Source of the DNA: Spinactinospora alkalitolerans
GTDB lineage: Bacteria > Actinomycetota > Actinomycetes > Streptosporangiales > Streptosporangiaceae
Assembly: GCF_013408795.1 (NCBI RefSeq)
Contig: NZ_JACCCC010000001.1
Location: 1,054,001 to 1,118,000, forward strand
Length of the DNA stretch: 64,000 nt
Direction: 5' to 3'
Position numbers and translations under genes: made by a program. The notes beneath the pieces were generated by a model. The model was not told where the DNA came from and did no database searches. It saw only the letters and a program-made list of their open reading frames with translations. Each line of letters begins with the position of its first letter. The stretch's first letter is position 1. This document shows positions 1 to 64,000 of the stretch, piece by piece.

Positions 1-50
1 ACGGCCAAGCGTCGGCGACCGCGCCCGGCCGTCCGGGATGAGAACCCGTG

Positions 51-67
51 GTCCCACTAAGTGAGAC
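51..67. promoter_or_regulatory. Palindromic operator candidate upstream of cimA
   Basis: The 17-bp sequence GTCCCACTAAGTGAGAC is an imperfect palindrome (arms GTCCCACT and AGTGAGAC around a central A). It lies 65 bp before the leader peptide of cimA. It shares the pattern GTCnCnCTAnnTGnnA with the sequence just upstream of ndgR and leuC at 11119-11136. I infer a shared branched-chain amino acid regulator site, NdgR being the obvious candidate. Only the sequence similarity is seen; binding is not shown. Confidence 0.45.
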
Positions 68-131
68 AAATGGCGTGTGAGCTCATGCTTTTCGCGGAGT
101 GTGTGGCACACTTGGTTTCGTGCCGTCTCAG

Positions 132-161
132 ATGATCATTATCGTGAGGCGTGCCGGCTGA
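132..161 (+). CDS. Ile-rich leader peptide of the cimA attenuator
   Basis: A nine-codon reading frame, ATG ATC ATT ATC GTG AGG CGT GCC GGC TGA (MIIIVRRAG), has three consecutive isoleucine codons followed by valine. No Shine-Dalgarno sequence precedes it, so it may be translated leaderless. Its last codons (149-158, GCGTGCCGGC) can pair with 174-183 (GCCGGCGCGC), leaving the stop codon in the loop. A classical terminator follows at 185-214. Citramalate synthase feeds isoleucine synthesis, so a ribosome stalling at Ile codons fits classical transcription attenuation. The coding layout is seen; the regulatory mechanism is inferred. Confidence 0.7.
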   Translation: MIIIVRRAG

Positions 162-184
162 CGATCGGACCTTGCCGGCGCGCC

Positions 185-214
185 GACCTCTCGTGTCCAC
201 GAGGGGTCTTTTTT
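185..214 (+). terminator. Rho-independent terminator (attenuator) before cimA
   Basis: GACCTCTCGTG (185-195) pairs with CACGAGGGGTC (198-208) with one G-U pair, and six T residues follow (209-214). It lies between the Ile-rich leader peptide and the cimA start, which is the position of an attenuator rather than of an end-of-gene terminator. Confidence 0.75.
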
Positions 215-266
215 GTTGGCCGAACCAGATGACGAGCAGGAAAAACCACTCCCGGGAGTTCCACGC

Positions 267-1847
267 ATGCTGGACGACAGTTTCCACGTTTTCGACACGA
301 CCCTGCGCGATGGCGCTCAGCGCGAGGGCGTCAACCTCACCGTCGCCGACAAGCTGGCGATCGCGAAGCTGCTCGACGAGTTCGGCGTGGGCTTCATCGA
401 GGGCGGTTGGCCAGGAGCCAACCCCAAGGACACGGAATTCTTCCAGCGGGCTCAAACAGAGCTGACGCTGGAACACGCGCAGCTCACCGCGTTCGGCGCG
501 ACCCGCCGGGCCGGTGTGCGGGCCGCCGACGACCCTCAGGTGGCCGCCCTGCGCGAATCCGGTGCGCCGGTCGTCACCCTTGTCGCCAAGAGTGACGACC
601 GGCACGTCGAACTGGCCCTGCGAACCACGCTCCAGGAGAACCTGGAGATGATCGCCGACACCGTGTCCCACCTGCGCGACAGCGGCCGGCGGGTGTTCCT
701 GGACTGCGAGCACTTCTTCGACGGCTACCGGCACAACCCCGACTACGCGCTGAGCGTCGTGCGCACCGCCGCCGAGGCCGGCGCCGCGGCGGTCGTCCTG
801 TGCGACACCAACGGCGGCATGCTGCCCGCCGACATCGCCCGCGTCGTCACCGAGGTCGGCGAGCGCACCGGCGCCCGCCTCGGTATCCACGCCCAGGACG
901 ACACCGGCTGCGCCGTCGCCAACACGCTGGCCGCCGTCGAGGCCGGCGCCACCCACGTGCAGTGCACCGCCAACGGCTACGGCGAGCGCGTCGGCAACGC
1001 CAACCTGTTCTCCGTCGTTCCGGCGCTGGTGCTCAAGCACGGACGCGAGGTGCTGCCCGAGGGGCGGCTGCGGGAGATGACCCGCGTCTCCCAGGCCATC
1101 GCCGAAATCGTCAACATCGCCCCGGCCACCCACCAGCCCTATGTCGGCACCTCGGCCTTCGCGCACAAGGCCGGGCTGCACGCGTCGGCGATCAAGGTCG
1201 ACCCGGACCTCTACCAGCACACCGACCCGGCCCTGGTCGGCAACGACATGCGGATGCTGGTCTCGGACATGGCCGGGCGGGCCTCCATCGAGCTCAAGGC
1301 CAAGGAGCTGGGTTTCGACCTGGGCGGCGACCGCGAACTCCTCGGCAGGGTCGTGGACCGGGTCAAGTCCATGGAGCTCGCCGGCTACAGCTTCGAGGCC
1401 GCCGACGCGTCGCTGGAGCTGCTGCTGCGCGAGGAGCTGGGGCGGCCCGTGCGCTACTTCGAGGTGGAGTCGTGGCGGACGCTGGTCGAGCGGCGCGCCG
1501 ACGGCACCACGATGAGCGAGGCCACCGTCAAGCTGCACGTCAAGGGCGAGCGGGTGATCGCCACGGGCGAGGGCAACGGCCCCGTCAACGCGCTGGACCG
1601 CGCGCTGCGCTCGGCGATGGAGGGCGTCTACACCGCCCTGGCCGATGTGGAGCTCTCCGACTACAAGGTGCGCATCCTCGAAGGCACCTCCGGAACCGAC
1701 GCCGTCACCCGTGTCCTGGTCGGCTCCACCGACGGCCACGGCGGGTGGACCACGGTCGGCGTCGGCGAGAACGTCATCGACGCCTCCTGGATCGCGCTGG
1801 AGCAGGCGGTCACCTACGGCCTGCTGCGCCAGGGGTACGAGCAGTGA
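267..1847 (+). CDS. cimA: (R)-citramalate synthase
   Basis: A cytosolic enzyme of the HMG-CoA-lyase-like/LeuA superfamily that condenses pyruvate with acetyl-CoA to citramalate, the threonine-independent entry into isoleucine synthesis. The protein is 526 aa. The DTTLRDG active-site motif is at residues 10-16, a TIM barrel follows, HAQDDTGCAVAN supplies metal-ligand histidines, and the C-terminal third is a LeuA-type allosteric dimer domain. I chose ATG 267, preceded by GGGAG, because an in-frame start at 213 would lie inside the attenuator terminator. 2-isopropylmalate or homocitrate synthase are related alternatives, but the wording matches the actinobacterial CimA group. A leader-peptide attenuator and a palindrome upstream suggest control by branched-chain amino acid supply. 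Confidence 0.9.
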   Translation: MLDDSFHVFDTTLRDGAQREGVNLTVADKLAIAKLLDEFGVGFIEGGWPGANPKDTEFFQRAQTELTLEHAQLTAFGATRRAGVRAADDPQVAALRESGAPVVTLVAKSDDRHVELALRTTLQENLEMIADTVSHLRDSGRRVFLDCEHFFDGYRHNPDYALSVVRTAAEAGAAAVVLCDTNGGMLPADIARVVTEVGERTGARLGIHAQDDTGCAVANTLAAVEAGATHVQCTANGYGERVGNANLFSVVPALVLKHGREVLPEGRLREMTRVSQAIAEIVNIAPATHQPYVGTSAFAHKAGLHASAIKVDPDLYQHTDPALVGNDMRMLVSDMAGRASIELKAKELGFDLGGDRELLGRVVDRVKSMELAGYSFEAADASLELLLREELGRPVRYFEVESWRTLVERRADGTTMSEATVKLHVKGERVIATGEGNGPVNALDRALRSAMEGVYTALADVELSDYKVRILEGTSGTDAVTRVLVGSTDGHGGWTTVGVGENVIDASWIALEQAVTYGLLRQGYEQ

Positions 1848-1852
1848 AGACA

Positions 1853-1889
1853 GCGGGGCCGCCGACGCGAGGGGCGCCGGCGGCCCCGC
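1853..1889 (+). terminator. GC-rich hairpin downstream of cimA
   Basis: GCGGGGCCGCCG (1853-1864) and CGGCGGCCCCGC (1878-1889) form a perfect 12-bp stem starting 5 bp after the cimA stop. There is no T-tract. It sits between convergent cimA and the DUF3152 gene, so it probably ends transcription. The rest of the 355-bp gap holds one copy of the 36-bp repeat (2060-2095) and nothing else recognisable. Confidence 0.5.
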
Positions 1890-2059
1890 CCTCCTCCCGG
1901 GATGGGGCGCCTAGACCAGCGTGACCGCGCCGCCCTCGACGCTGACCTCGACCGGGGGCAGGGGCGATCCGGCGGGGCCGCCGGCCACGGGGCCGTCGGG
2001 CCATCGCCGCTGTGGTCCTGACGGCATGGCCGGTGTCTGGCGATCGGGTCCGCACAGGG

Positions 2060-2095
2060 GGTCGGCTGTCGCAGTGTGCGTAGCGCCGGCGGCAC
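2060..2095 (+). repeat. 36-bp dispersed intergenic repeat, copy A
   Basis: One of five copies in this window (others at 9016-9051, 32461-32496, 39837-39872 and 54519-54554). The core contains GGTCGGCTGTCGCAGTG and TAGCGCCGGCGGCAC. This copy matches copy B (minus strand) over about 60 bp, including CGCACAGGGGGTCGG on its left side. It lies between two convergent gene ends. Confidence 0.8.
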
Positions 2096-2202
2096 AGCGG
2101 ATCCGGATCCCGGAAACCTGCCCCGCCCCGCGAACGCGGCGGTCAAAGCCCGATGAGCGCTCTACCTCCGTGGAACAAACATCGAATCGACGACCCGGCA
2201 CA

Positions 2203-2991
2203 CTAGGGATGCACCCAGCCGTTCTTCTCGCAGCCCTGCAGGCCGAACGTCTGCTGCTGCATGACGGGGGCCGGCTCGCCGGTGCCGGGGCAGCCGACGT
2301 GGCCGTGGCCCAGCGCGTGCCCCACCTCGTGGTTGATCACGTAGATCCGGTAGGTCTCCAGGTCGCCGTCGAAGTGGTCGACGCCGGAGACCCAGCGGTT
2401 CTGGTTGATGACCGCGCGGCCGCCCTGGGTGCAGGAGACGTAGCCGTTCGTCTGCAGCGGGGCGCACATGAAGTCGACCGTGCCGGGTGCGGTGAGCGCG
2501 ACGCGGAAGTCCACGGGGCCCTCGTCGACGCGCCGCGTCGACATCTCGCCGTCACCGCCCCAACTGCGCGGGTCGCCGAGGATCTCCTCGACGGCCGCGG
2601 CGAAGTCCTGCGGGTCGCCCGGCAGGTCCCCCTCGACCTCGACCAGGTAGCGCTTCAGGGGACCGTCCCCCGCGACCTCGCTCTCGCCCGGCACCACCTC
2701 CAGGTCGCCGCTGCCCGTGGCGACCTCCTCCTCGACCGAGCGCAGCAGCGGCGGCGTCTCGGACGGGGAGGGCGGGGCCGCGGTGGGGGTCGGCGCGCGC
2801 TGCAGCTCCGGGGACCCTTCGGGTGTGGGCGGCACCGCCTGGACCTGGCTCTCCGGTGAGAGCACGCCCGTGGCCAGTGCGCCGGTGCCCGCGCCGACCA
2901 GCACGAGACCGAGCAGGATCACCAGCGGGAGCCTGCGCCGACGTCGGCGGTGCGCCGGCCTGTGGCCTCGCGGGGTCTCCGATTCGGGCAT
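2203..2991 (-). CDS. DUF3152 family membrane-anchored zinc metallopeptidase-like protein
   Basis: A 262-aa predicted exported protein. An arginine-rich cytoplasmic start (about residues 8-20) is followed by one membrane segment (about 21-43), a Pro/Ser/Thr-rich linker to about residue 85, and a C-terminal domain with HEVGHALGHGH near residue 225. HExxH followed by GH is the zinc-binding signature of metzincin-like proteases, and DUF3152 proteins carry it. The linker suggests the catalytic domain sits beyond the membrane. Substrate unknown. It is convergent with cimA and apparently monocistronic. The family assignment is firm and activity is inferred from the motif. Confidence 0.8.
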   Translation of the reverse strand: MPESETPRGHRPAHRRRRRRLPLVILLGLVLVGAGTGALATGVLSPESQVQAVPPTPEGSPELQRAPTPTAAPPSPSETPPLLRSVEEEVATGSGDLEVVPGESEVAGDGPLKRYLVEVEGDLPGDPQDFAAAVEEILGDPRSWGGDGEMSTRRVDEGPVDFRVALTAPGTVDFMCAPLQTNGYVSCTQGGRAVINQNRWVSGVDHFDGDLETYRIYVINHEVGHALGHGHVGCPGTGEPAPVMQQQTFGLQGCEKNGWVHP

Positions 2992-3132
2992 GGGCGGACG
3001 GGGACCTTTCTGCGGCGGGGTGGGTCCTCCCAGGATCGCAGATCGGCGGAGCGTCGTGGCCGGTTTCCGCGGGCGGGGAGCGGGCGGGGTCGGACGCCCC
3101 GCCCGCGATGTCGGGCTCCGTGCCGGTTTCGG

Positions 3133-3486
3133 CTACTCCCCGGCCTTGACGTGCTGGATGACCTCGAAGCCCCAGATCTCGCTGCCGGTCGCGGCCGGGC
3201 CGCCCTGCCCGTGCCCGTGGCCGTGCCCGGCCTGGGCGCTGTCCCTGGCGGCCTCGGCGTGGCCCTGCTGGAACGCCCGGCTCTGCAGCCAGTTCTGGAA
3301 GTCCGCTTCGGAGCGCCAGCGGGTGTAGACCAGGTACTTGTCGGTGCCCTCGACCGGGCGGAGCAACTGGAACTCCTCGAAGCCCTCGGCGTTCTCCACC
3401 AGGCCCGCGCGCTTGGCGAACCGCTCCTCCAGCGTCGTGCCGGCGTCCTCGGGGACGGTCAACACGTTGAATTTCACGATACTCAT
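3133..3486 (-). CDS. Antibiotic biosynthesis monooxygenase (ABM) fold protein
   Basis: A 117-aa single-domain protein of the ABM/heme-degrading monooxygenase fold, which uses no classical cofactor or binds heme. It has the typical ferredoxin-like opening (SIVKFNVLTVP), the YLVYTRW strand and the FQNWLQSRAFQQGH helix. An unusual insert QAGHGHGHGQGG lies before the last strand (about residues 86-97) and could bind metal or heme. MhuD/IsdG-type heme degradation is possible but not demonstrable here. The ATG start at 3486 is about 100 bp from the divergent FAH-family gene. Confidence 0.7.
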   Translation of the reverse strand: MSIVKFNVLTVPEDAGTTLEERFAKRAGLVENAEGFEEFQLLRPVEGTDKYLVYTRWRSEADFQNWLQSRAFQQGHAEAARDSAQAGHGHGHGQGGPAATGSEIWGFEVIQHVKAGE

Positions 3487-3590
3487 GGAACTCAGTGTCG
3501 CCCATGCCCGCGTGGCCAGGTGAGAGGGTCGCGCTGGATAGCCTTGACAACTGACGTAGAAAAGCGGATCTCCAAAGGCAGGGCAGCTCT

Positions 3591-4388
3591 TTGCGCATCG
3601 CGAGATTTTCGTCCGGGGAAGACGTCGGCTTCGGCCTGATCGACACCGACGACACCGGCGAGCAGTTCGTTTCCCGGATCAGCGGGCATCCGCTGCTGGG
3701 GCAGATCCAGCTCGCCGGTGAGCGGGCCAGGCTGGAGGACGTGCGGCTGCTCTCCCCGGTGCTGCCCAGCAAGGTCGTGTGCATCGGCAAGAACTACGCC
3801 GACCACGTCGCCGAGATGAAGGACGTCACCGGCGAGTCCACCGAGGAGCCGGTGGTCTTCCTCAAGCCCTCCACCTCCGTGGCCGGTCCGAACGACCCGG
3901 TCTTCTATCCGGCGCTCTCCGAACGCGTGGACTACGAGGGCGAGCTGGCCGTCGTCATCGGCCGGGTGTGCCGCGAGGTGCCCGTGGAGCGCGCGAAGGA
4001 CGTCGTCTTCGGCTACACCGCCGGCAACGACGTGACGGCCAGGGACCTGCAGAAGAAGGACAAGCAGTGGACGCGGGGGAAGGGCTTCGACTCCTTCTGC
4101 CCGATCGGCCCGTGGATCGAGACCGGGCTGAGCCTGGAGGAGGCCGGGGACCTGCGGGTGACCACCACCGTGGACGGCGAGGTCCGCCAGGACGGCCGCA
4201 CGTCGCAGTTCATCCACGACATTCCGACGATGATCTCCTACATCACCTCGTTCATGACCCTGCTGCCCGGAGACGTCATCCTCACCGGCACCCCGGCGGG
4301 TGTCGGCCCGGTCGAGGTCGGCCAGCAGATGACCGTCTCCATCGAGAAGATCGGCGACCTGACCAACCGGGTCGTCACCCGGGACTAA
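3591..4388 (+). CDS. Fumarylacetoacetate hydrolase (FAH) family protein
   Basis: A 265-aa cytosolic protein of the FAH/2-hydroxyhepta-2,4-diene-1,7-dioate isomerase family. These enzymes cleave or decarboxylate beta-diketo acids using a divalent metal. An N-terminal accessory part is followed by GKNYADH (about residues 66-72), the EGELAVVIG metal-binding stretch and the [10 protein letters not shown] segment typical of the family. The start is TTG at 3591. A TTGACA hexamer lies at 3544-3549. It runs tightly into gltX (13 bp apart) and is probably co-transcribed. This pairing is common in actinobacteria, but the substrate remains unknown. Confidence 0.8.
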
Positions 4389-4401
4389 GAGGACGATTCG
4401 A

Positions 4402-5856
4402 GTGACTGACAGCAATTCCGTCCGGGTGCGCTTCGCGCCCTCCCCCACCGGCATGTTCCACGTCGGCGGCGCGCGCTCGGCGCTGTTCAACTGGGCGCTG
4501 GCCCGGCAGCGGCCCGACGGCAGGTTCGTGCTGCGCATCGAGGACACCGACGCCGCGCGCAACAAGCCGGAGTGGACCGAGGGCATCATCCGGGCGCTGG
4601 GCTGGCTCGGCATCAAGGAGGGCGACCCGCACTTCGAGGGGCCCTACTTCCAGTCGACCTACGCCGGCAAGCACCGCGAGGCGGCCGAGCAGATGTTCAA
4701 GGACGGCCGCGCCTACTACTGCGACTGCACCCGCGAGCAGGTGCAGGAGCGCCGGGACAACCCGCACCTGGGCTACGACGGCTTCTGCCGCGACCGCGGC
4801 CTGGAGCCCGGCCCTGGCCGGGCGCTGCGGTTCCGGGTGCCCGAGGGCGGTCCCACCGTCGTCGACGACCGGATCCGCGGCCGGGTGGAGTTCGAGCACA
4901 GCGCCATCGAGGACTTCGTGATCGCTCGCGCCGACGGCTCCCCGCTGTTCGTGCTGGCCAACGTGGTCGACGACGTGGAGATGCGCATCACCCAGGTGGT
5001 CCGCGGCGAGGAGCACCTGTCCAACACCCCCAAGCAGCAGTTGCTGTGGGAGGCGCTGGGGCACACGCCGCCGGTGTGGGCGCACCTGCCGGTCATCGTG
5101 AACGAGAAGCGGCAGAAGCTGTCCAAGCGCCGCGACAAGGTCGCCCTGGAGTCCTACCAGGACGAGGGCTACCTCCCCGAGGCGATGGTCAACTACCTGA
5201 TGCTGCTCGGCTGGGCGCCCGGCGGGGACCGCGAGATCATGCCGTGGGAGGAGATGGAGCCGCTGTTCGATATCTCCGACGTCAACAGCTCCAGCGCGTT
5301 CTTCGACGAGAAGAAGCTGCGCGCGTTCAACGGCGAGTACATCCGGATGCTCCCGGAGCCGGAGTTCGTCGAGCGCTGCCTGCCGTGGCTGCGGCCCGAG
5401 GAGGCCCCCTGGCCGGCGGAGAACTTCGACACCAAGGCCTTCGCCACCATCGCGCCGCTCGCGCAGAGCCGGGTCGCGCTGCTCGGTGAGATCGTCCCGA
5501 ACGTGGACTTCCTCTTCCTGGACCGGCCGGTCGAGGACGAGCGGAGCTGGAACAAGGCGATGAAGCCGGGCGTCGGCAAGGAGATGCTCACCGCGGCCCT
5601 GGACCGGTTCGACGACCGGGACCTCGCCTGGGAGGCGGCCGAGCTCAAGACCGCCCTCGAGGAGACCGGTGCGCGGCTGGGCCTGAAGCTGGGCAAGGCG
5701 CAGGCGCCGGTGCGCGTGGCCGTCACCGGCCGCACAGTGGGCCTGCCGCTGTTCGAGTCGCTGGAGCTGCTCGGCCGTGAGCGCGTCCAGGAGCGCCTGC
5801 GCGCCGCGCTGGCCCGGCTGGAGGCCGCCGAGGCCGCCGGAGGCGCGGGGGAGTGA
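4402..5856 (+). CDS. gltX: Glutamate--tRNA ligase
   Basis: A 484-aa class I aminoacyl-tRNA synthetase that charges tRNA-Glu. In organisms lacking a glutaminyl-tRNA synthetase it also mischarges tRNA-Gln for transamidation. The HIGH-type motif appears as HVGG at residues 20-23 and the KLSKR loop starts at about residue 239. A helical anticodon-binding domain forms the C-terminus. GTG start. Downstream, within 540 bp, are one tRNA-Gln and two tRNA-Glu genes, so enzyme and substrates are clustered. Non-discriminating behaviour is typical of actinobacteria but cannot be read from this sequence. Confidence 0.95.
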
Positions 5857-5926
5857 CCGCGACGGGGTGGCCCGCTTCACGGCCGGCCGCCCCGGTATTG
5901 AGTTCGCGAGCACTCCGGATGTCCGC

Positions 5927-5932
5927 TAAAGT
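5927..5932 (+). promoter_or_regulatory. Possible -10 element for the tRNA-Gln gene
   Basis: TAAAGT lies 53 bp before the mature 5' end of tRNA-Gln in the gap after gltX. No good -35 hexamer is evident, so this is tentative. Confidence 0.3.
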
Positions 5933-5985
5933 AATGCCTGCGCCGAGGGGAGCGCGGCCGAACGGAAGCGCCCCCGATAGAGCAC

Positions 5986-6057
5986 TGGGGTATGGTGTAA
6001 TCGGCAGCACGACTGATTCTGGTTCAGTTAGTCTAGGTTCGAGTCCTGGTACCCCAG
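5986..6057 (+). tRNA. tRNA-Gln (anticodon CUG)
   Basis: A full cloverleaf can be drawn. The acceptor stem is TGGGGTA/TACCCCA and the anticodon stem ACTGA/TCAGT encloses loop TTCTGGT, giving anticodon CTG. The T arm has loop TTCGAGT. The discriminator base is G and CCA is not encoded. It follows gltX. Confidence 0.93.
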
Positions 6058-6120
6058 CGGGTGGAGTCCCTGACTTCGCCGCGGAGCTGGTCTCAGCTCG
6101 TCCGCAGTACGCGGTCCAAG

Positions 6121-6196
6121 GCCCCCGTCGTCTAGTGGCCTAGGACGCCGCCCTCTCAAGGCGGTAACGGCGGTTCGAATCCGCTCGGGGGTACCA
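6121..6196 (+). tRNA. tRNA-Glu (anticodon CUC), copy 1
   Basis: Acceptor GCCCCCG pairs with CGGGGGT, and anticodon stem CCGCC/GGCGG encloses loop CTCTCAA, giving anticodon CTC. The T loop is TTCGAAT. The 3' CCA is encoded (6194-6196). A factor-independent terminator follows. Confidence 0.94.
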
Positions 6197-6206
6197 ACAG
6201 GGAGAC

Positions 6207-6232
6207 GCTCCCACTTCGGTGGGGGCTTTTTT
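6207..6232 (+). terminator. Rho-independent terminator after tRNA-Glu copy 1
   Basis: GCTCCCAC, a TTCG loop and GTGGGGGC are followed by six T residues. This is a classical intrinsic terminator. Confidence 0.88.
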
Positions 6233-6317
6233 CTGGGATCGGGGCGTCGGCTCCGGTCCGAAGCGGGACGGGGCACCCGGCGCGGTCCGGTAGCCTTGGT
6301 GCCGCAGGATCAGGCAG

Positions 6318-6393
6318 GCTCCCGTCGTCTAGTGGCCTAGGACGCCGCCCTCTCAAGGCGGTAACGGCGGTTCGAATCCGCTCGGGAGTACCA
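6318..6393 (+). tRNA. tRNA-Glu (anticodon CUC), copy 2
   Basis: It is identical to copy 1 except for a compensated change in the acceptor stem (GCTCCCG with CGGGAGT instead of GCCCCCG with CGGGGGT). Anticodon CTC, 3' CCA encoded. It lies between two intrinsic terminators, so it is probably its own transcription unit. Confidence 0.94.
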
Positions 6394-6398
6394 GCGGG

Positions 6399-6426
6399 AA
6401 GCCCCCACGCACCGCGTGGGGGCTTT
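6399..6426 (+). terminator. Rho-independent terminator after tRNA-Glu copy 2
   Basis: AAGCCCCCACGC (6399-6410), a three-base loop and GCGTGGGGGCTT form a 12-bp stem ending in TTT. Confidence 0.85.
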
Positions 6427-6550
6427 CGTCGTCTCCGGCCGGACCGCAAGGTGACGCAGCGCACACCGTGATCCCGTCACGAAACGCGGGCCGCGGCGGG
6501 TCCTCATCGCGAAGCCCCTTGCGGGACGGCGATGAGAAAGGAGCGGACGC

Positions 6551-7015
6551 ATGTCCGCGAACACCCGGACGCGGCGCAGGGCCGACGTGGCCGAGCACCT
6601 GCCCGACGTCTACAAGCACCTGGTGGCGATCGACGCGCTCACCAAGGACGTCCTCGGCGGCGCGCTCATGGAACTGGTGAAGCTGCGCGCGTCCTACATC
6701 AACGGCTGCGCGTTCTGCATCGACATGCACGCCCGCGACGCGCTGCGGCGGGGCGAGGAGAGCCGGCGGCTGTTCGCGCTGGCGGCCTGGCACGAGGCGC
6801 CCGGACTGTTCACCGAGGCCGAGCGCGCGGCGTTCGGGCTGGTGGACGCCGTGACGCGGCTCGGAGAGCACGGCGTGCCCGATGAGGTCTACGACGCCGC
6901 TGCCGAGCACCACACCGAGCGGGAGCTCGCGGCGCTGATCGTGGCGACGGCGACGATCAACGCCTACAACCGGATCGGCATCGCCCGGCGCGCCGAGGTG
7001 CCGCCCCTGCGTTAG
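6551..7015 (+). CDS. Carboxymuconolactone decarboxylase / AhpD-like protein
   Basis: A 154-aa cytosolic helical protein of the CMD/AhpD family. The peroxidase-type active-site motif C53-A-F-C56 followed by H60 (NGCAFCIDMH) is intact, as in AhpD alkylhydroperoxidase proteins, which reduce organic peroxides through a redox-active cysteine pair. AAGGAG precedes the ATG. It faces a convergent MerR regulator that itself diverges from a thioredoxin-like gene, so a small thiol-redox cluster is plausible. The true electron donor and substrate are unknown. Confidence 0.8.
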   Translation: MSANTRTRRRADVAEHLPDVYKHLVAIDALTKDVLGGALMELVKLRASYINGCAFCIDMHARDALRRGEESRRLFALAAWHEAPGLFTEAERAAFGLVDAVTRLGEHGVPDEVYDAAAEHHTERELAALIVATATINAYNRIGIARRAEVPPLR

Positions 7016-7032
7016 GCCGGTCATTAGGCCGG

Positions 7033-7680
7033 TCAGCACTCCTCCGGCGGATCGGCCGTGAACCGGCGGGCCGAGAGGTCCTCCTGGGCGAGGCGGCGCA
7101 TCGCGACGAACGCCTGCTCCAGCAGCAGGGTCATCGCGATCGCGTGCTCCACGTTGTCCTCCCTGGGCCGGTCGGGGTCGATCTGCTCCAGGTCGCGGCG
7201 GGCCGTGCTGTGCGCGGTCTCGGCGTAGGAGCGCAGCAGCTCGGGGCCGACGGGCCGGCCCAGCCGCGCCATCGTGGCGACGGTCCGGGCCAGGTGGAGG
7301 CGGGCGGGGGCCCGGGAGGTCACCTTCCAGCCGAGCTCGTCCAGGAGCCGGTCGGTGGCCTCCTCGGCCCGCCGCCACTCGGGGTCGTCGGCGGGCGGGG
7401 TGATCCGCGGACCGAGCTCGTACAGCGCAGTGCCCAGGAGCCGGTGCAGGCCGATCTCCGGATCGTCCACGGCGTCGAGGACGCCCTTGACGCGCGCGAG
7501 GGGGAGGTCGGCGGCTTCGGCCAGCGCCCGGATGAGCCTGAGCCTGCGGACGTGCGCCTCGGAGTAGCCGGCCTGGGTGGCCGCCGTGGCCTCGCCCTTC
7601 GGGAGCAGCCCCTCCCGCAGGTAGTACTTGATCGTCGCGACGGATACGCCGCTGCGCCGGCTCAGCTCCGAGATTTTCAC
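7033..7680 (-). CDS. MerR family transcriptional regulator
   Basis: A 215-aa DNA-binding protein with a MerR-type winged helix at residues 1-70 (KISELSRRSGVSVATIKYYLREGLLP). A long helical C-terminal region has no obvious metal-binding cysteine cluster, the only cysteine being the last residue, so an effector other than a thiophilic metal is likely. GTG start at 7680. It is divergent from the thioredoxin-like gene across a 98-bp gap containing nested inverted repeats. The -10 TATAAC and -35 TTCCAC of its own promoter flank the inner palindrome with 17-bp spacing, so autoregulation is likely. Confidence 0.85.
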   Translation of the reverse strand: MKISELSRRSGVSVATIKYYLREGLLPKGEATAATQAGYSEAHVRRLRLIRALAEAADLPLARVKGVLDAVDDPEIGLHRLLGTALYELGPRITPPADDPEWRRAEEATDRLLDELGWKVTSRAPARLHLARTVATMARLGRPVGPELLRSYAETAHSTARRDLEQIDPDRPREDNVEHAIAMTLLLEQAFVAMRRLAQEDLSARRFTADPPEEC

Positions 7681-7700
7681 CCGGCTCCCCTTCCCATCCG

Positions 7701-7748
7701 TATTGGATAGTTATACTCTCCAAAACTAGAGAGTGGAACTATCCAATA
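7701..7748. promoter_or_regulatory. Nested-palindrome divergent promoter/operator between merR-type and thioredoxin-like genes
   Basis: The outer perfect arms TATTGGATAGTT (7701-7712) and AACTATCCAATA (7737-7748) enclose the inner arms ACTCTC (7715-7720) and GAGAGT (7729-7734). On the plus strand TTGGAT and TAGAGA are 18 bp apart. On the minus strand TTCCAC and TATAAC are 17 bp apart. The inner palindrome therefore lies in both promoter spacers, as MerR operators do. Confidence 0.75.
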
Positions 7749-7778
7749 TGGGGCGAGAGCGCTTCGACGGAGGCGGGC

Positions 7779-8810
7779 ATGAGATTCGAGGTCCTCACCG
7801 AGGGAGTGGGGGAGAGCCTGGAGGCCGAGCCGGACGCGTCCGGACGCCTGATGGCCGCGGTGGAGGCGCCCGTCCTGGGCTGGCGCCGCCGGGCGCACGG
7901 CTGGTGCCGGGGCGACGCCTGCGTCCCCTCCGCCAGGGCGGCGCAGTTGGAGGAGGACGGCCGGATCGACGTGGTCGCGTTCGCGGAGATGCTGGGTGAC
8001 GCGGTCGCCGTCGACATCGGTGCCGGGCTGGTCGCGACCGTGCCGACACCGCCCCCCGGATCGGGGACCGGCGAGGCCCCTGATTTCACCCTCACCGGCC
8101 TCGACGGGGTCCCGTACCGCCTGTCCGACTTCCGGGGCCGCAAGGTCGCGCTGGTCATTTGGGCGTCGTGGTGCGGCTGCCGCTACGACCTCCCGGCCTG
8201 GGAGGCCCGGCACCGCGAGCTCGCCGGGCACGGGTTCACGGTGGTCAGCGTCGCGCTCGACCACGCCCTCGACGACGCCCGGCCGTGGATCGAGGAGGCC
8301 GCCCCCGCCCATCCGGCGCTGGTGGACCTCGACGGCGTGGTCGCCGCCCGCTACGACGTCGTCAACGTGCCCACGGCGGTCTGGATCGACGAGGACGGGC
8401 GCGTCGCCCGCCCGCAGGACACCCAGGTGGCCACCGACCTGTTCCAATCCTTGAACGGGCTCAGCGCCGACGCCTCCCTGGCCGCGCTGCGCCGCTGGGT
8501 GACCCGAGGGGACACCGGGATCGGCGACGAGCGCCGGGGCCTGCGCGTCCCCACGGACCGGGAGCAGCGGGCCCGCGCCCACGCCCGGCTCGCCGTGGCG
8601 CTGGCCGAGCGCGGCGACGCCGACCGCGCGGCCCACCACCGCCGGCGGGCCGCCGAGCTCGCTCCGCGCGACGTGGCGATCCGCCGCGGCCTGATGGGCC
8701 TGCTCGGCGAGGATCCGTTCGGCGAGGCCTACTTCGCGCTCCGCGACGAGCTGACCGCCGCGGGCGTGCCCATCTACCGGCCCCTCGGGGCGGACACGGC
8801 GGATGCCTGA
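7779..8810 (+). CDS. Thioredoxin-fold (TlpA/peroxiredoxin-like) protein with C-terminal helical tail
   Basis: A 343-aa protein without a signal peptide. Residues 1-100 are an undefined N-terminal region, and residues about 103-240 are a thioredoxin/AhpC-TSA fold starting at APDFTLTGLDG. The active site reads WASWCGCR, so the cysteines C132 and C134 form CxC instead of the usual CxxC. The cis-proline segment NVPTAVWIDEDG is present. Residues about 265-330 are helical and TPR-like (RARAHARLAVALAERGD). GGAGG precedes the ATG. The divergent MerR gene and its palindromic operator suggest regulated expression. The reaction is unknown; a thiol oxidoreductase is likely. Confidence 0.7.
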   Translation: MRFEVLTEGVGESLEAEPDASGRLMAAVEAPVLGWRRRAHGWCRGDACVPSARAAQLEEDGRIDVVAFAEMLGDAVAVDIGAGLVATVPTPPPGSGTGEAPDFTLTGLDGVPYRLSDFRGRKVALVIWASWCGCRYDLPAWEARHRELAGHGFTVVSVALDHALDDARPWIEEAAPAHPALVDLDGVVAARYDVVNVPTAVWIDEDGRVARPQDTQVATDLFQSLNGLSADASLAALRRWVTRGDTGIGDERRGLRVPTDREQRARAHARLAVALAERGDADRAAHHRRRAAELAPRDVAIRRGLMGLLGEDPFGEAYFALRDELTAAGVPIYRPLGADTADA

Positions 8811-9015
8811 CATGGCGGAGATCCACGGTGAGCGGATGACGACGGCGCCGCCCTCGGCGTCCGCCCGGTCACCCGGCACACCCGTTCGGCGGCCGACCGG
8901 CTGCGGCGCGGAGCCGCGATGTGACCGCCTCGGCGCCGTGCCATTGGAGCACACTCATCGAGCCTTGACCGCTGGTTCGCGGGTCGGGCTGGGATTTCCA
9001 GGGCTCGGACCTGCT

Positions 9016-9051
9016 GTGCCGCCGGCGCTGCGCGCACTGCGACAGCCGACC
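9016..9051 (-). repeat. 36-bp dispersed intergenic repeat, copy B
   Basis: A minus-strand copy of the family (see 2060-2095). Downstream on the plus strand the sequence CTGTGCGAACCCGACCG resembles the segment following copy D near 39893. It lies in the 413-bp gap 8811-9223 between two same-strand genes; nothing else is recognisable in that gap. Confidence 0.8.
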
Positions 9052-9223
9052 CCCTGTGCGAACCCGACCGTCGAACATCAGTCAGGCCGCGAAGTGGCGT
9101 TCGCTGAGAAAGGCGGGACCTGCTCGGGAACGCTTGTCTTCACTGGGCGAAACCCCTGACGGGTGTCGGAGCGTCTCCCGGTGGGGATGGGGTGGTTCAG
9201 GGTCGCCGACATCGGGAGCGCAC

Positions 9224-10333
9224 ATGGGACGCCGTGCAGGGATCGCCGCCGCCGGGGTGATCGTGGTGCTCACGGCGGCGTGTTCGGGAGCGCCGGAGGG
9301 GACCGGCGGGCCCGCATCGCGGAACGGGACGGGGGAGGAGACCGCGCGCATGGTCCCGCCCGGCGAACCCGCCGACGTCGCCACCGGCCTGGAGGTCCCC
9401 TGGGCGATCGGCTTCCTGCCCGACGGCTCGGCGCTGGTGACCGAGCGCGACTCTGCCCGCGTGCTGCGGGTGCGGCCCGACGGCACGACCAGCGAGGCCG
9501 GAGAGGTCGAGGGCGTCTCGCCGGGCAGTGAGGGCGGGCTGCTGGGGCTGGCGGTGTCGCCGGAGTTCGCCGAGGACTCCCACGTCTACGTCTACTACAC
9601 CTCCGACTCCGGCAACCGGATCGCCCGCATGACCTACGACGCCGAGGACGGCCTTGGTGAGCAGGAGGTCCTGGTCGACGGCATCCCGGTCGCGCAGTTC
9701 CACAACGGCGGCCGGATCAGGTTCGGCCCCGACGGGATGCTCTACGCCGGCACCGGCGACGCCGGCGACGGCTCCCTGGCGCAGGACACCGATTCGCTCG
9801 CCGGCAAGATCCTGCGGATGACGCCGGAGGGCGAGCCCGCGGAGGGCAACCCGTTCGGAAACCTGGTCCTCAGCTACGGCCACCGCAACGTCCAGGGTCT
9901 GGCCTGGGACGAGGACGGCATGATGTTCGGCGTCGAGTTCGGCCAGAACACCTATGACGAGGTCAACGTGATCGAGCCGGGCGGCAACTACGGCTGGCCC
10001 GAGGTCGAGGGGGTCGGCGACCGGGAGGAGTACATCGACCCCGTGGTCACCTGGACCCCGGAGGAGGCCTCGCCCAGCGGGGCGGCCGTCGCGGGCGGGT
10101 CCCTGTGGGTGGCCGCGCTGCGCGGCGAGCGCCTGTGGCGGGTGCCGCTGAGCGGCGACGACGATCCGGTGCTGGAGCCGGAGCAGCTCTACGTCGGGGA
10201 GTACGGCCGGCTGCGCGCCGTCGCCGCCACGCCGGACGGCGAGGAGATCTGGGTGAGCACCAGCAACCGCGACGGCCGCGGCTCGCCCGGGGAGGGTGAC
10301 GACCGCATCCTGAGCATCCCCCTGGAGGGGTGA
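9224..10333 (+). CDS. PQQ-dependent sugar dehydrogenase-like lipoprotein
   Basis: A 369-aa predicted lipoprotein with a lipobox ending at C20 (VVLTAAC). The mature part is a six-bladed beta-propeller of the soluble glucose dehydrogenase/aldose sugar dehydrogenase (GSDH) family. Visible hallmarks are VPWAIGFLPDGSALVTER, EGGLLGLAVSPEF, the HNGGRIRFGPDGMLYAGTGD strand with the catalytic-type histidine, YGHRNVQGLAWD, and NYGWPEVEG. The family oxidises sugars using PQQ and calcium, although many actinobacterial members have no known substrate. GGGAG precedes the ATG. It is convergent with ndgR. Confidence 0.82.
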   Translation: MGRRAGIAAAGVIVVLTAACSGAPEGTGGPASRNGTGEETARMVPPGEPADVATGLEVPWAIGFLPDGSALVTERDSARVLRVRPDGTTSEAGEVEGVSPGSEGGLLGLAVSPEFAEDSHVYVYYTSDSGNRIARMTYDAEDGLGEQEVLVDGIPVAQFHNGGRIRFGPDGMLYAGTGDAGDGSLAQDTDSLAGKILRMTPEGEPAEGNPFGNLVLSYGHRNVQGLAWDEDGMMFGVEFGQNTYDEVNVIEPGGNYGWPEVEGVGDREEYIDPVVTWTPEEASPSGAAVAGGSLWVAALRGERLWRVPLSGDDDPVLEPEQLYVGEYGRLRAVAATPDGEEIWVSTSNRDGRGSPGEGDDRILSIPLEG

Positions 10334-10366
10334 GGCCGGGCGCGAGCGGCACTCCCTGACGGGGGG

Positions 10367-11104
10367 CTATCGCCCGTTCGGCTCGTGGTTGTGCAGGGCC
10401 TCGCTGATCTTCTCCGCCGCCGAGGTCACGGCCTGGGCGTGCAGGCGGCCGGGGGAGCGGGTCAGGCGTTCGATCGGCCCGGACACCGAGACCGCGGCGA
10501 TCACGCGTCCGCCCGGTCCGGAGATCGGGGCCGAGACCGAGGCGACGCCCTGCTCGCGTTCGCCGACGCTCTGCGACCAGCGCCGCCGCCGGACCTGGGC
10601 CAGCGTGGCGGCGGTGAAGTGGGCGCCACGCAGGGCCTTGCGGATGCGGTCGGAGTCCTCCCAGGCCACGAGGACCTGCGCGGCCGAGCCGGCGTTCATC
10701 GGCAGTTCGCTGCCCACGGGAACGGTGTCGCGCAGTCCGCTGGTGCGCTCGGCCGCGGCCACGCACACCCGCGCGTCGCCCTGGCGGCGGTAGAGCTGGG
10801 CGCTCTCGCCGGTCAGGTCGCGCAGTTGGATGAGGACGGGGTTGGCGGCCGCCAGCAGCCGGTCCTCTCCGGTGGCGATGGACAGCTCTCCGAGCCGGGG
10901 ACCGAGGACGAAGCGTCCCTGGCTGTCCCGGGTGACCATGCGGTGCCGTTCGAGCGCGACCGCCAATCGGTGCGCCGTGGGCCGTGCCAGGCCGGTGATC
11001 TGTACGAGCTGAGCCAGTGAAGCGGGCCCGGATTCCAGCGCGTCGAGCACGGACATTGTCTTGTCCAGCACACCTACGCCGCTGGATGGGCTAGAGTTGT
11101 CCAT
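10367..11104 (-). CDS. ndgR: IclR family regulator NdgR
   Basis: A 245-aa IclR-type repressor/activator. In Streptomyces, NdgR/AreB controls leuCD and other branched-chain and sulfur amino acid genes. The N-terminal winged helix ([41 protein letters not shown]) is followed by an IclR effector domain. I chose ATG 11104 (MDNSSPSSG) over an upstream GTG at 11155 because it matches known NdgR starts. It is divergent from leuC, as in Streptomyces, and the operator candidate at 11119-11136 lies 15 bp from this start, consistent with autoregulation. Confidence 0.9.
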
Positions 11105-11118
11105 GGCTTGATATTGCC

Positions 11119-11136
11119 GTCTCGCTATTTGGAAAG
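11119..11136. promoter_or_regulatory. NdgR operator candidate in the ndgR/leuC divergent region
   Basis: GTCTCGCTATTTGGAAAG lies between the divergent starts of ndgR (11104) and leuC (11260). It agrees with the cimA palindrome at 51-67 at GTCnCnCTAnnTGnnA. The remainder of this 155-bp region includes GACGC/GCGTC around the leuC Shine-Dalgarno (11240-11255), which would place GAGGAG in a hairpin loop. Confidence 0.45.
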
Positions 11137-11259
11137 CAAGTTCGCCCGCACGCACGGGCGCGACTCGCGCCGGAGGAACGTTCGCGCACCGCCACCAGCG
11201 GCGGAGCGCGGTGGCGAGAAGCTCCGAGGAAACCGTCGAGACGCGAGGAGGCGTCGCAC

Positions 11260-12657
11260 ATGGCTCGCACGATGGCCGAGAAGGTCTGGGAGGAGCACGT
11301 CGTCCGACGTGCCGAGGGAGAGCCCGACCTGCTCTACATCGACCTGCACCTCGTGCACGAGGTGACCAGTCCCCAGGCGTTCGAGGGACTGCGGCTCGCC
11401 GACCGGAGCGTGCGCCGCCCCGACCTCACGATCGCGACCGAGGACCACAACGTCCCCACCGAGAACATCCTGCTGCCGATCGCCGACCCGGTGTCGCGCA
11501 CCCAGATCGACACGCTGCGCAAGAACGCCTCGGACTTCGGTGTCCGCCTGCACCCGATGGGCGACATCGAGCAGGGCATCGTGCACGTGGTCGGCCCGCA
11601 ACTGGGCCTCACCCAGCCCGGCATGACCGTCGTCTGCGGCGACAGCCACACCAGCACCCACGGCGCGTTCGGCGCCCTGGCGTTCGGCATCGGCACCAGC
11701 CAGGTCGAGCACGTCCTGGCCACGCAGACGCTGCCCATGTCGCCGTTCAAGACCATGGCGGTCACCGTCAACGGGACCCTGAAGGAGGGGGTGACCTCCA
11801 AGGACATCATCCTTGCCGTCATCGCCAAGATCGGCACCGGCGGCGGTCAGGGCTACGTCATCGAGTACCGCGGCGAGGCCGTCCGGTCGCTGTCGATGGA
11901 GGCCCGGATGACGATCTGCAACATGTCGATCGAGGCGGGCGCCAGGGCCGGGATGATCGCCCCGGACGAGACCACGTTCGACTACATCAAGGGGCGCCCG
12001 CACGCTCCCGCCGGCGCCGAATGGGACGCCGCCGTGGAGCACTGGAGGAGCCTGCGCACCGACGACGGCGCCGTCTTCGACACCGAGGTCGTGCTCGAGG
12101 CCGACGAGATCAGCCCGTTCGTCACCTGGGGCACCAACCCCGGCCAGGGCGCGCCGCTGGACACCGCCGTGCCCGACCCGGCCGACTTCGCCGACCCCGG
12201 TGCCCGCGCCGCGGCCGAGAAGGCGCTGGCCTACATGGACCTCCGCCCCGGCACGCCGCTGCGCGAGGTCAGGGTCGACACCGTGTTCCTGGGTTCCTGC
12301 ACCAACGGCCGCATGGAGGACCTGCGCGCCGCCGCCGAGATCATCAGGGGCAGGAGGGTCGCCGACGGCGTCCGCATGCTGGTGGTGCCCGGCTCCATGC
12401 GGGTCAAGGAGCAGGCCGCGGCCGAAGGGCTGGACGAGCTCTTCAAGGCCGCCGGTGCCGAGTGGCGCGAGGCCGGCTGCTCGATGTGCCTGGGCATGAA
12501 CCCCGACCAGCTCGAGCCGGGTGAGCGCAGCGCCTCGACCTCCAACCGCAACTTCGAGGGCCGGCAGGGCAAGGGCGGCCGGACCCACCTGGTGTCGCCG
12601 CTGGTCGCCGCCGCGACGGCCGTCCGGGGCACCCTGTCCTCACCCGCGGACCTGTAG
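11260..12657 (+). CDS. leuC: 3-isopropylmalate dehydratase large subunit
   Basis: A 465-aa aconitase-family protein that, with LeuD, isomerises 2- to 3-isopropylmalate in leucine synthesis. The [4Fe-4S] ligands are visible: C347 (SCTNGR), C407 and C410 (AGCSMCLG). The substrate-binding [12 protein letters not shown] motif is present. GAGGAGG precedes the ATG at a 9-10 bp spacing. It is followed 37 bp later by leuD, so the two form an operon. Divergent ndgR and the shared operator suggest NdgR control. Confidence 0.96.
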
Positions 12658-12694
12658 CCGAGAAGCCAGCCGACGTATCTAGGGAATAGCCGAC

Positions 12695-13285
12695 ATGGAG
12701 AAGTTCACCGTCCACACCGGCCGCGCCGTGCCGCTGCGCTACAGCAACGTGGACACCGACCAGATCATCCCCGCCGTCTACCTCAAGCGGGTCAGCCGCA
12801 CCGGTTTCGAGGACGGGCTGTTCGCCGCGTGGCGGGCCAACGACCCCGAGTTCGTGCTGAACAAGCCGGAGTTCAAGGACGGCAGCGTGCTGATCGCCGG
12901 TACCGACTTCGGCACCGGCTCCTCGCGCGAGCACGCGGTGTGGGCCCTGCAGAATTACGGCTTCAAGGCCGTGCTGGCGCCGCGCTTCGCCGACATCTTC
13001 CGCGGCAACTCGCTCAAGGGCGGCCTGCTGACGGTCGTGCTGCCGCCGGAGGTCATCGAGCGGCTCTGGGAGGCGGTCGAGGCCGACCCCGCGACGGAGG
13101 TCACGGTCGACCTCGAGGCGCGCGAGGTGCGGGCCCCCGGCGTCGCCGAGCCGTTCGAACTGGACGACTACACCCGCTGGCGGCTGATGGAGGGGTTGGA
13201 CGACATCGACCTGACGCTGCGCCACACCGACGCCATTTCCGACTACGAAACGCGCCGCAAGCCGTGGCTCCCGGTGACCCAGTAG
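12695..13285 (+). CDS. leuD: 3-isopropylmalate dehydratase small subunit
   Basis: A 196-aa small (swivelling) subunit of isopropylmalate isomerase. It opens with the typical [21 protein letters not shown] and has the [13 protein letters not shown] loop at about residues 68-80, which positions substrate over the LeuC iron-sulfur cluster. Length is normal for the family. It sits in the leuCD operon. Confidence 0.96.
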
Positions 13286-13326
13286 AGCCGGGGAGCGGCC
13301 GCGCGGACGGAGGGCCGGACGCGGAG

Positions 13327-13779
13327 ATGTGCGGGGAGACCGAGCTGGAATCCAACGCCGACGCGAACGCGAGCGAGTGCGCGGAGTCGGCGGTGCCGAT
13401 GGCCGGAGGCCGGACCGCGTCGGCGGCGGAGGAAGCGAGGAGCGTGAGCGCGAAATCCAACGCCGACGCGAACGCGAGCGAGTGCGCGGAGTCGGCGGTG
13501 CCGATGGCCGGAGGCCGGACCGCGTCGGCGGCGGAGGAAGCGAGGAGCGTGAGCGCGAAATCCAACGCCGACGCGGAATTTTACCTTGATTTGGCACGGC
13601 GGTTGCGGGACGCGCATCGCCGTGCCAACGCCCTCCCCGAAGGTGTCCGGATTCCGGTAATTCGTAGGCTTTTGACGGTTACAGAAGGGGTCAAAAGGGA
13701 TCCCGTGCGCGCGTCGGAGCGGCTCGACAAGATGCTCGCAGAGCTTCCTCCGCAGGTCGATCCCCCTCCGACACGCTGA
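13327..13779 (+). CDS. Small conserved-type protein with a tandem-repeat N-terminal half
   Basis: A 150-aa reading frame starting at ATG 13327 (alternative starts are possible). The C-terminal 70 residues (about 78-150) are helical and charged (FYLDLARRLRDAHRRANALP, then RIPVIRRLLTVTEGVKRDPVRASERLDKML) and look like a real small protein; I recall similar unnamed proteins next to HU genes in actinobacteria. The N-terminal half is encoded by two full 105-bp tandem repeats (35 codons each, SNADANASECAESAV...) plus 15 bp of a third. The repeat may be a late expansion or an intergenic repeat that entered the frame. Function unknown. Confidence 0.55.
   Translation: MCGETELESNADANASECAESAVPMAGGRTASAAEEARSVSAKSNADANASECAESAVPMAGGRTASAAEEARSVSAKSNADAEFYLDLARRLRDAHRRANALPEGVRIPVIRRLLTVTEGVKRDPVRASERLDKMLAELPPQVDPPPTR
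13351..13575 (+). repeat. 105-bp tandem repeat (2.1 copies) upstream of the HU gene
   Basis: Copies begin at 13351, 13456 and (15 bp only) 13561, with an exact 105-bp period. The two full copies appear identical. The unit starts TCCAACGCCGACGCGAACG and ends with GTGAGCGCGAAA. Because 105 is divisible by three it keeps the reading frame. Identity between copies points to recent duplication and possible copy-number variation between strains. Confidence 0.93.
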
Positions 13780-13857
13780 ATTTCCAGGCGTTTGTATTTG
13801 TGTAGGGCCCCTGGTGTCCCCTAATTTCGAGCGAGCAAGGGGGAACCGGAGGAACCA

Positions 13858-14142
13858 ATGAACAAGCGTGACCTGATTGACGCGATCTCCGACCGGTTGG
13901 GGGACAAGAAAACCGCCACCGAGGCAGTGAACGCCGTGTTGGAGACCATTCAGCAGACCGTTGCCAAGGGCGACAAGGTGGCCATCACCGGATTCGGTGT
14001 CTTCGAGAAGTCCGAGCGCGCGCCCCGCACGGCTCGCAACCCCGCCACCGGGGCGGCGATCGACGTCCCGGCCAGCTTCGTACCGAAGTTCCGGCCCGGT
14101 TCGGACTTCAAGGCCCTGGTGAACGGCGAGAAGACGAAGTAG
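13858..14142 (+). CDS. hup: HU family nucleoid-associated protein
   Basis: A 94-aa DNA-bending protein with the complete HU fold: MNKRDLIDAISDRLGDKKTATEAVNAVL helices, the GFGVFEKSERAPRTARNPATG arm and FRPGSDFK. It is the short form without a lysine/alanine-rich tail. In Streptomyces the HU gene at this leuD-linked position (hupS) encodes a long-tailed protein, so the short form here is notable. GGAGG precedes the ATG. A hairpin at 14177-14212 follows. Confidence 0.93.
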   Translation: MNKRDLIDAISDRLGDKKTATEAVNAVLETIQQTVAKGDKVAITGFGVFEKSERAPRTARNPATGAAIDVPASFVPKFRPGSDFKALVNGEKTK

Positions 14143-14176
14143 CGCCCGACCGCTTTCGACCACGCACAACCGCACA

Positions 14177-14212
14177 CGCTGCCCGGGTCCTCTCATGGGG
14201 GTCCGGGCAGCG
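14177..14212. terminator. Convergent hairpin between hup and cofC
   Basis: CGCTGCCCGG and CCGGGCAGCG form a 10-bp stem around a 16-base loop, between the 3' ends of convergent hup and cofC. There is no T-tract, so it may serve as a bidirectional terminator. Confidence 0.55.
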
Positions 14213-14229
14213 GCGCACGCGCACGCGGG

Positions 14230-14877
14230 TCACAGCCCCAGCTTGGCGACCACCTTGGCGGTGTGCGGGCCGACCCCGAGGGCCGCGGCCTCGCGCAGGT
14301 CGGCCGGGGTGTCGACGTCGCGCCGGACCGTGGGGACGTCGTCGAGCCCGATCTCCGCCGCTCCACCCGCGCGGTGCCGGCGGCGCGAGGCCCCCTCGAA
14401 CGCCGGGGTGAACGCCGCACCGGGGCCCGCTGCGTACGCGGTGGTGCCGATGCCCGGGGTGTCGGAGAGGAACGCCTGCCCGTGCGGCCGCGCGGCCGCC
14501 AGCACCCGGTTCAGCTCACCGGGCCGCAGCGCCGGGAGGTCCGCGGACAGCGCGCACACGCCCGTCCCGGGCCGCAGGGTCAGCGCCTCGGCCGCGCCGT
14601 GCACCAGGGCGGGGTTGAGGCCGGCGCCCGGTTCGTCGGTGACGACGTGCGCGCCCAGGTCGCGCAGTGCCGAGGCGGCGAGGGGGTCATCGGTGACGAC
14701 GATCACCTCGGCCGCGCCCGGGCAGCTCACCGCGGCCATCACGGTGTCGGCGGCGACGGCCAGGGCGAGTTCCTCCCGGTGGACCCCGGCGAACTCGGCG
14801 AGCCGGGACTTCGCCGCGGTCAGCCGCTTCACCGGGATCACCAGCGACCACCGCGGGTCCGCCTCGGCTGTGGTCAC
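14230..14877 (-). CDS. cofC: 2-phospho-L-lactate/phosphoenolpyruvate guanylyltransferase
   Basis: A 215-aa nucleotidyltransferase of coenzyme F420 synthesis (CofC/FbiD). It makes the GDP-activated three-carbon acid that is joined to the deazaflavin Fo. The N-terminal LVIPVKRLTAAKSRL, the VTDDPLAASAL segment and SADLPALRPGEL match the family. The start is taken at GTG 14877, with GAGGG six bases upstream; GTG 14883 and an ORF to 14982 are alternatives. It is convergent with hup. Whether the substrate is phospholactate or PEP cannot be decided here. Confidence 0.85.
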   Translation of the reverse strand: MTTAEADPRWSLVIPVKRLTAAKSRLAEFAGVHREELALAVAADTVMAAVSCPGAAEVIVVTDDPLAASALRDLGAHVVTDEPGAGLNPALVHGAAEALTLRPGTGVCALSADLPALRPGELNRVLAAARPHGQAFLSDTPGIGTTAYAAGPGAAFTPAFEGASRRRHRAGGAAEIGLDDVPTVRRDVDTPADLREAAALGVGPHTAKVVAKLGL

Positions 14878-15097
14878 TGACACCCCTCGACTCGACTCCA
14901 CCGGCCGGTAGAAGAGAGAGTACGTCCCGGCGGCTCCGTCGCACCGCACCTTCCGGACCACCGACCGGCCTCGGTCCCGCACCGCGGGGACTGCCTAAAC
15001 TGGAGCGGTTGCGCGCGGCCGGGTATTCCCGCGCGGTTATGCTGCACGCCATCGGCACGCGGGGCCGCGCTGCCGGGGCCGAACGAAGGAGTCCGCC

Positions 15098-15871
15098 GTG
15101 AAACGCCGGGAATCACGATGGGTGAAGGCGATCGTCGTCGCCGTCGTCCGCCCGATCATGTCGGCCGTCACCAAGCGCGAGTGGCGGGGCCAGGAGAACA
15201 TCCCGCGCGAGGGCGGCGTGATCATCGCCGCCAACCACCTGTCGATGTCGGATCCGCTGACGATCGCGCACTACCTCTACGTCGCCGGCCGCCGCTGGCC
15301 CACGTTCACCGCGAAGGAGGGGGTTTTCCGCATCCCCGTCGTCGGCGGCGTGGCCCGCTCGACCGGCCAGATCCCCGTGTACCGGGGCAGCAGCGACGCG
15401 GTGAAGGCGCTGAAGGAGGCGGAGAAGGCGCTGGCCGAGGACGGGGCCTCGGTCATCTTCTACCCCGAGGGCACCTGCACCCGCGATCCCGAGCTGTGGC
15501 CGATGGTCGCCAAGACCGGGGTCGCCCGGATCGCGCTGACCACCGGCGTCCCGGTCATCCCGCTGGCGCACTGGGGGGAGCAGCACCTCCTGCCCTACGG
15601 CACGGCCAGGCTGCGCGTCTTCCCGCGCAAGCGGGTCCAGATCCTGGCGGGGCCGCCGGTGGACCTGAGCAAGTACCGCGACCGGCCGCTGACCGCGACC
15701 ACGCTGCGCGAGGCCACCGCCGACATCATGCGCTCCGTCACCGGCCTCCAGGCCGAGCTGCGCGGGGAGGAGCCGCCCGCTCAGCCCTTCGACCCCAAGA
15801 AGGCGCGGCAGCAGAAGTCGGCCGCCGCGGAGGGCGCGAACAACGGCGACGACGGCGCCCCCCGGACCTGA
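15098..15871 (+). CDS. plsC: 1-acyl-sn-glycerol-3-phosphate acyltransferase
   Basis: A 257-aa membrane-associated PlsC-family acyltransferase of phospholipid synthesis. The catalytic NHLSMSD (HX4D) motif is at about residues 46-52, and the FYPEGTCTRD motif at about 124-133 matches the family's EGTR block. The GTG start at 15098 has GAAGGAG upstream. The C-terminus (last 40 residues) is polar and lysine-rich. The next gene, gpsA, supplies the glycerol-3-phosphate backbone, so the pair forms a phospholipid unit. Confidence 0.87.
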   Translation: MKRRESRWVKAIVVAVVRPIMSAVTKREWRGQENIPREGGVIIAANHLSMSDPLTIAHYLYVAGRRWPTFTAKEGVFRIPVVGGVARSTGQIPVYRGSSDAVKALKEAEKALAEDGASVIFYPEGTCTRDPELWPMVAKTGVARIALTTGVPVIPLAHWGEQHLLPYGTARLRVFPRKRVQILAGPPVDLSKYRDRPLTATTLREATADIMRSVTGLQAELRGEEPPAQPFDPKKARQQKSAAAEGANNGDDGAPRT

Positions 15872-15962
15872 ACGGATCCCGACCGACGACAGCCGGGCGG
15901 GAACGGGGCGCGTCCGGCCGCGGCCGGCCCCGGACCTCCCGCCGGCGGCAGAGAGGAATGAC

Positions 15963-16973
15963 ATGACCAAGGTGGCGGTGCTGGGCAGCGGCTCATGGGG
16001 GACCGCGTTCGCGAACGTGGTGGCCGACGCCGGTGTCGCCGAGGTGGTGCTGTGGGGCAGGCGCGCCGAGGTGGTCGACGCGATCGGCCGGCGGCACGAG
16101 AACCCCGACTACTTCCCCGACGTCGGGTTGAACCCCGCGCTCTCGGCCACGACCGACGCGGACAAGGCGCTGGACTCCGCGGAGTTCGTGGTGATCGCGG
16201 TGCCGTCGCAGACGCTGCGCGCCAACCTCGAGGCGTGGCGGGCCGCCGTTCCCCGCGACGCGGTCATCGTGAGCCTGATGAAGGGCATCGAGCTGGGCAC
16301 GTCCCGCCGGATGAGCGAGGTCATCGCCGAGGCGCTGGAGCTGCCCGCCGAGCAGGTCGCTGTGGTCTCCGGGCCGAATCTGGCGCGCGAGATCGCCGAG
16401 CGCCAGCCGGCGACGGCGGTGGTGGCGTGCGCACACGAACCGACGGCGGTGCGGCTGCAGCACATCTGCAAGTCCGCCTACTTCCGGCCCTACACCAACA
16501 CCGACGTCGTGGGCGCCGAACTGGGCGGCGCGGTGAAGAACGTCATCGCGCTGGCCGTGGGCGTGGCCGTCGGGATGGGGTTCGGCGACAACGCCAAGGC
16601 CTCGCTGATCACGCGCGGACTGGCCGAGACGGTCCGGCTCGCCGTGAGCCTGGGGGCCGACGAGCACACGCTCGCCGGACTGGCCGGGATGGGCGATCTG
16701 GTGGCGACGTGCAGCTCGCCGCTGTCGCGCAACCGCACGTTCGGCGAGAAGCTGGGCTCTGGCATGACGCTGGAGGAGGTCATCGCCGAGACCCGGCAGA
16801 CGGCCGAAGGGGTGAAGTCCTCGGAGTCGATCCTGGCACTGGCCAGGGCCAACGGGGTGGACATGCCGATCACCGAGGCCGTGGTGGCGATGATGCACCA
16901 CGACCTGCCCCCGGCGCAGGCGCTGCTGGCCTTCATGTCCCGCAGCGCCAAGCCCGAGCGCTACGGGATGTAG
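15963..16973 (+). CDS. gpsA: Glycerol-3-phosphate dehydrogenase [NAD(P)+]
   Basis: A 336-aa cytosolic enzyme reducing dihydroxyacetone phosphate to sn-glycerol 3-phosphate. The Rossmann motif GSGSWGTA begins at residue 8. SGPNLAREIAERQPATAVVA and the catalytic lysine K192 (GGAVKNVIALAVG) are present, as are the substrate-binding MGDLVATCSSPLSRNRTFG residues. GAGGAATGAC surrounds the start. It lies 91 bp after plsC and probably shares its transcript. Confidence 0.96.
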   Translation: MTKVAVLGSGSWGTAFANVVADAGVAEVVLWGRRAEVVDAIGRRHENPDYFPDVGLNPALSATTDADKALDSAEFVVIAVPSQTLRANLEAWRAAVPRDAVIVSLMKGIELGTSRRMSEVIAEALELPAEQVAVVSGPNLAREIAERQPATAVVACAHEPTAVRLQHICKSAYFRPYTNTDVVGAELGGAVKNVIALAVGVAVGMGFGDNAKASLITRGLAETVRLAVSLGADEHTLAGLAGMGDLVATCSSPLSRNRTFGEKLGSGMTLEEVIAETRQTAEGVKSSESILALARANGVDMPITEAVVAMMHHDLPPAQALLAFMSRSAKPERYGM

Positions 16974-17075
16974 CGCCGTCCGGCCGGGTCGCGTGCGGAA
17001 TCCGCCAAGGCCGCGCAGTGAACCCCGGTCGTTCGGAAATCGGCACGGTTCTCATACGATGTTCGGGGAGGAACC

Positions 17076-18308
17076 ATGACAAACCACCCGGGTGAGAACA
17101 CCCGTGCCGTGCGGCTGCCCGCGCCGTCCGCGCCGGTCGGGCGGTCGGTGCGGGGTCCCGTCCACCGCAGCACCACCTATGCCTTCGGCAGCTCCCAGGA
17201 GTACGCCGACGTCCTCGACGGCGTCCAGGAGGGCTACTCCTACGCGCGGATCGACAACCCCACCACCGAGGCCTTCGCGCACGCCGTCGCCGCGCTGGAG
17301 GGCGCCGGCCTCGACCGCGAGGTGCGCGGCCAGGCGTTCGCCTCCGGCATGGCCGCCGTCAGCACCGCCCTCCTGGCGCTGACCGAGGCCGGGGCGCACG
17401 TGGTCGCCGCCCGGTCGATCTACGGCAACACCTACTCCCTCCTGGACGGGCTGTTCCGCCGCTTCGGGGTGAGCACCGACTTCGTCGACATCACCGACCT
17501 CGACGCGGTCCGCGCGGCGATCCGCCCGCAGACCCGGATCGTCTTCACCGAGACCCTGTCCAACCCGACGATGACGGTGTCCGACCTCCCGGGCCTGGCC
17601 GCCATCGCCCACGAGGCCGGTGCTCTGCTCGCGGTGGACTCGACGTTCGCCTCCCCGGCCGTGTGCCGCCCGCTGGAGCACGGCGCCGACCTCGTCCTGC
17701 ACTCGGCCACCAAGTACCTCGGCGGCCACAGCGACGCGACCGGGGGCGTGGCCGTCGGGCGGCCCGAGCTCATCGCGGCCATCCGCTCGGCCCGGATCGA
17801 TCTGGGGCCCTGCCTGGCGGCCGACGAGGCGTTCCTGCTGCACCGCGGCCTCGAGACGCTGCCGCTGCGGGTGGCCCGCCAGTGCGCGACGGCCGCGGAG
17901 TTCGCCGCGGCCGTTCAGCGCCACCCGGCCGTCGCCAGGGTCGACCACCCCGGCCTGCCCGGGCACCAGGGGCACCGGCTCGCGCGCGAGCTGTTCGACT
18001 CCGGTCCGGAGGGGGCGCGCTGCGGCGCCGTCGTCACGGTCACCCCGCACGGCGACCGCGGGACCGGCATGGCCTTCGCCGACCGCCTCCGGGTGGCCAC
18101 CATCGCCGCGTCCCTGGGCGGCACGCACACCCTGGTCGGCCATGTCGGCTCCACCACGCACCGGCAGATGTCGGATGAGGCCCTGCGGGCCGCGGGAATC
18201 GGCCCGGCCGCGGTGCGCTTCTCCATCGGTCTGGAGGAGCCCGAGGACCTGGTCGCCGACGCGCTGGCCGCCCTGGATGCGCTGGACGGGTCGGCATCCC
18301 CGATGTGA
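17076..18308 (+). CDS. PLP-dependent trans-sulfuration enzyme (cystathionine gamma-synthase/lyase family)
   Basis: A 410-aa Cys/Met metabolism PLP enzyme. The Schiff-base lysine is K213 (HSATKYLGGHSDATGG). YSYARIDNPTT, the FASGMAAVST phosphate-binding loop and the ETLSNPTM and DSTFASP motifs are intact. Family members add to or cleave C-S bonds of cystathionine, homocysteine or methionine, and sequence alone does not fix the reaction. The gap from gpsA is 102 bp. The gpsA, C-S enzyme, ddl order is also that of Streptomyces. Confidence 0.85.
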   Translation: MTNHPGENTRAVRLPAPSAPVGRSVRGPVHRSTTYAFGSSQEYADVLDGVQEGYSYARIDNPTTEAFAHAVAALEGAGLDREVRGQAFASGMAAVSTALLALTEAGAHVVAARSIYGNTYSLLDGLFRRFGVSTDFVDITDLDAVRAAIRPQTRIVFTETLSNPTMTVSDLPGLAAIAHEAGALLAVDSTFASPAVCRPLEHGADLVLHSATKYLGGHSDATGGVAVGRPELIAAIRSARIDLGPCLAADEAFLLHRGLETLPLRVARQCATAAEFAAAVQRHPAVARVDHPGLPGHQGHRLARELFDSGPEGARCGAVVTVTPHGDRGTGMAFADRLRVATIAASLGGTHTLVGHVGSTTHRQMSDEALRAAGIGPAAVRFSIGLEEPEDLVADALAALDALDGSASPM

Positions 18309-18378
18309 GGATCAACCGGGTTTGGGTCGGCGTCGCCTGTTTCCGGTTCCCCGCCATGGGGATATAGGGTCAGGCACC

Positions 18379-19494
18379 ATGGCCGAGCAGCAGAAGACAC
18401 GGGTCGCCGTCGTATTCGGCGGGCGCAGCTCCGAGCACGAGATCTCCTGCGTCACCGCGGGCAGCGTGCTGTCGGTGATCGACACCGACCGCTACGAGAT
18501 CGTGCCCATCGGCATCACCCGCGCTGGCAACTGGATGCTGACCTCGGCGGAGCCGGAGCGCCTCGCCATCACCGACGGCCGGCTGCCGGCGGTGGAGGAG
18601 GCCGGTTCGGCGCTCGCGCTGCCCTTCGACACCGACTCCACCTTCCTGGAGGTCCACCCGGGCGCGGCGCCGCAGGCGCTCGGCCGGGTCGACGTCGTCC
18701 TGCCGCTGCTGCACGGCCCGTTCGGTGAGGACGGCACCATTCAGGGCCTGTTCGAGATGATGGGCGCCCGCTACGCCGGCGCGGGGGTCTTCGCCAGCGC
18801 CGCGTCGATGGACAAGGTCTTCATGAAGGCGCTGCTCGCCGGCCAGGGACTGAAGACCGGCCGCTACGTCGCGGTCGGTGACCGTGCCTGGCAGCGGGAG
18901 CGCAAGCGGATCCTCGACGACGTCGCCGAACTCGGCGGCGCCGTCTTCGTCAAGCCCGCTCGCGCCGGGTCCAGCATCGGCATCACCAAGGTGCGCGACG
19001 CGGCCGACACCGACGCCGTGACCGCCGCGATCGAGGCGGCGCGCGAGCACGACCCGAAGGTCATCGTCGAGGCCGGCATCAGCGGCCGCGAGGTCGAATG
19101 CGGCGTGCTGGAGTCGCTGGACGGCGGGGCCCCCGACGTCTCGCTTCCGGCGGAGATCCACGTCGCCGAGGGGTTCGACTTCTACGACTTCGAGGCCAAG
19201 TACCTGTCCAGCAGCAGCCTCACCATCCCGGCCGACCTGCCCACCGACGTCACCGAGCGGATCCGGCTGCTGGCCGCCGAGACCTTCGAGGCCATGGGAT
19301 GCGAGGGCCTGGCCAGGGTCGACTTCTTCTACGGCGACGACGGCGAGGTCTACGTCAACGAGATCAACACCCTGCCCGGCTTCACCCCGGCCTCGGCGTT
19401 CCCGCAGATGTGGGCCGCGACCGGCCTGGACTACGCCGCCCTGGTGGACCGCCTGATCCAGACCGCGCTGCGGCGCGGCACGGGGCTGCGCTGA
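18379..19494 (+). CDS. ddl: D-alanine--D-alanine ligase
   Basis: A 371-aa ATP-grasp ligase making the D-Ala-D-Ala dipeptide for peptidoglycan. VFGGRSSEHEISC opens the N-terminal domain. HGPFGEDGTIQGLFEMMG, FVKPARAGSSIGITKV and the C-terminal YVNEINTLPGFTPASAFPQ metal/substrate residues are intact. The length suits the longer Ddl subclass. A -10-like TATAGG at 18363-18368 lies 11 bp before the ATG with no clear Shine-Dalgarno, suggesting a near-leaderless transcript of its own. The end is only 10 bp from the convergent MarR gene. Confidence 0.95.
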   Translation: MAEQQKTRVAVVFGGRSSEHEISCVTAGSVLSVIDTDRYEIVPIGITRAGNWMLTSAEPERLAITDGRLPAVEEAGSALALPFDTDSTFLEVHPGAAPQALGRVDVVLPLLHGPFGEDGTIQGLFEMMGARYAGAGVFASAASMDKVFMKALLAGQGLKTGRYVAVGDRAWQRERKRILDDVAELGGAVFVKPARAGSSIGITKVRDAADTDAVTAAIEAAREHDPKVIVEAGISGREVECGVLESLDGGAPDVSLPAEIHVAEGFDFYDFEAKYLSSSSLTIPADLPTDVTERIRLLAAETFEAMGCEGLARVDFFYGDDGEVYVNEINTLPGFTPASAFPQMWAATGLDYAALVDRLIQTALRRGTGLR

Positions 19495-19504
19495 GCCGGG
19501 GCGC

Positions 19505-20053
19505 TCATCTGGTCCGCCGGTTCTGCTCGGCGAGCCGCTCCAGCACCTCGTTGACGCCGTCGAGCCAGCGCGTGATCAGCCGCAGCTCGTCGTCGGAGTA
19601 CCCCTCGTGCAGGTCGATCATCGCCTCTCGCAGTCCGAGGAAGGAGCGGGAGATGTCGGAGTCCTCCCGAGGGCGCACCGCGACCATGACCTTGCGGCGG
19701 TCCTCGGGGTGGCGCTCCCTGCGCACGTAGCCGTCGCGCTCCAGGCGGTCGATGACCGCGGTGATCGCGCCCGAGGTCAGACCGGTGAGCCGGGCCAGCC
19801 GGCCGGGGGTCATGGGGCCGCTGATCTGGAGCAGCGACCAACACTGCATGTCGGTCGGGTTCATTCCGAACCTGCCCGCCATGGCGTGCACCAGCCGGAT
19901 GAGCCCCACGCTCGTCCGGCGGCCACCGGTCTCGATGGCTCCGAACAGCTCCGGGCGCTCACTCGTGCCGGAGCCGGCCGCCGATGCCGCGGCCTGCGCG
20001 TCGCGGTCCCGCTCGCCCGTCGGCTCGGCCATTGCGCCACCGACCTCCGTCAC
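19505..20053 (-). CDS. MarR family transcriptional regulator
   Basis: A 182-aa winged-helix regulator. About 35 residues of a disordered start precede the MarR core: RLVHAMAGRFGMNPTDMQCWSLL, GRLARLTGLTSGAITAVIDRLERDGYVRRERHPEDRRKV. MarR proteins usually respond to small phenolic or oxidant ligands. It lies 27 bp downstream of the EI24 membrane gene on the same strand, so both could share a transcript. The ligand is unknown. Confidence 0.87.
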   Translation of the reverse strand: MTEVGGAMAEPTGERDRDAQAAASAAGSGTSERPELFGAIETGGRRTSVGLIRLVHAMAGRFGMNPTDMQCWSLLQISGPMTPGRLARLTGLTSGAITAVIDRLERDGYVRRERHPEDRRKVMVAVRPREDSDISRSFLGLREAMIDLHEGYSDDELRLITRWLDGVNEVLERLAEQNRRTR

Positions 20054-20080
20054 CGTTTCCCCGGGTACAAAGCTATGTGA

Positions 20081-20923
20081 TCATCCCGTCGGCCGACCGG
20101 GAGGCGCCTGCGGCGGGTGCGGCGTGGACCGTCCCGGTCCGGGCGGAGGGAAGCCGGGAGAAGGCGGGGGAGCGGGAGGGAGCAGCTGCCGGGCCAGGAT
20201 CGTGCCGCCCGCCGTCGCGGCGGGGAAGACCACGATGGCCACGAACGGGATCGACAGCAGCAGGAACGCCGGCACCGAGAACCCGAGCGCCCGCAGCCGG
20301 TACCGCTGCATGGCGCGCCGCCGGTCGCCCAGCCGGCGCAGGCCGCGGCGGTCGAACGCGGCGCCGATCAGTTCGACGCAGAGCATCCAGCCGCCGAACA
20401 GCGCCGAGACCACCGGCACCACCGTCTGCCCCACCACGGGGACGAATCCGGCGGCGAACAGCGGGATCGCCACCGCGATCGAGATGACGATGAGGACCAC
20501 CGACTGCCGCAGGGACCGGGCGACCGACCCCATGATCGGCTCGTCGACCTCCGCGGGCGCGTCGCCGAGTTCGTGCTCGACCTCCTCGGCGATCTTGTCG
20601 TAGAGGGGGAAACCCAGGGCCAGCGTGATCGTGCTGAACCCGATGACCATGACGAGGACCGTCCCGGCGACCAGCGCGATCCCGAGCGCGATCCGCACGG
20701 TGGTGCGCCAGACCTCGTCCCAGCCGTCGGCGAACGGCGTCATCCAGGCGACCAGGTCGTCGACGCTCATGATCAGTGCCACGAGCGCGACCAGGAACAG
20801 TATCGAGGTGAACAGGGGCGGGATCGCACCGAGGACGAACAGTCTGGGCCTGCGCAGGATCATGCCGAATCCGCGCAGCAGCACGCCGATGCCGGTGAAG
20901 ATCTCTCGAAGGGGATTGGTCAC
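20081..20923 (-). CDS. EI24 domain-containing membrane protein
   Basis: A 280-aa polytopic inner-membrane protein of the EI24 family, which includes the sulfate transporter CysZ. Four to six hydrophobic segments are visible, including FVLGAIPPLFTSILFLVALVALIM, IALGIALVAGTVLVMVIGFST, VVLIVISIAVAIPLFAAGFVP and FSVPAFLLLSIPFVAIVVF. The FPLYDKIAEEVEHELGD loop is family-typical. The last 35 residues are proline-rich and disordered. A sulfate-transport role is only a family possibility. Confidence 0.8.
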   Translation of the reverse strand: MTNPLREIFTGIGVLLRGFGMILRRPRLFVLGAIPPLFTSILFLVALVALIMSVDDLVAWMTPFADGWDEVWRTTVRIALGIALVAGTVLVMVIGFSTITLALGFPLYDKIAEEVEHELGDAPAEVDEPIMGSVARSLRQSVVLIVISIAVAIPLFAAGFVPVVGQTVVPVVSALFGGWMLCVELIGAAFDRRGLRRLGDRRRAMQRYRLRALGFSVPAFLLLSIPFVAIVVFPAATAGGTILARQLLPPAPPPSPGFPPPGPGRSTPHPPQAPPGRPTG

Positions 20924-20989
20924 GACGTGACCCTATCCGGTGCGCGAACCGGTCCTATAACGGTCGGGGATTTCGCGCTCCCTCCTCCG

Positions 20990-21300
20990 GCCGCAGGGAG
21001 GTTCGCAGCCCCGGCCACTGGGGTTCTGAACCTCGGCCATAGGGGTTCGCGGTGAACGGGCGGCCCGTCGTGTGGCCGGAGGCCCGTTTCCTCGGGTGCC
21101 CGGCTCCGCGCGAAGTACACCGGTCACTGTGCGGTTCAGGCCGGAACCATGGTGTCGCTCCGTACCCGAGGCGGCGGGTCTGCTTCGCGCACGGGTGCGC
21201 GGTCCACCTCAATGGGCCTTCGGCCACGCAAGAGAACCGCACCCGTACGAGCCTCCTCCTGGGGCTGAGGTGACAGACCCCTTCGGGTGAGGGAGACCTC
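20990..21300 (+). repeat. Foldback intergenic element, copy 1 (~300 bp)
   Basis: This region aligns along its whole length, at roughly two-thirds identity or better, with the reverse complement of 35291-35579. Shared blocks include GGGGTTCGCGGTGAACGGG, CCCGGCTCCGCGCGAAG, GCTTCGCGCACGGGTGCG and the inverted pair GTGTGGCCGGAGGCCCG / GGGCCTTCGGCCAC. The two ends are inverted copies of an AACCTCGGCC-type sequence. It fills the 432-bp gap between the 3' end of cydC and the EI24 gene. Small ORFs inside it are not believed. Confidence 0.75.
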
Positions 21301-21355
21301 CCCCTCCTGGACGGGCCTTCAAAACCCCCTGAGGTGAGCTTCCAGGATCTTCCGG

Positions 21356-23113
21356 CTACCGTGCGCCGGACGCGGACGGGGCCGCGGGGCCGTTGCGGGT
21401 GTGGGCCTCGCGGTACCAGCCGTCCCGCGCCAGCAGCTCCTCGTGCCCGCCGTGCTGGAGGACCCTGCCGTCGGCGACCACGTAGATCTCGTCCATCCGG
21501 TCCATGCCGGTGAGGTCGTGGGTGATGAACAGCGTCGAGTACCCCTCGGCCGCCGCGAGCAGGTCGGCGACGACCGCGTCGCGGGTGTCGGGGTCCAGGT
21601 GGGCCGTCGGCTCGTCGAGCACGAGGACGCGCGGCGCCGCCAGCAGCGCCCGGGCCAGCGCCAGGCGCTGGCGCATGCCGCCGCTCAACCGGGCGCCGTG
21701 CGAGCCGACCTCGGTGTCCAGCCCGTGCGGCATCGCCTCGACGTCCTCGGCCAGCCGGGCCCGCCGCAGCGCCTCCCACAGTTCCGTCCCGTCGGCCTCC
21801 GGCCGGGCCAGGCGCAGGTTCTCCCGCAGCGTGCTGGCGAAGACGTGCGGGTCCTGCGGCACACCGGTGACGATCCGCCGCACCTCATCGGCCGGGCGGT
21901 CGGTGATGTCGGCGCCGCCCAGTTCGACCGTCCCCGAGTCGGGGTCGCGGAACCGCAGCAGCACCGCCGCGAGCGTGCTCTTGCCCGCTCCGCTGGGGCC
22001 GAGCACCGCCACCTTGCGCCCCGGCGGCACATCGATGTCCACGCCGTCCAGGGCCCACGGCTCGTCGGGGCCGTAGCGCACCCGCAGACCGCGCACGCGC
22101 AGCGCGGTCTCGTCCCTGAGCGGCTCGCCGGGCGTCTCCGGCTCCTTCGCCAGCGCGCTCGGCTGGTCCAGCACGTCGAACAGCCGCTCCCCGCTCGCCC
22201 GCACCGCGCCCAGGCGTGCGGCGACCGCGGGCAGCGGGGCGACGATCTCGAACGCTGCGAGCGCGGTCAGCACCAGCACCGCGAACGGGACCGCGCCCAG
22301 CGTCGCGTCCTCGACGGCGGCGACCCCCAGCAGCAGCGTCCCCCACACGGTCAGGCCGGTGATCAGCGTGGTCGCTCCGGCGCCGAAGCCGAGCAGCGCG
22401 GCGTCGCGGCGCGCGACCCGGGTGAGCTCCCCGTCAGCCCTCTCGACCCGCCGAACGGCCTGATCCATGGCGCCGTAGGCGATCAGGTCGGGTGCGCCGT
22501 GAAGGGCGTCGACCAGCGAGGTGGACAGCTCCCCGCGGGCGGCGGCCTGGCGCCGGCCCGGCCCCTTGCCCAGAGCGGCCGCGCACAGCGGCACGGCCAG
22601 GCCGGCCAGCAGCAGCCCGGCGGCCAGCAGCAGCCCGCCGGGAACCAGCAGGGCCGTGCACACAGCGACCGTCGCGGCACCGGTGACGACGGCGACCAGC
22701 GGCGGGGTGAGCCCCCGGATGAGCAGGTCCTGCGTCGCGTCGGTGTCGCTGACCAGGCGCGACACCAGGTCGCCCGAACGGAAGCGGCGGATCGGCTCGG
22801 TGCGGGCGAGCCGTTCGTAGACCCGGACCCGTACGTCGGCGAGCGTGCGGAACGCGGCGTCGTGGGTGACCAGCCGCTCCAGGTAGCGAGCCACGCCCCT
22901 GGTGACGCCGAGCGCCCGCGTGGCGACCACGGCGACGCTCAGCGCGGTGATGGGCGGGTGCTGCGCGGCCGTGGCGATCAGCCAGGCGGCCACGCCCAGC
23001 AGGGCGACGCCCGAGCCGGTCGCCACCGCGCCCAGCAGCACTCCGAGCGCGAACCTCGTCCCGCGCGGCCGGGCCAGTGCGATCATCCGCCACAGCGGTT
23101 CGCGCGCGCTCAC
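21356..23113 (-). CDS. cydC: ABC exporter subunit CydC (cytochrome bd assembly)
   Basis: A 585-aa half-transporter. An N-terminal six-helix membrane domain (about residues 10-310) is followed by an ABC ATPase with Walker A GPSGAGKST, signature LSGGMRQRLALARAL and Walker B VLVLDEPTAHLD. CydDC exports glutathione/cysteine or otherwise supports heme insertion into cytochrome bd. The GTG start at 23113 overlaps the cydD stop (GTGA), implying translational coupling. In Streptomyces cydC and cydD are one fused ORF; here they are separate. Last gene of cydABDC. Confidence 0.9.
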   Translation of the reverse strand: MSAREPLWRMIALARPRGTRFALGVLLGAVATGSGVALLGVAAWLIATAAQHPPITALSVAVVATRALGVTRGVARYLERLVTHDAAFRTLADVRVRVYERLARTEPIRRFRSGDLVSRLVSDTDATQDLLIRGLTPPLVAVVTGAATVAVCTALLVPGGLLLAAGLLLAGLAVPLCAAALGKGPGRRQAAARGELSTSLVDALHGAPDLIAYGAMDQAVRRVERADGELTRVARRDAALLGFGAGATTLITGLTVWGTLLLGVAAVEDATLGAVPFAVLVLTALAAFEIVAPLPAVAARLGAVRASGERLFDVLDQPSALAKEPETPGEPLRDETALRVRGLRVRYGPDEPWALDGVDIDVPPGRKVAVLGPSGAGKSTLAAVLLRFRDPDSGTVELGGADITDRPADEVRRIVTGVPQDPHVFASTLRENLRLARPEADGTELWEALRRARLAEDVEAMPHGLDTEVGSHGARLSGGMRQRLALARALLAAPRVLVLDEPTAHLDPDTRDAVVADLLAAAEGYSTLFITHDLTGMDRMDEIYVVADGRVLQHGGHEELLARDGWYREAHTRNGPAAPSASGAR

Positions 23114-24927
23114 GACGGGGCTCCTTCGCTGATCTCGCCGATGCGGCCGCCCCGGACGCGCACGGTGTCGTCCACGGTGTCGGACCATCCGGTGTCGTGC
23201 GCGACGATGACGCCCGTCCGGTCCTGAAGCAGCCTGGTGACGGCGGTGCGCACGGCGGCGGCGTTGTCCGGATCGAGGTGGGCGGTCGGCTCGTCCAGCA
23301 GCACGATCGGTGCGTCGCGCAGGAACGCCCTGGCCAGGGCGATGCGCTGGCGCTGCCCGGCCGACAGCCGGGTGCTGCGCTCGCCCAGCCGGGTGCCGTA
23401 GCCCTCGGGCAGCGCGCAGATGAAGTCGTGGGCCTCGGCGAGCTCGGCGGCGCGCCGGACCTCGGCGACGCTCGCCTCCGGCGCACCCAGCCGGATGTTG
23501 CCGATGACCGTGTCGTCGAAGAGGTAGGGGTGCTGCGGCACCCAGGCGATCATCCGGCGCCAGGCGTCGGCGGGCACCTGCTCCAGCCGGACCCGGCCCG
23601 GATCGCCGGGGCCGCCGCCGGCTCCGCCCGTCCGCGGGCTCGGCCGCTCGACCCAGATCGTCCCCGACGTCGGTTCGGCGAACCGCAGCAGCAGCGACAG
23701 CAGCGAGCTTTTGCCCGAGCCGCTCGGTCCGGTCAGCAGGATGGTGCGCCCGGGTTCGACGGTCAGGTCCACATCGCGCAGCGCGGGCGTCTCCCGCCCG
23801 GGGTAGGTGAGGCCGACCTTGTCCAGGCGCACCCGCGGTGCGGGCCGGCCGTCGCCGCACGGCAGCAGCGGCACGGCCGCGCCGCCCGGCTCCGCAGCGG
23901 GCTCCCGCCGCGCGGACGGACCCCGGTCCAGTGTGTCGAAGGTCTGCTCCGCCGCCGCCACCCCCTCCATGCTCGCGTGGAACCGCGCGCCGACCTCGCG
24001 CAGCGGCAGGTAGGCCTCGGGGGCGAGGATCAGCACCAGCAGCGCGGTCTCGAAGTCCAGCCGCCCGTACATCAGCCGCAGCCCGATCTCCACCGCGACC
24101 AGCGCGACCGCGAGCGTGGACAGCAGTTCCAGCACGAACGCCGAGAGGAACGCCACCCGCAGCGTCGACATGGTGGCGCGCCGGTGCTCGTCGGTGATGC
24201 GCCGGATGATCGCCGCCTGCGCCTTGGCCCTGCGGAAGATCGCGAGCGTGGGCAGTCCTTCGACGACGTCGAGGAAGTGCCCGCCCAGGCGGTTCAGCAG
24301 CAGCCACCGCCGCTGCGTGCGTGCCTGGGTGTGCCAGCCGACCAGGGCCATGAAGACCGGGATCAGCGGCAGCGTCACCGCGATGACGAGGGCCGAGATC
24401 CAGTCGGCCCCGGCGACGACGACGAGGACGGCCACGGGGACGAGCACCGCCAGCACCAGTTGCGGGAGATACCGGGCGAAGTAGTCGTCCAGCGCATCAA
24501 GGCCGCGAGTGGCGAGCGTGACCAGCTCACCGGCGCGGGGAGTGTCCGCCTCCTGCTTGTCGCCGAACTCGGGGGCGCCGGGGGCGCCCTGCCCGGACAG
24601 CCAGACCGCTCCCTGCTCCCCGCCCGTCACGTGCGCGACCAGCCTGCGGCGAAGCTGGGACTTCGCGTGCGCCGCCGACCGCAGGGCGGCCGTCTCGGCG
24701 CCGTAGGACAGCGCCGCCCGGGCGACCGCGACCCCGGCCACGGCCGCGATCGCCCAGGAGAGCTCATCGAGCCCCGCGCCCGTACCGGCCCCGGCGATGG
24801 TGTGGGCCAGCAGCCACGCCTGGGCGAGCACCAGGCAGGTCACGGCCGCGCCGCAGACCGCGGTCACCGCCAGGTGCACCCGTACCGCCCGCGTGGTGCG
24901 CACCAGTCTCGGGTCGAGGGGCTTCAC
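23110..24927 (-). CDS. cydD: ABC exporter subunit CydD (cytochrome bd assembly)
   Basis: A 605-aa half-transporter with membrane helices in about residues 20-300, then an ATPase with Walker A GPSGSGKSS, signature LSAGQRQRIALARAF and Walker B IVLLDEPTAHLD. It pairs with CydC. The GTG start at 24927 (VKPLDPRLVRTTRAV) has AGAGGA upstream, 20 bp after cydB. Its stop overlaps the cydC start by four bases. Confidence 0.9.
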   Translation of the reverse strand: MKPLDPRLVRTTRAVRVHLAVTAVCGAAVTCLVLAQAWLLAHTIAGAGTGAGLDELSWAIAAVAGVAVARAALSYGAETAALRSAAHAKSQLRRRLVAHVTGGEQGAVWLSGQGAPGAPEFGDKQEADTPRAGELVTLATRGLDALDDYFARYLPQLVLAVLVPVAVLVVVAGADWISALVIAVTLPLIPVFMALVGWHTQARTQRRWLLLNRLGGHFLDVVEGLPTLAIFRRAKAQAAIIRRITDEHRRATMSTLRVAFLSAFVLELLSTLAVALVAVEIGLRLMYGRLDFETALLVLILAPEAYLPLREVGARFHASMEGVAAAEQTFDTLDRGPSARREPAAEPGGAAVPLLPCGDGRPAPRVRLDKVGLTYPGRETPALRDVDLTVEPGRTILLTGPSGSGKSSLLSLLLRFAEPTSGTIWVERPSPRTGGAGGGPGDPGRVRLEQVPADAWRRMIAWVPQHPYLFDDTVIGNIRLGAPEASVAEVRRAAELAEAHDFICALPEGYGTRLGERSTRLSAGQRQRIALARAFLRDAPIVLLDEPTAHLDPDNAAAVRTAVTRLLQDRTGVIVAHDTGWSDTVDDTVRVRGGRIGEISEGAPS

Positions 24928-24947
24928 GGATTCACGTCCTCTACTGC

Positions 24948-25997
24948 TTACTGCTCGGCTTCGGCCGCGCCGGATCGGGCCGCGGGGACGCCGAGCGCGG
25001 CCGCCGGCTCGATGTGGGCCCGGGTGACCCGCTTGCGGAACACCCAGTAGCTCCACGCCTGGTAGCCGATCACCACGGGCAGAAACACCGCCGCGACCCA
25101 CGACACCACCGTAAGCGTGTACTCGGCCGAGGCGGCGTTGTGGACCGTCAGGCTGAAGGCCGGATCGGTCGTGGAGGGCAGGACGTCGGGGAACAGCGCC
25201 CCGAACATTACCACCGTGGTCGCGCAGACCGTCACCGCCGTCGCGGTGAACGACCAGCCCTCGCGTCCCCGCACGGCCAGGACCACGCCGAGGACCAGCG
25301 CCGCTGCGGCGACGGCGACCAGCGGCAGCGTCCACGCGTTGCCATGGGCGAGTTGGGTCCAGCCCAGGAACGTCGACGCGGCCGGCGCCGCGACGAGGGC
25401 GATCGCCGGAACGGCCCGGCGGGCGCGCGCCCGCACCTCGCCGTCGGTCTTGAGGCCGAGGAACACCGCGCCGTGCAGGGTGAACAGCGACAGCGTGGTG
25501 AGCCCGCCGAGCAGGGCATAGGGGTTGAGCAGGTCGGCCAGGCCCGCGGTGACGACCTGGTCGGGGCCCATGGCCACGCCGCGCACGACGTTGGCGAACA
25601 CGACGCCCCACAGCAGCGCCGGCAGCGTGCTGCCCCAGAAGATCGCCAGGTCCCAGGCGGCCCGCCACCGGTCGGTGTCGACCTTGGCCCGGTACTCGAA
25701 GGCCACGCCGCGCGCGATCAGGGCGAGCAGGATCACCAGCAGCGGCAGGTAGAAGCCGCTCAGCAGCGACGCGTACCAGGCGGGGAAGGCGGCGAACATC
25801 GCGCCGACGGCGGTGATCAGCCACACCTCGTTGCCGTCCCAGACCGGCCCGATCGAATTGATCATGACCCTGCGGTCGGTGTCGTCCCTGCTCAGGACCG
25901 GAAGTAACGTGCCGACCCCGAAGTCGAACCCCTCCAGGACGAAGTAGCCGATCCAGAGGACCGCGATGGCGATGAACCAGACGGTGACGAGATCCAT
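24948..25997 (-). CDS. cydB: Cytochrome d ubiquinol/menaquinol oxidase subunit II
   Basis: A 349-aa membrane subunit of cytochrome bd oxidase with eight to nine hydrophobic segments. The family signature GYFVLEGFDFGVG is at about residues 17-29, and GPVWDGNEVWLITAVGAMFAAFPAWYA is intact. CydAB oxidises quinol and reduces oxygen at high affinity without pumping protons. It lies 11 bp after cydA. Operon order is cydA, cydB, cydD, cydC. Confidence 0.96.
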   Translation of the reverse strand: MDLVTVWFIAIAVLWIGYFVLEGFDFGVGTLLPVLSRDDTDRRVMINSIGPVWDGNEVWLITAVGAMFAAFPAWYASLLSGFYLPLLVILLALIARGVAFEYRAKVDTDRWRAAWDLAIFWGSTLPALLWGVVFANVVRGVAMGPDQVVTAGLADLLNPYALLGGLTTLSLFTLHGAVFLGLKTDGEVRARARRAVPAIALVAAPAASTFLGWTQLAHGNAWTLPLVAVAAAALVLGVVLAVRGREGWSFTATAVTVCATTVVMFGALFPDVLPSTTDPAFSLTVHNAASAEYTLTVVSWVAAVFLPVVIGYQAWSYWVFRKRVTRAHIEPAAALGVPAARSGAAEAEQ

Positions 25998-26008
25998 GAT
26001 CGCCGCTC

Positions 26009-27460
26009 CTAGTAGACGAACGCGGGGACGGGGGCGTCGCTGTCATCGGGCGCGTCCTCGTCCTTCGGCGGGACCAGGTGCGACGGCCCGGCCTTGACGT
26101 AGCGCCACAGCAGCCCGGCTTCGACGACCGCCAGCACGCCGTAGACGGCGGTGAAGACCGTGAGGGAGAGGGCCACCTCGGCCAGGCTCACGCCCGGTGA
26201 GACGCTGTCGGCGGTCATCAGCACGCCGTGCACGGTCCAGGGCTGGCGGCCCATCTCGGTGAGGAGCCAGCCGAAGATGTTGGCGGCCAGCGCCGCCGGC
26301 AGCGCCAGGATCGCGGCGCGGTAGAACCACCGGCTCTCGGGCAGCCGCTTCCCGCGCGTCAGCCACAGACCCAGGGCCGACACGGCGACACCGGCCATGC
26401 CCAGCCCCATCATCAGCCGGAACGACCAGTACAGGATGAAGATGTTGGGCGTGTAGTCACCGGGGCCGTAGTAGGCCTCGTACTGCTCCTGGAGGTCGTT
26501 GACGCCCTCGACGGTGCCGCCGAACTCCCCGGTCGCCAGGAAGCTCAGCACGTAGGGGATGTCGAGGTCGACGACGTTGGTGCGGGCGTCGGTGTCGCCC
26601 ACCGCGAACATCGAGAAGTGCGCGGCGTCCTCGGTGTTCCACAGCGCCTCGGCCCCGGCGAGCTTCATCGGCTCGTGCTCGGCTGCGAGCTTGGCCTGGT
26701 GGTCGCCCGAGAAGACGACCAGCACGCCGGCGATCAGGGTGACGATCATGCCGACCCGCATCGTCTTGCGGAACAGCTCCCGCTCGTCGGCGTGCGGAAC
26801 CTCGCCCGGTGTGCCGCCGTCGCCGTGGAAGCGGGACCGCAGCAGCTTGAAGGCGCTCACCGCCACCACGAACAGCCCTGCGACGATGAACGACGCGCTG
26901 ACCACGTGCAGGTAGGTCGACCATGCCTGCGGGTTGCTCAGGACGGCGCCGATGTCGCTGAGTTGGGCCCGGCCGGTCTCGGGGTTCACCTCGTAGCCGA
27001 CGGGGTGCCGCATCCAGGCGTTGGCGGCCAGGATGAAGTACGCCGAGAGGTTGCTGCCGATGGCCGCGGCCCAGATGCAGGCCAGGTGGATCCCCCTGGG
27101 CAGCTTGTCCCAGCCGAAGATCCACAGCCCGATGAACGTCGCCTCCAGGAAGAACGCCAGCAGGGCCTCCAGGGCCAGCGGCGCGCCGAACACGTCGCCG
27201 ACGAAGCGCGAGTACTCGCTCCAGTTCATGCCGAACTGGAACTCCTGCACGATGCCGGTGACGACGCCCATCGCGAAGTTGATCAGGAAGAGCTTGCCGA
27301 AGAACTTCGTGGCCTGGAGGTACTCGTGCCTGCCGGTCCGGTGCCAGGCCGTCTGCAGGCAGGCCACGATGACCGACAGGCCGATCGTCAACGGCACGAA
27401 TAGGAAGTGGTACACGGTGGTGATCCCGAACTGCCACCGTGCGAGGTCCAGTGCGTCCAT
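26009..27460 (-). CDS. cydA: Cytochrome d ubiquinol/menaquinol oxidase subunit I
   Basis: A 483-aa heme-bearing subunit of cytochrome bd. The heme b595 ligand region WQFGITTVYHFLFVPLTIG lies at the N-terminus. GRQPWTVHGVLMT is the quinol-oxidation (GRQPW) motif, and HEPMKLAGAEALW is conserved. The Q-loop is of the short kind. ATG 27460 (MDALDLARW) with GGAGAGG upstream is chosen over an ORF start at 27508, which would overlap the promoter palindromes. It heads the cyd operon. Confidence 0.96.
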   Translation of the reverse strand: MDALDLARWQFGITTVYHFLFVPLTIGLSVIVACLQTAWHRTGRHEYLQATKFFGKLFLINFAMGVVTGIVQEFQFGMNWSEYSRFVGDVFGAPLALEALLAFFLEATFIGLWIFGWDKLPRGIHLACIWAAAIGSNLSAYFILAANAWMRHPVGYEVNPETGRAQLSDIGAVLSNPQAWSTYLHVVSASFIVAGLFVVAVSAFKLLRSRFHGDGGTPGEVPHADERELFRKTMRVGMIVTLIAGVLVVFSGDHQAKLAAEHEPMKLAGAEALWNTEDAAHFSMFAVGDTDARTNVVDLDIPYVLSFLATGEFGGTVEGVNDLQEQYEAYYGPGDYTPNIFILYWSFRLMMGLGMAGVAVSALGLWLTRGKRLPESRWFYRAAILALPAALAANIFGWLLTEMGRQPWTVHGVLMTADSVSPGVSLAEVALSLTVFTAVYGVLAVVEAGLLWRYVKAGPSHLVPPKDEDAPDDSDAPVPAFVY

Positions 27461-27494
27461 GCCCGCCTCTCCAGCGCCAACGCTTCGACCACAA

Positions 27495-27528
27495 GTAGTA
27501 CTACACATCGTAGTTCTACGCCATGTAG
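27495..27528. promoter_or_regulatory. Clustered GTAGT/ACTAC inverted repeats upstream of cydA
   Basis: Three overlapping dyads lie 35-68 bp upstream of the cydA start: GTAGTACTAC (27495-27504), ACTACACATCGTAGT (27500-27514) and CTACGCCATGTAG (27516-27528). TACTAC/GTAGTA-type dyads are used by BlaI-family repressors in actinobacteria, so such a regulator is a candidate. No regulator gene of that family lies in this window. The remainder of the 515-bp gap holds the foldback element copy 2. Confidence 0.65.
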
Positions 27529-27629
27529 TAAGTCGATGGAATCGGTGCCCAGGTGAAGGAGGGGTGGGTCACGCCCGGACCGGAGGGCGGCGGGGCGCGC
27601 CTACTTCCGCGCCGATCCTGCCCTTGAGT

Positions 27630-27908
27630 CTCAACCTCGGCCACTGGGGGTCTTCGACATCACCCCCGGGAGGGATCCGCGGTGACTGGGCGATCCTCTC
27701 GCGTGGAAGGCCCCCAAAAGGGATCGCCCCGGCGCCGCGCCACCCACGCCGCCTGCTCGGGCGCCGGGACGCAACCGGGGTTTCGGCGCGCGGTGGAAGT
27801 GGGGATCACCGGGTCCGCCGTCCTCGGCCTCAGGGGGGTTGTGAAGCCTCAGCCCAAGGAGGGGCCCGCCCGCACGCCCATTCCGTCCCGGGGCCGAGGT
27901 TGAAACCC
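27630..27908 (+). repeat. Foldback intergenic element, copy 2 (divergent)
   Basis: The left end (AACCTCGGCCACTGGGGG, then CCCCGGGAGGG) matches the left end of the copy at 35291. The right end (CGGGGCCGAGGTTGAAACC) is its inverted counterpart. The middle is diverged from copies 1 and 3. It lies just downstream of the DUF305 gene. Confidence 0.65.
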
Positions 27909-27975
27909 ACGTCGACCTTGTGAGGCTTAGAAACACTGCGATGACCCCGGCAAGGCCAAGATCGCCGAGGAGAAC

Positions 27976-28656
27976 TCAGTAGGAGCCTTCGGGGTCGGCC
28001 CCGCGCTCCTCCAGCATGTCCGCCATCAGGTCGATCTCGCTCTGCTGGGCGGTGACCATCCCCTTCGCGAAGTTCACCACGATGGGCTCATCGGCCAGGC
28101 CGACGGCGGCCTCCGCCATGTCGACGCCGCCGAGGTGGTGCTCGGTCATCAGCCTCAGGAACAGGATCTCGGCCTCCTCGCCCTCGGCCTCGCGCAGCTC
28201 CTGCATCTGCTCCTCGGTCGCCAGCCCCGGCATCCGCTCGGGGGGCTCGCCGCCGGAGCCGTGTCCGTGCCCGGCCATCCAGGCCATCGGGGGTCGGGTG
28301 CCCCTGGCGCTCAGGCCCCACAGCGCCAGCCACCCCTGCATCCGGCCGATCTGGGCCTGCTGGGTGCGGGTGATGTCGTAGGCGACCGTATCCAGCGTCG
28401 GCTCCTCGGTCTCCTCCATGATGATCAGCGACATGTCCACCGCCTGGGCGTGGTGGGCGCTCATGTCGCGCAGGAACCCGGCGTCGGCCGAGCTCTCCAG
28501 AGGGTGGCCGGGCCGGCCGACGAGGTATCCGCACACGAGGGCCGCGACGACCAGCAGCGCGGCGACCGGTATGGAGATCCTCCTGCGCCTCGGGGCCTCC
28601 CGGGCCGGTGCGGTGCCGCCTTCGCCTTCGTAACTCACGGGAACCATCCTGGTCAT
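27976..28656 (-). CDS. DUF305 domain-containing membrane-anchored protein
   Basis: A 226-aa protein. One membrane segment at about residues 27-48 (ISIPVAALLVVAALVCGYLVG) is followed by an exported DUF305 four-helix (ferritin-like) domain. The paired-histidine motifs DMSAHHAQAVDMS and MTEHHLGGVDMAE are the family hallmark and suggest metal binding. Genes of this family often accompany copper or metal handling, but nothing here proves that. It diverges from the DUF3105 gene across a palindromic promoter region. Confidence 0.85.
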   Translation of the reverse strand: MTRMVPVSYEGEGGTAPAREAPRRRRISIPVAALLVVAALVCGYLVGRPGHPLESSADAGFLRDMSAHHAQAVDMSLIIMEETEEPTLDTVAYDITRTQQAQIGRMQGWLALWGLSARGTRPPMAWMAGHGHGSGGEPPERMPGLATEEQMQELREAEGEEAEILFLRLMTEHHLGGVDMAEAAVGLADEPIVVNFAKGMVTAQQSEIDLMADMLEERGADPEGSY

Positions 28657-28689
28657 TGGGGAGTTCCTAGGTGGATGTGTTCTGAGGGT

Positions 28690-28710
28690 CTATGCTCCCC
28701 CAGAGCATAG
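28690..28710. promoter_or_regulatory. Palindrome in the DUF305/DUF3105 divergent promoter
   Basis: CTATGCTC (28690-28697) and GAGCATAG (28703-28710) are perfect inverted arms around CCCCA. Each arm contains TATGCT, a -10-like hexamer, on opposite strands, so the two divergent promoters may overlap here and share an operator. No good -35 elements are visible. Confidence 0.55.
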
Positions 28711-28749
28711 GCACAGGTTGTCCGTCGATCCGTCATGGTGGGAGACAAG

Positions 28750-29415
28750 GTGGGGAAGAGTTCGGCGGAGCGCCGCCGGCAGAAGGCCGCGGAGATGCGC
28801 GCCCAGCGGCTGCGCGAGGAACGCAGGCGCAAGATCATCAAGACGACCGGCGTCACCGCGGCGGTCGTCCTGGTCGTCGGCGGCGTCGCCTTCGCGGGAT
28901 ACATGGAGTACCAGCGCCGCACGATCGACGGGCTGCAGGAGTTCGAGGGCCTCACCAACAACCACGTCACGGAACCCGTGGACTACGAGCAGAGCCCGCC
29001 CGCCGGCGGCGACCACCACGCCGCCTGGCAGAACTGCGGCGTCTACACCGAGCCCCTGGAGCCCTTGCACGCGGTGCACTCCCTGGAGCACGGCGCAGTG
29101 TGGGTCACCTACGACCCCGAACTCCCCTCCGACCAGGTCGAGCAGCTGGAGGCGCTCTACACCCCGGGCAGCTACGTCCTCGTCAGCCCCTACGAGGGGG
29201 ACATGCCGGAACCGGTCGTGGCCTCGGCTTGGAGCAAGCAGGTCGCCGTGGACGGTCCGACCGACGAGCGCCTGGAGAAGTTCCTCCGGCTCTACGAGCG
29301 CGGCTCCGAGGTCCCCGAGCCGGGAGCGGCGTGCTCCGGAGCGGTGGGCATGACCGCCGCGGAGATCGAGGAGGCCGGCGGCATCCAGGCCGAGGGCATG
29401 CAGCAGGGCCGGTGA
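28750..29415 (+). CDS. DUF3105 domain-containing membrane-anchored protein
   Basis: A 221-aa protein. A charged N-terminal helix (about residues 4-27) and one membrane segment (about 32-50, TGVTAAVVLVVGGVAFAGY) precede an exported DUF3105 domain. Conserved-looking histidines and cysteines are GGDHHAAWQNCGVYTEPL, HAVHSLEHGAVWVTYDP and AACSGAVG. I chose GTG 28750 with GGGAG upstream; an in-frame ATG at 28735 is the alternative. Its divergent partner is the DUF305 gene, with which DUF3105 genes are often associated. Function unknown. Confidence 0.8.
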   Translation: MGKSSAERRRQKAAEMRAQRLREERRRKIIKTTGVTAAVVLVVGGVAFAGYMEYQRRTIDGLQEFEGLTNNHVTEPVDYEQSPPAGGDHHAAWQNCGVYTEPLEPLHAVHSLEHGAVWVTYDPELPSDQVEQLEALYTPGSYVLVSPYEGDMPEPVVASAWSKQVAVDGPTDERLEKFLRLYERGSEVPEPGAACSGAVGMTAAEIEEAGGIQAEGMQQGR

Positions 29416-29439
29416 CCGATCCCTCCCGCCGGGCGGCCG

Positions 29440-29898
29440 CTACAGCTCGCCGGCCGGCAGGGCGGGGACGTTCTCGGTGATCAGATCGCTGATCTCGATC
29501 AGGGCGTCGGCCGGGGGAGAGTAGGAGGGCGGGATGGTCATCTCGACGTAGGCCTGGTGTCCCACCGCCGTGTACAGGGTCGGCCGGTCGGTCGGCTGCG
29601 GCAGCCACGCGACGTCGTTGACGACCGTCAACTGGGAGTCCGGCCTGAGGCCCTCCGGGCGCTGCACGCCGCAGCGCAGCGCGATCGCGGGCGAGCCCCA
29701 CGCCGCCGCGAACTCCGGATCGGGCCGTACCGTGACCCGCTCCTGGCCGTACAGGGAGTCGGGCAGCCCCGCCATCAGGGCGCGGCACGATTCGGCCGCC
29801 TGATCCCCCGGGGCGGGGGCCGGCATCTCGACGTCGCTGCTGCAACCGGCCAGCAGCATCAGCCCGACCAGCGCTCCACCCGTCGCCGCACGTCGCAT
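29440..29898 (-). CDS. DUF3515 family lipoprotein
   Basis: A 152-aa predicted lipoprotein with lipobox LMLLAGC (Cys at residue 19) and a short Pro-rich linker before a compact domain with three cysteines. DUF3515 proteins sit next to the RAM-domain gene and thiL in many actinobacteria, as here. It has no known function. It is convergent with the DUF3105 gene, 24 bp apart. Confidence 0.83.
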   Translation of the reverse strand: MRRAATGGALVGLMLLAGCSSDVEMPAPAPGDQAAESCRALMAGLPDSLYGQERVTVRPDPEFAAAWGSPAIALRCGVQRPEGLRPDSQLTVVNDVAWLPQPTDRPTLYTAVGHQAYVEMTIPPSYSPPADALIEISDLITENVPALPAGEL

Positions 29899-29922
29899 CA
29901 GCTCTTCGTTTCCGTTTCCGGC

Positions 29923-30156
29923 TCAGATGTTCACGATCGGGCACGTCAGCGTGCGCGCGATGCCGTCCAGCCGCTGGATCCGCGCGACCACCAGGCGTCC
30001 GAGGGCGTCGACGTCCTCGGCCTGCGCACGCACGATCACATCGTAGGGGCCCGTCACGTCCTCCGCCTGGGTCACTCCGTCGATCTCGGCGATCTCCCTG
30101 ACCACGTCGGCCGCCCGGCCGACCTCCGTCTGGATCAAGATGTAGGCCTGCACCAT
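29923..30156 (-). CDS. Stand-alone Lrp/AsnC ligand-binding (RAM) domain protein
   Basis: A 77-aa protein consisting only of the RAM/ACT-like domain of Lrp-type regulators (MVQAYILIQTEVGRAADVVREIAEIDGVTQAEDVTGPYDVIV), with no helix-turn-helix. Such proteins bind amino acids as oligomers but cannot contact DNA alone, so a partner is implied. GGAGGGG precedes the ATG at 30156. It is 24 bp upstream of the DUF3515 gene on the same strand and divergent from thiL. Confidence 0.87.
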   Translation of the reverse strand: MVQAYILIQTEVGRAADVVREIAEIDGVTQAEDVTGPYDVIVRAQAEDVDALGRLVVARIQRLDGIARTLTCPIVNI

Positions 30157-30296
30157 GAAACACCCCTCCTGCGTTCTGATGAGCACGCGCATGGCCGGGT
30201 CGCGCGCGCCGGGAACCGGGATCGGCCGGTTCCAGCCGGCCGGTGAGGCGCGGGTCTAGACCACTGCACTGAGAGCGTCACCGTACCCTGAGGGCT

Positions 30297-31256
30297 GTGG
30301 TGAGCACCATCGGGGACCTCGGTGAATTCGGGCTGATCGCCCGCGTCACCGCAAGATTCCCCCAAACGGACGACGTAATCCTCGGCCCCGGCGACGACGC
30401 GGCCGTCGTGCGCGCCGACGATCGGCGGGTGGTGGCGACCACCGACCTGCTGGTGGAGGGGCGGCACTTCCGGCGCGACTGGTCCGGCGCGCGTGACGTC
30501 GGGCACAAGGCCGCTGCGCAGAACCTCTCCGACATCGCGGCCATGGGTGCGCGCCCCACGGCGCTGCTCCTGGGATTCGCCGCCCCGGGGGACCTGCCCG
30601 CGGAATGGGCGGACGGGTTCGCCGAAGGGCTCAGCGCCGAATGCGCGGCCGCGGGCGCGGCCGTGGTGGGCGGCGACGTGGTCCGCGCCGACGCGGTGAC
30701 CATCGCGATCACCGCTCTCGGCGACCTCGGCGGGCGCGCCCCGGTGCGGCGCGACGGGGCGCGCCCCGGTGACGCCGTGGCCGTCATCGGGGACCTCGGC
30801 CTCTCCGCGGCCGGGTTCGCGCTGCTGCGGGCCGGGGCCGTGGAACCGGGGCCGTGCCTGGACGCCCACCTGCGGCCGGCCCCGCCCTATGCCGAGGGAC
30901 CGCGGGCCGCGGAGTTCGGCGCGACCGCCATGCTCGACGTCAGCGACGGGCTGGTGCAGGATCTCGGCCACATCGCCGAGGCCAGCGGCGTCGCCGTCGA
31001 ACTGGACGGCGCGGCGCTGCGGCCGGATCCGGCCCTGGAGCGCGCGGTGGAACGGCTCGCCGGCCTCGGCGTCGCGACCCGCGGCCCGCTCGACCTCATG
31101 CTGGCGGGAGGAGAGGACCACGCGCTGGCGGCCACGTTCCCCGCCGTCGGCGGTGTTCCGGAGGGGTGGACCCGGATCGGCTCGGTGACGGCCGGATCCG
31201 GTCTCGCACTCGACGGCGAGCCGCTGAGCGCGGCCGGGTGGGACCATTTCGCCTGA
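30297..31256 (+). CDS. thiL: Thiamine-monophosphate kinase
   Basis: A 319-aa PurM-like kinase that phosphorylates thiamine monophosphate to the pyrophosphate cofactor. Visible motifs are GEFGLIARVT, GPGDDAAVV, TTDLLVEGRHF, VVGGDVVRAD, MLDVSDGLVQDLGH and AGGEDHALAATF. Start codons GTG 30297 and GTG 30300 are adjacent. A -10-like TACCCT at 30284-30289 would start transcription almost at the start codon, so the mRNA is probably leaderless. Confidence 0.94.
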   Translation: MVSTIGDLGEFGLIARVTARFPQTDDVILGPGDDAAVVRADDRRVVATTDLLVEGRHFRRDWSGARDVGHKAAAQNLSDIAAMGARPTALLLGFAAPGDLPAEWADGFAEGLSAECAAAGAAVVGGDVVRADAVTIAITALGDLGGRAPVRRDGARPGDAVAVIGDLGLSAAGFALLRAGAVEPGPCLDAHLRPAPPYAEGPRAAEFGATAMLDVSDGLVQDLGHIAEASGVAVELDGAALRPDPALERAVERLAGLGVATRGPLDLMLAGGEDHALAATFPAVGGVPEGWTRIGSVTAGSGLALDGEPLSAAGWDHFA

Positions 31257-31544
31257 ATCCCGCCGGCCCCGAATTCCTCGTGACCGCCCGATCACACGGC
31301 GTGGTGATGTCGGTTTTGCGCGTCAAATCACGCTAAGCTCTGCCCCGCGTCATTGAAGGACGAATCGGGTCGCGGCCCCGTGGTGCGAGGCGGACCGAAA
31401 GTCCGGGTCCACGTCGCGGCCCCCGGCCGAGCCGGATCGCGAGGAGCGGTCGGCGGGAGCGCCGGGGGTCCTCCGGCTCGGCGCCACGGCCGGGAGGGCC
31501 GCCGACACGGACGGCTCACGAAGCGCGAGCGGAGGAGCGGGCTT

Positions 31545-32279
31545 ATGAGGCGGCACGGCGGCGCCGAGAGCGGCCAGCGCGGTGCGCACCGCGCGGAACC
31601 GGCGGACGCCGGGGCCTTCGCCACCGTCGGCCACGTGCTGGGCAGCACCGTCCCCAAGCGGGTGCGGCCCCCGCGGCTGCTGCGCGTCCTGCTCATCTCG
31701 GGGCTGACCGTCGGGCTGATCCTGTTCGGCTACAGCACGACCCAGATCTACCTGCGTTTCTCCGAGTCCCCCGCCCACCGGGAGCCCGCACCCGAGTCCG
31801 GCTACAGTGCCCCGCTCGCGCCGACGGCCCAGGACGCATCCCCCTCGGCCGCACCGAGCGCGTCGGCCTCGGCGGGGGAGGAGTCCGGCGCCGAGCGTGC
31901 CCGTACCGGCAGCGATGACGGGGACGAGGAGGCGGGGCCCGAGCCTGACGGGGCGGCCTCCGGCGGAGCCGTCGACCCGCGGATCTCCTACAGCGCCACG
32001 GAGTGGTCCGCCACCGACTTCGGCGGCCAGGTCGTGATCACCAACAACGGCAGCACGCCCCTCGACGGCTGGGAACTGAGGCTGGACTTCGCCGACGCGG
32101 ATGTGACCTCGGCCTGGGACGTCGAATGGGAGGCCACCGACAACGGCATCGTGGCGCGTCCGGCCCACTGGGAGGGCGCCATCGCTCCGGGGGAGTCCAA
32201 GACGGTCAACTTCACCGCCGAGGGGACGTCACCGGAGCCGAACGCCTGCTCGCTCAACGGCAGCCCCTGCGGGCTGTGA
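31545..32279 (+). CDS. Membrane-anchored family 2 carbohydrate-binding module (CBM2) protein
   Basis: A 244-aa protein. The N-terminal 45 residues are polar, followed by a membrane segment near residues 46-66 (LLRVLLISGLTVGLILFGYST), a long Pro/Ser/Ala/Glu-rich linker to about residue 145, and a C-terminal CBM2-like beta domain (about 148-244). The domain has aromatic residues EWSATDFGGQVVITNNG, GWELRLDF and AWDVEWEATDNG, and the two C-terminal cysteines. CBM2 binds cellulose, chitin or xylan. No catalytic domain is present. GGAGGAG precedes the ATG. A weak possible -10 lies near 31334. Function inferred only. Confidence 0.75.
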   Translation: MRRHGGAESGQRGAHRAEPADAGAFATVGHVLGSTVPKRVRPPRLLRVLLISGLTVGLILFGYSTTQIYLRFSESPAHREPAPESGYSAPLAPTAQDASPSAAPSASASAGEESGAERARTGSDDGDEEAGPEPDGAASGGAVDPRISYSATEWSATDFGGQVVITNNGSTPLDGWELRLDFADADVTSAWDVEWEATDNGIVARPAHWEGAIAPGESKTVNFTAEGTSPEPNACSLNGSPCGL

Positions 32280-32356
32280 CCCTTTGCGGCCCCTGATCCC
32301 GGCGGAGCCCGCCCGCATCCCGGAGGGGCCCGCCCACCGCCCCGGGCGGACACGAC

Positions 32357-32389
32357 GAGCGCCGCGGCGGCAGAGCCGTCGCGGCGCTC
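32357..32389. terminator. Convergent hairpin between the CBM2 gene and rpmB
   Basis: GAGCGCCGCGGCGGC, loop AGA and GCCGTCGCGGCGCTC form a 15-bp stem with one G-U pair. It lies between two convergent gene ends and has no T-tract. Confidence 0.7.
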
Positions 32390-32460
32390 AATGAGGAAGT
32401 CAGCGAGGGTTCAGGCCCCGGACCGAGGGCGAGGCGTGCGGCCGAAACGCGGCCTTGCGC

Positions 32461-32496
32461 GTGCCGTCGGCGCTACGCGCACTGCGGCGGCCAACC
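32461..32496 (-). repeat. 36-bp dispersed intergenic repeat, copy C
   Basis: The minus-strand copy with the most changes (GCCGACGGCAC instead of GCCGGCGGCAC, and GTTGGCCGCCGC at the other end). It lies between convergent CBM2 and rpmB genes. Confidence 0.7.
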
Positions 32497-32542
32497 CCAT
32501 CGGCCTCCGCTCCTGAACCTCTTCAGCGGACCCGCGCGCGGG

Positions 32543-32728
32543 TCAGCGGTCGACCTTGCCGGCCTTGAGGCAGGAGGTGCACACGTTCAGGCGCTTGGGC
32601 GTGCCGCCCACGCGCGTGCGCACGGTCTGGATGTTGGGGTTCCAGCGGCGGCGGGTGCGGCGGTGCGAGTGGGAAACACTGTTACCGAACCCTGGTCCCT
32701 TGCCGCAGACGTCGCAGACGGAAGCCAC
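32543..32728 (-). CDS. rpmB: 50S ribosomal protein L28
   Basis: A 61-aa ribosomal protein with the family motif [24 protein letters not shown]. The four cysteines C5, C8, C50 and C53 make this the zinc-binding form. GTG start at 32728, with GGAG five bases upstream. A strong -10, TATACT (32985-32990, minus strand), suggests a transcript with a leader of about 250 nt. Confidence 0.95.
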
Positions 32729-32984
32729 GGTAACTCCATTCAAGCGCTCGGGACGGCGTGCTGCCGCACGCGCGGACGACCCGAGAGAGGTCTGATGAAC
32801 AGGCAGGCCGGCGCGGAGCGCCAACCGTGGAAGCGTACACGACAACCGGCGCCCCCAACGAAACGAGAGGAGTCCGGCAACCCGTGCCCGCCGTGGTGCG
32901 GGACCGTCAGGAGGTTCCGGTGAGCCGGGAGATCCGGCACCGGGCCACCGATGGCGGACGGTACCCGACACGATGCTCCGCCAA

Positions 32985-33010
32985 GTATAGCCCGGCCCGG
33001 ATCCGTAAGA
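32985..33010. promoter_or_regulatory. Divergent -10 elements for rpmB and recG
   Basis: On the minus strand TATACT (32985-32990) is an excellent -10 for rpmB. On the plus strand TAAGAT (33005-33010) is a good -10 for recG. The -35 hexamers are poor. They lie in the 330-bp gap 32729-33058, which otherwise holds nothing recognisable. Confidence 0.5.
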
Positions 33011-33058
33011 TGCCACAGTGGCCTGCGCAAAGGATCATCGCCGTGTTGGGGGAGTCCA

Positions 33059-35266
33059 GTGACGAGTTTGCACGAGCCGCTGAACAGGACGCTCGGCGAC
33101 AAGACGGCCAAGGTGCTGGCCGAGGCGCTGGACCTGCACACGGTCGGCGACCTGATGCGGCACTACCCCCGCCGCTACGCCACCAGAGGCGAGCTGACCG
33201 ATCTCGCCGGTCTCGTCGAAGGCGAGCAGGTCACCGTCATGGCCGAGGTCTCGCGAGTGAGCAAGCGCACGATGCGCAACCGCAGGGGCAGCATGCTGGA
33301 GGTCGTGGTCACCGACGGCCGGGGCAGGCTCACCCTGACCTTCTTCCACCAGCCGGCCTGGCACGAGCGCCGGCTGGTGCCGGGCCGGCGCGGGCTCTTC
33401 GCCGGCAAGGTCTCCGCCTACCGCGGGCAGCGCCAGCTCGCCCACCCCGACTACCAGATGTTCCCCGCGGAGGAGGGGGCCGACCAGGAGCGGGCGCGGG
33501 CGTTCGCCGAGGAGCTGATCCCGGTCTACCCCGCGTCGGAGAAGATCGCCTCCTGGAAGATCGCCCAGTGCGTCGGCATCGTCCTGGACCAGCTCGGGGA
33601 CGTCCCCGACGCCCTGCCGCCGCGGTTGCGCTCCGACCACCGGCTCGTCGGCCTGCGGGAGGCCTACGAACTCGTGCACCGGCCCGTCGACGGCACCGAC
33701 ATCGGCAAGGCCAGGAAGCGGCTGAAGTGGGACGAGGCCTTCGTCCTCCAGGTCGCGCTGGCCCGGCGCCGCCTCGAGGCCGCGACCCTGCCCGCCCGGG
33801 CCCGCCCGCGCGCGGCCGGCGCGCTGCTGGACGCCTTCGACGCCGCCCTGCCCTTCGCCCTCACCGAGGGCCAGCGCGACGTCGGCGAGGTGATCGCGGC
33901 GGACCTCGCCTCGACCCACCCCATGCACCGGCTGCTCCAGGGCGACGTGGGCGCCGGCAAGACGCTCGTCGCCCTGCGCGCGATGCTCCAGGTCGTCGAC
34001 GCGGGAGGGCAGGCGGTGCTGCTCGCGCCGACCGAGGTCCTGGCCCAGCAGCACCACCGCTCCATCAGCGCGATGCTCGGCCCGCTCGCCCGCGGCGGCC
34101 AGCTCGACGGCGCCGAGCACGCCACCCGGACGGCGCTGCTCACCGGCTCCCAGGGGGCCGCGGCCCGCCGCGAGGCGCTGCTCGACGCCGCATCGGGCGC
34201 GGCAGGGATCGTGGTCGGCACGCACGCCCTGCTCCAGGAGCACGTGGCCTTCGCCGACCTCGGCCTGGTGGTCGTGGACGAGCAGCACCGGTTCGGCGTC
34301 GAGCAGCGCGACGCCCTCCGGGAGAAGGCGGTCGAGGGCCGTCCGCACGTCCTCGTCATGACCGCCACCCCGATCCCGCGCACCGTCGCCATGACCGTCT
34401 ACGGCGACCTCGACGTCGTGGCGCTGACCCAGGTGCCGGCCGGCCGCGCGCCGGTGTCCACCCACGTGGTCCCGGCCCAGGACAAGCCGCACTTCCTGGC
34501 CCGGGCCTGGGACCGCATCCGCGAGGAGGTCGCTCAGGGGCGGCAGGCCTACGTCGTCTGCCCGCGTATCGGCGGCAGCGGGGAGGACAACGGGGAGGAG
34601 CAGGGGAGCGCCGCGCCCGGTCCGGACGAGGAGGGCGCGGACGCCGCCCGCCGCCCTCCGCTGGCGGTCCTGGACGTGGCGGCCGAACTGGCCGAGGGGC
34701 CGCTGTCGGGGCTGCGGGTGCGGGCGCTGCACGGCCGGCTGGTCCCGGACGAGAAGGACTCCGTCATGCGCGCCTTCGCCGCGGGGGAGGTCGACGTCCT
34801 GGTGGCGACCACGGTCATCGAGGTCGGCGTCGACGTGCCCAACGCCTCGGTGATGGCGATCATGGACGCCGACCGCTTCGGCGTCTCCCAGTTGCACCAG
34901 TTGCGCGGCCGCATCGGCCGCGGCGGGCTCCCCGGCCTGTGCCTGCTGGTCACCGACGCGGTCGAAGGGGCGCCGTCGCGCGAGCGGCTCGCGGCGGTGG
35001 CCGCCACGACCGACGGATTCCAGCTGTCACGGGTGGACCTGGAGCAGCGCCGCGAGGGCGACGTGCTCGGCGACGCCCAGTCCGGCCGCCGCTCCTCCCT
35101 GCGGATGCTCACCCTGCTGCGCGACGAGGAGCTCATCCGCGAGGCCCGCGAGGAGGCCGTCGCCTTCGTCGAGGCCGACCCCGGACTCGCCTCGCACCCC
35201 CCGCTGGCCGAGGCGCTGGAGGACCTGCTCACCGAGGACCGGGCGGAGTACCTGGAGAAGACGTGA
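33059..35266 (+). CDS. recG: ATP-dependent DNA helicase RecG
   Basis: A 735-aa superfamily 2 helicase that reverses stalled forks and branch-migrates Holliday junctions. An N-terminal wedge/OB domain (about residues 45-170) precedes the helicase core: Walker A GDVGAGKT at 295-302, DEQH box (VVVDEQHRFG), MTATPIPRT, and the motif VI region QLRGRIGRGGLPGLC. An insertion of about 25 acidic residues (EDNGEEQGSAAPGPDEEG) lies between the two helicase lobes. GTG start at 33059 with GGGGGAG upstream. Confidence 0.96.
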   Translation: MTSLHEPLNRTLGDKTAKVLAEALDLHTVGDLMRHYPRRYATRGELTDLAGLVEGEQVTVMAEVSRVSKRTMRNRRGSMLEVVVTDGRGRLTLTFFHQPAWHERRLVPGRRGLFAGKVSAYRGQRQLAHPDYQMFPAEEGADQERARAFAEELIPVYPASEKIASWKIAQCVGIVLDQLGDVPDALPPRLRSDHRLVGLREAYELVHRPVDGTDIGKARKRLKWDEAFVLQVALARRRLEAATLPARARPRAAGALLDAFDAALPFALTEGQRDVGEVIAADLASTHPMHRLLQGDVGAGKTLVALRAMLQVVDAGGQAVLLAPTEVLAQQHHRSISAMLGPLARGGQLDGAEHATRTALLTGSQGAAARREALLDAASGAAGIVVGTHALLQEHVAFADLGLVVVDEQHRFGVEQRDALREKAVEGRPHVLVMTATPIPRTVAMTVYGDLDVVALTQVPAGRAPVSTHVVPAQDKPHFLARAWDRIREEVAQGRQAYVVCPRIGGSGEDNGEEQGSAAPGPDEEGADAARRPPLAVLDVAAELAEGPLSGLRVRALHGRLVPDEKDSVMRAFAAGEVDVLVATTVIEVGVDVPNASVMAIMDADRFGVSQLHQLRGRIGRGGLPGLCLLVTDAVEGAPSRERLAAVAATTDGFQLSRVDLEQRREGDVLGDAQSGRRSSLRMLTLLRDEELIREAREEAVAFVEADPGLASHPPLAEALEDLLTEDRAEYLEKT

Positions 35267-35290
35267 CGGCGTGCCGCTCCTCTCGGTTTG

Positions 35291-35579
35291 GAGAAACCTC
35301 GACCACTGGGGGTCTTCAACCTCGGCCCCGGGAGGGGTTCGTGCGGGTGAGGTTCTCTCGTGTGGCCGGAGGCCCGTTGAGGTGAACGCCGCACCCGTGC
35401 GCGAAGCGGAGCCGCCGCCTCGGGCTGGGGCCGATACCGCGGTTTCGGTCTGGAGTACACGCCCACGGTGTGCTTCGCGCGGAGCCGGGTGCTCCCGCGA
35501 AAAACGGGCCTGCGGCCACACGGCGGGCCACCCGTTCACCGCGAACCCCTGTGGCTGAGGTTGCAAACCTCCCTGCGGT
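35291..35579 (-). repeat. Foldback intergenic element, copy 3 (~300 bp)
   Basis: An inverted copy of the element at 20990-21300. Its own arms are inverted too: GTGTGGCCGGAGGCCCG near the left and CGGGCCTGCGGCCACAC near the right, with AACCTCGGCC-type ends. It lies immediately after recG and ends just before rsmD. Confidence 0.75.
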
Positions 35580-35604
35580 CCCGGTTTCCCTTAACGTGGT
35601 GCGC

Positions 35605-36186
35605 ATGACCCGCATCATCGCCGGTGCCGCCGGCGGGCGCAGGCTCGCCGTTCCCGACGGGCGGACCACCCGCCCGACCAGCGACCGCGCGCGCGAGGCG
35701 CTGTTCGCCTCCGTGCTGTCCGACCTCGGCCCGCTGACCGGCCTGCGCGCACTCGACCTCTACGCCGGCTCCGGCGCGGTCGGCCTGGAGGCGCTGTCGC
35801 GCGGGGCCGCGCACGTGCTGCTGGTCGAGGCCGACCGGCGCGCGGCGGGCGTCATCCGGCGCAACATCGACGGCATCGGCCTGCCCGGGGCGGTGCTGGC
35901 CGCCGACCGGGTGGAGCGGGTGCTCGCCAGGGGGCCGGGCGCCGACCCCTACGACCTCGTCGTCGCCGATCCGCCCTATGCCATGAGCGGCGCCGAGGTC
36001 GCCGGCGTGCTGGAGGCGCTGCGCGACCGGGGCTGGCTGGCGGGGGACGCGCTGGTCGTCATCGAGCGGGCGAGTAGAACCGCCGACCTGAAATGGCCGG
36101 AAGGGTACGAACCGGCCAGGGTCCGTCGATACGGAGAAACGGCGCTTTGGTACGGTCACGCCGCGAGTCTCCACGATCGGACCTGA
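35605..36186 (+). CDS. rsmD: 16S rRNA (guanine(966)-N2)-methyltransferase
   Basis: A 193-aa class I SAM-dependent methyltransferase. The MTRIIAGAAGGRRLAVP opening, RPTSDRAREALF, DLYAGSGAVGLEALSRGA (SAM site) and the catalytic DPPY (VVADPPYAMSG) are all present. No Shine-Dalgarno is evident; start ATG 35605. It is followed by coaD 68 bp later, the usual rsmD-coaD pair. Confidence 0.93.
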   Translation: MTRIIAGAAGGRRLAVPDGRTTRPTSDRAREALFASVLSDLGPLTGLRALDLYAGSGAVGLEALSRGAAHVLLVEADRRAAGVIRRNIDGIGLPGAVLAADRVERVLARGPGADPYDLVVADPPYAMSGAEVAGVLEALRDRGWLAGDALVVIERASRTADLKWPEGYEPARVRRYGETALWYGHAASLHDRT

Positions 36187-36254
36187 CCGTTTCGGCAGAA
36201 TCCTCCTCAGGTGGCTCGTCGTCCGCTGGAAGTCACCAGAGAGGAGCGGTCCCC

Positions 36255-36737
36255 GTGCGCCGTGTCGTCTGCCCAGGGTCCTTCGACCCCGTCACCAATG
36301 GCCACATCGACATCATCGGCCGCGCCGCCAGGCAGAACGACGAGGTGATCGCCGCCATCCTCAACAACGTGAACAAGCACGGCCTGTTCAGCGTCGAGGA
36401 GAAGCTGGAGATGCTGGCCGAGTCCACCCGGGAGTTCGGCAACGTCCGGGTGGCCCAGTTCGGCGGCCTGCTGGTGGACTTCTGCCGGGAGAACGGGGTC
36501 TCCGCGATCGTCCGCAGCCTGCGCTCGGTCAGCGACTTCGACTACGAGCTGCAGATCGCCCAGATGAACTACCAGCTCTCTGGCGTGGAGACGTTGTTCA
36601 TGACGGCCAACCCGCAGTACTCCTTCCTCAGCTCCAGCCTGGTCAAGGAGGTCGCCCAGCACGGCGGGGACGTCAGCAGCCTGGTGACCCCCTTCGTCGA
36701 GGAGCGGCTGCGCGCCAAGTACGCGGCCCGCGGCTGA
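36255..36737 (+). CDS. coaD: Pantetheine-phosphate adenylyltransferase
   Basis: A 160-aa nucleotidyltransferase for the penultimate step of coenzyme A synthesis. CPGSFDPVTNGH contains the TxGH motif (residues 14-17), and FLSSSLVKEV is the conserved ISSSxVKE-type element. GTG start at 36255 with GAGGAG upstream. Confidence 0.96.
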   Translation: MRRVVCPGSFDPVTNGHIDIIGRAARQNDEVIAAILNNVNKHGLFSVEEKLEMLAESTREFGNVRVAQFGGLLVDFCRENGVSAIVRSLRSVSDFDYELQIAQMNYQLSGVETLFMTANPQYSFLSSSLVKEVAQHGGDVSSLVTPFVEERLRAKYAARG

Positions 36738-36799
36738 TCCGGGCGGCCCCGACCCGGCCGGAGCCGACCGCTGATTTGGGGCCGACCTGCTCCTGTCGC

Positions 36800-36805
36800 T
36801 AAACT
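36800..36805 (+). promoter_or_regulatory. -10 element for the DUF177-rpmF transcript
   Basis: TAAACT lies 19 bp before the ATG at 36824, in the 86-bp gap after coaD, and is a good actinobacterial -10 hexamer. The -35 region is unclear. Confidence 0.45.
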
Positions 36806-36823
36806 CGGACTTCGATTGTGCCC

Positions 36824-37501
36824 ATGGCCCGGTCGAGCGGCCGCCGTCGCCGAGCGGCCGAGCATCCGTCAGCACCCCGCGCACGCGGGGCGAGTTCCAC
36901 TGAAAGCGCGATTACCCTGTCTCGTCTAGATCCCCGCGCCCCCTTCGTGGTCGACACCCGACCACTGGGCCGCCAGCCAGGTTCGATGCGAACGCACAGC
37001 CGCGTCGTGCCCGCTCCCGACGCGCTCGCCGTCGGGATGACCGGCGTGCCCGAGGGCTCCGACATCGAGTTGGACCTCCGGCTCGAAGCGGTCATGGAGG
37101 GCGTGCTCGTCACGGGCACGGCGCGTGCGCGGCTGGAGGGGGAGTGCGCGCGCTGCCTCGACCCGCTGGCCGACGCGGTCGAGGTGGAGTTCCAGGAGCT
37201 CTTCCGGTACCCCTCGGACGACGACGCAGCGGGCCGCGGCGGCGGCGCCGAGGTGGACGCGGAGGCCGAGGAGGAGGACTACTATCTTGAGGGCGACCTG
37301 CTCGACCTCGAACCGGTGGTCCGCGACGCGGTCGTGCTCGCGCTGCCGCTCTCACCGCTGTGCCGGGAGGACTGCCCCGGCCTGTGCGTCGAGTGCGGCG
37401 TGAAACTGGCGGACGCCGGTCCCGAACACGGTCACGGCGACCGCATCGACCCCCGGTGGGAGTCGCTGCGGAAGCTGGGCGAGGAGTCAGGCGACCAGTG
37501 A
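36824..37501 (+). CDS. DUF177 (YceD) family protein
   Basis: A 225-aa protein of the DUF177/YceD family, linked in many bacteria to ribosome/23S rRNA accumulation and coded next to rpmF, as here. LDPRAPFVVDTRPLGRQPGSM, LEAVMEGVLVTGTARARLEGECARCLDP and the C-terminal CREDCPGLCVECG cysteines are characteristic. The start is uncertain. ATG 36824 adds roughly 35 Arg/Ala-rich residues compared with Streptomyces homologues, and no good start codon with ribosome site lies nearer the conserved part. Confidence 0.85.
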   Translation: MARSSGRRRRAAEHPSAPRARGASSTESAITLSRLDPRAPFVVDTRPLGRQPGSMRTHSRVVPAPDALAVGMTGVPEGSDIELDLRLEAVMEGVLVTGTARARLEGECARCLDPLADAVEVEFQELFRYPSDDDAAGRGGGAEVDAEAEEEDYYLEGDLLDLEPVVRDAVVLALPLSPLCREDCPGLCVECGVKLADAGPEHGHGDRIDPRWESLRKLGEESGDQ

Positions 37502-37614
37502 GCCCGTCGGCCGCGGCCGGACGGGATCACGTGGTGACCGACTCCAGAGCACGGGGTTGCACCGGCGGGCTCGGTCGGCGCAACCCGCAAGGCCCGCGCT
37601 CTTCGGACCGGGCC

Positions 37615-37736
37615 GCATCCCCGGTGTGAGCGGGGATGGCCCGCCCGAGGGCGGGCGGTCCCCAGGAGCACGGTGTTCCCGCGAACGCGGGGACTGACCC
37701 GAGAAAAGTTGGCTCCCGCGCCCGCGGGGGTGACCC
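37615..37736 (+). promoter_or_regulatory. Cluster of four GC hairpins before rpmF
   Basis: Four consecutive inverted repeats occupy the 247-bp gap between the DUF177 gene and rpmF: CATCCCC/GGGGATG, GCCCGCCC/GGGCGGGC, TCCCCGCG-type TCCCGCG/CGCGGGGA, and CCCGCG/CGCGGG. They could fold as a structured mRNA leader or processing site ahead of the L32 gene. Function not known. Confidence 0.4.
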
Positions 37737-37748
37737 AGGAGGATTGAA

Positions 37749-37925
37749 GTGGCCGTCCCGAAGCGGAAGATGTCGCGGAGCAACACCCGCACCCGCCGTT
37801 CCCAGTGGAAGGCGTCGCGCCCGGCGCTGGTCAACTGCCCGCGCTGCCGTGACCCCAAGCTCCCGCACGTCGCCTGCCCCACGTGCGGCACCTACAACAA
37901 CCGCCAGGTCGTCAACCCGGCGTAA
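37749..37925 (+). CDS. rpmF: 50S ribosomal protein L32
   Basis: A 58-aa ribosomal protein. It begins with GTG read as Met, then [20 protein letters not shown]. The two CxxC pairs (CPRC, CPTC) make it the zinc-binding form. AGGAGG lies six bases upstream. Order is DUF177, rpmF, rnc, mutM. Confidence 0.95.
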
Positions 37926-38192
37926 CGCGGACGAAGGCGGGCTCAGGCGATGGGCCCGCCCTTTGTCGTCTCCGCGGCCCTGGCATCCGCAGGGCACACC
38001 GTGTCGATACGGGAACATCCCGAGGCCGTGGTGGCCGCCGGGGAGACCTCCTCCGCGGCGCTCACCTCGCTCTCGAGCGTCCCTGGTCGGCCCCGCATCG
38101 CAGCCGTACCCACCCGGGCCCGCGTCCGCGGGCCGCCGGTCGCCAGCGCGTCCTTGGTCGCCGCGCGGCGCAGAAAGGGATGTGAACGTCGA

Positions 38193-38921
38193 GTGGCCAC
38201 GCAACTGTCCGCGGCCGAGGCCCGCGAGTTCCACCGGGCGATCGGGGTCGAACTCGATTCCACGGTGCTCACCCGCGCCCTCACCCACCGCTCCTACGCC
38301 TACGAGAAGGGCGGCCTGCCGACCAACGAGCGGCTGGAGTTCCTCGGCGACTCCGTGCTCGGACTGGTCGTCACCGACACCCTCTTCCGCAACCACCCCG
38401 ACCTCCCGGAGGGCCAGCTCGCCAAGCTGCGCGCCGCCGTGGTCAACATGCGCGCGCTCGCCGACGTGGCCCGCGGGCTGGGCATCGGCCGCTACATCCG
38501 GCTCGGCCGCGGCGAGGAGGGCACCGGCGGCAGGGACAAGTCCTCGATCCTCGCCGACACGCTGGAGGCGATCATCGGCGCGGTCTACCTGGACCGGGGG
38601 CTGGACACGGCCTCGGACCTGGTACACCGGCTCTTCGACCCGATGATCGCGAAGGCGTCCGGGCTCGGCGCGGGCCTGGACTGGAAGACGTCGCTGCAGG
38701 AGCTCACCGCCGCCGAACTGCTCGGCGTTCCCGAGTACCACGTCGACGAGAGCGGCCCCGACCACCAGAAGACGTTCCGCGCCACCGTGCGCGTGGCCGG
38801 CCAGAGCCACGGCTCCGGTGAGGGCCGCAGCAAGAAGGAGGCCGAGCAGCAGGCGGCGGAGTCCGCGTGGAAGGCCATCCGCGCCCAGTCGAACGCCAAG
38901 CGCTCCGGTATCGAAGGCTGA
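38193..38921 (+). CDS. rnc: Ribonuclease III
   Basis: A 242-aa double-strand-specific endoribonuclease for rRNA and mRNA processing. The catalytic signature [12 protein letters not shown] carries E49 and D53, and [13 protein letters not shown] supplies the second acidic pair. A C-terminal double-stranded RNA-binding domain (about residues 168-235) ends with [16 protein letters not shown]. The GTG start at 38193 is 12 bases after AAGGGA. The frame is open to 37950, but that upstream stretch does not look coding. Confidence 0.94.
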
Positions 38922-38929
38922 GCGCGGCC

Positions 38930-39811
38930 ATGCCCGAGCTTCCCGAGGTCGAGGTCGTCCGGCACGGACTGCGGCGCTGGCTCACCGGCGGCACCATCGG
39001 CGCGGTGACGGTCCTGCACCCGCGGTCGGTGCGCCGGCACCTTCCCGGACCCGCGGACTTCGCCGACCGCCTGGTCGGCCGGAACGTCACCGAGGTGTGC
39101 CGCAGGGGCAAGTACCTGTGGATGCCCCTGGACTCCGGCGACGCGCTGCTGGCGCACCTGGGCATGAGCGGCCAGTTGCTGCTGCAGCCGCCCGGGCACG
39201 AGCCGGAGCGGCACCTGCGGGTGCGCCTCGGACTGGACGTCCCGCCGGACGCCGCAGAGCGCGAGCTGCGCTTCGTCGACCAGCGCACGTTCGGCCACCT
39301 GCTGGTGGACCGGCTCGTGCCCGACGACGCCGGCGTCGGCCTGCCCGCCGTCATCGCCCACATCGCCCGCGATCCGCTCGACCCGGCCTTCGACGACGAC
39401 GCCTTCGCCCTGGCCCTGCGCCGCAGGCGGACCGGCGTCAAGCGCGCGCTGCTGGACCAGTCGCTGATCAGCGGGGTCGGCAACATCTACGCCGACGAGG
39501 CGCTGTGGCGCTCCCGGACGCACTGGGCGCGGCCCACCGAGAGGATCAGCGCCCCGGAGACCGCCAGGCTGCTGGAGGCGGTGCGCGCGGTCATGCGCGA
39601 GGCACTGGCCGAGGGAGGGACGTCCTTCGACAGCCTCTACGTCAACGTCAACGGGGAGAGCGGGTACTTCGAGCGCGGGCTCAACGCCTACGGCAGGCGC
39701 GACCTGCCCTGCGGGCGCTGCGGCACGCCGATCCGGCGCGAGGTGTTCATGAACCGCTCGTCGTTCAGCTGCCCGAAGTGCCAGCCCGTGCCGCCCGCCG
39801 CGCGCTTCTAA
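38930..39811 (+). CDS. mutM: Formamidopyrimidine-DNA glycosylase
   Basis: A 293-aa base-excision repair enzyme removing oxidised purines. It has the catalytic N-terminus MPELPEVE (P2, E3), a lysine in the RRGKYLW loop, the H2TH motif [19 protein letters not shown] and the C-terminal zinc finger [25 protein letters not shown] with four cysteines. It starts 8 bp after rnc, so the two are co-transcribed. Confidence 0.95.
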
Positions 39812-39836
39812 GAGAATCCGGGGCGGAGGGTGAGGA

Positions 39837-39872
39837 GGTCGGCTGTCGCAGTGCGCGTAGCGCCGGCGGCAC
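39837..39872 (+). repeat. 36-bp dispersed intergenic repeat, copy D
   Basis: A plus-strand copy that fits the consensus exactly. It is followed by a second arm (GCGGCGACCAACGCC) that is complementary in part to its own start, and by CTTGTACGAACCTGACCG, which resembles the flank of copy B. It lies between mutM and acyP. Confidence 0.8.
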
Positions 39873-39944
39873 GCTCCCGCGGCGACCAACGCCTTGTACG
39901 AACCTGACCGCGAAATTTCAGTAGGCCGTTAATGGGGATCGCCG

Positions 39945-40220
39945 ATGAGTGACATTCGCCTGACCGCCTGGGTGCGCGGCCGCGTGCAGGGGGTCGGCTT
40001 CCGGTGGTGGGTGCGCGCCCGCGCGCTGGAGCTGGGACTCGCCGGGGCCGCGACCAACCTGGACGACGGCAGGGTCGAGGTGGTCGCCGAGGGCCCGCGC
40101 GACCGGTGTGAGCAATTGCTCGTTCTACTTCGCGGCGGCACAACGCCTGGTCAGGTGGAATCCGTGACGGAACGCTGGGCGAACTCCACGGGTTCCTTCT
40201 CCGGTTTCGTTGAACGATGA
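39945..40220 (+). CDS. acyP: Acylphosphatase
   Basis: A 91-aa single-domain enzyme hydrolysing acyl phosphates. The signature [13 protein letters not shown] contains the catalytic arginine (about residue 20), and [15 protein letters not shown] contains the catalytic asparagine (about residue 38). It lies upstream of smc as in other actinobacteria. Confidence 0.93.
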
Positions 40221-40557
40221 GTATCCTAGGGGGGCGACGCGGTTCGTGAGCGCCACTGGGCACCGCTGCCCGGGAGACCGTCGGCCACCGCACAGGCGGC
40301 ATTCGCCGCCCCGTGGTGGGTGCACCGGGGGGACCCCAGGGGGTGCTCGATCACGAGCCGTGCGCTGTGACCTGCCCGGTTACACAGAGTTATCTCAAGT
40401 GTTCATTCAACCTTGACCGGTGGCTCGCATGGTGAGACTCTGGAAGACAAACCGCGCGCTTTTTAAGCCCACGACGCGGCAGTCGATTTCAGCCGCATAT
40501 TCCGTGGCTCACACGTGCGTGTATTCATCCGGTCACTCAATGTGGAGGACCCACATC
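40221..40557 (+). other. Intergenic region acyP to small coiled-coil gene
   Basis: This 337-bp stretch becomes AT-richer toward its end. TTGACC at about 40413 and TATTCA at about 40523 could be promoter elements for the following gene. No gene, repeat copy or strong hairpin was found. Confidence 0.4.
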
Positions 40558-40749
40558 ATGGCGAAGGCTCTGTTCGGCCACGTCGGCGGTCCTGACCCTC
40601 GTATGGTTCAGGAAATGCGGCGGCTGCAGAAGCGAGTACGGGACCTCGAAGACGAGGTGGGCCGGCTCCAGGCACACAACGACCAGCTTTCCGCGACAGT
40701 GGCCGATGTCGCTGTCAGCGCATCCGACCGCGAGCCGGCTCTGGCCTAG
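40558..40749 (+). CDS. Small conserved actinobacterial coiled-coil protein
   Basis: A 63-aa protein starting MAKALFGHVGGPDPRMVQEM. Residues 18-50 form a coiled coil (EMRRLQKRVRDLEDEVGRLQAHNDQL). Similar small proteins lie in front of smc in Streptomyces; their function is unknown to me. GGAGGA precedes the ATG. The frame is open to 40420, but the ribosome site supports 40558. A hairpin follows at 40772. Confidence 0.85.
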   Translation: MAKALFGHVGGPDPRMVQEMRRLQKRVRDLEDEVGRLQAHNDQLSATVADVAVSASDREPALA

Positions 40750-40771
40750 CTCCCGACCCGCGCGAGACGTT

Positions 40772-40803
40772 AAGGGACGCCCTCACTGCCTCCGGCGTCC
40801 CTT
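40772..40803 (+). terminator. Hairpin after the small coiled-coil gene
   Basis: AAGGGACGCC (40772-40781) and GGCGTCCCTT (40794-40803) form a perfect 10-bp stem with a 12-base loop, 22 bp after the stop. No T-tract. Confidence 0.65.
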
Positions 40804-40884
40804 GGAGGTCGGCATCGGTGCTCCGCGCAACCCTCTCCGGCCGTCCTTCTCGATCGTTTCCCGCAATATTATCGAGGGTTTACC

Positions 40885-40925
40885 CCGAGTTGTTTTCCGA
40901 CAATCCTCGGTGATTTAGTTATTTT
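40885..40925 (+). terminator. Intrinsic terminator-like hairpin with T-rich tail upstream of smc
   Basis: CCGAGTTGT, loop TTTCCG and ACAA-TC-CTCGG form a 9-bp stem with a 2-base bulge, followed by the T-rich TTTAGTTATTTTT. This AT-rich island stands out in the 398-bp gap 40750-41147 before smc; the rest of that gap holds nothing recognisable. Confidence 0.55.
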
Positions 40926-41147
40926 TCGCGGACCCCGGCTCCGCCGCCATCCCCGCGATGCCCCCCTTCCGCGGAGCCGTCCGCGGCACCGTGGCGACTC
41001 CCCCGATCCGGTGCCCCGGCCTCATCGACGACGGCGCTCGCGCGCCGCCCGCCCGGGCCGCACGTTTCGCATCCGGCACCGGATGTCCTCCGTTCGTGGC
41101 ACTCTTACCGGGGAGAAACGCGAGCGGACGAGGGGAGACGCACGGCC

Positions 41148-44100
41148 GTGTACCTGAAGAACCTCACCCTGCGCGGTTTCAAGTCCTTCGCCTCGGCCAC
41201 CACCCTGCGCTTCGAGCCCGGCATCACCTGCGTCGTGGGTCCCAACGGGTCGGGCAAGTCCAACGTCGTCGACGCGCTCGCCTGGGTCATGGGCGAGCAG
41301 GGCGCCAAGTCGCTGCGCGGCGGCAAGATGGAGGACGTCATCTTCGCCGGCACGTCCTCGCGGGCCCCGCTGGGCCGGGCCGAGGTCAGCCTCACCATCG
41401 ACAACACCGATGGCGCGCTGCCCATCGACTACTCCGAGGTCACCATCAAGCGGACGATGTTCCGCAACGGCGGCTCGGAGTACGCGATCAACGGCGACAC
41501 CTGCCGCCTCCTCGACATCCAGGACCTGCTCAGCGACTCCGGCATCGGCAGGGAGATGCACGTCATCGTCGGCCAGGGCCAGCTCGACACCGTGCTGCAC
41601 GCCGGCCCCGAGGAGCGCCGCGCGCTGATCGAGGAGGCCGCCGGCATCCTCAAGCACCGCAAGCGCAAGGAGAAGGCGCTGCGCAAACTCGACGCGATGC
41701 AGGGCAACCTCAACCGCGTCACCGACCTCACCGCGGAGCTGAGCCGCCAGCTCAAGCCGCTCGGCAAGCAGGCCGAACTCGCCCGGCGCGCCGCCGTCAT
41801 CCAGGCCGACCTGCGCGACGCCCGGCTGCGCCTGCTCGCCGACGACATCGTCACGCTGCGGGATGCGCTGGAGAAGGAGGAGGCCGACGAGGCGGCCGTG
41901 CGCGAGCGCCGCGCAGCGGCGGAGAAGGCCCTCGCCGACGCCCAGGCGCGCGAGGCCGCGCTCGACGCCGCGGCCGCGGAGGCCGCGCCGCTGCTCACCC
42001 GGGCCCAGGAGACCTATCACGGGCTGTCCCGGCTCAAGGAGCGGCTGAACTCGGTGGCCGGCATCGCGACCGAGCGCCACCGCAACCTCTCCGCCGACAC
42101 CGAGGACGAGGGGCGCGGCCGCGACCCCGAGGAGATGGAGCGGGAGGCCGAGGAGGTCCGCGCGCAGGAGGAGGAGCTCCAGTACCGCCTCGACGACGCC
42201 CGCGAGGGCCTGGAACGCGCCGTCATCGAGCGCACGGAGGCCGAGCGGGTCCTCGCCGAGGAGGAGAAGCGGATCACGGCGGCGGCGCGCGCGGCCGCCG
42301 ACCGCCGCGAGGGCCTGGCCAAGCTGCGCGGCCAGGTCGACGCGCTGCGCAGCCGGTTGTCCGCGAGCGAGGCCGAGGTCGAGCGGCTCGACCTGGCGGC
42401 GGCCGAGGCCGCGGAGCGCGCCGAGGCCGCGCAGGCCGAGTACGAGCGGGCCCAGGCCGACTCCACCGGCCTGGACCGGGGCGACGCCGAGCTCGACACC
42501 GCCCAGGACGGCGCCAAGCGCGAGCTCGCAGCGGCCGAGGCGGGGCTGAACGAGCTGCGCGACACCGAACGCACGGCCGAGCGCGAACGCGCCGCGCTGG
42601 CCGCCCGCAAGGAGGCCCTGGAGATGGGCCTCAACCGCAAGGACGGCGCGGGCGCGCTGCTCGGCGCCGGCGACCGGCTCCCCGGGCTGCTCGGCTCGGT
42701 CGCGGCCCTGGTCCAGGTCGAACCGGGAGCCGAGACCGCCATCGCCGCCGCGCTCGGAACGGCCTCCGACGCCGTCGCCGTCTCCGACGCCGCCGCGGCG
42801 GTGGCGGCGCTGGAGCTGCTGAAGGGCGACGACGCCGGCCGCGCCGGGATGGTCGTGGCCGAATCGGTCCCGGCGCCGGCCGAACGGCCGCGGCCGCCCG
42901 GCGGCGCACGGCACGCCGCCGACGCCGTCAGCCCTCCGCCGGAGCTGCGCGCGGCCGTCACCGCGCTGCTCGACCGGGTCGTGCTCGTCGAGGACGTCGC
43001 CGCGGCCCGGCGGGTCGTCGCAGAACAGCCGGAGCTGCGCGCCGTCACCCCCGAGGGCGACGTGCTCGCCTCGGCGTTCGTGCACGGCGGTTCCTCGTCG
43101 GTGCCGAGCCTGCTGGAGGTGCAGGCGGCCGTGGACGAGGCGGCCGAACGCCTTGAGGAGGCGACCGACGCCTGCAAGCGGGCGGCGGCCGACCTCGCCG
43201 AGGCCAAGCAGGAGCGTTCCCGCGCGGCCGGGGCCGTCGACGAGCTCACCGCCCGCCGCCGCGCGGCCGACCGGCGCCGCAACGAGGTGGCCCAGCAGCT
43301 CGGCAAGCTCGGCGGGCAGGCTCGCGCCGCCGCGGCGGAGGTCCAGCGCTGCACCGCTTCGGCGGCGAAGGCCGCCCAGGGGCGCGAATCCGACCTCGTC
43401 AGGCTCGAAGAGCTGGAGGTGCGGCTGGACCGGGCCGAGGCCGAGCCGATCGACGACGGCGAGCCCGACACCGACCACCGCGACGCGCTGGCCGCGCGCG
43501 CGGCCAACGCCCGTTCGGTGGAGACGGAGGCGCGGCTGGCCGTGCGCACCGCCGAGGAGCGGGCCCGCTCGATCGCCGGCCGCGCCGACGGCCTCATGCG
43601 CGCCGCGGCCGACGAGCGCCAGGCCAGGGAGCGTGCCGCGCGGCGCAGGGAGCGCCGGCGCCACCAGGCCGGGGTCGCCCGCGCCGTCGTCGACGGTGCG
43701 GCCAAGGCGCTGGGCCGCATCGAGATCTCTCTGAACGTCGCCGACGCCGAGCGCCGCGCGGCCGAGGAGGAGCGGGCCGAGCGCGACACCGAGCTCAAGA
43801 CCGTCCGGGCCAGGGTCCGCGAACTCTCCGTGGAGCTGGAGAAGCTGCTCAACGTCGTACACGGCAGCGAGGTGGCGCGCGCCGAGCGCAAGCTGCGCCT
43901 GGAGCAGTTGGAGACCAGGTCGGTCGAGGAGCTGGGCGTCGCGGTCGAGACCCTCGTCGCCGAGTACGGGCCGCGGGTGCCGGTGCCGCCCCCGCCGGAC
44001 GCCGGGCCCGAGGACAGCGTCGCGGTTCCCTACGTCCGCGAGGTGCAGCAGAAGCGCGCCCGCACCGCCGAGCGCCAGCTCAACCAGCTCGGCAAGGTCA

Positions 44101-44693
44101 ACCCGCTGGCGCTGGAGGAGTTCGCCGCTCTGGAGGAGCGGCACACCTTCCTCACCACCCAGTTGGAGGACCTGAAGAAGACCCGCCGCGACCTGCTCAC
44201 CGTGGTCAAGGAGGTCGACGACCGGGTCCAGGAGGTGTTCACCTCGGCCTACGCCGATGTCGAGCGGGAGTTCGCCGGGATCTTCGGACGGCTCTTCCCC
44301 GGCGGCGAGGGCAGGCTCATCCCCACCGAGCCCGGCGACATGCTCACCACCGGCGTGGATGTGGAGGCCCGTCCGCCCGGCAAGAAGGTCAAGCGGCTGT
44401 CGCTGCTGTCCGGTGGCGAGCGCTCGCTGACCGCCGTGGCGTTCCTCGCCGCGATCTTCAAGGCCAGGCCCTCGCCGTTCTACGTCATGGACGAGGTCGA
44501 GGCGGCCCTCGACGACACCAACCTGCAGCGGCTGCTGGTGATCTTCGACGAGCTGCGCTCCTCGTCGCAGCTCATCGTCATCACGCACCAGAAGCGCACG
44601 ATGGAGTCGGCCGACGCCCTCTACGGCGTGACGATGCAGGGCGACGGCATCTCCCAGGTGATCAGCCAGAAACTGGACCGCGCCGCCGGGTGA
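41148..44693 (+). CDS. smc: Chromosome segregation protein SMC
   Basis: An 1181-aa condensin ATPase. The N-terminal head has Walker A GPNGSGKS at residues 31-38. A coiled coil runs to the hinge (about 505-665, starting LPGLLGSVAALVQVEPG), and a second coiled coil follows. The C-terminal head has signature LSGGERS at about 1087 and Walker B FYVMDEVEAALDD at about 1111. GTG start with GGGGAG upstream. With ScpA/ScpB (not in this window) it compacts and segregates chromosomes. Confidence 0.97.
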   Translation: MYLKNLTLRGFKSFASATTLRFEPGITCVVGPNGSGKSNVVDALAWVMGEQGAKSLRGGKMEDVIFAGTSSRAPLGRAEVSLTIDNTDGALPIDYSEVTIKRTMFRNGGSEYAINGDTCRLLDIQDLLSDSGIGREMHVIVGQGQLDTVLHAGPEERRALIEEAAGILKHRKRKEKALRKLDAMQGNLNRVTDLTAELSRQLKPLGKQAELARRAAVIQADLRDARLRLLADDIVTLRDALEKEEADEAAVRERRAAAEKALADAQAREAALDAAAAEAAPLLTRAQETYHGLSRLKERLNSVAGIATERHRNLSADTEDEGRGRDPEEMEREAEEVRAQEEELQYRLDDAREGLERAVIERTEAERVLAEEEKRITAAARAAADRREGLAKLRGQVDALRSRLSASEAEVERLDLAAAEAAERAEAAQAEYERAQADSTGLDRGDAELDTAQDGAKRELAAAEAGLNELRDTERTAERERAALAARKEALEMGLNRKDGAGALLGAGDRLPGLLGSVAALVQVEPGAETAIAAALGTASDAVAVSDAAAAVAALELLKGDDAGRAGMVVAESVPAPAERPRPPGGARHAADAVSPPPELRAAVTALLDRVVLVEDVAAARRVVAEQPELRAVTPEGDVLASAFVHGGSSSVPSLLEVQAAVDEAAERLEEATDACKRAAADLAEAKQERSRAAGAVDELTARRRAADRRRNEVAQQLGKLGGQARAAAAEVQRCTASAAKAAQGRESDLVRLEELEVRLDRAEAEPIDDGEPDTDHRDALAARAANARSVETEARLAVRTAEERARSIAGRADGLMRAAADERQARERAARRRERRRHQAGVARAVVDGAAKALGRIEISLNVADAERRAAEEERAERDTELKTVRARVRELSVELEKLLNVVHGSEVARAERKLRLEQLETRSVEELGVAVETLVAEYGPRVPVPPPPDAGPEDSVAVPYVREVQQKRARTAERQLNQLGKVNPLALEEFAALEERHTFLTTQLEDLKKTRRDLLTVVKEVDDRVQEVFTSAYADVEREFAGIFGRLFPGGEGRLIPTEPGDMLTTGVDVEARPPGKKVKRLSLLSGGERSLTAVAFLAAIFKARPSPFYVMDEVEAALDDTNLQRLLVIFDELRSSSQLIVITHQKRTMESADALYGVTMQGDGISQVISQKLDRAAG

Positions 44694-44707
44694 GTCGGAC
44701 AAAACGG

Positions 44708-44713
44708 CTAGAG
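44708..44713 (+). promoter_or_regulatory. -10 element of the riboswitch-btuFC transcript
   Basis: TAGAGT, 14 bp after the smc stop codon and about 30 bp before the riboswitch. No clear -35. Confidence 0.45.
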
Positions 44714-44744
44714 TGGACGGGTCGGGCCTGCCGCCATGATGTCT

Positions 44745-44860
44745 CCGGCGCAGGTCAACGGCCCCGTGGGAGCGAAGTCCGGTGGGAATCCGGCGCTGTC
44801 TCCGCAACTGTGACGCCCTCCGCCGCCCGGTGGGGGCGAAGCCAGGTCGCCTCGCACGGA
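44745..44860 (+). promoter_or_regulatory. Cobalamin riboswitch
   Basis: The conserved AdoCbl aptamer blocks are in order: GGGAGCGAAGTCCGGTG, GGAATCCGGCGCTGT, the CCGCAACTGTGAC core, and the B12 box GCGAAGCCAGGTCGCC. The expression platform (44861-44940) contains the perfect palindrome TCCTTCGAAGGA (44924-44935), which would hide the AAGGAG ribosome site of btuF. This points to control of translation initiation by vitamin B12. Confidence 0.92.
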
Positions 44861-44940
44861 CGCCGACGCTCACTGTCCTCGTGGGAAGGGCAGTCCGTCC
44901 AACCGGGCTCCGTGCTTCCCCAGTCCTTCGAAGGAGTCCC

Positions 44941-45885
44941 GTGCACACCGCACGTCGCCTGGCGGCCATCGCGCTGCCGGCCGTTCTGGCCCTCACCGCC
45001 TGCGGCGGCCAGACCCCGCAGGAATCCGGATCCGACCAGCCGCCAGCCGAGGGGTTCCCGGTCACCGTCACCGACGCGCGCGGTGAGGTGGAGTTCGACA
45101 CGGCGCCTCAGCGCATCGTCTCGCTGTCGCCCAGCACCACCGAGATGCTCTTCGCGATCGGCGCGGGCGACCAGGTCGTCGCGGCCGACGAGCACTCGAA
45201 CCACCCGGAGGAGGCCCCCGACACCGCGTTGTCCGGCTTCACCCCCAGCGTCGAGGCCATCAGCGAGTACGACCCCGACCTGGTCATCCTGGCGCGCGAC
45301 GCCGAGAGCGCGGTCGAGCAGTTGGAGACGGTGGAGATCCCGGTCCTGCTGATGCCCGCGGCCGAGACCCTGGACGACACCTACGCCCAGATGGAGATGC
45401 TCGGCGACGCCACCGGCCACGCCGATGCGGCGGAGGAGGCCGCCGCGGGGGTCAGGAGCGAGATCGAGTCCATCGTCGCCGAGACCGAAGACGAGCTCGG
45501 CGACACCGAGCTCAGCTACTACCACGAGCTCGACACCGGGATGTACACCGTGACCTCCCAGACGTTCGTCGGCCAGGTCTACGCCCTGTTCGGGCTGCGC
45601 AACATCGCCGACGAGGCCGGCGACACGGCCGGGGGCTACCCGCAGTTGTCGGCGGAGTTCGTCGTCGAGCAGAACCCCGACCTGATCTTCCTCAGCTACC
45701 CCGGCGGTCGGGACAACGTCGACGCCGTCGCCGAGCGCCCGGCGTTCGACCAGATCAGCGCGGTGCGAAACGACCGGGTCACCGAGCTGGACCCCGATGT
45801 CGCGTCCCGGTGGGGGCCGCGCGTCGTGGACTTCGCCCAGAAGGTCTCCGACGTCGCCGTCGCGGCGGCGCAGGAGGAGGGGTAG
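44941..45885 (+). CDS. btuF: Cobalamin ABC transporter substrate-binding lipoprotein
   Basis: A 314-aa lipoprotein with lipobox LALTAC (Cys 21) and a mature part of the helical-backbone class III binding-protein fold (VTVTDARGEVEFDTAPQRIVSLSPSTTEMLFAIGAGDQVVAADE). The family includes vitamin B12 and siderophore binders; the upstream cobalamin riboswitch argues for a corrinoid. GTG start, five bases after AAGGAG. It is followed by btuC. Confidence 0.88.
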   Translation: MHTARRLAAIALPAVLALTACGGQTPQESGSDQPPAEGFPVTVTDARGEVEFDTAPQRIVSLSPSTTEMLFAIGAGDQVVAADEHSNHPEEAPDTALSGFTPSVEAISEYDPDLVILARDAESAVEQLETVEIPVLLMPAAETLDDTYAQMEMLGDATGHADAAEEAAAGVRSEIESIVAETEDELGDTELSYYHELDTGMYTVTSQTFVGQVYALFGLRNIADEAGDTAGGYPQLSAEFVVEQNPDLIFLSYPGGRDNVDAVAERPAFDQISAVRNDRVTELDPDVASRWGPRVVDFAQKVSDVAVAAAQEEG

Positions 45886-45889
45886 TCCC

Positions 45890-46921
45890 TTGCGTCGCAA
45901 CCGGCCCGCCTGGCCCTGGCTGCTGGGCGGGCTGATCGCGGTGGCGGCCGCGGTGGTCCTGGGAACCGCCACGGGCGCCGCCAGCATCACGACCGGCGCC
46001 ATCGTCGCCGACCTGCTGAGCGGGCTGCCACTGGGGATCGAGTCACCGCTGAACGACCGGCAGCGCGCCGTGCTGCTGGAGCTGCGCCTGCCGCGGGTGC
46101 TCATCGGGGCGGCGGTCGGCGGCCTGCTGGCCGTCGCCGGCGCCGGCTACCAGGGCGTGTTCCGCAACCCACTGGCCGACCCCTACCTCCTGGGCGCGGC
46201 CGGCGGGGCCGGACTGGGCGCGACGATCGTCATCGTCTACGCCCCCGGCCTCACGGCCGGCCCGCTGCGGCTCATCCCGCTCGCGGCGTTCATCGGCGCC
46301 ATCATCGGCGTGGTGGGCGCCTACGCGCTGGGCAGCGCCGCGGGGCGCGGCGGCACGGCGTCGCTGGTGCTGGCCGGCGTCGCGGTGTCGTCGTTCCTGT
46401 CCGCGGTGCAGACCCTCATCCAGCAGGCCCGGATCGAAGAACTCCAGCAGATCTACGCCTGGCTGCTCGGCGGGCTGGGCCGGGGCGGCTGGGACGACCT
46501 GCTGCTCATCGCCCCCTACGCGATCGTCAGCGTGCTGGTCCTGCTGGGCTGCGGCTACCTCCTGGACGTGATCGCCCTCGGCGACGACAAGGCCGCCAGC
46601 CTCGGGCTCAACCCGACCCTGGTGCGCCTGCTGGTGATCTCCGCCGCCTCGCTGGCCACCGCCGCGGCGGTCTCGGTCAGCGGCCTGATCGGCTTCGTCG
46701 GCATCGTGGTCCCGCACATCGTGCGCCGCATGGTCGGGAGCAACTACCGCCGCATCCTGCCGATGTCGCTGCTGGCGGGCGGGGCGTTCCTGGTGCTCGT
46801 GGACATCGTTGCGCGCACCGTCGTCGCACCGGCCGAGCTGCCCCTGGGCGTGGTCACCGCCTTCATCGGCGCCCCGTTCTTCATCCTGATCCTGCGAACC
46901 ACCAGGCACCAGAGCGTCTGA
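45890..46921 (+). CDS. btuC: Cobalamin ABC transporter permease
   Basis: A 343-aa FecCD/BtuC-type permease with about ten hydrophobic helices. Family motifs LRLPRVLIGAAVGGLLAVAGAGYQGVFRNPLADPYLLG and SVSGLIGFVGIVVPHIVRRMVG (contact to the ATPase) are present. TTG start at 45890 with GGAGG upstream, four bases after btuF. No btuD ATPase follows; the next gene is ftsY, so the ATPase must be elsewhere or shared. Confidence 0.9.
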   Translation: MRRNRPAWPWLLGGLIAVAAAVVLGTATGAASITTGAIVADLLSGLPLGIESPLNDRQRAVLLELRLPRVLIGAAVGGLLAVAGAGYQGVFRNPLADPYLLGAAGGAGLGATIVIVYAPGLTAGPLRLIPLAAFIGAIIGVVGAYALGSAAGRGGTASLVLAGVAVSSFLSAVQTLIQQARIEELQQIYAWLLGGLGRGGWDDLLLIAPYAIVSVLVLLGCGYLLDVIALGDDKAASLGLNPTLVRLLVISAASLATAAAVSVSGLIGFVGIVVPHIVRRMVGSNYRRILPMSLLAGGAFLVLVDIVARTVVAPAELPLGVVTAFIGAPFFILILRTTRHQSV

Positions 46922-46981
46922 GAGCCGAGATCGGCGGGGACCGCCCTTCCGGTGCCCGTCTTCTGCAAGACTGGACGTGCT

Positions 46982-48160
46982 ATGGACTACACGATCGTTG
47001 CCGTTGTCATCTTCGTCGTCGCCCTGCTGGTGGTCGGCGGCGCGTTCCTGATCAGGCCCCGGCGACCCCAGGCCCCCGACGAGCGGGCGCGCGCCGGAGA
47101 GCGCGAGGAGGGGGGCGCGCACACCGCTGTGGCCGAGCGGGAGGAGGCCGAGGAGCCCGGTGACGCGGCGGGGCCGGTCACCGTCGCCGAACCGCCGACC
47201 GTGCCGCCGCCCGCACCGCCGATCGAGACCCCGCCGCCCTCCGCAGGGCGGCTGGTCCGGCTGCGCGCCCGGCTGGCGCGCTCGCAGAGCGTCTTCGGCC
47301 AAGGGCTGCTCGGGCTGCTCTCCAGGGACACCCTGGACGACGACGCCTGGGACGAGATCGAGGACACCCTCATCACCGCCGACGTCGGTGTCACCTCGGC
47401 CACCCAGATCGTGCAGAGCCTGCGCACCAAGGTCAAGGTCCTGGGCACCCGCAGCCCGGAGGAGGCCAGGACGCTGCTCCGCGAGGAGCTGCTCGCCCAG
47501 ATCAACCCCGACCTCGAACGCGGGGTACGCACCGAGCCGCACGGCGACCGGCCGGCCGTGCTCATGATCGTCGGGGTCAACGGCACCGGAAAGACCACCA
47601 CCTCGGGCAAGCTCGCCCGCGTCCTCGTGGGCGACGGGCGCAGCGTGGTCCTCGGCGCGGCCGACACCTTCCGCGCCGCGGCGGCCGACCAGTTGGAGAC
47701 GTGGGGAGGGCGCGTGGGCGCCCCGGTCGTCCGCAAGGACGAGGGCGCCGACCCCGCCAGCGTCGCCTTCGACGCGGTCTCCCGGGGCATCGAGGACGGC
47801 GTCGACGCCGTCATCATCGACACCGCCGGCCGCCTGCACACCAAGACCGGGCTGATGGACGAGCTCGGCAAGGTCAAGCGGGTCGTCGAGAAGAAGTCGC
47901 AGGTCGACGAGGTCCTGCTGGTGCTCGACGCCACCACCGGCCAGAACGGTCTGCGCCAGGCGCGGGTGTTCGCCGAGGTCGTCAACATCACCGGCATCGT
48001 GCTGACCAAGCTCGACGGCACCGCCAAGGGCGGCATCATCATCCAGGTCCAGCGCGAGCTGGGTGTCCCGGTCAAGCTCGTCGGCCTGGGCGAGGGGCCC
48101 GACGACCTCGCGCCGTTCGACCCGGAGGCGTTCGTCGACGCGATCCTCGGCGAGGGCTGA
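46982..48160 (+). CDS. ftsY: Signal recognition particle receptor FtsY
   Basis: A 392-aa SRP GTPase that docks ribosome-SRP complexes at the membrane. An N-terminal membrane segment (residues 2-25) is followed by an acidic, Pro-rich linker (to about 90), then the N domain, then the G domain with GVNGTGKTT at 198-206, DTFRAAAADQLETW, DTAGRLHTK and TKLDGTAKGG. No Shine-Dalgarno is visible before ATG 46982, so it may be leaderless. Its partner ffh is 6.6 kb downstream. Confidence 0.96.
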   Translation: MDYTIVAVVIFVVALLVVGGAFLIRPRRPQAPDERARAGEREEGGAHTAVAEREEAEEPGDAAGPVTVAEPPTVPPPAPPIETPPPSAGRLVRLRARLARSQSVFGQGLLGLLSRDTLDDDAWDEIEDTLITADVGVTSATQIVQSLRTKVKVLGTRSPEEARTLLREELLAQINPDLERGVRTEPHGDRPAVLMIVGVNGTGKTTTSGKLARVLVGDGRSVVLGAADTFRAAAADQLETWGGRVGAPVVRKDEGADPASVAFDAVSRGIEDGVDAVIIDTAGRLHTKTGLMDELGKVKRVVEKKSQVDEVLLVLDATTGQNGLRQARVFAEVVNITGIVLTKLDGTAKGGIIIQVQRELGVPVKLVGLGEGPDDLAPFDPEAFVDAILGEG

Positions 48161-48319
48161 CCGGGCCCCGGAGGCTGTGGCGGGAGCCCGGCCGTCCCAC
48201 CCGGGACGGCCCTTCAGAAGACCGTGGCCGCGCCTCGCCACCGAAGCGGTGGCCGCGCTCTGGCGCACACGGCCACCGATGTGCTTCGGCCGCGAGGTGC
48301 GGGCCCGGAAGCGACAAGA

Positions 48320-48345
48320 GTGCGGGCCTGACATCGGGCCCGCAC
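48320..48345. terminator. Convergent hairpin between ftsY and the ABC-2 permease gene
   Basis: GTGCGGGCC (48320-48328) and GGCCCGCAC (48337-48345) form a 9-bp stem between two converging gene ends. No T-tract. Confidence 0.6.
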
Positions 48346-48375
48346 CCTCGCGGCGGCCCTCCTTGCTCCCGTGCT

Positions 48376-49176
48376 CTACACCGCCACGTCGCGGCGGGTG
48401 AACACGCTCGCCGCGATGGCGATCAGCGCGGCCGGGATCGCCAGGAGCACGAGCAGGTATCCGAGATCGAAGCCGTTGACCAGCGGCTCGTGGTCGAACG
48501 CGTAGTAGAACGGGGAGAGGAGGCGCAGCCACTCCAGCTCTTCGACCTGAAGCGCGAAGGTGTTGCCGAGGTAGCCCACCACCGCCATCACGGCCGCGGC
48601 CATGGCCGCGATCGCCCGGCGCCCGGTGGCGGCCCCGACCGCCAGCGCCAGCGTTCCGTAGGCGAAGGCGACCAGCGTCAGCGAGGTGCTCGCCGCGAAC
48701 AGCTCCAGCACACCGATGCCGAGGTCCAGCGGCGAGCGGAGCAGGAGCAGCACGGCGAAGACCGTGATCCCCAGTACCCCGATGAACACCGCGAGCCCGG
48801 CGAAGCGCTCCAGCAGCACCCTGACGCGGCCGACCGGGTGCGCCAGCACCAGGTCCAGCCCGCCGTCCTCCTCGTCGCCGGCGATCGCGCGGGCGCCGAC
48901 CATGACAGCGGCGACCAGGGTCAGCACCGGCCCCAGCAGTGAGAACACGGTGGCGCCGAGGTAGCCCTCCGCGGAGCTGAAGTCGGTCCAGCCCATCGCC
49001 TCCATGAGCCCCGACGGCAGGGACCGCATGTACTCCTGCATGGCCTCACCGGAGTCGCGCATCGACGGGTAGAAGGACGTGTACAGCAGCGTCACGGCGG
49101 CCAGGCCGACCGTCCAGCCGATCAGCCCCCGTCCGTTGTCCTTCAGGAACTTGCCGAAGACGTTACGCAGCAGCAT
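48376..49176 (-). CDS. ABC-2 type transporter permease
   Basis: A 266-aa integral membrane protein with six predicted helices, including GLIGWTVGLAAVTLLYTSFYP, TVFSLLGPVLTLVAAVMVGARAIAGDEEDGGLDLVLAHPVGR (a typical ABC-2 exporter segment) and LGYLLVLLAIPAALIAIAASVF. Its start overlaps the end of the ATPase gene by 14 bp. With that ATPase and the GbsR-type regulator it forms a three-gene operon, probably a drug or lipid exporter. Substrate unknown. Confidence 0.87.
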   Translation of the reverse strand: MLLRNVFGKFLKDNGRGLIGWTVGLAAVTLLYTSFYPSMRDSGEAMQEYMRSLPSGLMEAMGWTDFSSAEGYLGATVFSLLGPVLTLVAAVMVGARAIAGDEEDGGLDLVLAHPVGRVRVLLERFAGLAVFIGVLGITVFAVLLLLRSPLDLGIGVLELFAASTSLTLVAFAYGTLALAVGAATGRRAIAAMAAAVMAVVGYLGNTFALQVEELEWLRLLSPFYYAFDHEPLVNGFDLGYLLVLLAIPAALIAIAASVFTRRDVAV

Positions 49177-50098
49177 GCCGACCCGTCCTCTCGGCGTGGG
49201 CGCCGTTGGCGTAGTGGGTGAAGAACAGCTCCTCCAGGTCGGGTTCCTCGCTGTCGAGGCTGAGGACCGTATGCCTGGCCGCGGCCTTGACCAGGGCGTC
49301 GGGGCTGCCGTCGACCGTGCAGCGCAGCGTGTCGCCCTCGACCGAGAGGTCGCGGACGCCGCCCGCCGAGGCGAACTCCTCCGGCGCGACCCGGTCGGCG
49401 AAGGTGATGGTGATCCTGCGCGAGGTCCGCTCGCGCAGCGCGTCCATGTCCTCCAGCGCGACGATGCGGCCCGCGCGGATGATCGCGGCCCGGTCCGCTG
49501 CGTCCTGCACCTCGCTGAGCACGTGCGAGGACATGAACACGGTGCGCCCGTCCCCGCGCACCTCGCGCACCATGGCCAGGAACTCCTGCTGCAGCAGCGG
49601 GTCCAGCCCGCTGGTCGGCTCGTCCAGGATGAGCAGCCGCGGCTCGTGCATGAACGCCTGTACCAGGCCGACCTTCTGCTTGTTGCCCTTCGACAGGCCG
49701 CGGACGGGGCGCGACAGGTCCAGGTCGAGGCGCCCGGCGAGCTCGTCGATCCTGCGCCGGTCCACGCCCCCGCGCAGGTTGCCCAGGTAGGTGAGCAGCT
49801 CGCGGGCCGGGCGGCGGCTGCTCATGGCCATCTCGCCCGGAAGGTAGCCGACCTGCCGGCGGACCTCGACGCCGTCGGCGCGCGGGTCGCGGCCGAGCAC
49901 GTTCACCTCGCCGCCGCTGCGGCGGATCAGGTCGAGCAGGATGCGGATGGTGGTGGACTTCCCCGCGCCGTTGGGGCCGAGGAAACCGAAGACCTCACCG
50001 GCCCTGACCTCCATGTCGACGCCGAACAGGGCCTGGTGGCCGCCGTAGCTCTTCGTCAGTGAACGGATGTGGATGACCGGCGGGGTGCCTGCGGTCAT
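49163..50098 (-). CDS. ABC transporter ATP-binding protein (exporter)
   Basis: A 311-aa ATPase of the DrrA/CcmA type. Walker A GPNGAGKS at 41-48, signature LSKGNKQKVGL, Walker B LLILDEPTSGLD and the SSHVLSEVQ switch are intact. A C-terminal extension (about residues 215-311) resembles those of drug-export ATPases. The ATG at 50098 overlaps the regulator's stop (ATGA), so the two are translationally coupled. Confidence 0.92.
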   Translation of the reverse strand: MTAGTPPVIHIRSLTKSYGGHQALFGVDMEVRAGEVFGFLGPNGAGKSTTIRILLDLIRRSGGEVNVLGRDPRADGVEVRRQVGYLPGEMAMSSRRPARELLTYLGNLRGGVDRRRIDELAGRLDLDLSRPVRGLSKGNKQKVGLVQAFMHEPRLLILDEPTSGLDPLLQQEFLAMVREVRGDGRTVFMSSHVLSEVQDAADRAAIIRAGRIVALEDMDALRERTSRRITITFADRVAPEEFASAGGVRDLSVEGDTLRCTVDGSPDALVKAAARHTVLSLDSEEPDLEELFFTHYANGAHAERTGRHAAA

Positions 50099-50616
50099 GT
50101 CGATGAACCCTCTTTCCTCTCCCATTCGAGCCATCGCTGCACCATGTTGGGGATCTCCTGTTCCACCCAGCGGAAGAACGCGTGCATCTCCCGCAGCCTG
50201 GCCAGTCGGCCCGGCGGCTCGTCGCTGAAGTCGGCCAGTCCGCGTTCGGCGAGTCGTGTGACCGTGCTGTACAGGGGAGCCTGCTTCTGCAGCATGCTGC
50301 TCCAGGCGTGGCCGCGGATCCGGTAGTGGTCGCGCCGCACACCGGGCAGGGCGACCTTCTCGACCCAGCCGGCGGTGAGCAGGAACCGCAGCGCCGGGCT
50401 GATCGAGCCCTTGCTGGCCCGCAGCGCGGCGCTGATGCCGGGTGCGCTCTGCTCCGGTGGATCGCAGATGAGCAGCCATCCCACGACGCGGCCGTGCATC
50501 CGGACCAGACCCATGTGCTCCAGCACGACCGCCACCTCCTCGACGTAGTGCAGCTCCTCGTCGGTCGGCGGGTTCCAGGACTCCTGTTCATTGTGATCCA
50601 TTTGTTCAGTATTCAT
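50095..50616 (-). CDS. GbsR/MarR family transcriptional regulator
   Basis: A 173-aa winged-helix regulator of the GbsR-like MarR group (VEEVAVVLEHMGLVRMHGRVVGWLLICDPPEQSAPGISAALRASKGSISPALRFLLTAGWVEKV). It is the first gene of the operon with the ATPase and permease. An 18-bp dyad overlaps its start codon, suggesting it represses its own operon. Such regulator-transporter operons often confer drug resistance; the ligand is unknown. Confidence 0.87.
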   Translation of the reverse strand: MNTEQMDHNEQESWNPPTDEELHYVEEVAVVLEHMGLVRMHGRVVGWLLICDPPEQSAPGISAALRASKGSISPALRFLLTAGWVEKVALPGVRRDHYRIRGHAWSSMLQKQAPLYSTVTRLAERGLADFSDEPPGRLARLREMHAFFRWVEQEIPNMVQRWLEWERKEGSST

Positions 50617-50621
50617 TGAAC
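50604..50621. promoter_or_regulatory. Operator dyad overlapping the GbsR-type start codon
   Basis: GTTCA and TGAAC arms enclose an 8-bp centre (read on the plus strand GTTCAGTATTCATTGAAC). The dyad covers the ATG at 50614-50616, which fits autorepression. Confidence 0.5.
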
Positions 50622-50671
50622 TTTCTGTACGAGCAACTCTCCTCCGGCCGGAACGCGGAAGGGAAGGGCCT

Positions 50672-50687
50672 TAACGGATTCTTAACG
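50672..50687 (+). promoter_or_regulatory. GlnR-like box 1 upstream of amtB
   Basis: TTAAC-GGATTC-TTAAC has two 5-mers spaced by 6 bp, as in actinobacterial GlnR sites (GTnAC-n6-GnAAC), with imperfect match. It lies 264 bp upstream of amtB. Confidence 0.4.
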
Positions 50688-50797
50688 CCCTCGGGGCGGT
50701 CCCTTACGGCGCCCCGGCGGCCGCCGGAACGCCACCGCGCCCCGCGGCCAGGCCCTGACCCGGCGCTTCACGCGGCCGTAACCCCCGAAGCGATGTC

Positions 50798-50813
50798 TTT
50801 ACGCGCGCGCAAC
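50798..50813 (+). promoter_or_regulatory. GlnR-like box 2 upstream of amtB
   Basis: TTTAC-GCGCGC-GCAAC matches GTnAC-n6-GnAAC except at the first base, 138 bp upstream of the amtB start. A GTAAC at 50778 may belong to the same array. GlnR activates amtB under nitrogen limitation in related bacteria; binding here is inferred. The rest of the 334-bp gap shows nothing else. Confidence 0.5.
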
Positions 50814-50950
50814 ATCGGGGCTCTCACCGAGAAACACGCCGACGTGAGGCTTTATCGCCGTGGCCCTCGCTTCCGAGCCCAATGAAGCGCCCGCGCGAAC
50901 CACGCACCCCGACACGGGGACCGAATCCCCGCACCGACTATGGAGGCGAC

Positions 50951-52249
50951 ATGATCGACAGCGGCAACACCGCGTGGGTGCTGGTAAGCGCCGCGCTGGT
51001 GATGCTCATGACGCCGGGCCTTGCCTTCTTCTACGGCGGAATGTCCCGCGCGAAGAGCGTTCTCAACATGATGCTGATGAGCTTCGCGTCCATCGCGATC
51101 GTCAGCGTCCTCTGGGTACTCGTCGGCTACTCACTGACCTTCGGATCCGGTTCGGGTCCGCTGGCCCCGATCGTCGGCGGCCTCGACACGGTCGGCCTGA
51201 CCGGCCTGATCGGAGCCGAGACCGACGGCCTGCCCGACCTCGTCTTCGCCGGCTTCCAGATGATGTTCGCGGTCATCACCGTGGCCCTCATCAGCGGCGC
51301 CGTCGCCGACCGCGCCAAGTTCGGCGCCTGGCTGATGTTCGTGCCGATCTGGGCGCTGCTCGTCTACTTCCCGGTCGCCCACTGGGTCTGGTCCGCCGAC
51401 GGCTGGATCTTCGGCCTCGGAGTGGTCGACTTCGCCGGCGGGACCGCCGTCCACATCAACGCCGGTGCCGCGGCCCTCGCCCTGACCCTGGTGCTGGGCC
51501 GCCGCAAGGGCTTCGGCTCGGAGTCGATGCGCCCGCACAACCTCCCATTCGTCCTCCTCGGCGCGGCCCTGCTGTGGTTCGGCTGGTTCGGCTTCAACGC
51601 CGGCTCCGGCCTCGCGGCCGACACCACCGCCGCCCTCGCCCTGGTCAACACCCAGGTGGCCACCGCGGCCGCCACCGGGGCCTGGATGCTGGTGGAGCGC
51701 ATCCGCTACGGCAAGGTCACCGCGCTCGGCTTCGCCTCCGGCGCCATCGCCGGCCTGGTCGCCATCACCCCGGCGGCGAGCACGCTCACCCCGGTCGGCT
51801 CGGTGGTCCTCGGCCTGGTCGCCGGCGGCGTCTGCGCCTACGCGATCAGTTGGAAGTTCAAGTTCCGCTACGACGACGCCCTCGACGTCGTGGGCATCCA
51901 CCTGGTCGGCGGCGTCATCGGCTCGCTGGCCATCGGACTCCTCGGCTCGTCGCTGGCCTCGGGCGGCGACGTCGAAGGGCTCTTCTACGGCGGCAGCGCG
52001 GGCCTGCTGGGCCTGCAGGCCCTGGGCGTCTTCTCGGTGCTCGTCTACTCCTTCGCGGCCACGTTCATCATCGCCAAGGTCATCGATCTGATCATGGGCT
52101 TCCGCATCCCCGAGCACGTCGAGACCAACGGGCTCGACCACGAGTTGCACTCGGAGACGGCCTACGCCTTCGACGAACTCGACGAGATGGAGCTCTCCTC
52201 GCCGGCGCCTCCGGGCGAGGAGGTGCCCTCACAGCAGGTGCGGACGTAG
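50951..52249 (+). CDS. amtB: Ammonium transporter
   Basis: A 432-aa Amt/MEP/Rh channel with eleven membrane helices. LMTPGLAFFYGGM, the two pore histidines (VDFAGGTAVHINAG and DVVGIHLVGGVIGS) and WFGWFGFNAGS are conserved. The C-terminal cytoplasmic tail is acidic (FDELDEMELSSPAP). GGAGG is five bases before the ATG. In Streptomyces glnK and glnD follow amtB; here a terminator and unrelated genes follow. Confidence 0.95.
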   Translation: MIDSGNTAWVLVSAALVMLMTPGLAFFYGGMSRAKSVLNMMLMSFASIAIVSVLWVLVGYSLTFGSGSGPLAPIVGGLDTVGLTGLIGAETDGLPDLVFAGFQMMFAVITVALISGAVADRAKFGAWLMFVPIWALLVYFPVAHWVWSADGWIFGLGVVDFAGGTAVHINAGAAALALTLVLGRRKGFGSESMRPHNLPFVLLGAALLWFGWFGFNAGSGLAADTTAALALVNTQVATAAATGAWMLVERIRYGKVTALGFASGAIAGLVAITPAASTLTPVGSVVLGLVAGGVCAYAISWKFKFRYDDALDVVGIHLVGGVIGSLAIGLLGSSLASGGDVEGLFYGGSAGLLGLQALGVFSVLVYSFAATFIIAKVIDLIMGFRIPEHVETNGLDHELHSETAYAFDELDEMELSSPAPPGEEVPSQQVRT

Positions 52250-52300
52250 CGGCCTCAGCGTCGAGACCGCTCTCCCACCACCACTGCGATGGGGGCAAGC

Positions 52301-52331
52301 CGGGCCGGCGGGGATCCTCCCCGCCGGCCCG
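52301..52331. terminator. Strong convergent hairpin after amtB
   Basis: CGGGCCGGCGGGGA (52301-52314) and its exact complement (52318-52331) form a 14-bp stem with a 3-base loop, between amtB and the convergent zinc-ribbon gene. Confidence 0.75.
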
Positions 52332-52347
52332 GGCGCGTGCCGGGGCC

Positions 52348-53001
52348 TCACCCGCAGGCGCGCACGCGGACCGCGCGCAGGCGCTCGCCCTCGAAGTCCA
52401 GTTCGCCCCGGAAACGCCCGGTGTCGAAGGTCACCCCTTCCGGGCGCGGCCGCACGGCCGCCCGGGCCTGCCGCAGCACCGACTCCACGTTCGCGCGCGA
52501 GAGCACCGTGAAGTCCGGTCCGGTGTCGCCGTCCAGCACCCCGGGCAGCTCCAGCCGGCCGCCGGTGATCTCCACCACGAGCTCCGTCACCACGCCGCCG
52601 GACAGCCGCATCCGGACCGGACCCGGCTCGGAGGGGACCACCTGGGCCGCGTTCAGCGGCGGAACACCGGGACCCCAGGGCCCCACCACGTCGCGCGCCT
52701 CGGCCGCGAGGGCGCCCACCCGCAGCGCGCTGAGCCTGCCCTCCCCGATCAGGGCGCGCAGCGCCGGCCACGCCTCGTGCAGGGGCGAAAGGGGCGCATC
52801 GGAACGCAGGAGCACCAGGTCCCACGGCTCCCGGCCGACTTCGGCCAGATAGCGCGCGAGGTCCATGAACGAGGGACCGTCGCGGTCGTGGCCCTCCAGC
52901 CACAACGCGTCGCACTCGCGACACACCCACACGTGCTCGTTACCCGGTTCGACCAGGTATTCTGCGACGCTGGGCGTCTCGCAGTCCGCGCACCGCTGCA
53001 C
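52348..53001 (-). CDS. Hypothetical protein with N-terminal zinc ribbon
   Basis: A 217-aa protein not recognised as a known family. The N-terminus has two CxxC pairs (CADC at residues 4-7 and CREC at about 27-30), typical of a zinc ribbon. Residues 45-110 look alpha-helical (FMDLARYLAEVGREPWDLVLLRSDAPLSPLHEAWPALRALIGEG). The rest is a beta-rich region with regular hydrophobic strands, ending in a basic stretch. No membrane segment. It occupies the interval between amtB and ffh where glnK-glnD lie in Streptomyces. Confidence 0.7.
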   Translation of the reverse strand: MQRCADCETPSVAEYLVEPGNEHVWVCRECDALWLEGHDRDGPSFMDLARYLAEVGREPWDLVLLRSDAPLSPLHEAWPALRALIGEGRLSALRVGALAAEARDVVGPWGPGVPPLNAAQVVPSEPGPVRMRLSGGVVTELVVEITGGRLELPGVLDGDTGPDFTVLSRANVESVLRQARAAVRPRPEGVTFDTGRFRGELDFEGERLRAVRVRACG

Positions 53002-53285
53002 GTGGCCACCTCCTCTTTCGGCCGCCGGAGCGACGCGCGGGGCATCGGGACCCCGTCCGCGACGGGGCGCGCCGCCTCCGCGGTCACTGCTTCAACGGGC
53101 ATTACGTGGTCATTCGGTACTCTTGAGCGACAACGGGGGGAACAGCACCATTCACGGTGCGCCGGTCTCCAGGTCGCCCAAAGGGATGGCCGCCCCTCCG
53201 TAGTGGACCGGAGCCCAAGCGCGGCCCGGCACTGCCCACGTTCCAACAGACATCCCTTACCCCTTGGCAGGGGCCAGGAGGCAAG

Positions 53286-54494
53286 ATGGCGCCGGCAAAT
53301 TCCAATCCGTGGCGATCCAGGGGACCGCTCACACTCGCGGCGGCATCGGCCGTGCTCGCACTCGGCACCGCCGGGTGCGCGATCGATCTCAGCGATTGGC
53401 GGCCGGGCGGAGGCGGCGAGGCGTCCCCGTCGCCCACGCCGATCGACGCCGCACCGCTCGTCGAATCGGCGCTCGACGGGCTCGCCGAGGCCCCGGCCGT
53501 CCAGGTCCAGGGCCAGATCGCCGACTCCTCGGGCCAGCCCCGCGACACGACGTTCACCGTCACCGACACCGGCGCGGCGTCCGGAACCGTCCAGGTCGAC
53601 GAGTCCGAGGCCAAGGTGATGGAGGTCGACGACAAGCTGTTCGTCTCGGCCGACGACTCCTACTGGCTCTCCCAGTCGGTGTTCAACCCGGACTCCGACA
53701 GCTACCCCGATCACTGGGTGCGCGTCGCACCGGACCTGCTCGGCATCGACCCCCAGGCGGTGCTGACCCCGGCCGACCTCGCCGAGATCCTGCGGGCCCA
53801 GGCGCCGGAGCAGGGCGAGGCCGTGGAGGAGAACCTCGACGGAACCCCGGCCTACCGGGTCGACCTGTCCGGCGGCCAGATCTGGATCTCCAAGGACGAG
53901 CCGCACCGGCTGCTGCGCATGCAGATCGAGGAGCTCGCCCCCGCCGACGGCGAGGGCGTGAGCACGCGCACCGCGCTCAACTTCACCGAGCCGGCCGGCG
54001 AGGACATCACGGCGCTCTACGACGAGATGGACGCGTTCGCCGAGGACGAACTGAGCAGCGCGCGCGACTCCCGCATCGAGATCCAGTGGGACGGCGAGCT
54101 GAGCCTGGACTGCCAGACGGGCGGTGCGTGCACCGTCAGCGGCACGGCCAAGGACGTCTCCGACGGCTCCTCCTCGGGCTCCATCCAGGTGCGGATGGAC
54201 GCCACGATGAACAACGAGGAGCTGGGCGACAAGGAGTGCGAGGACTCCGCCAAGCTGGAGGCCGGCGGTTCGGCCGACCTCTCCTGCAGCGTCGACTACG
54301 CCCTTGAGGCCAGCACCAGCCCGCAGAGCTACGAGATCTCCGGCAACGGCGTGCTGTCGACCCGGGCGGTCACCGGCGACGGCGTCGACGAGGTCGTCAA
54401 GAGCCTCGAGGAGCAGCGCGAGACGACGACGCAGAACGCCGAGGGCGGCGCCGAGCAGAGCCCCGAGGCCGAGTCCAGCCCGTCGGGCAACTAG
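53286..54494 (+). CDS. Putative lipoprotein (LolA/LppX-like fold)
   Basis: A 402-aa predicted lipoprotein with lipobox ALGTAGC and a following Gly/Ser/Pro linker. The mature N-terminal domain (about residues 50-250) has the alternating strands of LppX/LprG-type lipid-binding lipoproteins (VQVQGQIADSSGQPRDTTFTVTDTGAASGTVQVDESEAKVMEVDDKLFV). The C-terminal domain (about 255-370) has several cysteine pairs. AGGAGG precedes ATG 53286. Fold assignment is tentative; substrate unknown. Confidence 0.65.
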   Translation: MAPANSNPWRSRGPLTLAAASAVLALGTAGCAIDLSDWRPGGGGEASPSPTPIDAAPLVESALDGLAEAPAVQVQGQIADSSGQPRDTTFTVTDTGAASGTVQVDESEAKVMEVDDKLFVSADDSYWLSQSVFNPDSDSYPDHWVRVAPDLLGIDPQAVLTPADLAEILRAQAPEQGEAVEENLDGTPAYRVDLSGGQIWISKDEPHRLLRMQIEELAPADGEGVSTRTALNFTEPAGEDITALYDEMDAFAEDELSSARDSRIEIQWDGELSLDCQTGGACTVSGTAKDVSDGSSSGSIQVRMDATMNNEELGDKECEDSAKLEAGGSADLSCSVDYALEASTSPQSYEISGNGVLSTRAVTGDGVDEVVKSLEEQRETTTQNAEGGAEQSPEAESSPSGN

Positions 54495-54518
54495 GGAGGT
54501 TCACGCGCGGAGACCGAG

Positions 54519-54554
54519 GGGCCGGCTGTCGCAGTGCGCGTAGCGCCGGCGGCG
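54519..54554 (+). repeat. 36-bp dispersed intergenic repeat, copy E
   Basis: A plus-strand copy (GGCCGGCTGTCGCAGTG then TAGCGCCGGCGGC) located 25 bp after the lipoprotein stop, in the 277-bp gap before ffh. The rest of the gap shows no other feature. Confidence 0.78.
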
Positions 54555-54771
54555 CGCCCGCCCCCGGACTTCGGCGCCGCACCTCCGCCCACGGCTCCGG
54601 AGCTGAGATCTCTCCAGGACCGGCCTGCGTCCGGTTTTCGCCCCCGGGCCCGGCCGCCCCGAAGGCGGTCGGGCCCCTACCGTGTCAGGAGAGCCCGTCA
54701 AGGGGCGCGCACCGGGCGCATCGACGGGTAACCTGGAAAGCCAATCCCGAGACGAAGGACGGGACACACAC

Positions 54772-56373
54772 GTGTTCGAGACGCTTTCCGACCGGCTCAC
54801 ATCGGTCTTCTCCTCGCTGCGCGGCAAGGGGCGCCTCTCCGAGGAGGACATCAGCGCGACCGCGCGTGAGATTCGCCTCGCACTGCTGGAGGCCGATGTC
54901 GCGCTGCCCGTCGTCCGTGAGTTCATCGCGCAGATCAAGGAACGCGCGCGCGGTGAAGAGGTCTCCAAAGCGCTGAACCCGGCCCAGCAGGTCATCAAGA
55001 TCGTCAACGAGGAGCTCGTTCAGATCCTCGGCGGCGAGACCCGCGAGGTCCGGTTCGCCAAGAACCCGCCGACCGTCATCATGCTGGCGGGTCTGCAGGG
55101 TGCGGGCAAGACCACCCTCGCCGGCAAGCTCGCCAACTGGCTGGCCGGCCAGCGCAACACGCCGCTGCTGGTGGCCGCCGACCTGCAGCGCCCCAACGCC
55201 GTCACCCAGCTCCAGGTCGTGGGGCAGCGCGCGGAGGTCCCGGTCTTCGCCCCGCAGCCGGGCAACGGCGTGGGCGACCCGATCGAGGTTGCGCGCGAAT
55301 CCATCGAGCACGCCCGGCGCAACAACCACAACGTCGTCGTCATCGACACCGCGGGCCGCCTCGGCGTCGACACCGAGATGATGCAGCAGGCCGCCGACAT
55401 CCGCGACGCGGTCGAGCCCGACGAGATCCTCTTCGTCGTCGACGCGATGATCGGCCAGGACGCCGTCAACACCGCGCAGGCCTTCCTCGACGGGGTCGGC
55501 TACGACGCGGTCGCGCTCACCAAGCTCGACGGCGACGCCCGCGGTGGCGCCGCGCTGTCCATCCGGCACATCACCGGCCGGCCCATCATGTTCGCCTCCA
55601 CCGGCGAGAAGCTGGAGGACTTCGACCTCTTCCATCCGGACCGGATGGCCTCGCGCATCCTCGACATGGGTGACGTGCTCACCCTGATCGAGCAGGCGCA
55701 GCGCACGTTCGAGGAGTCCGAGGTCGAGAAGATGGCCAGCACGCTGGCCTCCGACGAGGACTTCACGCTCGACGACTTCCTGCAGCAGATGATGATGGTC
55801 CGCAGGCTCGGGCCGATCGGCAACCTGCTCGGGATGATGCCCGGCATGGGGCAGATGCGCGACCAGATCAACAACGTCGACGACAAGGACCTCGACCGCA
55901 TCGCCGCGGTCATCCGGTCCATGACGCCGGCCGAGCGGGCCAACCCCAAGATCATCAACGGCTCCCGCCGCCTGCGCATCGCCAACGGTTCGGGCACCCA
56001 GGTCAGCGACGTCAACGGCCTGGTCACCCGATTCTTCGACGCGCAGAAGATGCTGCGCCAGATGAAGAACGGCGGCATGCCGGGCATGCCGGGGATGCCC
56101 GGCATGGGCGGAGGCGGAGGCGGCAAGAAGGCCGCCAAGGCCGCGGCCAAGAAGAACAAGAAGGGCAAGCAGCGCAGCGGCAATCCGATGAAGGCCAAGC
56201 AGCAGGAGGCCGAGCGCGCGGCCGAGCGGCGGCGCCGCCAGGAGGAGGGGCCCGAGGAGCAGCAGGCGCCGCAGCTTCCGCCCGGCTTCGGCGGCGGCTC
56301 CCAGCAGCTCCCTCCGGGCTTCGGCGGCGGCAAGGCCCCCGACCTGTCCGGGTTCAAGCTGCCGAAGAAGTAG
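54772..56373 (+). CDS. ffh: Signal recognition particle protein (SRP54)
   Basis: A 533-aa SRP GTPase. The N domain is followed by the G domain with GLQGAGKTT at 107-115, DLQRPNAVTQL, DTAGRLGVD and TKLDGDARGG, then the methionine-rich M domain (FLQQMMMVRRLGPIGNLLGMMPGMGQM) that binds signal peptides and SRP RNA. The C-terminal tail is Gly/Met-rich, then lysine-rich, and ends with two LPPGFGGG repeats. GTG start at 54772. Confidence 0.96.
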   Translation: MFETLSDRLTSVFSSLRGKGRLSEEDISATAREIRLALLEADVALPVVREFIAQIKERARGEEVSKALNPAQQVIKIVNEELVQILGGETREVRFAKNPPTVIMLAGLQGAGKTTLAGKLANWLAGQRNTPLLVAADLQRPNAVTQLQVVGQRAEVPVFAPQPGNGVGDPIEVARESIEHARRNNHNVVVIDTAGRLGVDTEMMQQAADIRDAVEPDEILFVVDAMIGQDAVNTAQAFLDGVGYDAVALTKLDGDARGGAALSIRHITGRPIMFASTGEKLEDFDLFHPDRMASRILDMGDVLTLIEQAQRTFEESEVEKMASTLASDEDFTLDDFLQQMMMVRRLGPIGNLLGMMPGMGQMRDQINNVDDKDLDRIAAVIRSMTPAERANPKIINGSRRLRIANGSGTQVSDVNGLVTRFFDAQKMLRQMKNGGMPGMPGMPGMGGGGGGKKAAKAAAKKNKKGKQRSGNPMKAKQQEAERAAERRRRQEEGPEEQQAPQLPPGFGGGSQQLPPGFGGGKAPDLSGFKLPKK

Positions 56374-56549
56374 CGCGTCCTCGCACCGCTCGTCGAATCG
56401 TCTGGCACAATTGAGTGTCGACTAACGGTGTGTCGAGTCTGCCCTCTACTTACTCGCGCGCCCACGTCCAGGCTCCGGCGGGGCGCCGCAACCCCACGTG
56501 GCGCCGTAGTGCCGGGCAGTTCCACCGTTATCGGGAGAAGACCACACCA

Positions 56550-57041
56550 GTGGCTGTCAAGATCAAGCTCAAGCGTATGGGGAAGATCCGTACGCCGCAG
56601 TACCGCATCGTCATCGCCGACTCCCGCACCAAGCGCGACGGCAAGGCCATCGAGGAGATCGGCAAGTACCACCCGAAGGAGGAGCCGAGCTTCATCGAGG
56701 TGAACTCCGAGCGGGCGCAGCACTGGCTGTCCGTGGGCGCCCAGCCCACCGGTCCGGTGCAGCACATCCTCAAGCTCACCGGCGACTGGCAGAAGTTCAA
56801 GGGCCTGCCGGCTCCGGCTCCGCTGAAGGTCGCCGAGCCCAAGGACAAGGAGGCCAAGGAGGCCGAGTTCCAGGCCGTCCTGAAGGAGCTCGTCCTGCCC
56901 GGCGGCAACGAGGGCAAGGGCCGCTCCAAGAAGGCCGACAAGGCTGACAAGGCCGAGAAGGCCGAGAAGGCCGACAAGGCTGACAAGGCCGAGGACAAGC
57001 CCGCCGAGGCCGCAGCGGAGAAGTCCGAGGGCGAGGCCTGA
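56550..57041 (+). CDS. rpsP: 30S ribosomal protein S16
   Basis: A 163-aa ribosomal protein. Residues 1-85 are the conserved S16 ([38 protein letters not shown]). The rest is an actinobacterial extension ending in KADKAEK-type repeats. GTG start at 56550 with GGGAGAAG upstream. Its stop is one base from the khpA start. A -10-like CACAAT lies at about 56404. Confidence 0.95.
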
Positions 57042-57042
57042 C

Positions 57043-57285
57043 GTGCTGGAAGAGGCGCTTGAGCACCTCGTCAAGGGGATCGTCGAGAACCCCGACGACG
57101 TCCACGTGCGGGCCCGCAGGCTCCGCAAGGGCAAGGTGCTCGAAGTCCGGGTCCATCCCGACGACCTCGGGAAGGTGATCGGCCGCAACGGCCGTACCGC
57201 CAAGGCCCTGCGGACCGTCGTCGGTTCGCTCGCCGGTGGCCGGTACGTCCGCGTTGACCTTCTGGATCTGCACGAAGTGCGCTGA
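57043..57285 (+). CDS. khpA: KH domain RNA-binding protein KhpA
   Basis: An 80-aa protein with a single KH domain (VHPDDLGKVIGRNGRTAKALRTVV contains the GxxG loop as GRNG). KhpA/KhpB bind mRNA and influence cell division in other bacteria. GTG start one base after rpsP. The order rpsP-khpA-rimM-trmD-rplS is conserved in Gram-positive bacteria. Confidence 0.93.
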   Translation: MLEEALEHLVKGIVENPDDVHVRARRLRKGKVLEVRVHPDDLGKVIGRNGRTAKALRTVVGSLAGGRYVRVDLLDLHEVR

Positions 57286-57338
57286 AGTCCCGCGCGCCGG
57301 GGCGTCGGCCGCGGGCCGGCGCCCCGAACGCATGCGGA

Positions 57339-57370
57339 CCGCGCGGGCGGGGGAGGCCCCGCCCGCGCGG
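57339..57370 (+). terminator. Strong hairpin between khpA and rimM
   Basis: CCGCGCGGGCGGGG, loop GAGG and its exact complement form a 14-bp stem. It lies in the 301-bp gap 57286-57586, which also holds a weaker hairpin near 57388-57414 (GCCCCAGCGGCC with GGCCGCGTTGGGC). No T-tract, so it may be a terminator or an mRNA-processing structure. Confidence 0.6.
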
Positions 57371-57586
57371 GCTGACGGGCTGCGCGACGCCCCAGCGGCC
57401 TCTGGCCGCGTTGGGCTCCTCGCAAATACAACCCGGTATGAGCCTTCGGAGCCCGCCTTGCCGGGGAATGCCGGATGCGCCGCTCGCAGGCGGGTCCACA
57501 GGCCCGCGACAGCCTTCACCGAGTGCTTCACCACAGGTGGCCGCCACCCCACCCGCGCGACCTCTTATCGCCCAACAAGGAGAACG

Positions 57587-58099
57587 ATGCGCCTCGTTGT
57601 CGGCCGGATCGGCCGTGCCCACGGCATCCGGGGGGACGTCGCCGTCGACGTGCGCACCGATGAGCCCCGGGAGCGGTTCGCGGTGGGCGCGAAGCTGCTC
57701 ACCGACCCCGCGGGGGCCGGGCCGCTGACGGTCGCATCGGTCCGCACCCATTCCGGCAGGCTGCTGGTTCGTTTCACCTCGGTGGCCGACCGCACGGCGG
57801 CCGAGGAGCTGCGCGGCGTCACGCTGCTGGTGGACTCCGCCGACATCGCGCCGCTGGACGATCCCGACGAGTTCCACGACCACGAGCTCATCGGCCTGCG
57901 CGCCGTCACCGCTGCGGGCGCCGAGGTCGGCGTGGTCGACGACGTCCTGCACAGCGCCCAGGACGTCCTGGTGATCAAGGACGCCCAAGGCGCCGAGGTG
58001 CTGATCCCCTTCGTCCGGGCGCTGGTGCCCGAGATCGACGCCGCAGCCGGCCGCCTCGTCGTCGACCCGCCGCCGGGCCTGCTCGAGCTCGGCCGGTGA
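57587..58099 (+). CDS. rimM: Ribosome maturation factor RimM
   Basis: A 170-aa 30S assembly factor. The N-terminal RimM domain (VGRIGRAHGIRGDVAVDVRTDEPRERFAVG) is followed by a PRC-barrel domain (about residues 95-165, HELIGLRAVTAAGAEVGVVDDVLHSAQDVLVI). AAGGAG is four bases before the ATG. trmD starts 17 bp later. Confidence 0.93.
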   Translation: MRLVVGRIGRAHGIRGDVAVDVRTDEPRERFAVGAKLLTDPAGAGPLTVASVRTHSGRLLVRFTSVADRTAAEELRGVTLLVDSADIAPLDDPDEFHDHELIGLRAVTAAGAEVGVVDDVLHSAQDVLVIKDAQGAEVLIPFVRALVPEIDAAAGRLVVDPPPGLLELGR

Positions 58100-58116
58100 C
58101 CCGGGAGGAGGCCGCC

Positions 58117-58902
58117 ATGCGCATCGACATCATCACGATCTTCCCCGACTACTTCGCGCCGCTGGATCTCTCGCTGATCGGCAAGGCGCGCACGTCGGGC
58201 CTCCTCGACGTCCGGCTGCACGACCTGCGGTCCTGGACCCACGACCGGCACAACACCGTGGACGACACGCCCTACGGCGGCGGGCCGGGGATGGTCATGA
58301 AGCCCGAGCCGTGGGGGGAGGCCCTCGACGCGGTCACCGGGAACGCTCCCTCTGTTCCCCGGCTGATCCTGCCCACCCCCAGCGGCGCGCCGTTCACCCA
58401 GGCCGACGCCTCCCGGCTGGCCCGGGAGCCGTGGCTGGTCTTCGCCTGCGGGCGCTACGAGGGCATCGACTCCCGCGTCGCGGCCGACGCCGCTGAGCGG
58501 ATGCCCGTCGAGGAGGTCAGCATCGGCGACTACGTGCTCAACGGGGGCGAGTCGGCGACCCTCGTCATGGTGGAGGCCGTCTCCCGGCTGCTGCCCGGCG
58601 TGCTCGGCAACGCCGAATCCGTCGCGCAGGACTCCTTCGCGCCCGGCGCGATGGACAACCTCGTCGAGGGGCCGGTCTACACCAAGCCGGCGGTCTGGCG
58701 CGACCGCGAGGTCCCGCCGGTGCTGCTGTCCGGCGACCACGGCGCGGTCGACCGCTGGCGGCGCGACGAGGCGCTGCGCAAGACCGCCCGCAACCGCCCC
58801 GACCTGCTGCGGAGGCTGACCTCCGAGGATCTTGACCAGCATGATCGGCAAGTGCTGGCGGAAGCCCGGTTACAGGTCGGCCCGGAATCTGTGGCAGACT
58901 AG
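58117..58902 (+). CDS. trmD: tRNA (guanine(37)-N1)-methyltransferase
   Basis: A 261-aa SPOUT methyltransferase that protects reading frame by methylating G37. Knot-region motifs GGGPGMVMKPEP and SIGDYVLNGGESATLVMVEAVSRLLPGVLGN are intact. ATG 58117 with GGGAGGAG upstream is chosen; an upstream GTG at 58096 overlaps rimM. Confidence 0.95.
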   Translation: MRIDIITIFPDYFAPLDLSLIGKARTSGLLDVRLHDLRSWTHDRHNTVDDTPYGGGPGMVMKPEPWGEALDAVTGNAPSVPRLILPTPSGAPFTQADASRLAREPWLVFACGRYEGIDSRVAADAAERMPVEEVSIGDYVLNGGESATLVMVEAVSRLLPGVLGNAESVAQDSFAPGAMDNLVEGPVYTKPAVWRDREVPPVLLSGDHGAVDRWRRDEALRKTARNRPDLLRRLTSEDLDQHDRQVLAEARLQVGPESVAD

Positions 58903-59052
58903 ACGAGTTGCCCCTGCCATTGACCTCTGCCCGCATGCTGTGAACAGGTGCCGGTGGTCTTCGGGGGCGATCCGATTTCGACCCCAGCAGATCCGCCCGC
59001 GCGAACCGCAATGTCCGTCGCCGCGGCGCGCAATCGATGAGGAACCGCTGAG

Positions 59053-59412
59053 ATGCACACCGCTATTCAGGAGCTTGAGAAGGCCCAGCTGCGCTCCGAC
59101 GTACCCGACTTCCGCCCGGGCGACACGCTCAACGTCCACGTTCGGGTCACGGAGGGCAACCGGTCCCGGATCCAGGTCTTCAAGGGTGTCGTGATTCGGC
59201 GGCAGGGCGCCGGCAACCGTGAGACCTTCACCGTTCGCAAGGTCAGCTACGGCGTGGGCGTGGAGCGCACCTTCCCGGTGCACACCCCGGTGATCGAGAA
59301 GCTCGAGGTCGCCGCCCGCGGCCGGGTCCGTCGCGCCAAGCTGTACTACCTGCGCAGCCTGCGCGGCAAGGCCGCCCGTATCCGCGAGCGCCGCGAGCCG
59401 GTCGCCCGCTAG
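59053..59412 (+). CDS. rplS: 50S ribosomal protein L19
   Basis: A 119-aa ribosomal protein with [35 protein letters not shown] and [23 protein letters not shown], complete. The 150-bp gap before it may hold a separate promoter (TTGACC at about 58920). Confidence 0.96.
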
Positions 59413-59478
59413 ACGGCACGGTCGCGGGGAGCGTCTTTCCCGGCATGGGCCGTCGGCCTCGGCTAGGCTTCATTGCCG

Positions 59479-60564
59479 ATGAACAATGACGATCTGGATC
59501 CTCGCGACACCGAGATCCGCGACACCGACGACGGCGCCGTTCAGCCCGATCCGAACGGCGCGTCGGAGGATTCTGGCTCCCCCGCGTCCACCCGCGGGGG
59601 AGCCAGCGCCGTCTCGGAGGCCGCTGCGAAGCACGACGACACGGGCGGCGGCCGGAGCGGTTCCCCGCCTGATGAGAGCGGTTCGGAGACCTCCGCGGCC
59701 GCGGACGAACCGGCCGGTACAGGGGAGGGTCCGGACGCCACGATGAGCGCGAAGAAGCAGGGCAAGGGCGAGGAAAAAGCGGGCTCCTTCTGGAAGGAGC
59801 TCCCCATCCTGATCGTGATCGCCTTGGTCCTGGCGTTCGTCATCAGGACCTGGGTGGTCCAGCCGTTCTACATCCCGTCCAGTTCGATGGAGGACACCCT
59901 CCTCATCGGCGACCGGGTGTTCGTGAACAAGCTGGTCTATGAGGTGCGCGACATCAAGCGCGGCGACATCGTCGTGTTCAACGGCAGCGGCTCCTGGGAC
60001 GAGGAGGACGATGTCACGGTCGAGGAGCCGACCAACCCCGTCTCGCGGCTGTTCACCTGGGTGGGCCAGCAGTTCGGCATGGCGCCCACCGGCAAGGACT
60101 ACATCAAGCGCGTGATCGGCCTGCCCGGGGACACCGTCCAGTGCTGCGACGAGCAGAACCGCGTCCTGGTCAACGGCGTGCCGCTGAACGAGGACTACCT
60201 CTACCCCGGGAGCCTGGAGACCCACCAGGAGTTCGGCCCGGTGGAGGTCCCCGAGGGACGGCTGTGGGTCATGGGGGACCACCGCGCCGTCTCCTACGAC
60301 TCCCGCATGCACCAGTCGGATCCGGGCGGCGGCACGATCTCCGAGGAGTCGGTGGTGGGCCGGGCCTTCGTCATCGTGTGGCCGCTGGGCAGGATGGACA
60401 CGCTGCCGATCCCCGACACCTTCACCGGGCTCAACGAGGGGACCGCCGAAGCGGCGGCGGCCGGCGTCCCGTTCGCGCTCGGCGCGGCCGCGGCGGTCCC
60501 GGTGCACCTCGCCGGCCGGCGCGCGCGGCGGGGGGCGCGCCCCGTTCGGAGGCGGGGCCGGTGA
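59479..60564 (+). CDS. lepB: Signal peptidase I
   Basis: A 361-aa type I leader peptidase. A long acidic, disordered cytoplasmic start (about 105 residues) precedes one membrane segment (about 109-128, LPILIVIALVLAFVIRTW). The catalytic serine is S136 (PSSSMEDTLLIGDR) and the general-base lysine K210 (DYIKRVIGLPGD). MGDHRAVSYDSR is the family box. A second hydrophobic stretch near the C-terminus is followed by an Arg-rich end. A -10-like TAGGCT at 59463 makes a leaderless mRNA likely. Streptomyces has several such genes in tandem here; this window has one. Confidence 0.94.
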   Translation: MNNDDLDPRDTEIRDTDDGAVQPDPNGASEDSGSPASTRGGASAVSEAAAKHDDTGGGRSGSPPDESGSETSAAADEPAGTGEGPDATMSAKKQGKGEEKAGSFWKELPILIVIALVLAFVIRTWVVQPFYIPSSSMEDTLLIGDRVFVNKLVYEVRDIKRGDIVVFNGSGSWDEEDDVTVEEPTNPVSRLFTWVGQQFGMAPTGKDYIKRVIGLPGDTVQCCDEQNRVLVNGVPLNEDYLYPGSLETHQEFGPVEVPEGRLWVMGDHRAVSYDSRMHQSDPGGGTISEESVVGRAFVIVWPLGRMDTLPIPDTFTGLNEGTAEAAAAGVPFALGAAAAVPVHLAGRRARRGARPVRRRGR

Positions 60565-60704
60565 CCCCGGGTGGTTGACAGATACCCCATGATGGGTGCT
60601 GTGGGACGACACCGCCTTTGAGCCCGCACCTGGTTGGACGCATCGCACCGACGAAGGAGGCCGGACCACCGGACCGGGAGCGCACGACGAAAGCGAGCCG
60701 TTGG

Positions 60705-61037
60705 ATGAGTTCTGAGGACCTGGAGAAGTACGAAGCCGAGATGGAGCTCCAGCTCTATCGCGAATACCGTGACGTCGTCGGGTTGTTCAGCTACGTGGTG
60801 GAGACCGAACGGCGGTTCTACCTCACCAACCACGTCGACCTGCAGCCGCGTTCGACCGAGAACGGCGAGATGTACTTCGAGGTGGCGATGCAGGACGCGT
60901 GGGTCTGGGACATGTACCGTCCGGCCCGATTCGTCAAGAACGTCCGCGTCGTGACGTTCAAGGACGTCAACGTCGAGGAGATCACAAAGGCGGATCTGGA
61001 GGTTCCCGCGGCCGGTCGGCCGGATCCGGAGGAGTGA
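60705..61037 (+). CDS. DUF2469 family protein
   Basis: A 110-aa conserved actinobacterial protein, almost invariant in sequence (SSEDLEKYEAEMELQLYREYRDVVGLFSYVVETERRFYLTNHVDLQPR). No function known to me. It is usually encoded after lepB, as here. The start is taken at ATG 60705, although the frame is open from 60618. TTGACA at 60575 and the dyad ACCCCATGATGGGTG lie upstream. Confidence 0.9.
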   Translation: MSSEDLEKYEAEMELQLYREYRDVVGLFSYVVETERRFYLTNHVDLQPRSTENGEMYFEVAMQDAWVWDMYRPARFVKNVRVVTFKDVNVEEITKADLEVPAAGRPDPEE

Positions 61038-61138
61038 TCCCGCGGTGCCGCCCGGACGGCGCGGCACCGGGCATGTTGCGGCGCCCGCTCTCCGGGTAGG
61101 GCCGTCCCCGTAGGACATCAGCCGACCGGGGAGGATCC

Positions 61139-61528
61139 ATGCGCGAGGAACAGAGCGGCGACGACGCCGCGCGCACCAACCAGGCCCGCGAGGAGCCGAT
61201 GCCGGCCACCCCCGAGAGCGCCCCGGGGCAGGCCGCCGTCCGGCGCAACGAGGAGTTGGGAAGCCTCGGCACCACCTCGGACCTTCCGCCGCAGGCGCAG
61301 GCCCCCGCCGACGACCGCGCTCCGCACCCGCCCGAACGCGTGACCGGCGGCGTCCCCGCCGCCGACGCTCCGCAGAATGCCCCGGGCGTGCAGGCGACCG
61401 GCTCCGACCCCCACCACGAGGACGCCGACTGGCACGTCCGCGACGTCGCCAACGCCGTCCACGGCCGGCCCGACGGCGAGGTCGACCCCCGCCCCGACCA
61501 GCCCTCGACCGGCTCGGACACGCCTTAG
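61139..61528 (+). CDS. Hypothetical disordered acidic protein
   Basis: A 129-aa hydrophilic protein without hydrophobic segments, rich in Ala, Pro, Asp and Glu, with a somewhat ordered C-terminal patch ([26 protein letters not shown]). GGGGAGGATCC ahead of the ATG supports translation. No family recognised. It lies between the DUF2469 gene and yraN. Confidence 0.6.
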
Positions 61529-61652
61529 CCGGGCTTCGCCGTCCGCCCGCGATCCGAGCAGGCGCGTAGGGTGTCCGCTTTTCCACAGCCGGGAGATCCG
61601 GGTGGCGCGCCGCGGTCGCCCGGCCGCACCGTGGGGTGTGGAGGTGGTCTGC

Positions 61653-62033
61653 ATGGTCGTGCACCCACGGACGGCACAGCGGCGCACGGATGCGCTGGGG
61701 CGGCGAGGCGAGGAGCTCGCGGCGGCCTATCTCGAACGCGCGGGAATGCGGGTCCTCGCCCGCAACTGGCGGTGCCGCGAGGGCGAGATCGACATCGTGG
61801 CCCGCTGGGGCGCCACGCTGGTCGTCGCCGAGGTCAAGACGCGGGCCTGTACGCGCTTCGGCACGCCGCTGGAGGCGGTGGACGCGCGGAAACGGGCCCG
61901 GCTGCGCCGGCTGGCGCGGCTCTGGGCGGCCGAACAGGGCGCCCCCTTCCCCCGCGTCCGGATCGACGTGCTCTCGGTCCTGGCGCGGCCGGGCGGCCGG
62001 TGGTACGTCAAGCACCACCGAGGGGTGGCCTAG
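61653..62033 (+). CDS. yraN: UPF0102 (YraN) family protein
   Basis: A 126-aa protein of the restriction-endonuclease-like fold. [49 protein letters not shown] contains the D-(x)n-ExK-type acidic residues of a nuclease core. GGAGG precedes ATG 61653. It abuts comM, whose ATG follows the stop directly. The family's role is unclear, possibly in DNA processing. Confidence 0.9.
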
Positions 62034-63569
62034 ATGGGGCTCGCGCGCACCAGGGCCGTCGCCCTGCTCGGGGTGGAGGGGCACAACGTCGAGGTGGAGG
62101 CGCATCTCGGCGACGGACCAGCGGGGCTGACCCTCGTCGGACTGCCCGACACGGCCCTGCGCGAGGCCCGCGACCGCATCAGGGCGGCCGTCATCAACAG
62201 CGGCGAGCACTGGCCCGAGGCGCACATCACGGTCAGCCTCTCCCCGGCCAGCCTGCCCAAGCGCGGCAGCGGATTCGACCTCAGCATCGCCACCGCCGTC
62301 CTCGGCGCGAGCGGGGTGCTGCCCACCGAGGGCGTCTACGACGCCGTGCTCATCGCCGAGCTCGGCCTCGACGGCCGCACCCGCGCCGTCCGCGGCGTCC
62401 TGCCCGCGGTCCTGGCCGCCGTGCGCAAGGGGCACGGCACGGTCGTCGTCGCCCGGGGCAACGCCGAGGAGGCCCGGCTCGTCCCCGACACCGAGGTGGT
62501 CGCGGTGGGCTCCCTCGCCGAGCTGCTGGCCCGGCTGCGCGGCGGACCCGACGTCGAACCCGAGCCCGACCCCGATGACGAGCCGGCCGAGGCGGTCGGC
62601 GACGAGGCGCCCCGCCCCAGGCCGGACCTTGCCGACGTCCTCGGCCAGCCGGTCGCGCGCCGCGCCGTGGAGATCTCCGCCGCGGGCGGCCACAACCTCT
62701 TCCTCCTCGGGCCGCCGGGGACCGGCAAGAGCCTGCTGGCCGAGCGGCTGCCCACCGTCCTGCCCCCGCTGACGATGGAGGAGTCCATCGAGGTCACCGC
62801 GATCCACTCGATCGCGGGCACCCTGCCCAAGGACAAGCCGCTCGTCACCGACCCCCCGTTCTGCGACCCCCACCACACCGCCACCCGGGCCGCCATCATC
62901 GGCGGCGGCACCAGCCACCTGCGGCCCGGCTCGGCTTCGCTGGCGCACCGGGGTGTCCTGTTCATCGACGAGGCCCCGGAGTTCTCCCGGGGCGTCCTCG
63001 ACTCCCTGCGCCAGCCGCTGGAGACGGGCGAGGTCGTGGTGGCGCGCGCGGCGGCCACCGCGCGCTTCCCCGCCCGGTTCCTGTTCGTCCTGGCGGCCAA
63101 CCCCTGCCCGTGCGGCAAGGCCGGCAGCGCCTGCACCTGCCCGGCGCTCATGCGCCGCCGCTACCTCGGACGGCTGTCGGGGCCGCTGCTCGACCGGGTG
63201 GACCTCAAGGTCGAGCTGCAACCGGTCGCCCGGGCCGAGCTCCTCGCGGACCGTGCGTTCGCCGAATCCTCCCTGACCGTGGGCGAACGGGTGGTTCAGG
63301 CGCGGGAGCGGGCGGCCCGGCGCCTGGCCGGAACGCCGTGGAGCACCAACGCCGAAGTGCCCGGCGCGGAACTGCGCCGGCGTTTTCCGCCGCCGCCCGC
63401 GGCGCTGCACATCCTCGGCCGGGCCCTGGACCGGGGGGAGATCAGCGCCAGGGGCGTCGACCGGGTGCTGCGGGTGTCCTGGACGCTCGCCGATCTCGCG
63501 GAGCGCGGCGAACCCACCGTCGACGACACCGGATACGCGTTCGCGCTGTGGTCGGGGACGGCGCAGTGA
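62034..63569 (+). CDS. comM: YifB/ComM-type Mg chelatase-like AAA+ ATPase
   Basis: A 511-aa protein. An N-terminal Lon-like domain (residues 1-165, VEGHNVEVEAHLGDGPAGLTLVGLPD) is followed by the AAA+ domain with Walker A GPPGTGKS at 226-233 and Walker B GVLFIDEAPEF, and a C-terminal lid. The cysteine cluster ANPCPCGKAGSACTC is family-typical. ComM aids branch migration during natural transformation. It sits between yraN and dprA with zero spacing and a 4-bp overlap. Confidence 0.93.
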   Translation: MGLARTRAVALLGVEGHNVEVEAHLGDGPAGLTLVGLPDTALREARDRIRAAVINSGEHWPEAHITVSLSPASLPKRGSGFDLSIATAVLGASGVLPTEGVYDAVLIAELGLDGRTRAVRGVLPAVLAAVRKGHGTVVVARGNAEEARLVPDTEVVAVGSLAELLARLRGGPDVEPEPDPDDEPAEAVGDEAPRPRPDLADVLGQPVARRAVEISAAGGHNLFLLGPPGTGKSLLAERLPTVLPPLTMEESIEVTAIHSIAGTLPKDKPLVTDPPFCDPHHTATRAAIIGGGTSHLRPGSASLAHRGVLFIDEAPEFSRGVLDSLRQPLETGEVVVARAAATARFPARFLFVLAANPCPCGKAGSACTCPALMRRRYLGRLSGPLLDRVDLKVELQPVARAELLADRAFAESSLTVGERVVQARERAARRLAGTPWSTNAEVPGAELRRRFPPPPAALHILGRALDRGEISARGVDRVLRVSWTLADLAERGEPTVDDTGYAFALWSGTAQ

Positions 63570-64000
63570 ACGGGCCTGAGGGCGAGGCGCCGCCCCGGGA
63601 GGAGTTCGATCCGTCCGGGCTCGACGCCGACGCGTCGGCGCGCGCCGGCATCACCGCGACGGCCGAGCCGGGCGATCCGGCGATGGGCCTGCTGCTCGCC
63701 GAGCACGGCGCGGCCCGGGTCTGGGAGGCGCTGGTGCACCGGGAGCGGATCCCGCCACCGGCAGGGACCGACCAGGGGGCCCACTCCGCGCGGCTGGAGC
63801 GCTGGCGGACCAGGGCCGCGGCGGTCGACGTCGACGCGCTGTCGGCGCAGGCGGCCGAACTGGGGGCGCGGCTCGTGCTGCCCGGCGACCCGGAGTGGCC
63901 GGGTCAGCTGGATCCCCTGGCCGAGCGCCGGCCCTATGCGCTGTGGGTCCGGGGTGCGCGCGACCTCCGCCACGCCTGCCTGCGCTCGGTGGCGGTGGTC
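63566..64000 (+). CDS. dprA: DNA processing protein DprA (5' part, runs off the window)
   Basis: The first 145 codons of a DprA/Smf protein. GTG start overlaps the comM stop (GTGA). A divergent, acidic start leads into the N-terminal SAM-like helices (AMGLLLAEHGAARVWEALV) and then WPGQLDPLAERRPYALWVRGARDL, the start of the Rossmann domain that loads RecA on single-stranded DNA. The rest lies beyond the window. Confidence 0.88.
   Translation, partial: MNGPEGEAPPREEFDPSGLDADASARAGITATAEPGDPAMGLLLAEHGAARVWEALVHRERIPPPAGTDQGAHSARLERWRTRAAAVDVDALSAQAAELGARLVLPGDPEWPGQLDPLAERRPYALWVRGARDLRHACLRSVAVV

Follow-up and report, generated by a model that had tools for sequence, protein, structure and literature searches.

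The region in front of cimA, the gene for citramalate synthase, raises the question of whether a short translated leader ties expression of this gene to the charging of isoleucyl-tRNA. In the window, which is the whole 64,000-nucleotide stretch of Spinactinospora alkalitolerans DNA analyzed here, cimA is preceded by 266 nt, its ATG lying at position 267. By our own reading of the ORFs, the gene order is ilvB-ilvN-ilvC-serA-leuB-ilvE-cimA, with ilvB about 8.5 kb upstream of cimA in the same cluster. No protein of the genome reached the cut-off of the threonine dehydratase models TIGR01124 and TIGR01127, and because these models stayed below cut-off, the citramalate route may carry much of the isoleucine flux, making cimA a possible main source of 2-ketobutyrate; this is suggestive only, and homologues of the threonine dehydratase fold do occur in the genome. 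We propose, with considerable confidence, that the cimA leader is a ribosome-mediated transcription attenuator that ties cimA expression to the level of charged isoleucyl-tRNA. The features concerned are the following.

52..66, no strand assigned: palindromic box TCCCACTAAGTGAGA, a candidate operator common to the ilvB promoter, found by pattern search
104..112, + strand: extended −10 promoter element TGG-CACACT; TGTGG and CAnACT hardly vary in the alignments
120..161, + strand: leader ORF MPSQMIIIVRRAG, GTG start, stop TGA at 159–161; found in 57/57 homologues
135..143, + strand: isoleucine codons ATC-ATT-ATC; the ATT at 138–140 invariant (57/57 leaders)
148..158, + strand: switch hairpin arm a, from the end of AGG to GGC (codons RRAG), 11 bp with 174–184
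174..184, + strand: switch hairpin arm b, 11 bp with 148–158, adjoining the terminator
185..214, + strand: intrinsic terminator, stem 185–194/199–208, loop 195–198, T6 at 209–214
254..258, + strand: cimA Shine-Dalgarno sequence GGGAG, read directly and kept in relatives
267..1847, + strand: cimA, citramalate synthase (TIGR00977, E 2.5e-195, 649.8 bits, cut-off 450)

The original prediction described a nine-codon ORF with three isoleucine codons plus valine, a hairpin spanning its stop codon, and a T-tailed terminator just before cimA. Most of this is present as described: the run ATC-ATT-ATC-GTG occupies 135–146, the hairpin formed by arms 148–158 and 174–184 crosses the TGA at 159–161, and the terminator (185–208 plus T6 at 209–214) stops 52 nt short of the cimA ATG. 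The isoleucine run and its reading frame were real; the start assigned to ATG132 was rejected, as relatives read GTG, GCG, GTT or CTG there and the ATG is confined to the source genome and a few relatives. The true start is GTG120, which gives 13 codons. Across 57 aligned leaders this position was ATG (30) or GTG (27), and in 57/57 the start codon was in phase 0 with the isoleucine codons and followed by an in-frame stop; the leaders L185 and L187 carried a 3-nt deletion that kept the frame. The −10 hexamer lies at 107–112, and the spacing from −10 to start codon was 6–7 nt in near relatives and Streptomyces and 7–10 nt in part of the family. Because GTG120 is located only 7 nt past the conserved extended −10, the leader transcript is probably leaderless; several S. 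lividans leader peptides are leaderless by RNA-seq (PMC8079986). The conserved −10 also argues against a transcription start after 214. As judged from the alignments, the peptide has 13 codons and the whole feature, promoter element to terminator, spans about 104–214 instead of 132–214.

The codons themselves were conserved. Ile-Ile was encoded in all 57 cimA leaders, one of which has Ile-Thr after Ile-Ile, and one isoleucine codon was ATT in every leader, a codon that makes up 0.9% of the 460 isoleucine codons in the long ORFs of the window. Beyond the isoleucine pair the peptide varied, as in MFYGLLIIGRRAG, VLSFAMIIGSRRAGPQ, and VTSSARIIGS.

The secondary structure was conserved as well. Folding of positions 120–214 gave −45.3 kcal/mol (z = −3.66), a value equalled by 0/200 shuffles, and the terminator reads GACCTCTCGT-GTCC-ACGAGGGGTC followed by T6. 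For the covariation test we used a MAFFT alignment of the 57 cimA leaders made without fitting to the structure. Both helices taken together had 97.8% of cells paired; in the a:b helix the figure was 96.7%, and 5 of the 10 pairs counted had changed on both sides; in the terminator helix it was 98.9%, with both-side changes in 3 pairs. There were thus 8 pairs with both-side changes compared to 3.8 expected in shuffles, and the covariation score was 0.197 versus 0.112 in shuffles and was reached by 0/500, all of these counts being inflated by relatedness of the sequences. When the helix registers were slid, pairing dropped to 34–56%. Compensations occurred in separate clades, with GCGUGC:GCACGC in Yinghuangia and GCACGC:GCGUGC in Streptacidiphilus, and in the terminator CUCAC:GUGAG replaced CUCGU:ACGAG in many family members. 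The distance from the 10-bp core of arm b to the terminator was exactly 1 nt in 57/57 leaders; the loop between a and b ranged from 7 to 57 nt. Some Nocardiopsis-type leaders upstream of cimA (L024, L027, and L030) carried an insertion of 25–30 nt in that loop, which looks capable of forming a hairpin itself and left the terminator junction unchanged. None of the Rfam families was matched by the leader at gathering score.

To follow the leader beyond these alignments we used a covariance model, R1, trained on 40 cimA leaders with the source-genome leader among them, so that independent evidence comes from family genomes on which it was not trained and from the leaders of other genes. R1 matched 231 of 251 genomes from the family of the source genome, and 63 of 68 genera were represented among them; cimA itself was found at E ≤ 1e-150 in 238 of the 251. 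Among the listed family matches that were compared with cimA coordinates, all lay directly upstream of the gene. Likewise, R1 matched 80/80 named cimA loci, including those of Nocardiopsis, Thermobifida, Streptomonospora, Streptomyces, Yinghuangia, and Streptacidiphilus. Conservation of the isoleucine codons and the terminator, on which the original prediction depended, was upheld, both family-wide and among genomes of the Streptomyces type. A phylum sample comprised 396 genomes, of which 285 carried cimA; the class of the source genome contributed 16 of these, 15 of them with the leader, and R1 found no cimA leaders outside the class. Genome G464 was the sole cimA-bearing genome of the class that gave no leader match. 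In a rough scan of the regions upstream of 30 more distant cimA genes, the start was located in 21 and no convincing isoleucine leader was seen.

Matches of R1 not at cimA nearly all preceded branched-chain amino acid (BCAA) or leuS genes; two others, L169 and L172, had no obvious BCAA gene downstream and were set aside as probable false positives. R1 also matched the ilvB leader of the source genome at 23.8 bits. That leader (L118, 860–966) encodes VQSNFLILVLGRRAAG; a GCGCGC hairpin comes after it, flush with a terminator that has the same TTTTTTGTT tail. The layout is that of cimA, and the cimA and ilvB attenuators of this genome look related. Across the phylum R1 recovered 11 fetched ilvB leaders, one leuA leader (MSQNLLLT), and one leuS leader (VRTGLLLTEPR), the leuA and leuS labels resting on our reading of the downstream protein; for ilvB leaders of other genomes the E values were between 8.7e-7 and 0.009 per genome. 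The codons matched the pathway in each case, with Ile-Ile at cimA, LLL at leuA and at leuS, and LVLI, LVVI or ILVL at ilvB, where the leaders were rich in rare codons ending in A or T (GTA, CTT, ATT). In one LVVI-type ilvB leader from another genome of the class (L230), GCGCGUUGGUG pairs with CACCAGCGCGC, and this hairpin, read by eye, stands about 2 nt before the terminator region in the same layout. By eye, the stems were about 4–5 nt apart in the distant ilvB leaders L167, L170, and L171, and abutment is thus not universal.

To see how a translating ribosome might act on these structures, we masked ribosome footprints of two sizes and then folded the 57 leaders. When the A site was at the ATT or one codon earlier, a:b had a mean probability of 0.69–0.96; one codon after the ATT this was 0.18–0.37, the helix being partly blocked, and at the stop codon 0.00–0.03. 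A stall at the second isoleucine codon would leave arm a partly covered, a point against the attenuator reading. The terminator had a mean probability of about 0.95 in every ribosome state, in equilibrium folding. In this model ribosome position switches a:b on and off, and a:b is predicted not to compete with the terminator for pairing. An exhaustive helix scan of the 57 leaders for a helix competing with the terminator found only a:b and the terminator itself to be well conserved, and a base-paired antiterminator of the classical kind, no part of the original prediction and sought here by masked folding, in transcripts of partial length, and in the scan of all helices, was rejected when nothing conserved appeared. 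Mutual exclusion by base pairing is unsupported because there was no conserved competing helix and the terminator formed in all ribosome states.

We propose the following sequence of events. Transcription would start at or within a few bases of GTG120, as the promoter spacing suggests, and the leader would be translated at once. With ample charged tRNA-Ile, the ribosome would reach the stop codon at 159–161 and cover arm a, preventing a:b, and the terminator at 185–214 would then halt transcription before cimA. When isoleucine is scarce, the ribosome would presumably stall with the rare ATT in its A site and leave arm a free, so that the a:b hairpin could form right against the terminator and transcription would read through into cimA. 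The antiterminating role of a:b is assigned by analogy with the M. tuberculosis ilvB1 leader, where its authors position an antiterminator that a ribosome at the stop codon hides and a ribosome stalled at LVVI releases (PMC13236596). As to how a:b might act, we suggest a steric effect: the stems are 0–1 nt apart, and the a:b duplex could not enter the RNA exit channel of RNA polymerase, so that the terminator stem would not be fully closed while RNA polymerase is on the U-tract. Exclusion by contact in the exit channel is what we infer from this geometry. Its extension to the cimA, ilvB, leuA, and leuS leaders of Actinobacteria, as a common attenuator with a translation-gated hairpin 0–1 nt from the terminator and blocking by exit-channel contact without alternative pairing, is tentative, and we regard it as possible rather than probable.

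Control of the promoter may add to this. A 19-nt pattern with at most one mismatch occurred at two sites in the 6.68-Mb genome, one preceding ilvB and the other cimA. The palindrome, TCTCR-N5-YGAGA(CAAA), was seen at 52–70 of the window and at 792–810 of L118, before ilvB. With at most one mismatch it was present in 27 of 37 near relatives versus 7 of 740 in shuffles, and it stands about 50 nt upstream of the cimA promoter element, at exactly 50 nt in nearly all of the carriers shown. It is likely the operator, predicted from these sequence patterns, of a regulator common to ilvB and cimA.

The explanations that compete with a translation-gated hairpin differ in what they ask of the leader. 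An attenuator of the E. coli type would use a transient base-paired antiterminator, in which arm b or the a–b loop pairs with the terminator arms and wins kinetically. The M. tuberculosis ilvB1 leader has been described as of the base-paired antiterminator type (PMC13236596), and weak candidate pairings do exist here, of the loop GGACC with GGGGTC and of GGCGYG with CGTGTC; however, the best competing pairings were complete in 26% and 42% of the 57 leaders, and transcripts of partial length gave no stable b:c helix, which makes this version unlikely. It is less likely still that the terminator is constitutive or controlled by a protein, with the ORF kept for some other reason and leader translation not the sensor. 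The box common to ilvB and cimA suggests that a transcription factor acts too, and in S. coelicolor regulation was unaffected when codons of the ilvB leader peptide were changed, according to what PMC1262725 relays of Craster 1999. On the other hand, changing LVVI to AAAA in the M. tuberculosis ilvB1 leader, which was tested experimentally, ended induction (PMC13236596). We favor translation as the sensor because the invariant rare ATT, the conservation of start and phase, and the match of codons to pathway are hard to explain otherwise.

Translational attenuation, in which the leader would gate the cimA Shine-Dalgarno sequence and not termination, has a parallel in mycobacterial cysteine leaders; it is known for leaderless cysteine leaders in Actinobacteria (Canestrari 2020). 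At cimA, however, leader and gene are separated by a conserved U-tract terminator that shows compensatory changes, and GGGAG at 254–258 is in neither conserved helix, leaving this reading very improbable. We give almost no credence to a conserved nonregulatory small RNA or microprotein that precedes cimA by chance: a separate short transcript that stops near 214 would be expected in any event, but the peptide diverges beyond the isoleucine pair, and the positions of the R1 matches, directly upstream of cimA in the family matches compared and elsewhere nearly all before BCAA or leuS genes, speak against chance. The translation-gated attenuator responding to tRNA-Ile, as originally predicted for this leader, is supported by conservation, covariation, and the match of codons to pathway. 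If it operates as proposed, direct tRNA-Ile control of the enzyme that opens the citramalate route to isoleucine would extend over much of the Actinomycetes, Streptomyces among them, for which the supply of natural-product precursors is of practical interest. Invariant codons for isoleucine only would make this leader a clean sensor, and its unvarying hairpin-terminator junction makes a long-noted gap testable, namely, actinobacterial antitermination that lacks a visible antiterminator.

The original prediction knew of no described case for cimA, and in the open-access literature we likewise found no report of a cimA or citramalate synthase leader-peptide attenuator; one could exist in older or paywalled work. 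Seliverstov 2005 deals with trp, cys, ilvB, leuA, leuS, and ileS and gives other pathways as being without conserved structures, and cimA is absent from the eight leader peptides in an S. lividans RNA-seq table (PMC8079986), an absence that also weighs against the attenuator reading. Like the cimA leader, the attenuators of E. coli trp, leu, and ilv combine end-product codons with coupled translation and an intrinsic terminator; they differ in their 2:3 base-paired antiterminator, which is not conserved at cimA, where the switch hairpin adjoins the terminator instead. The leuA and leuS leaders (LeuL1/LeuL2) have the layout of the cimA leader with leucine codons in place of isoleucine, whereas the LEU element published for leuA is a pseudoknot with no obvious terminator (PMC1262725, PMC8079986), unlike the cimA leader. 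The closest likeness is to the ilvB attenuators (Seliverstov 2005; S. lividans IlvL, MRTRILVLGKRVG; M. tuberculosis ilvB1, LVVI), which also have a short ORF, branched-chain codons in forms ending in A or T, a hairpin in which the end of the ORF pairs with an arm farther downstream, and a terminator close by, in many cases with the TTTTTTGTT tail. Transcripts of the ilvB type are often leaderless, as is probable at cimA. They mix leucine, valine, and isoleucine codons, whereas the invariant regulatory codons at cimA are for isoleucine only. With its ORF of pathway codons, its hairpin at the ORF end, its terminator, and its similarity to ilvB leaders, the cimA leader is best read as belonging to the actinobacterial branched-chain leader-peptide attenuators of the ilvB type and not to the E. 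coli type.
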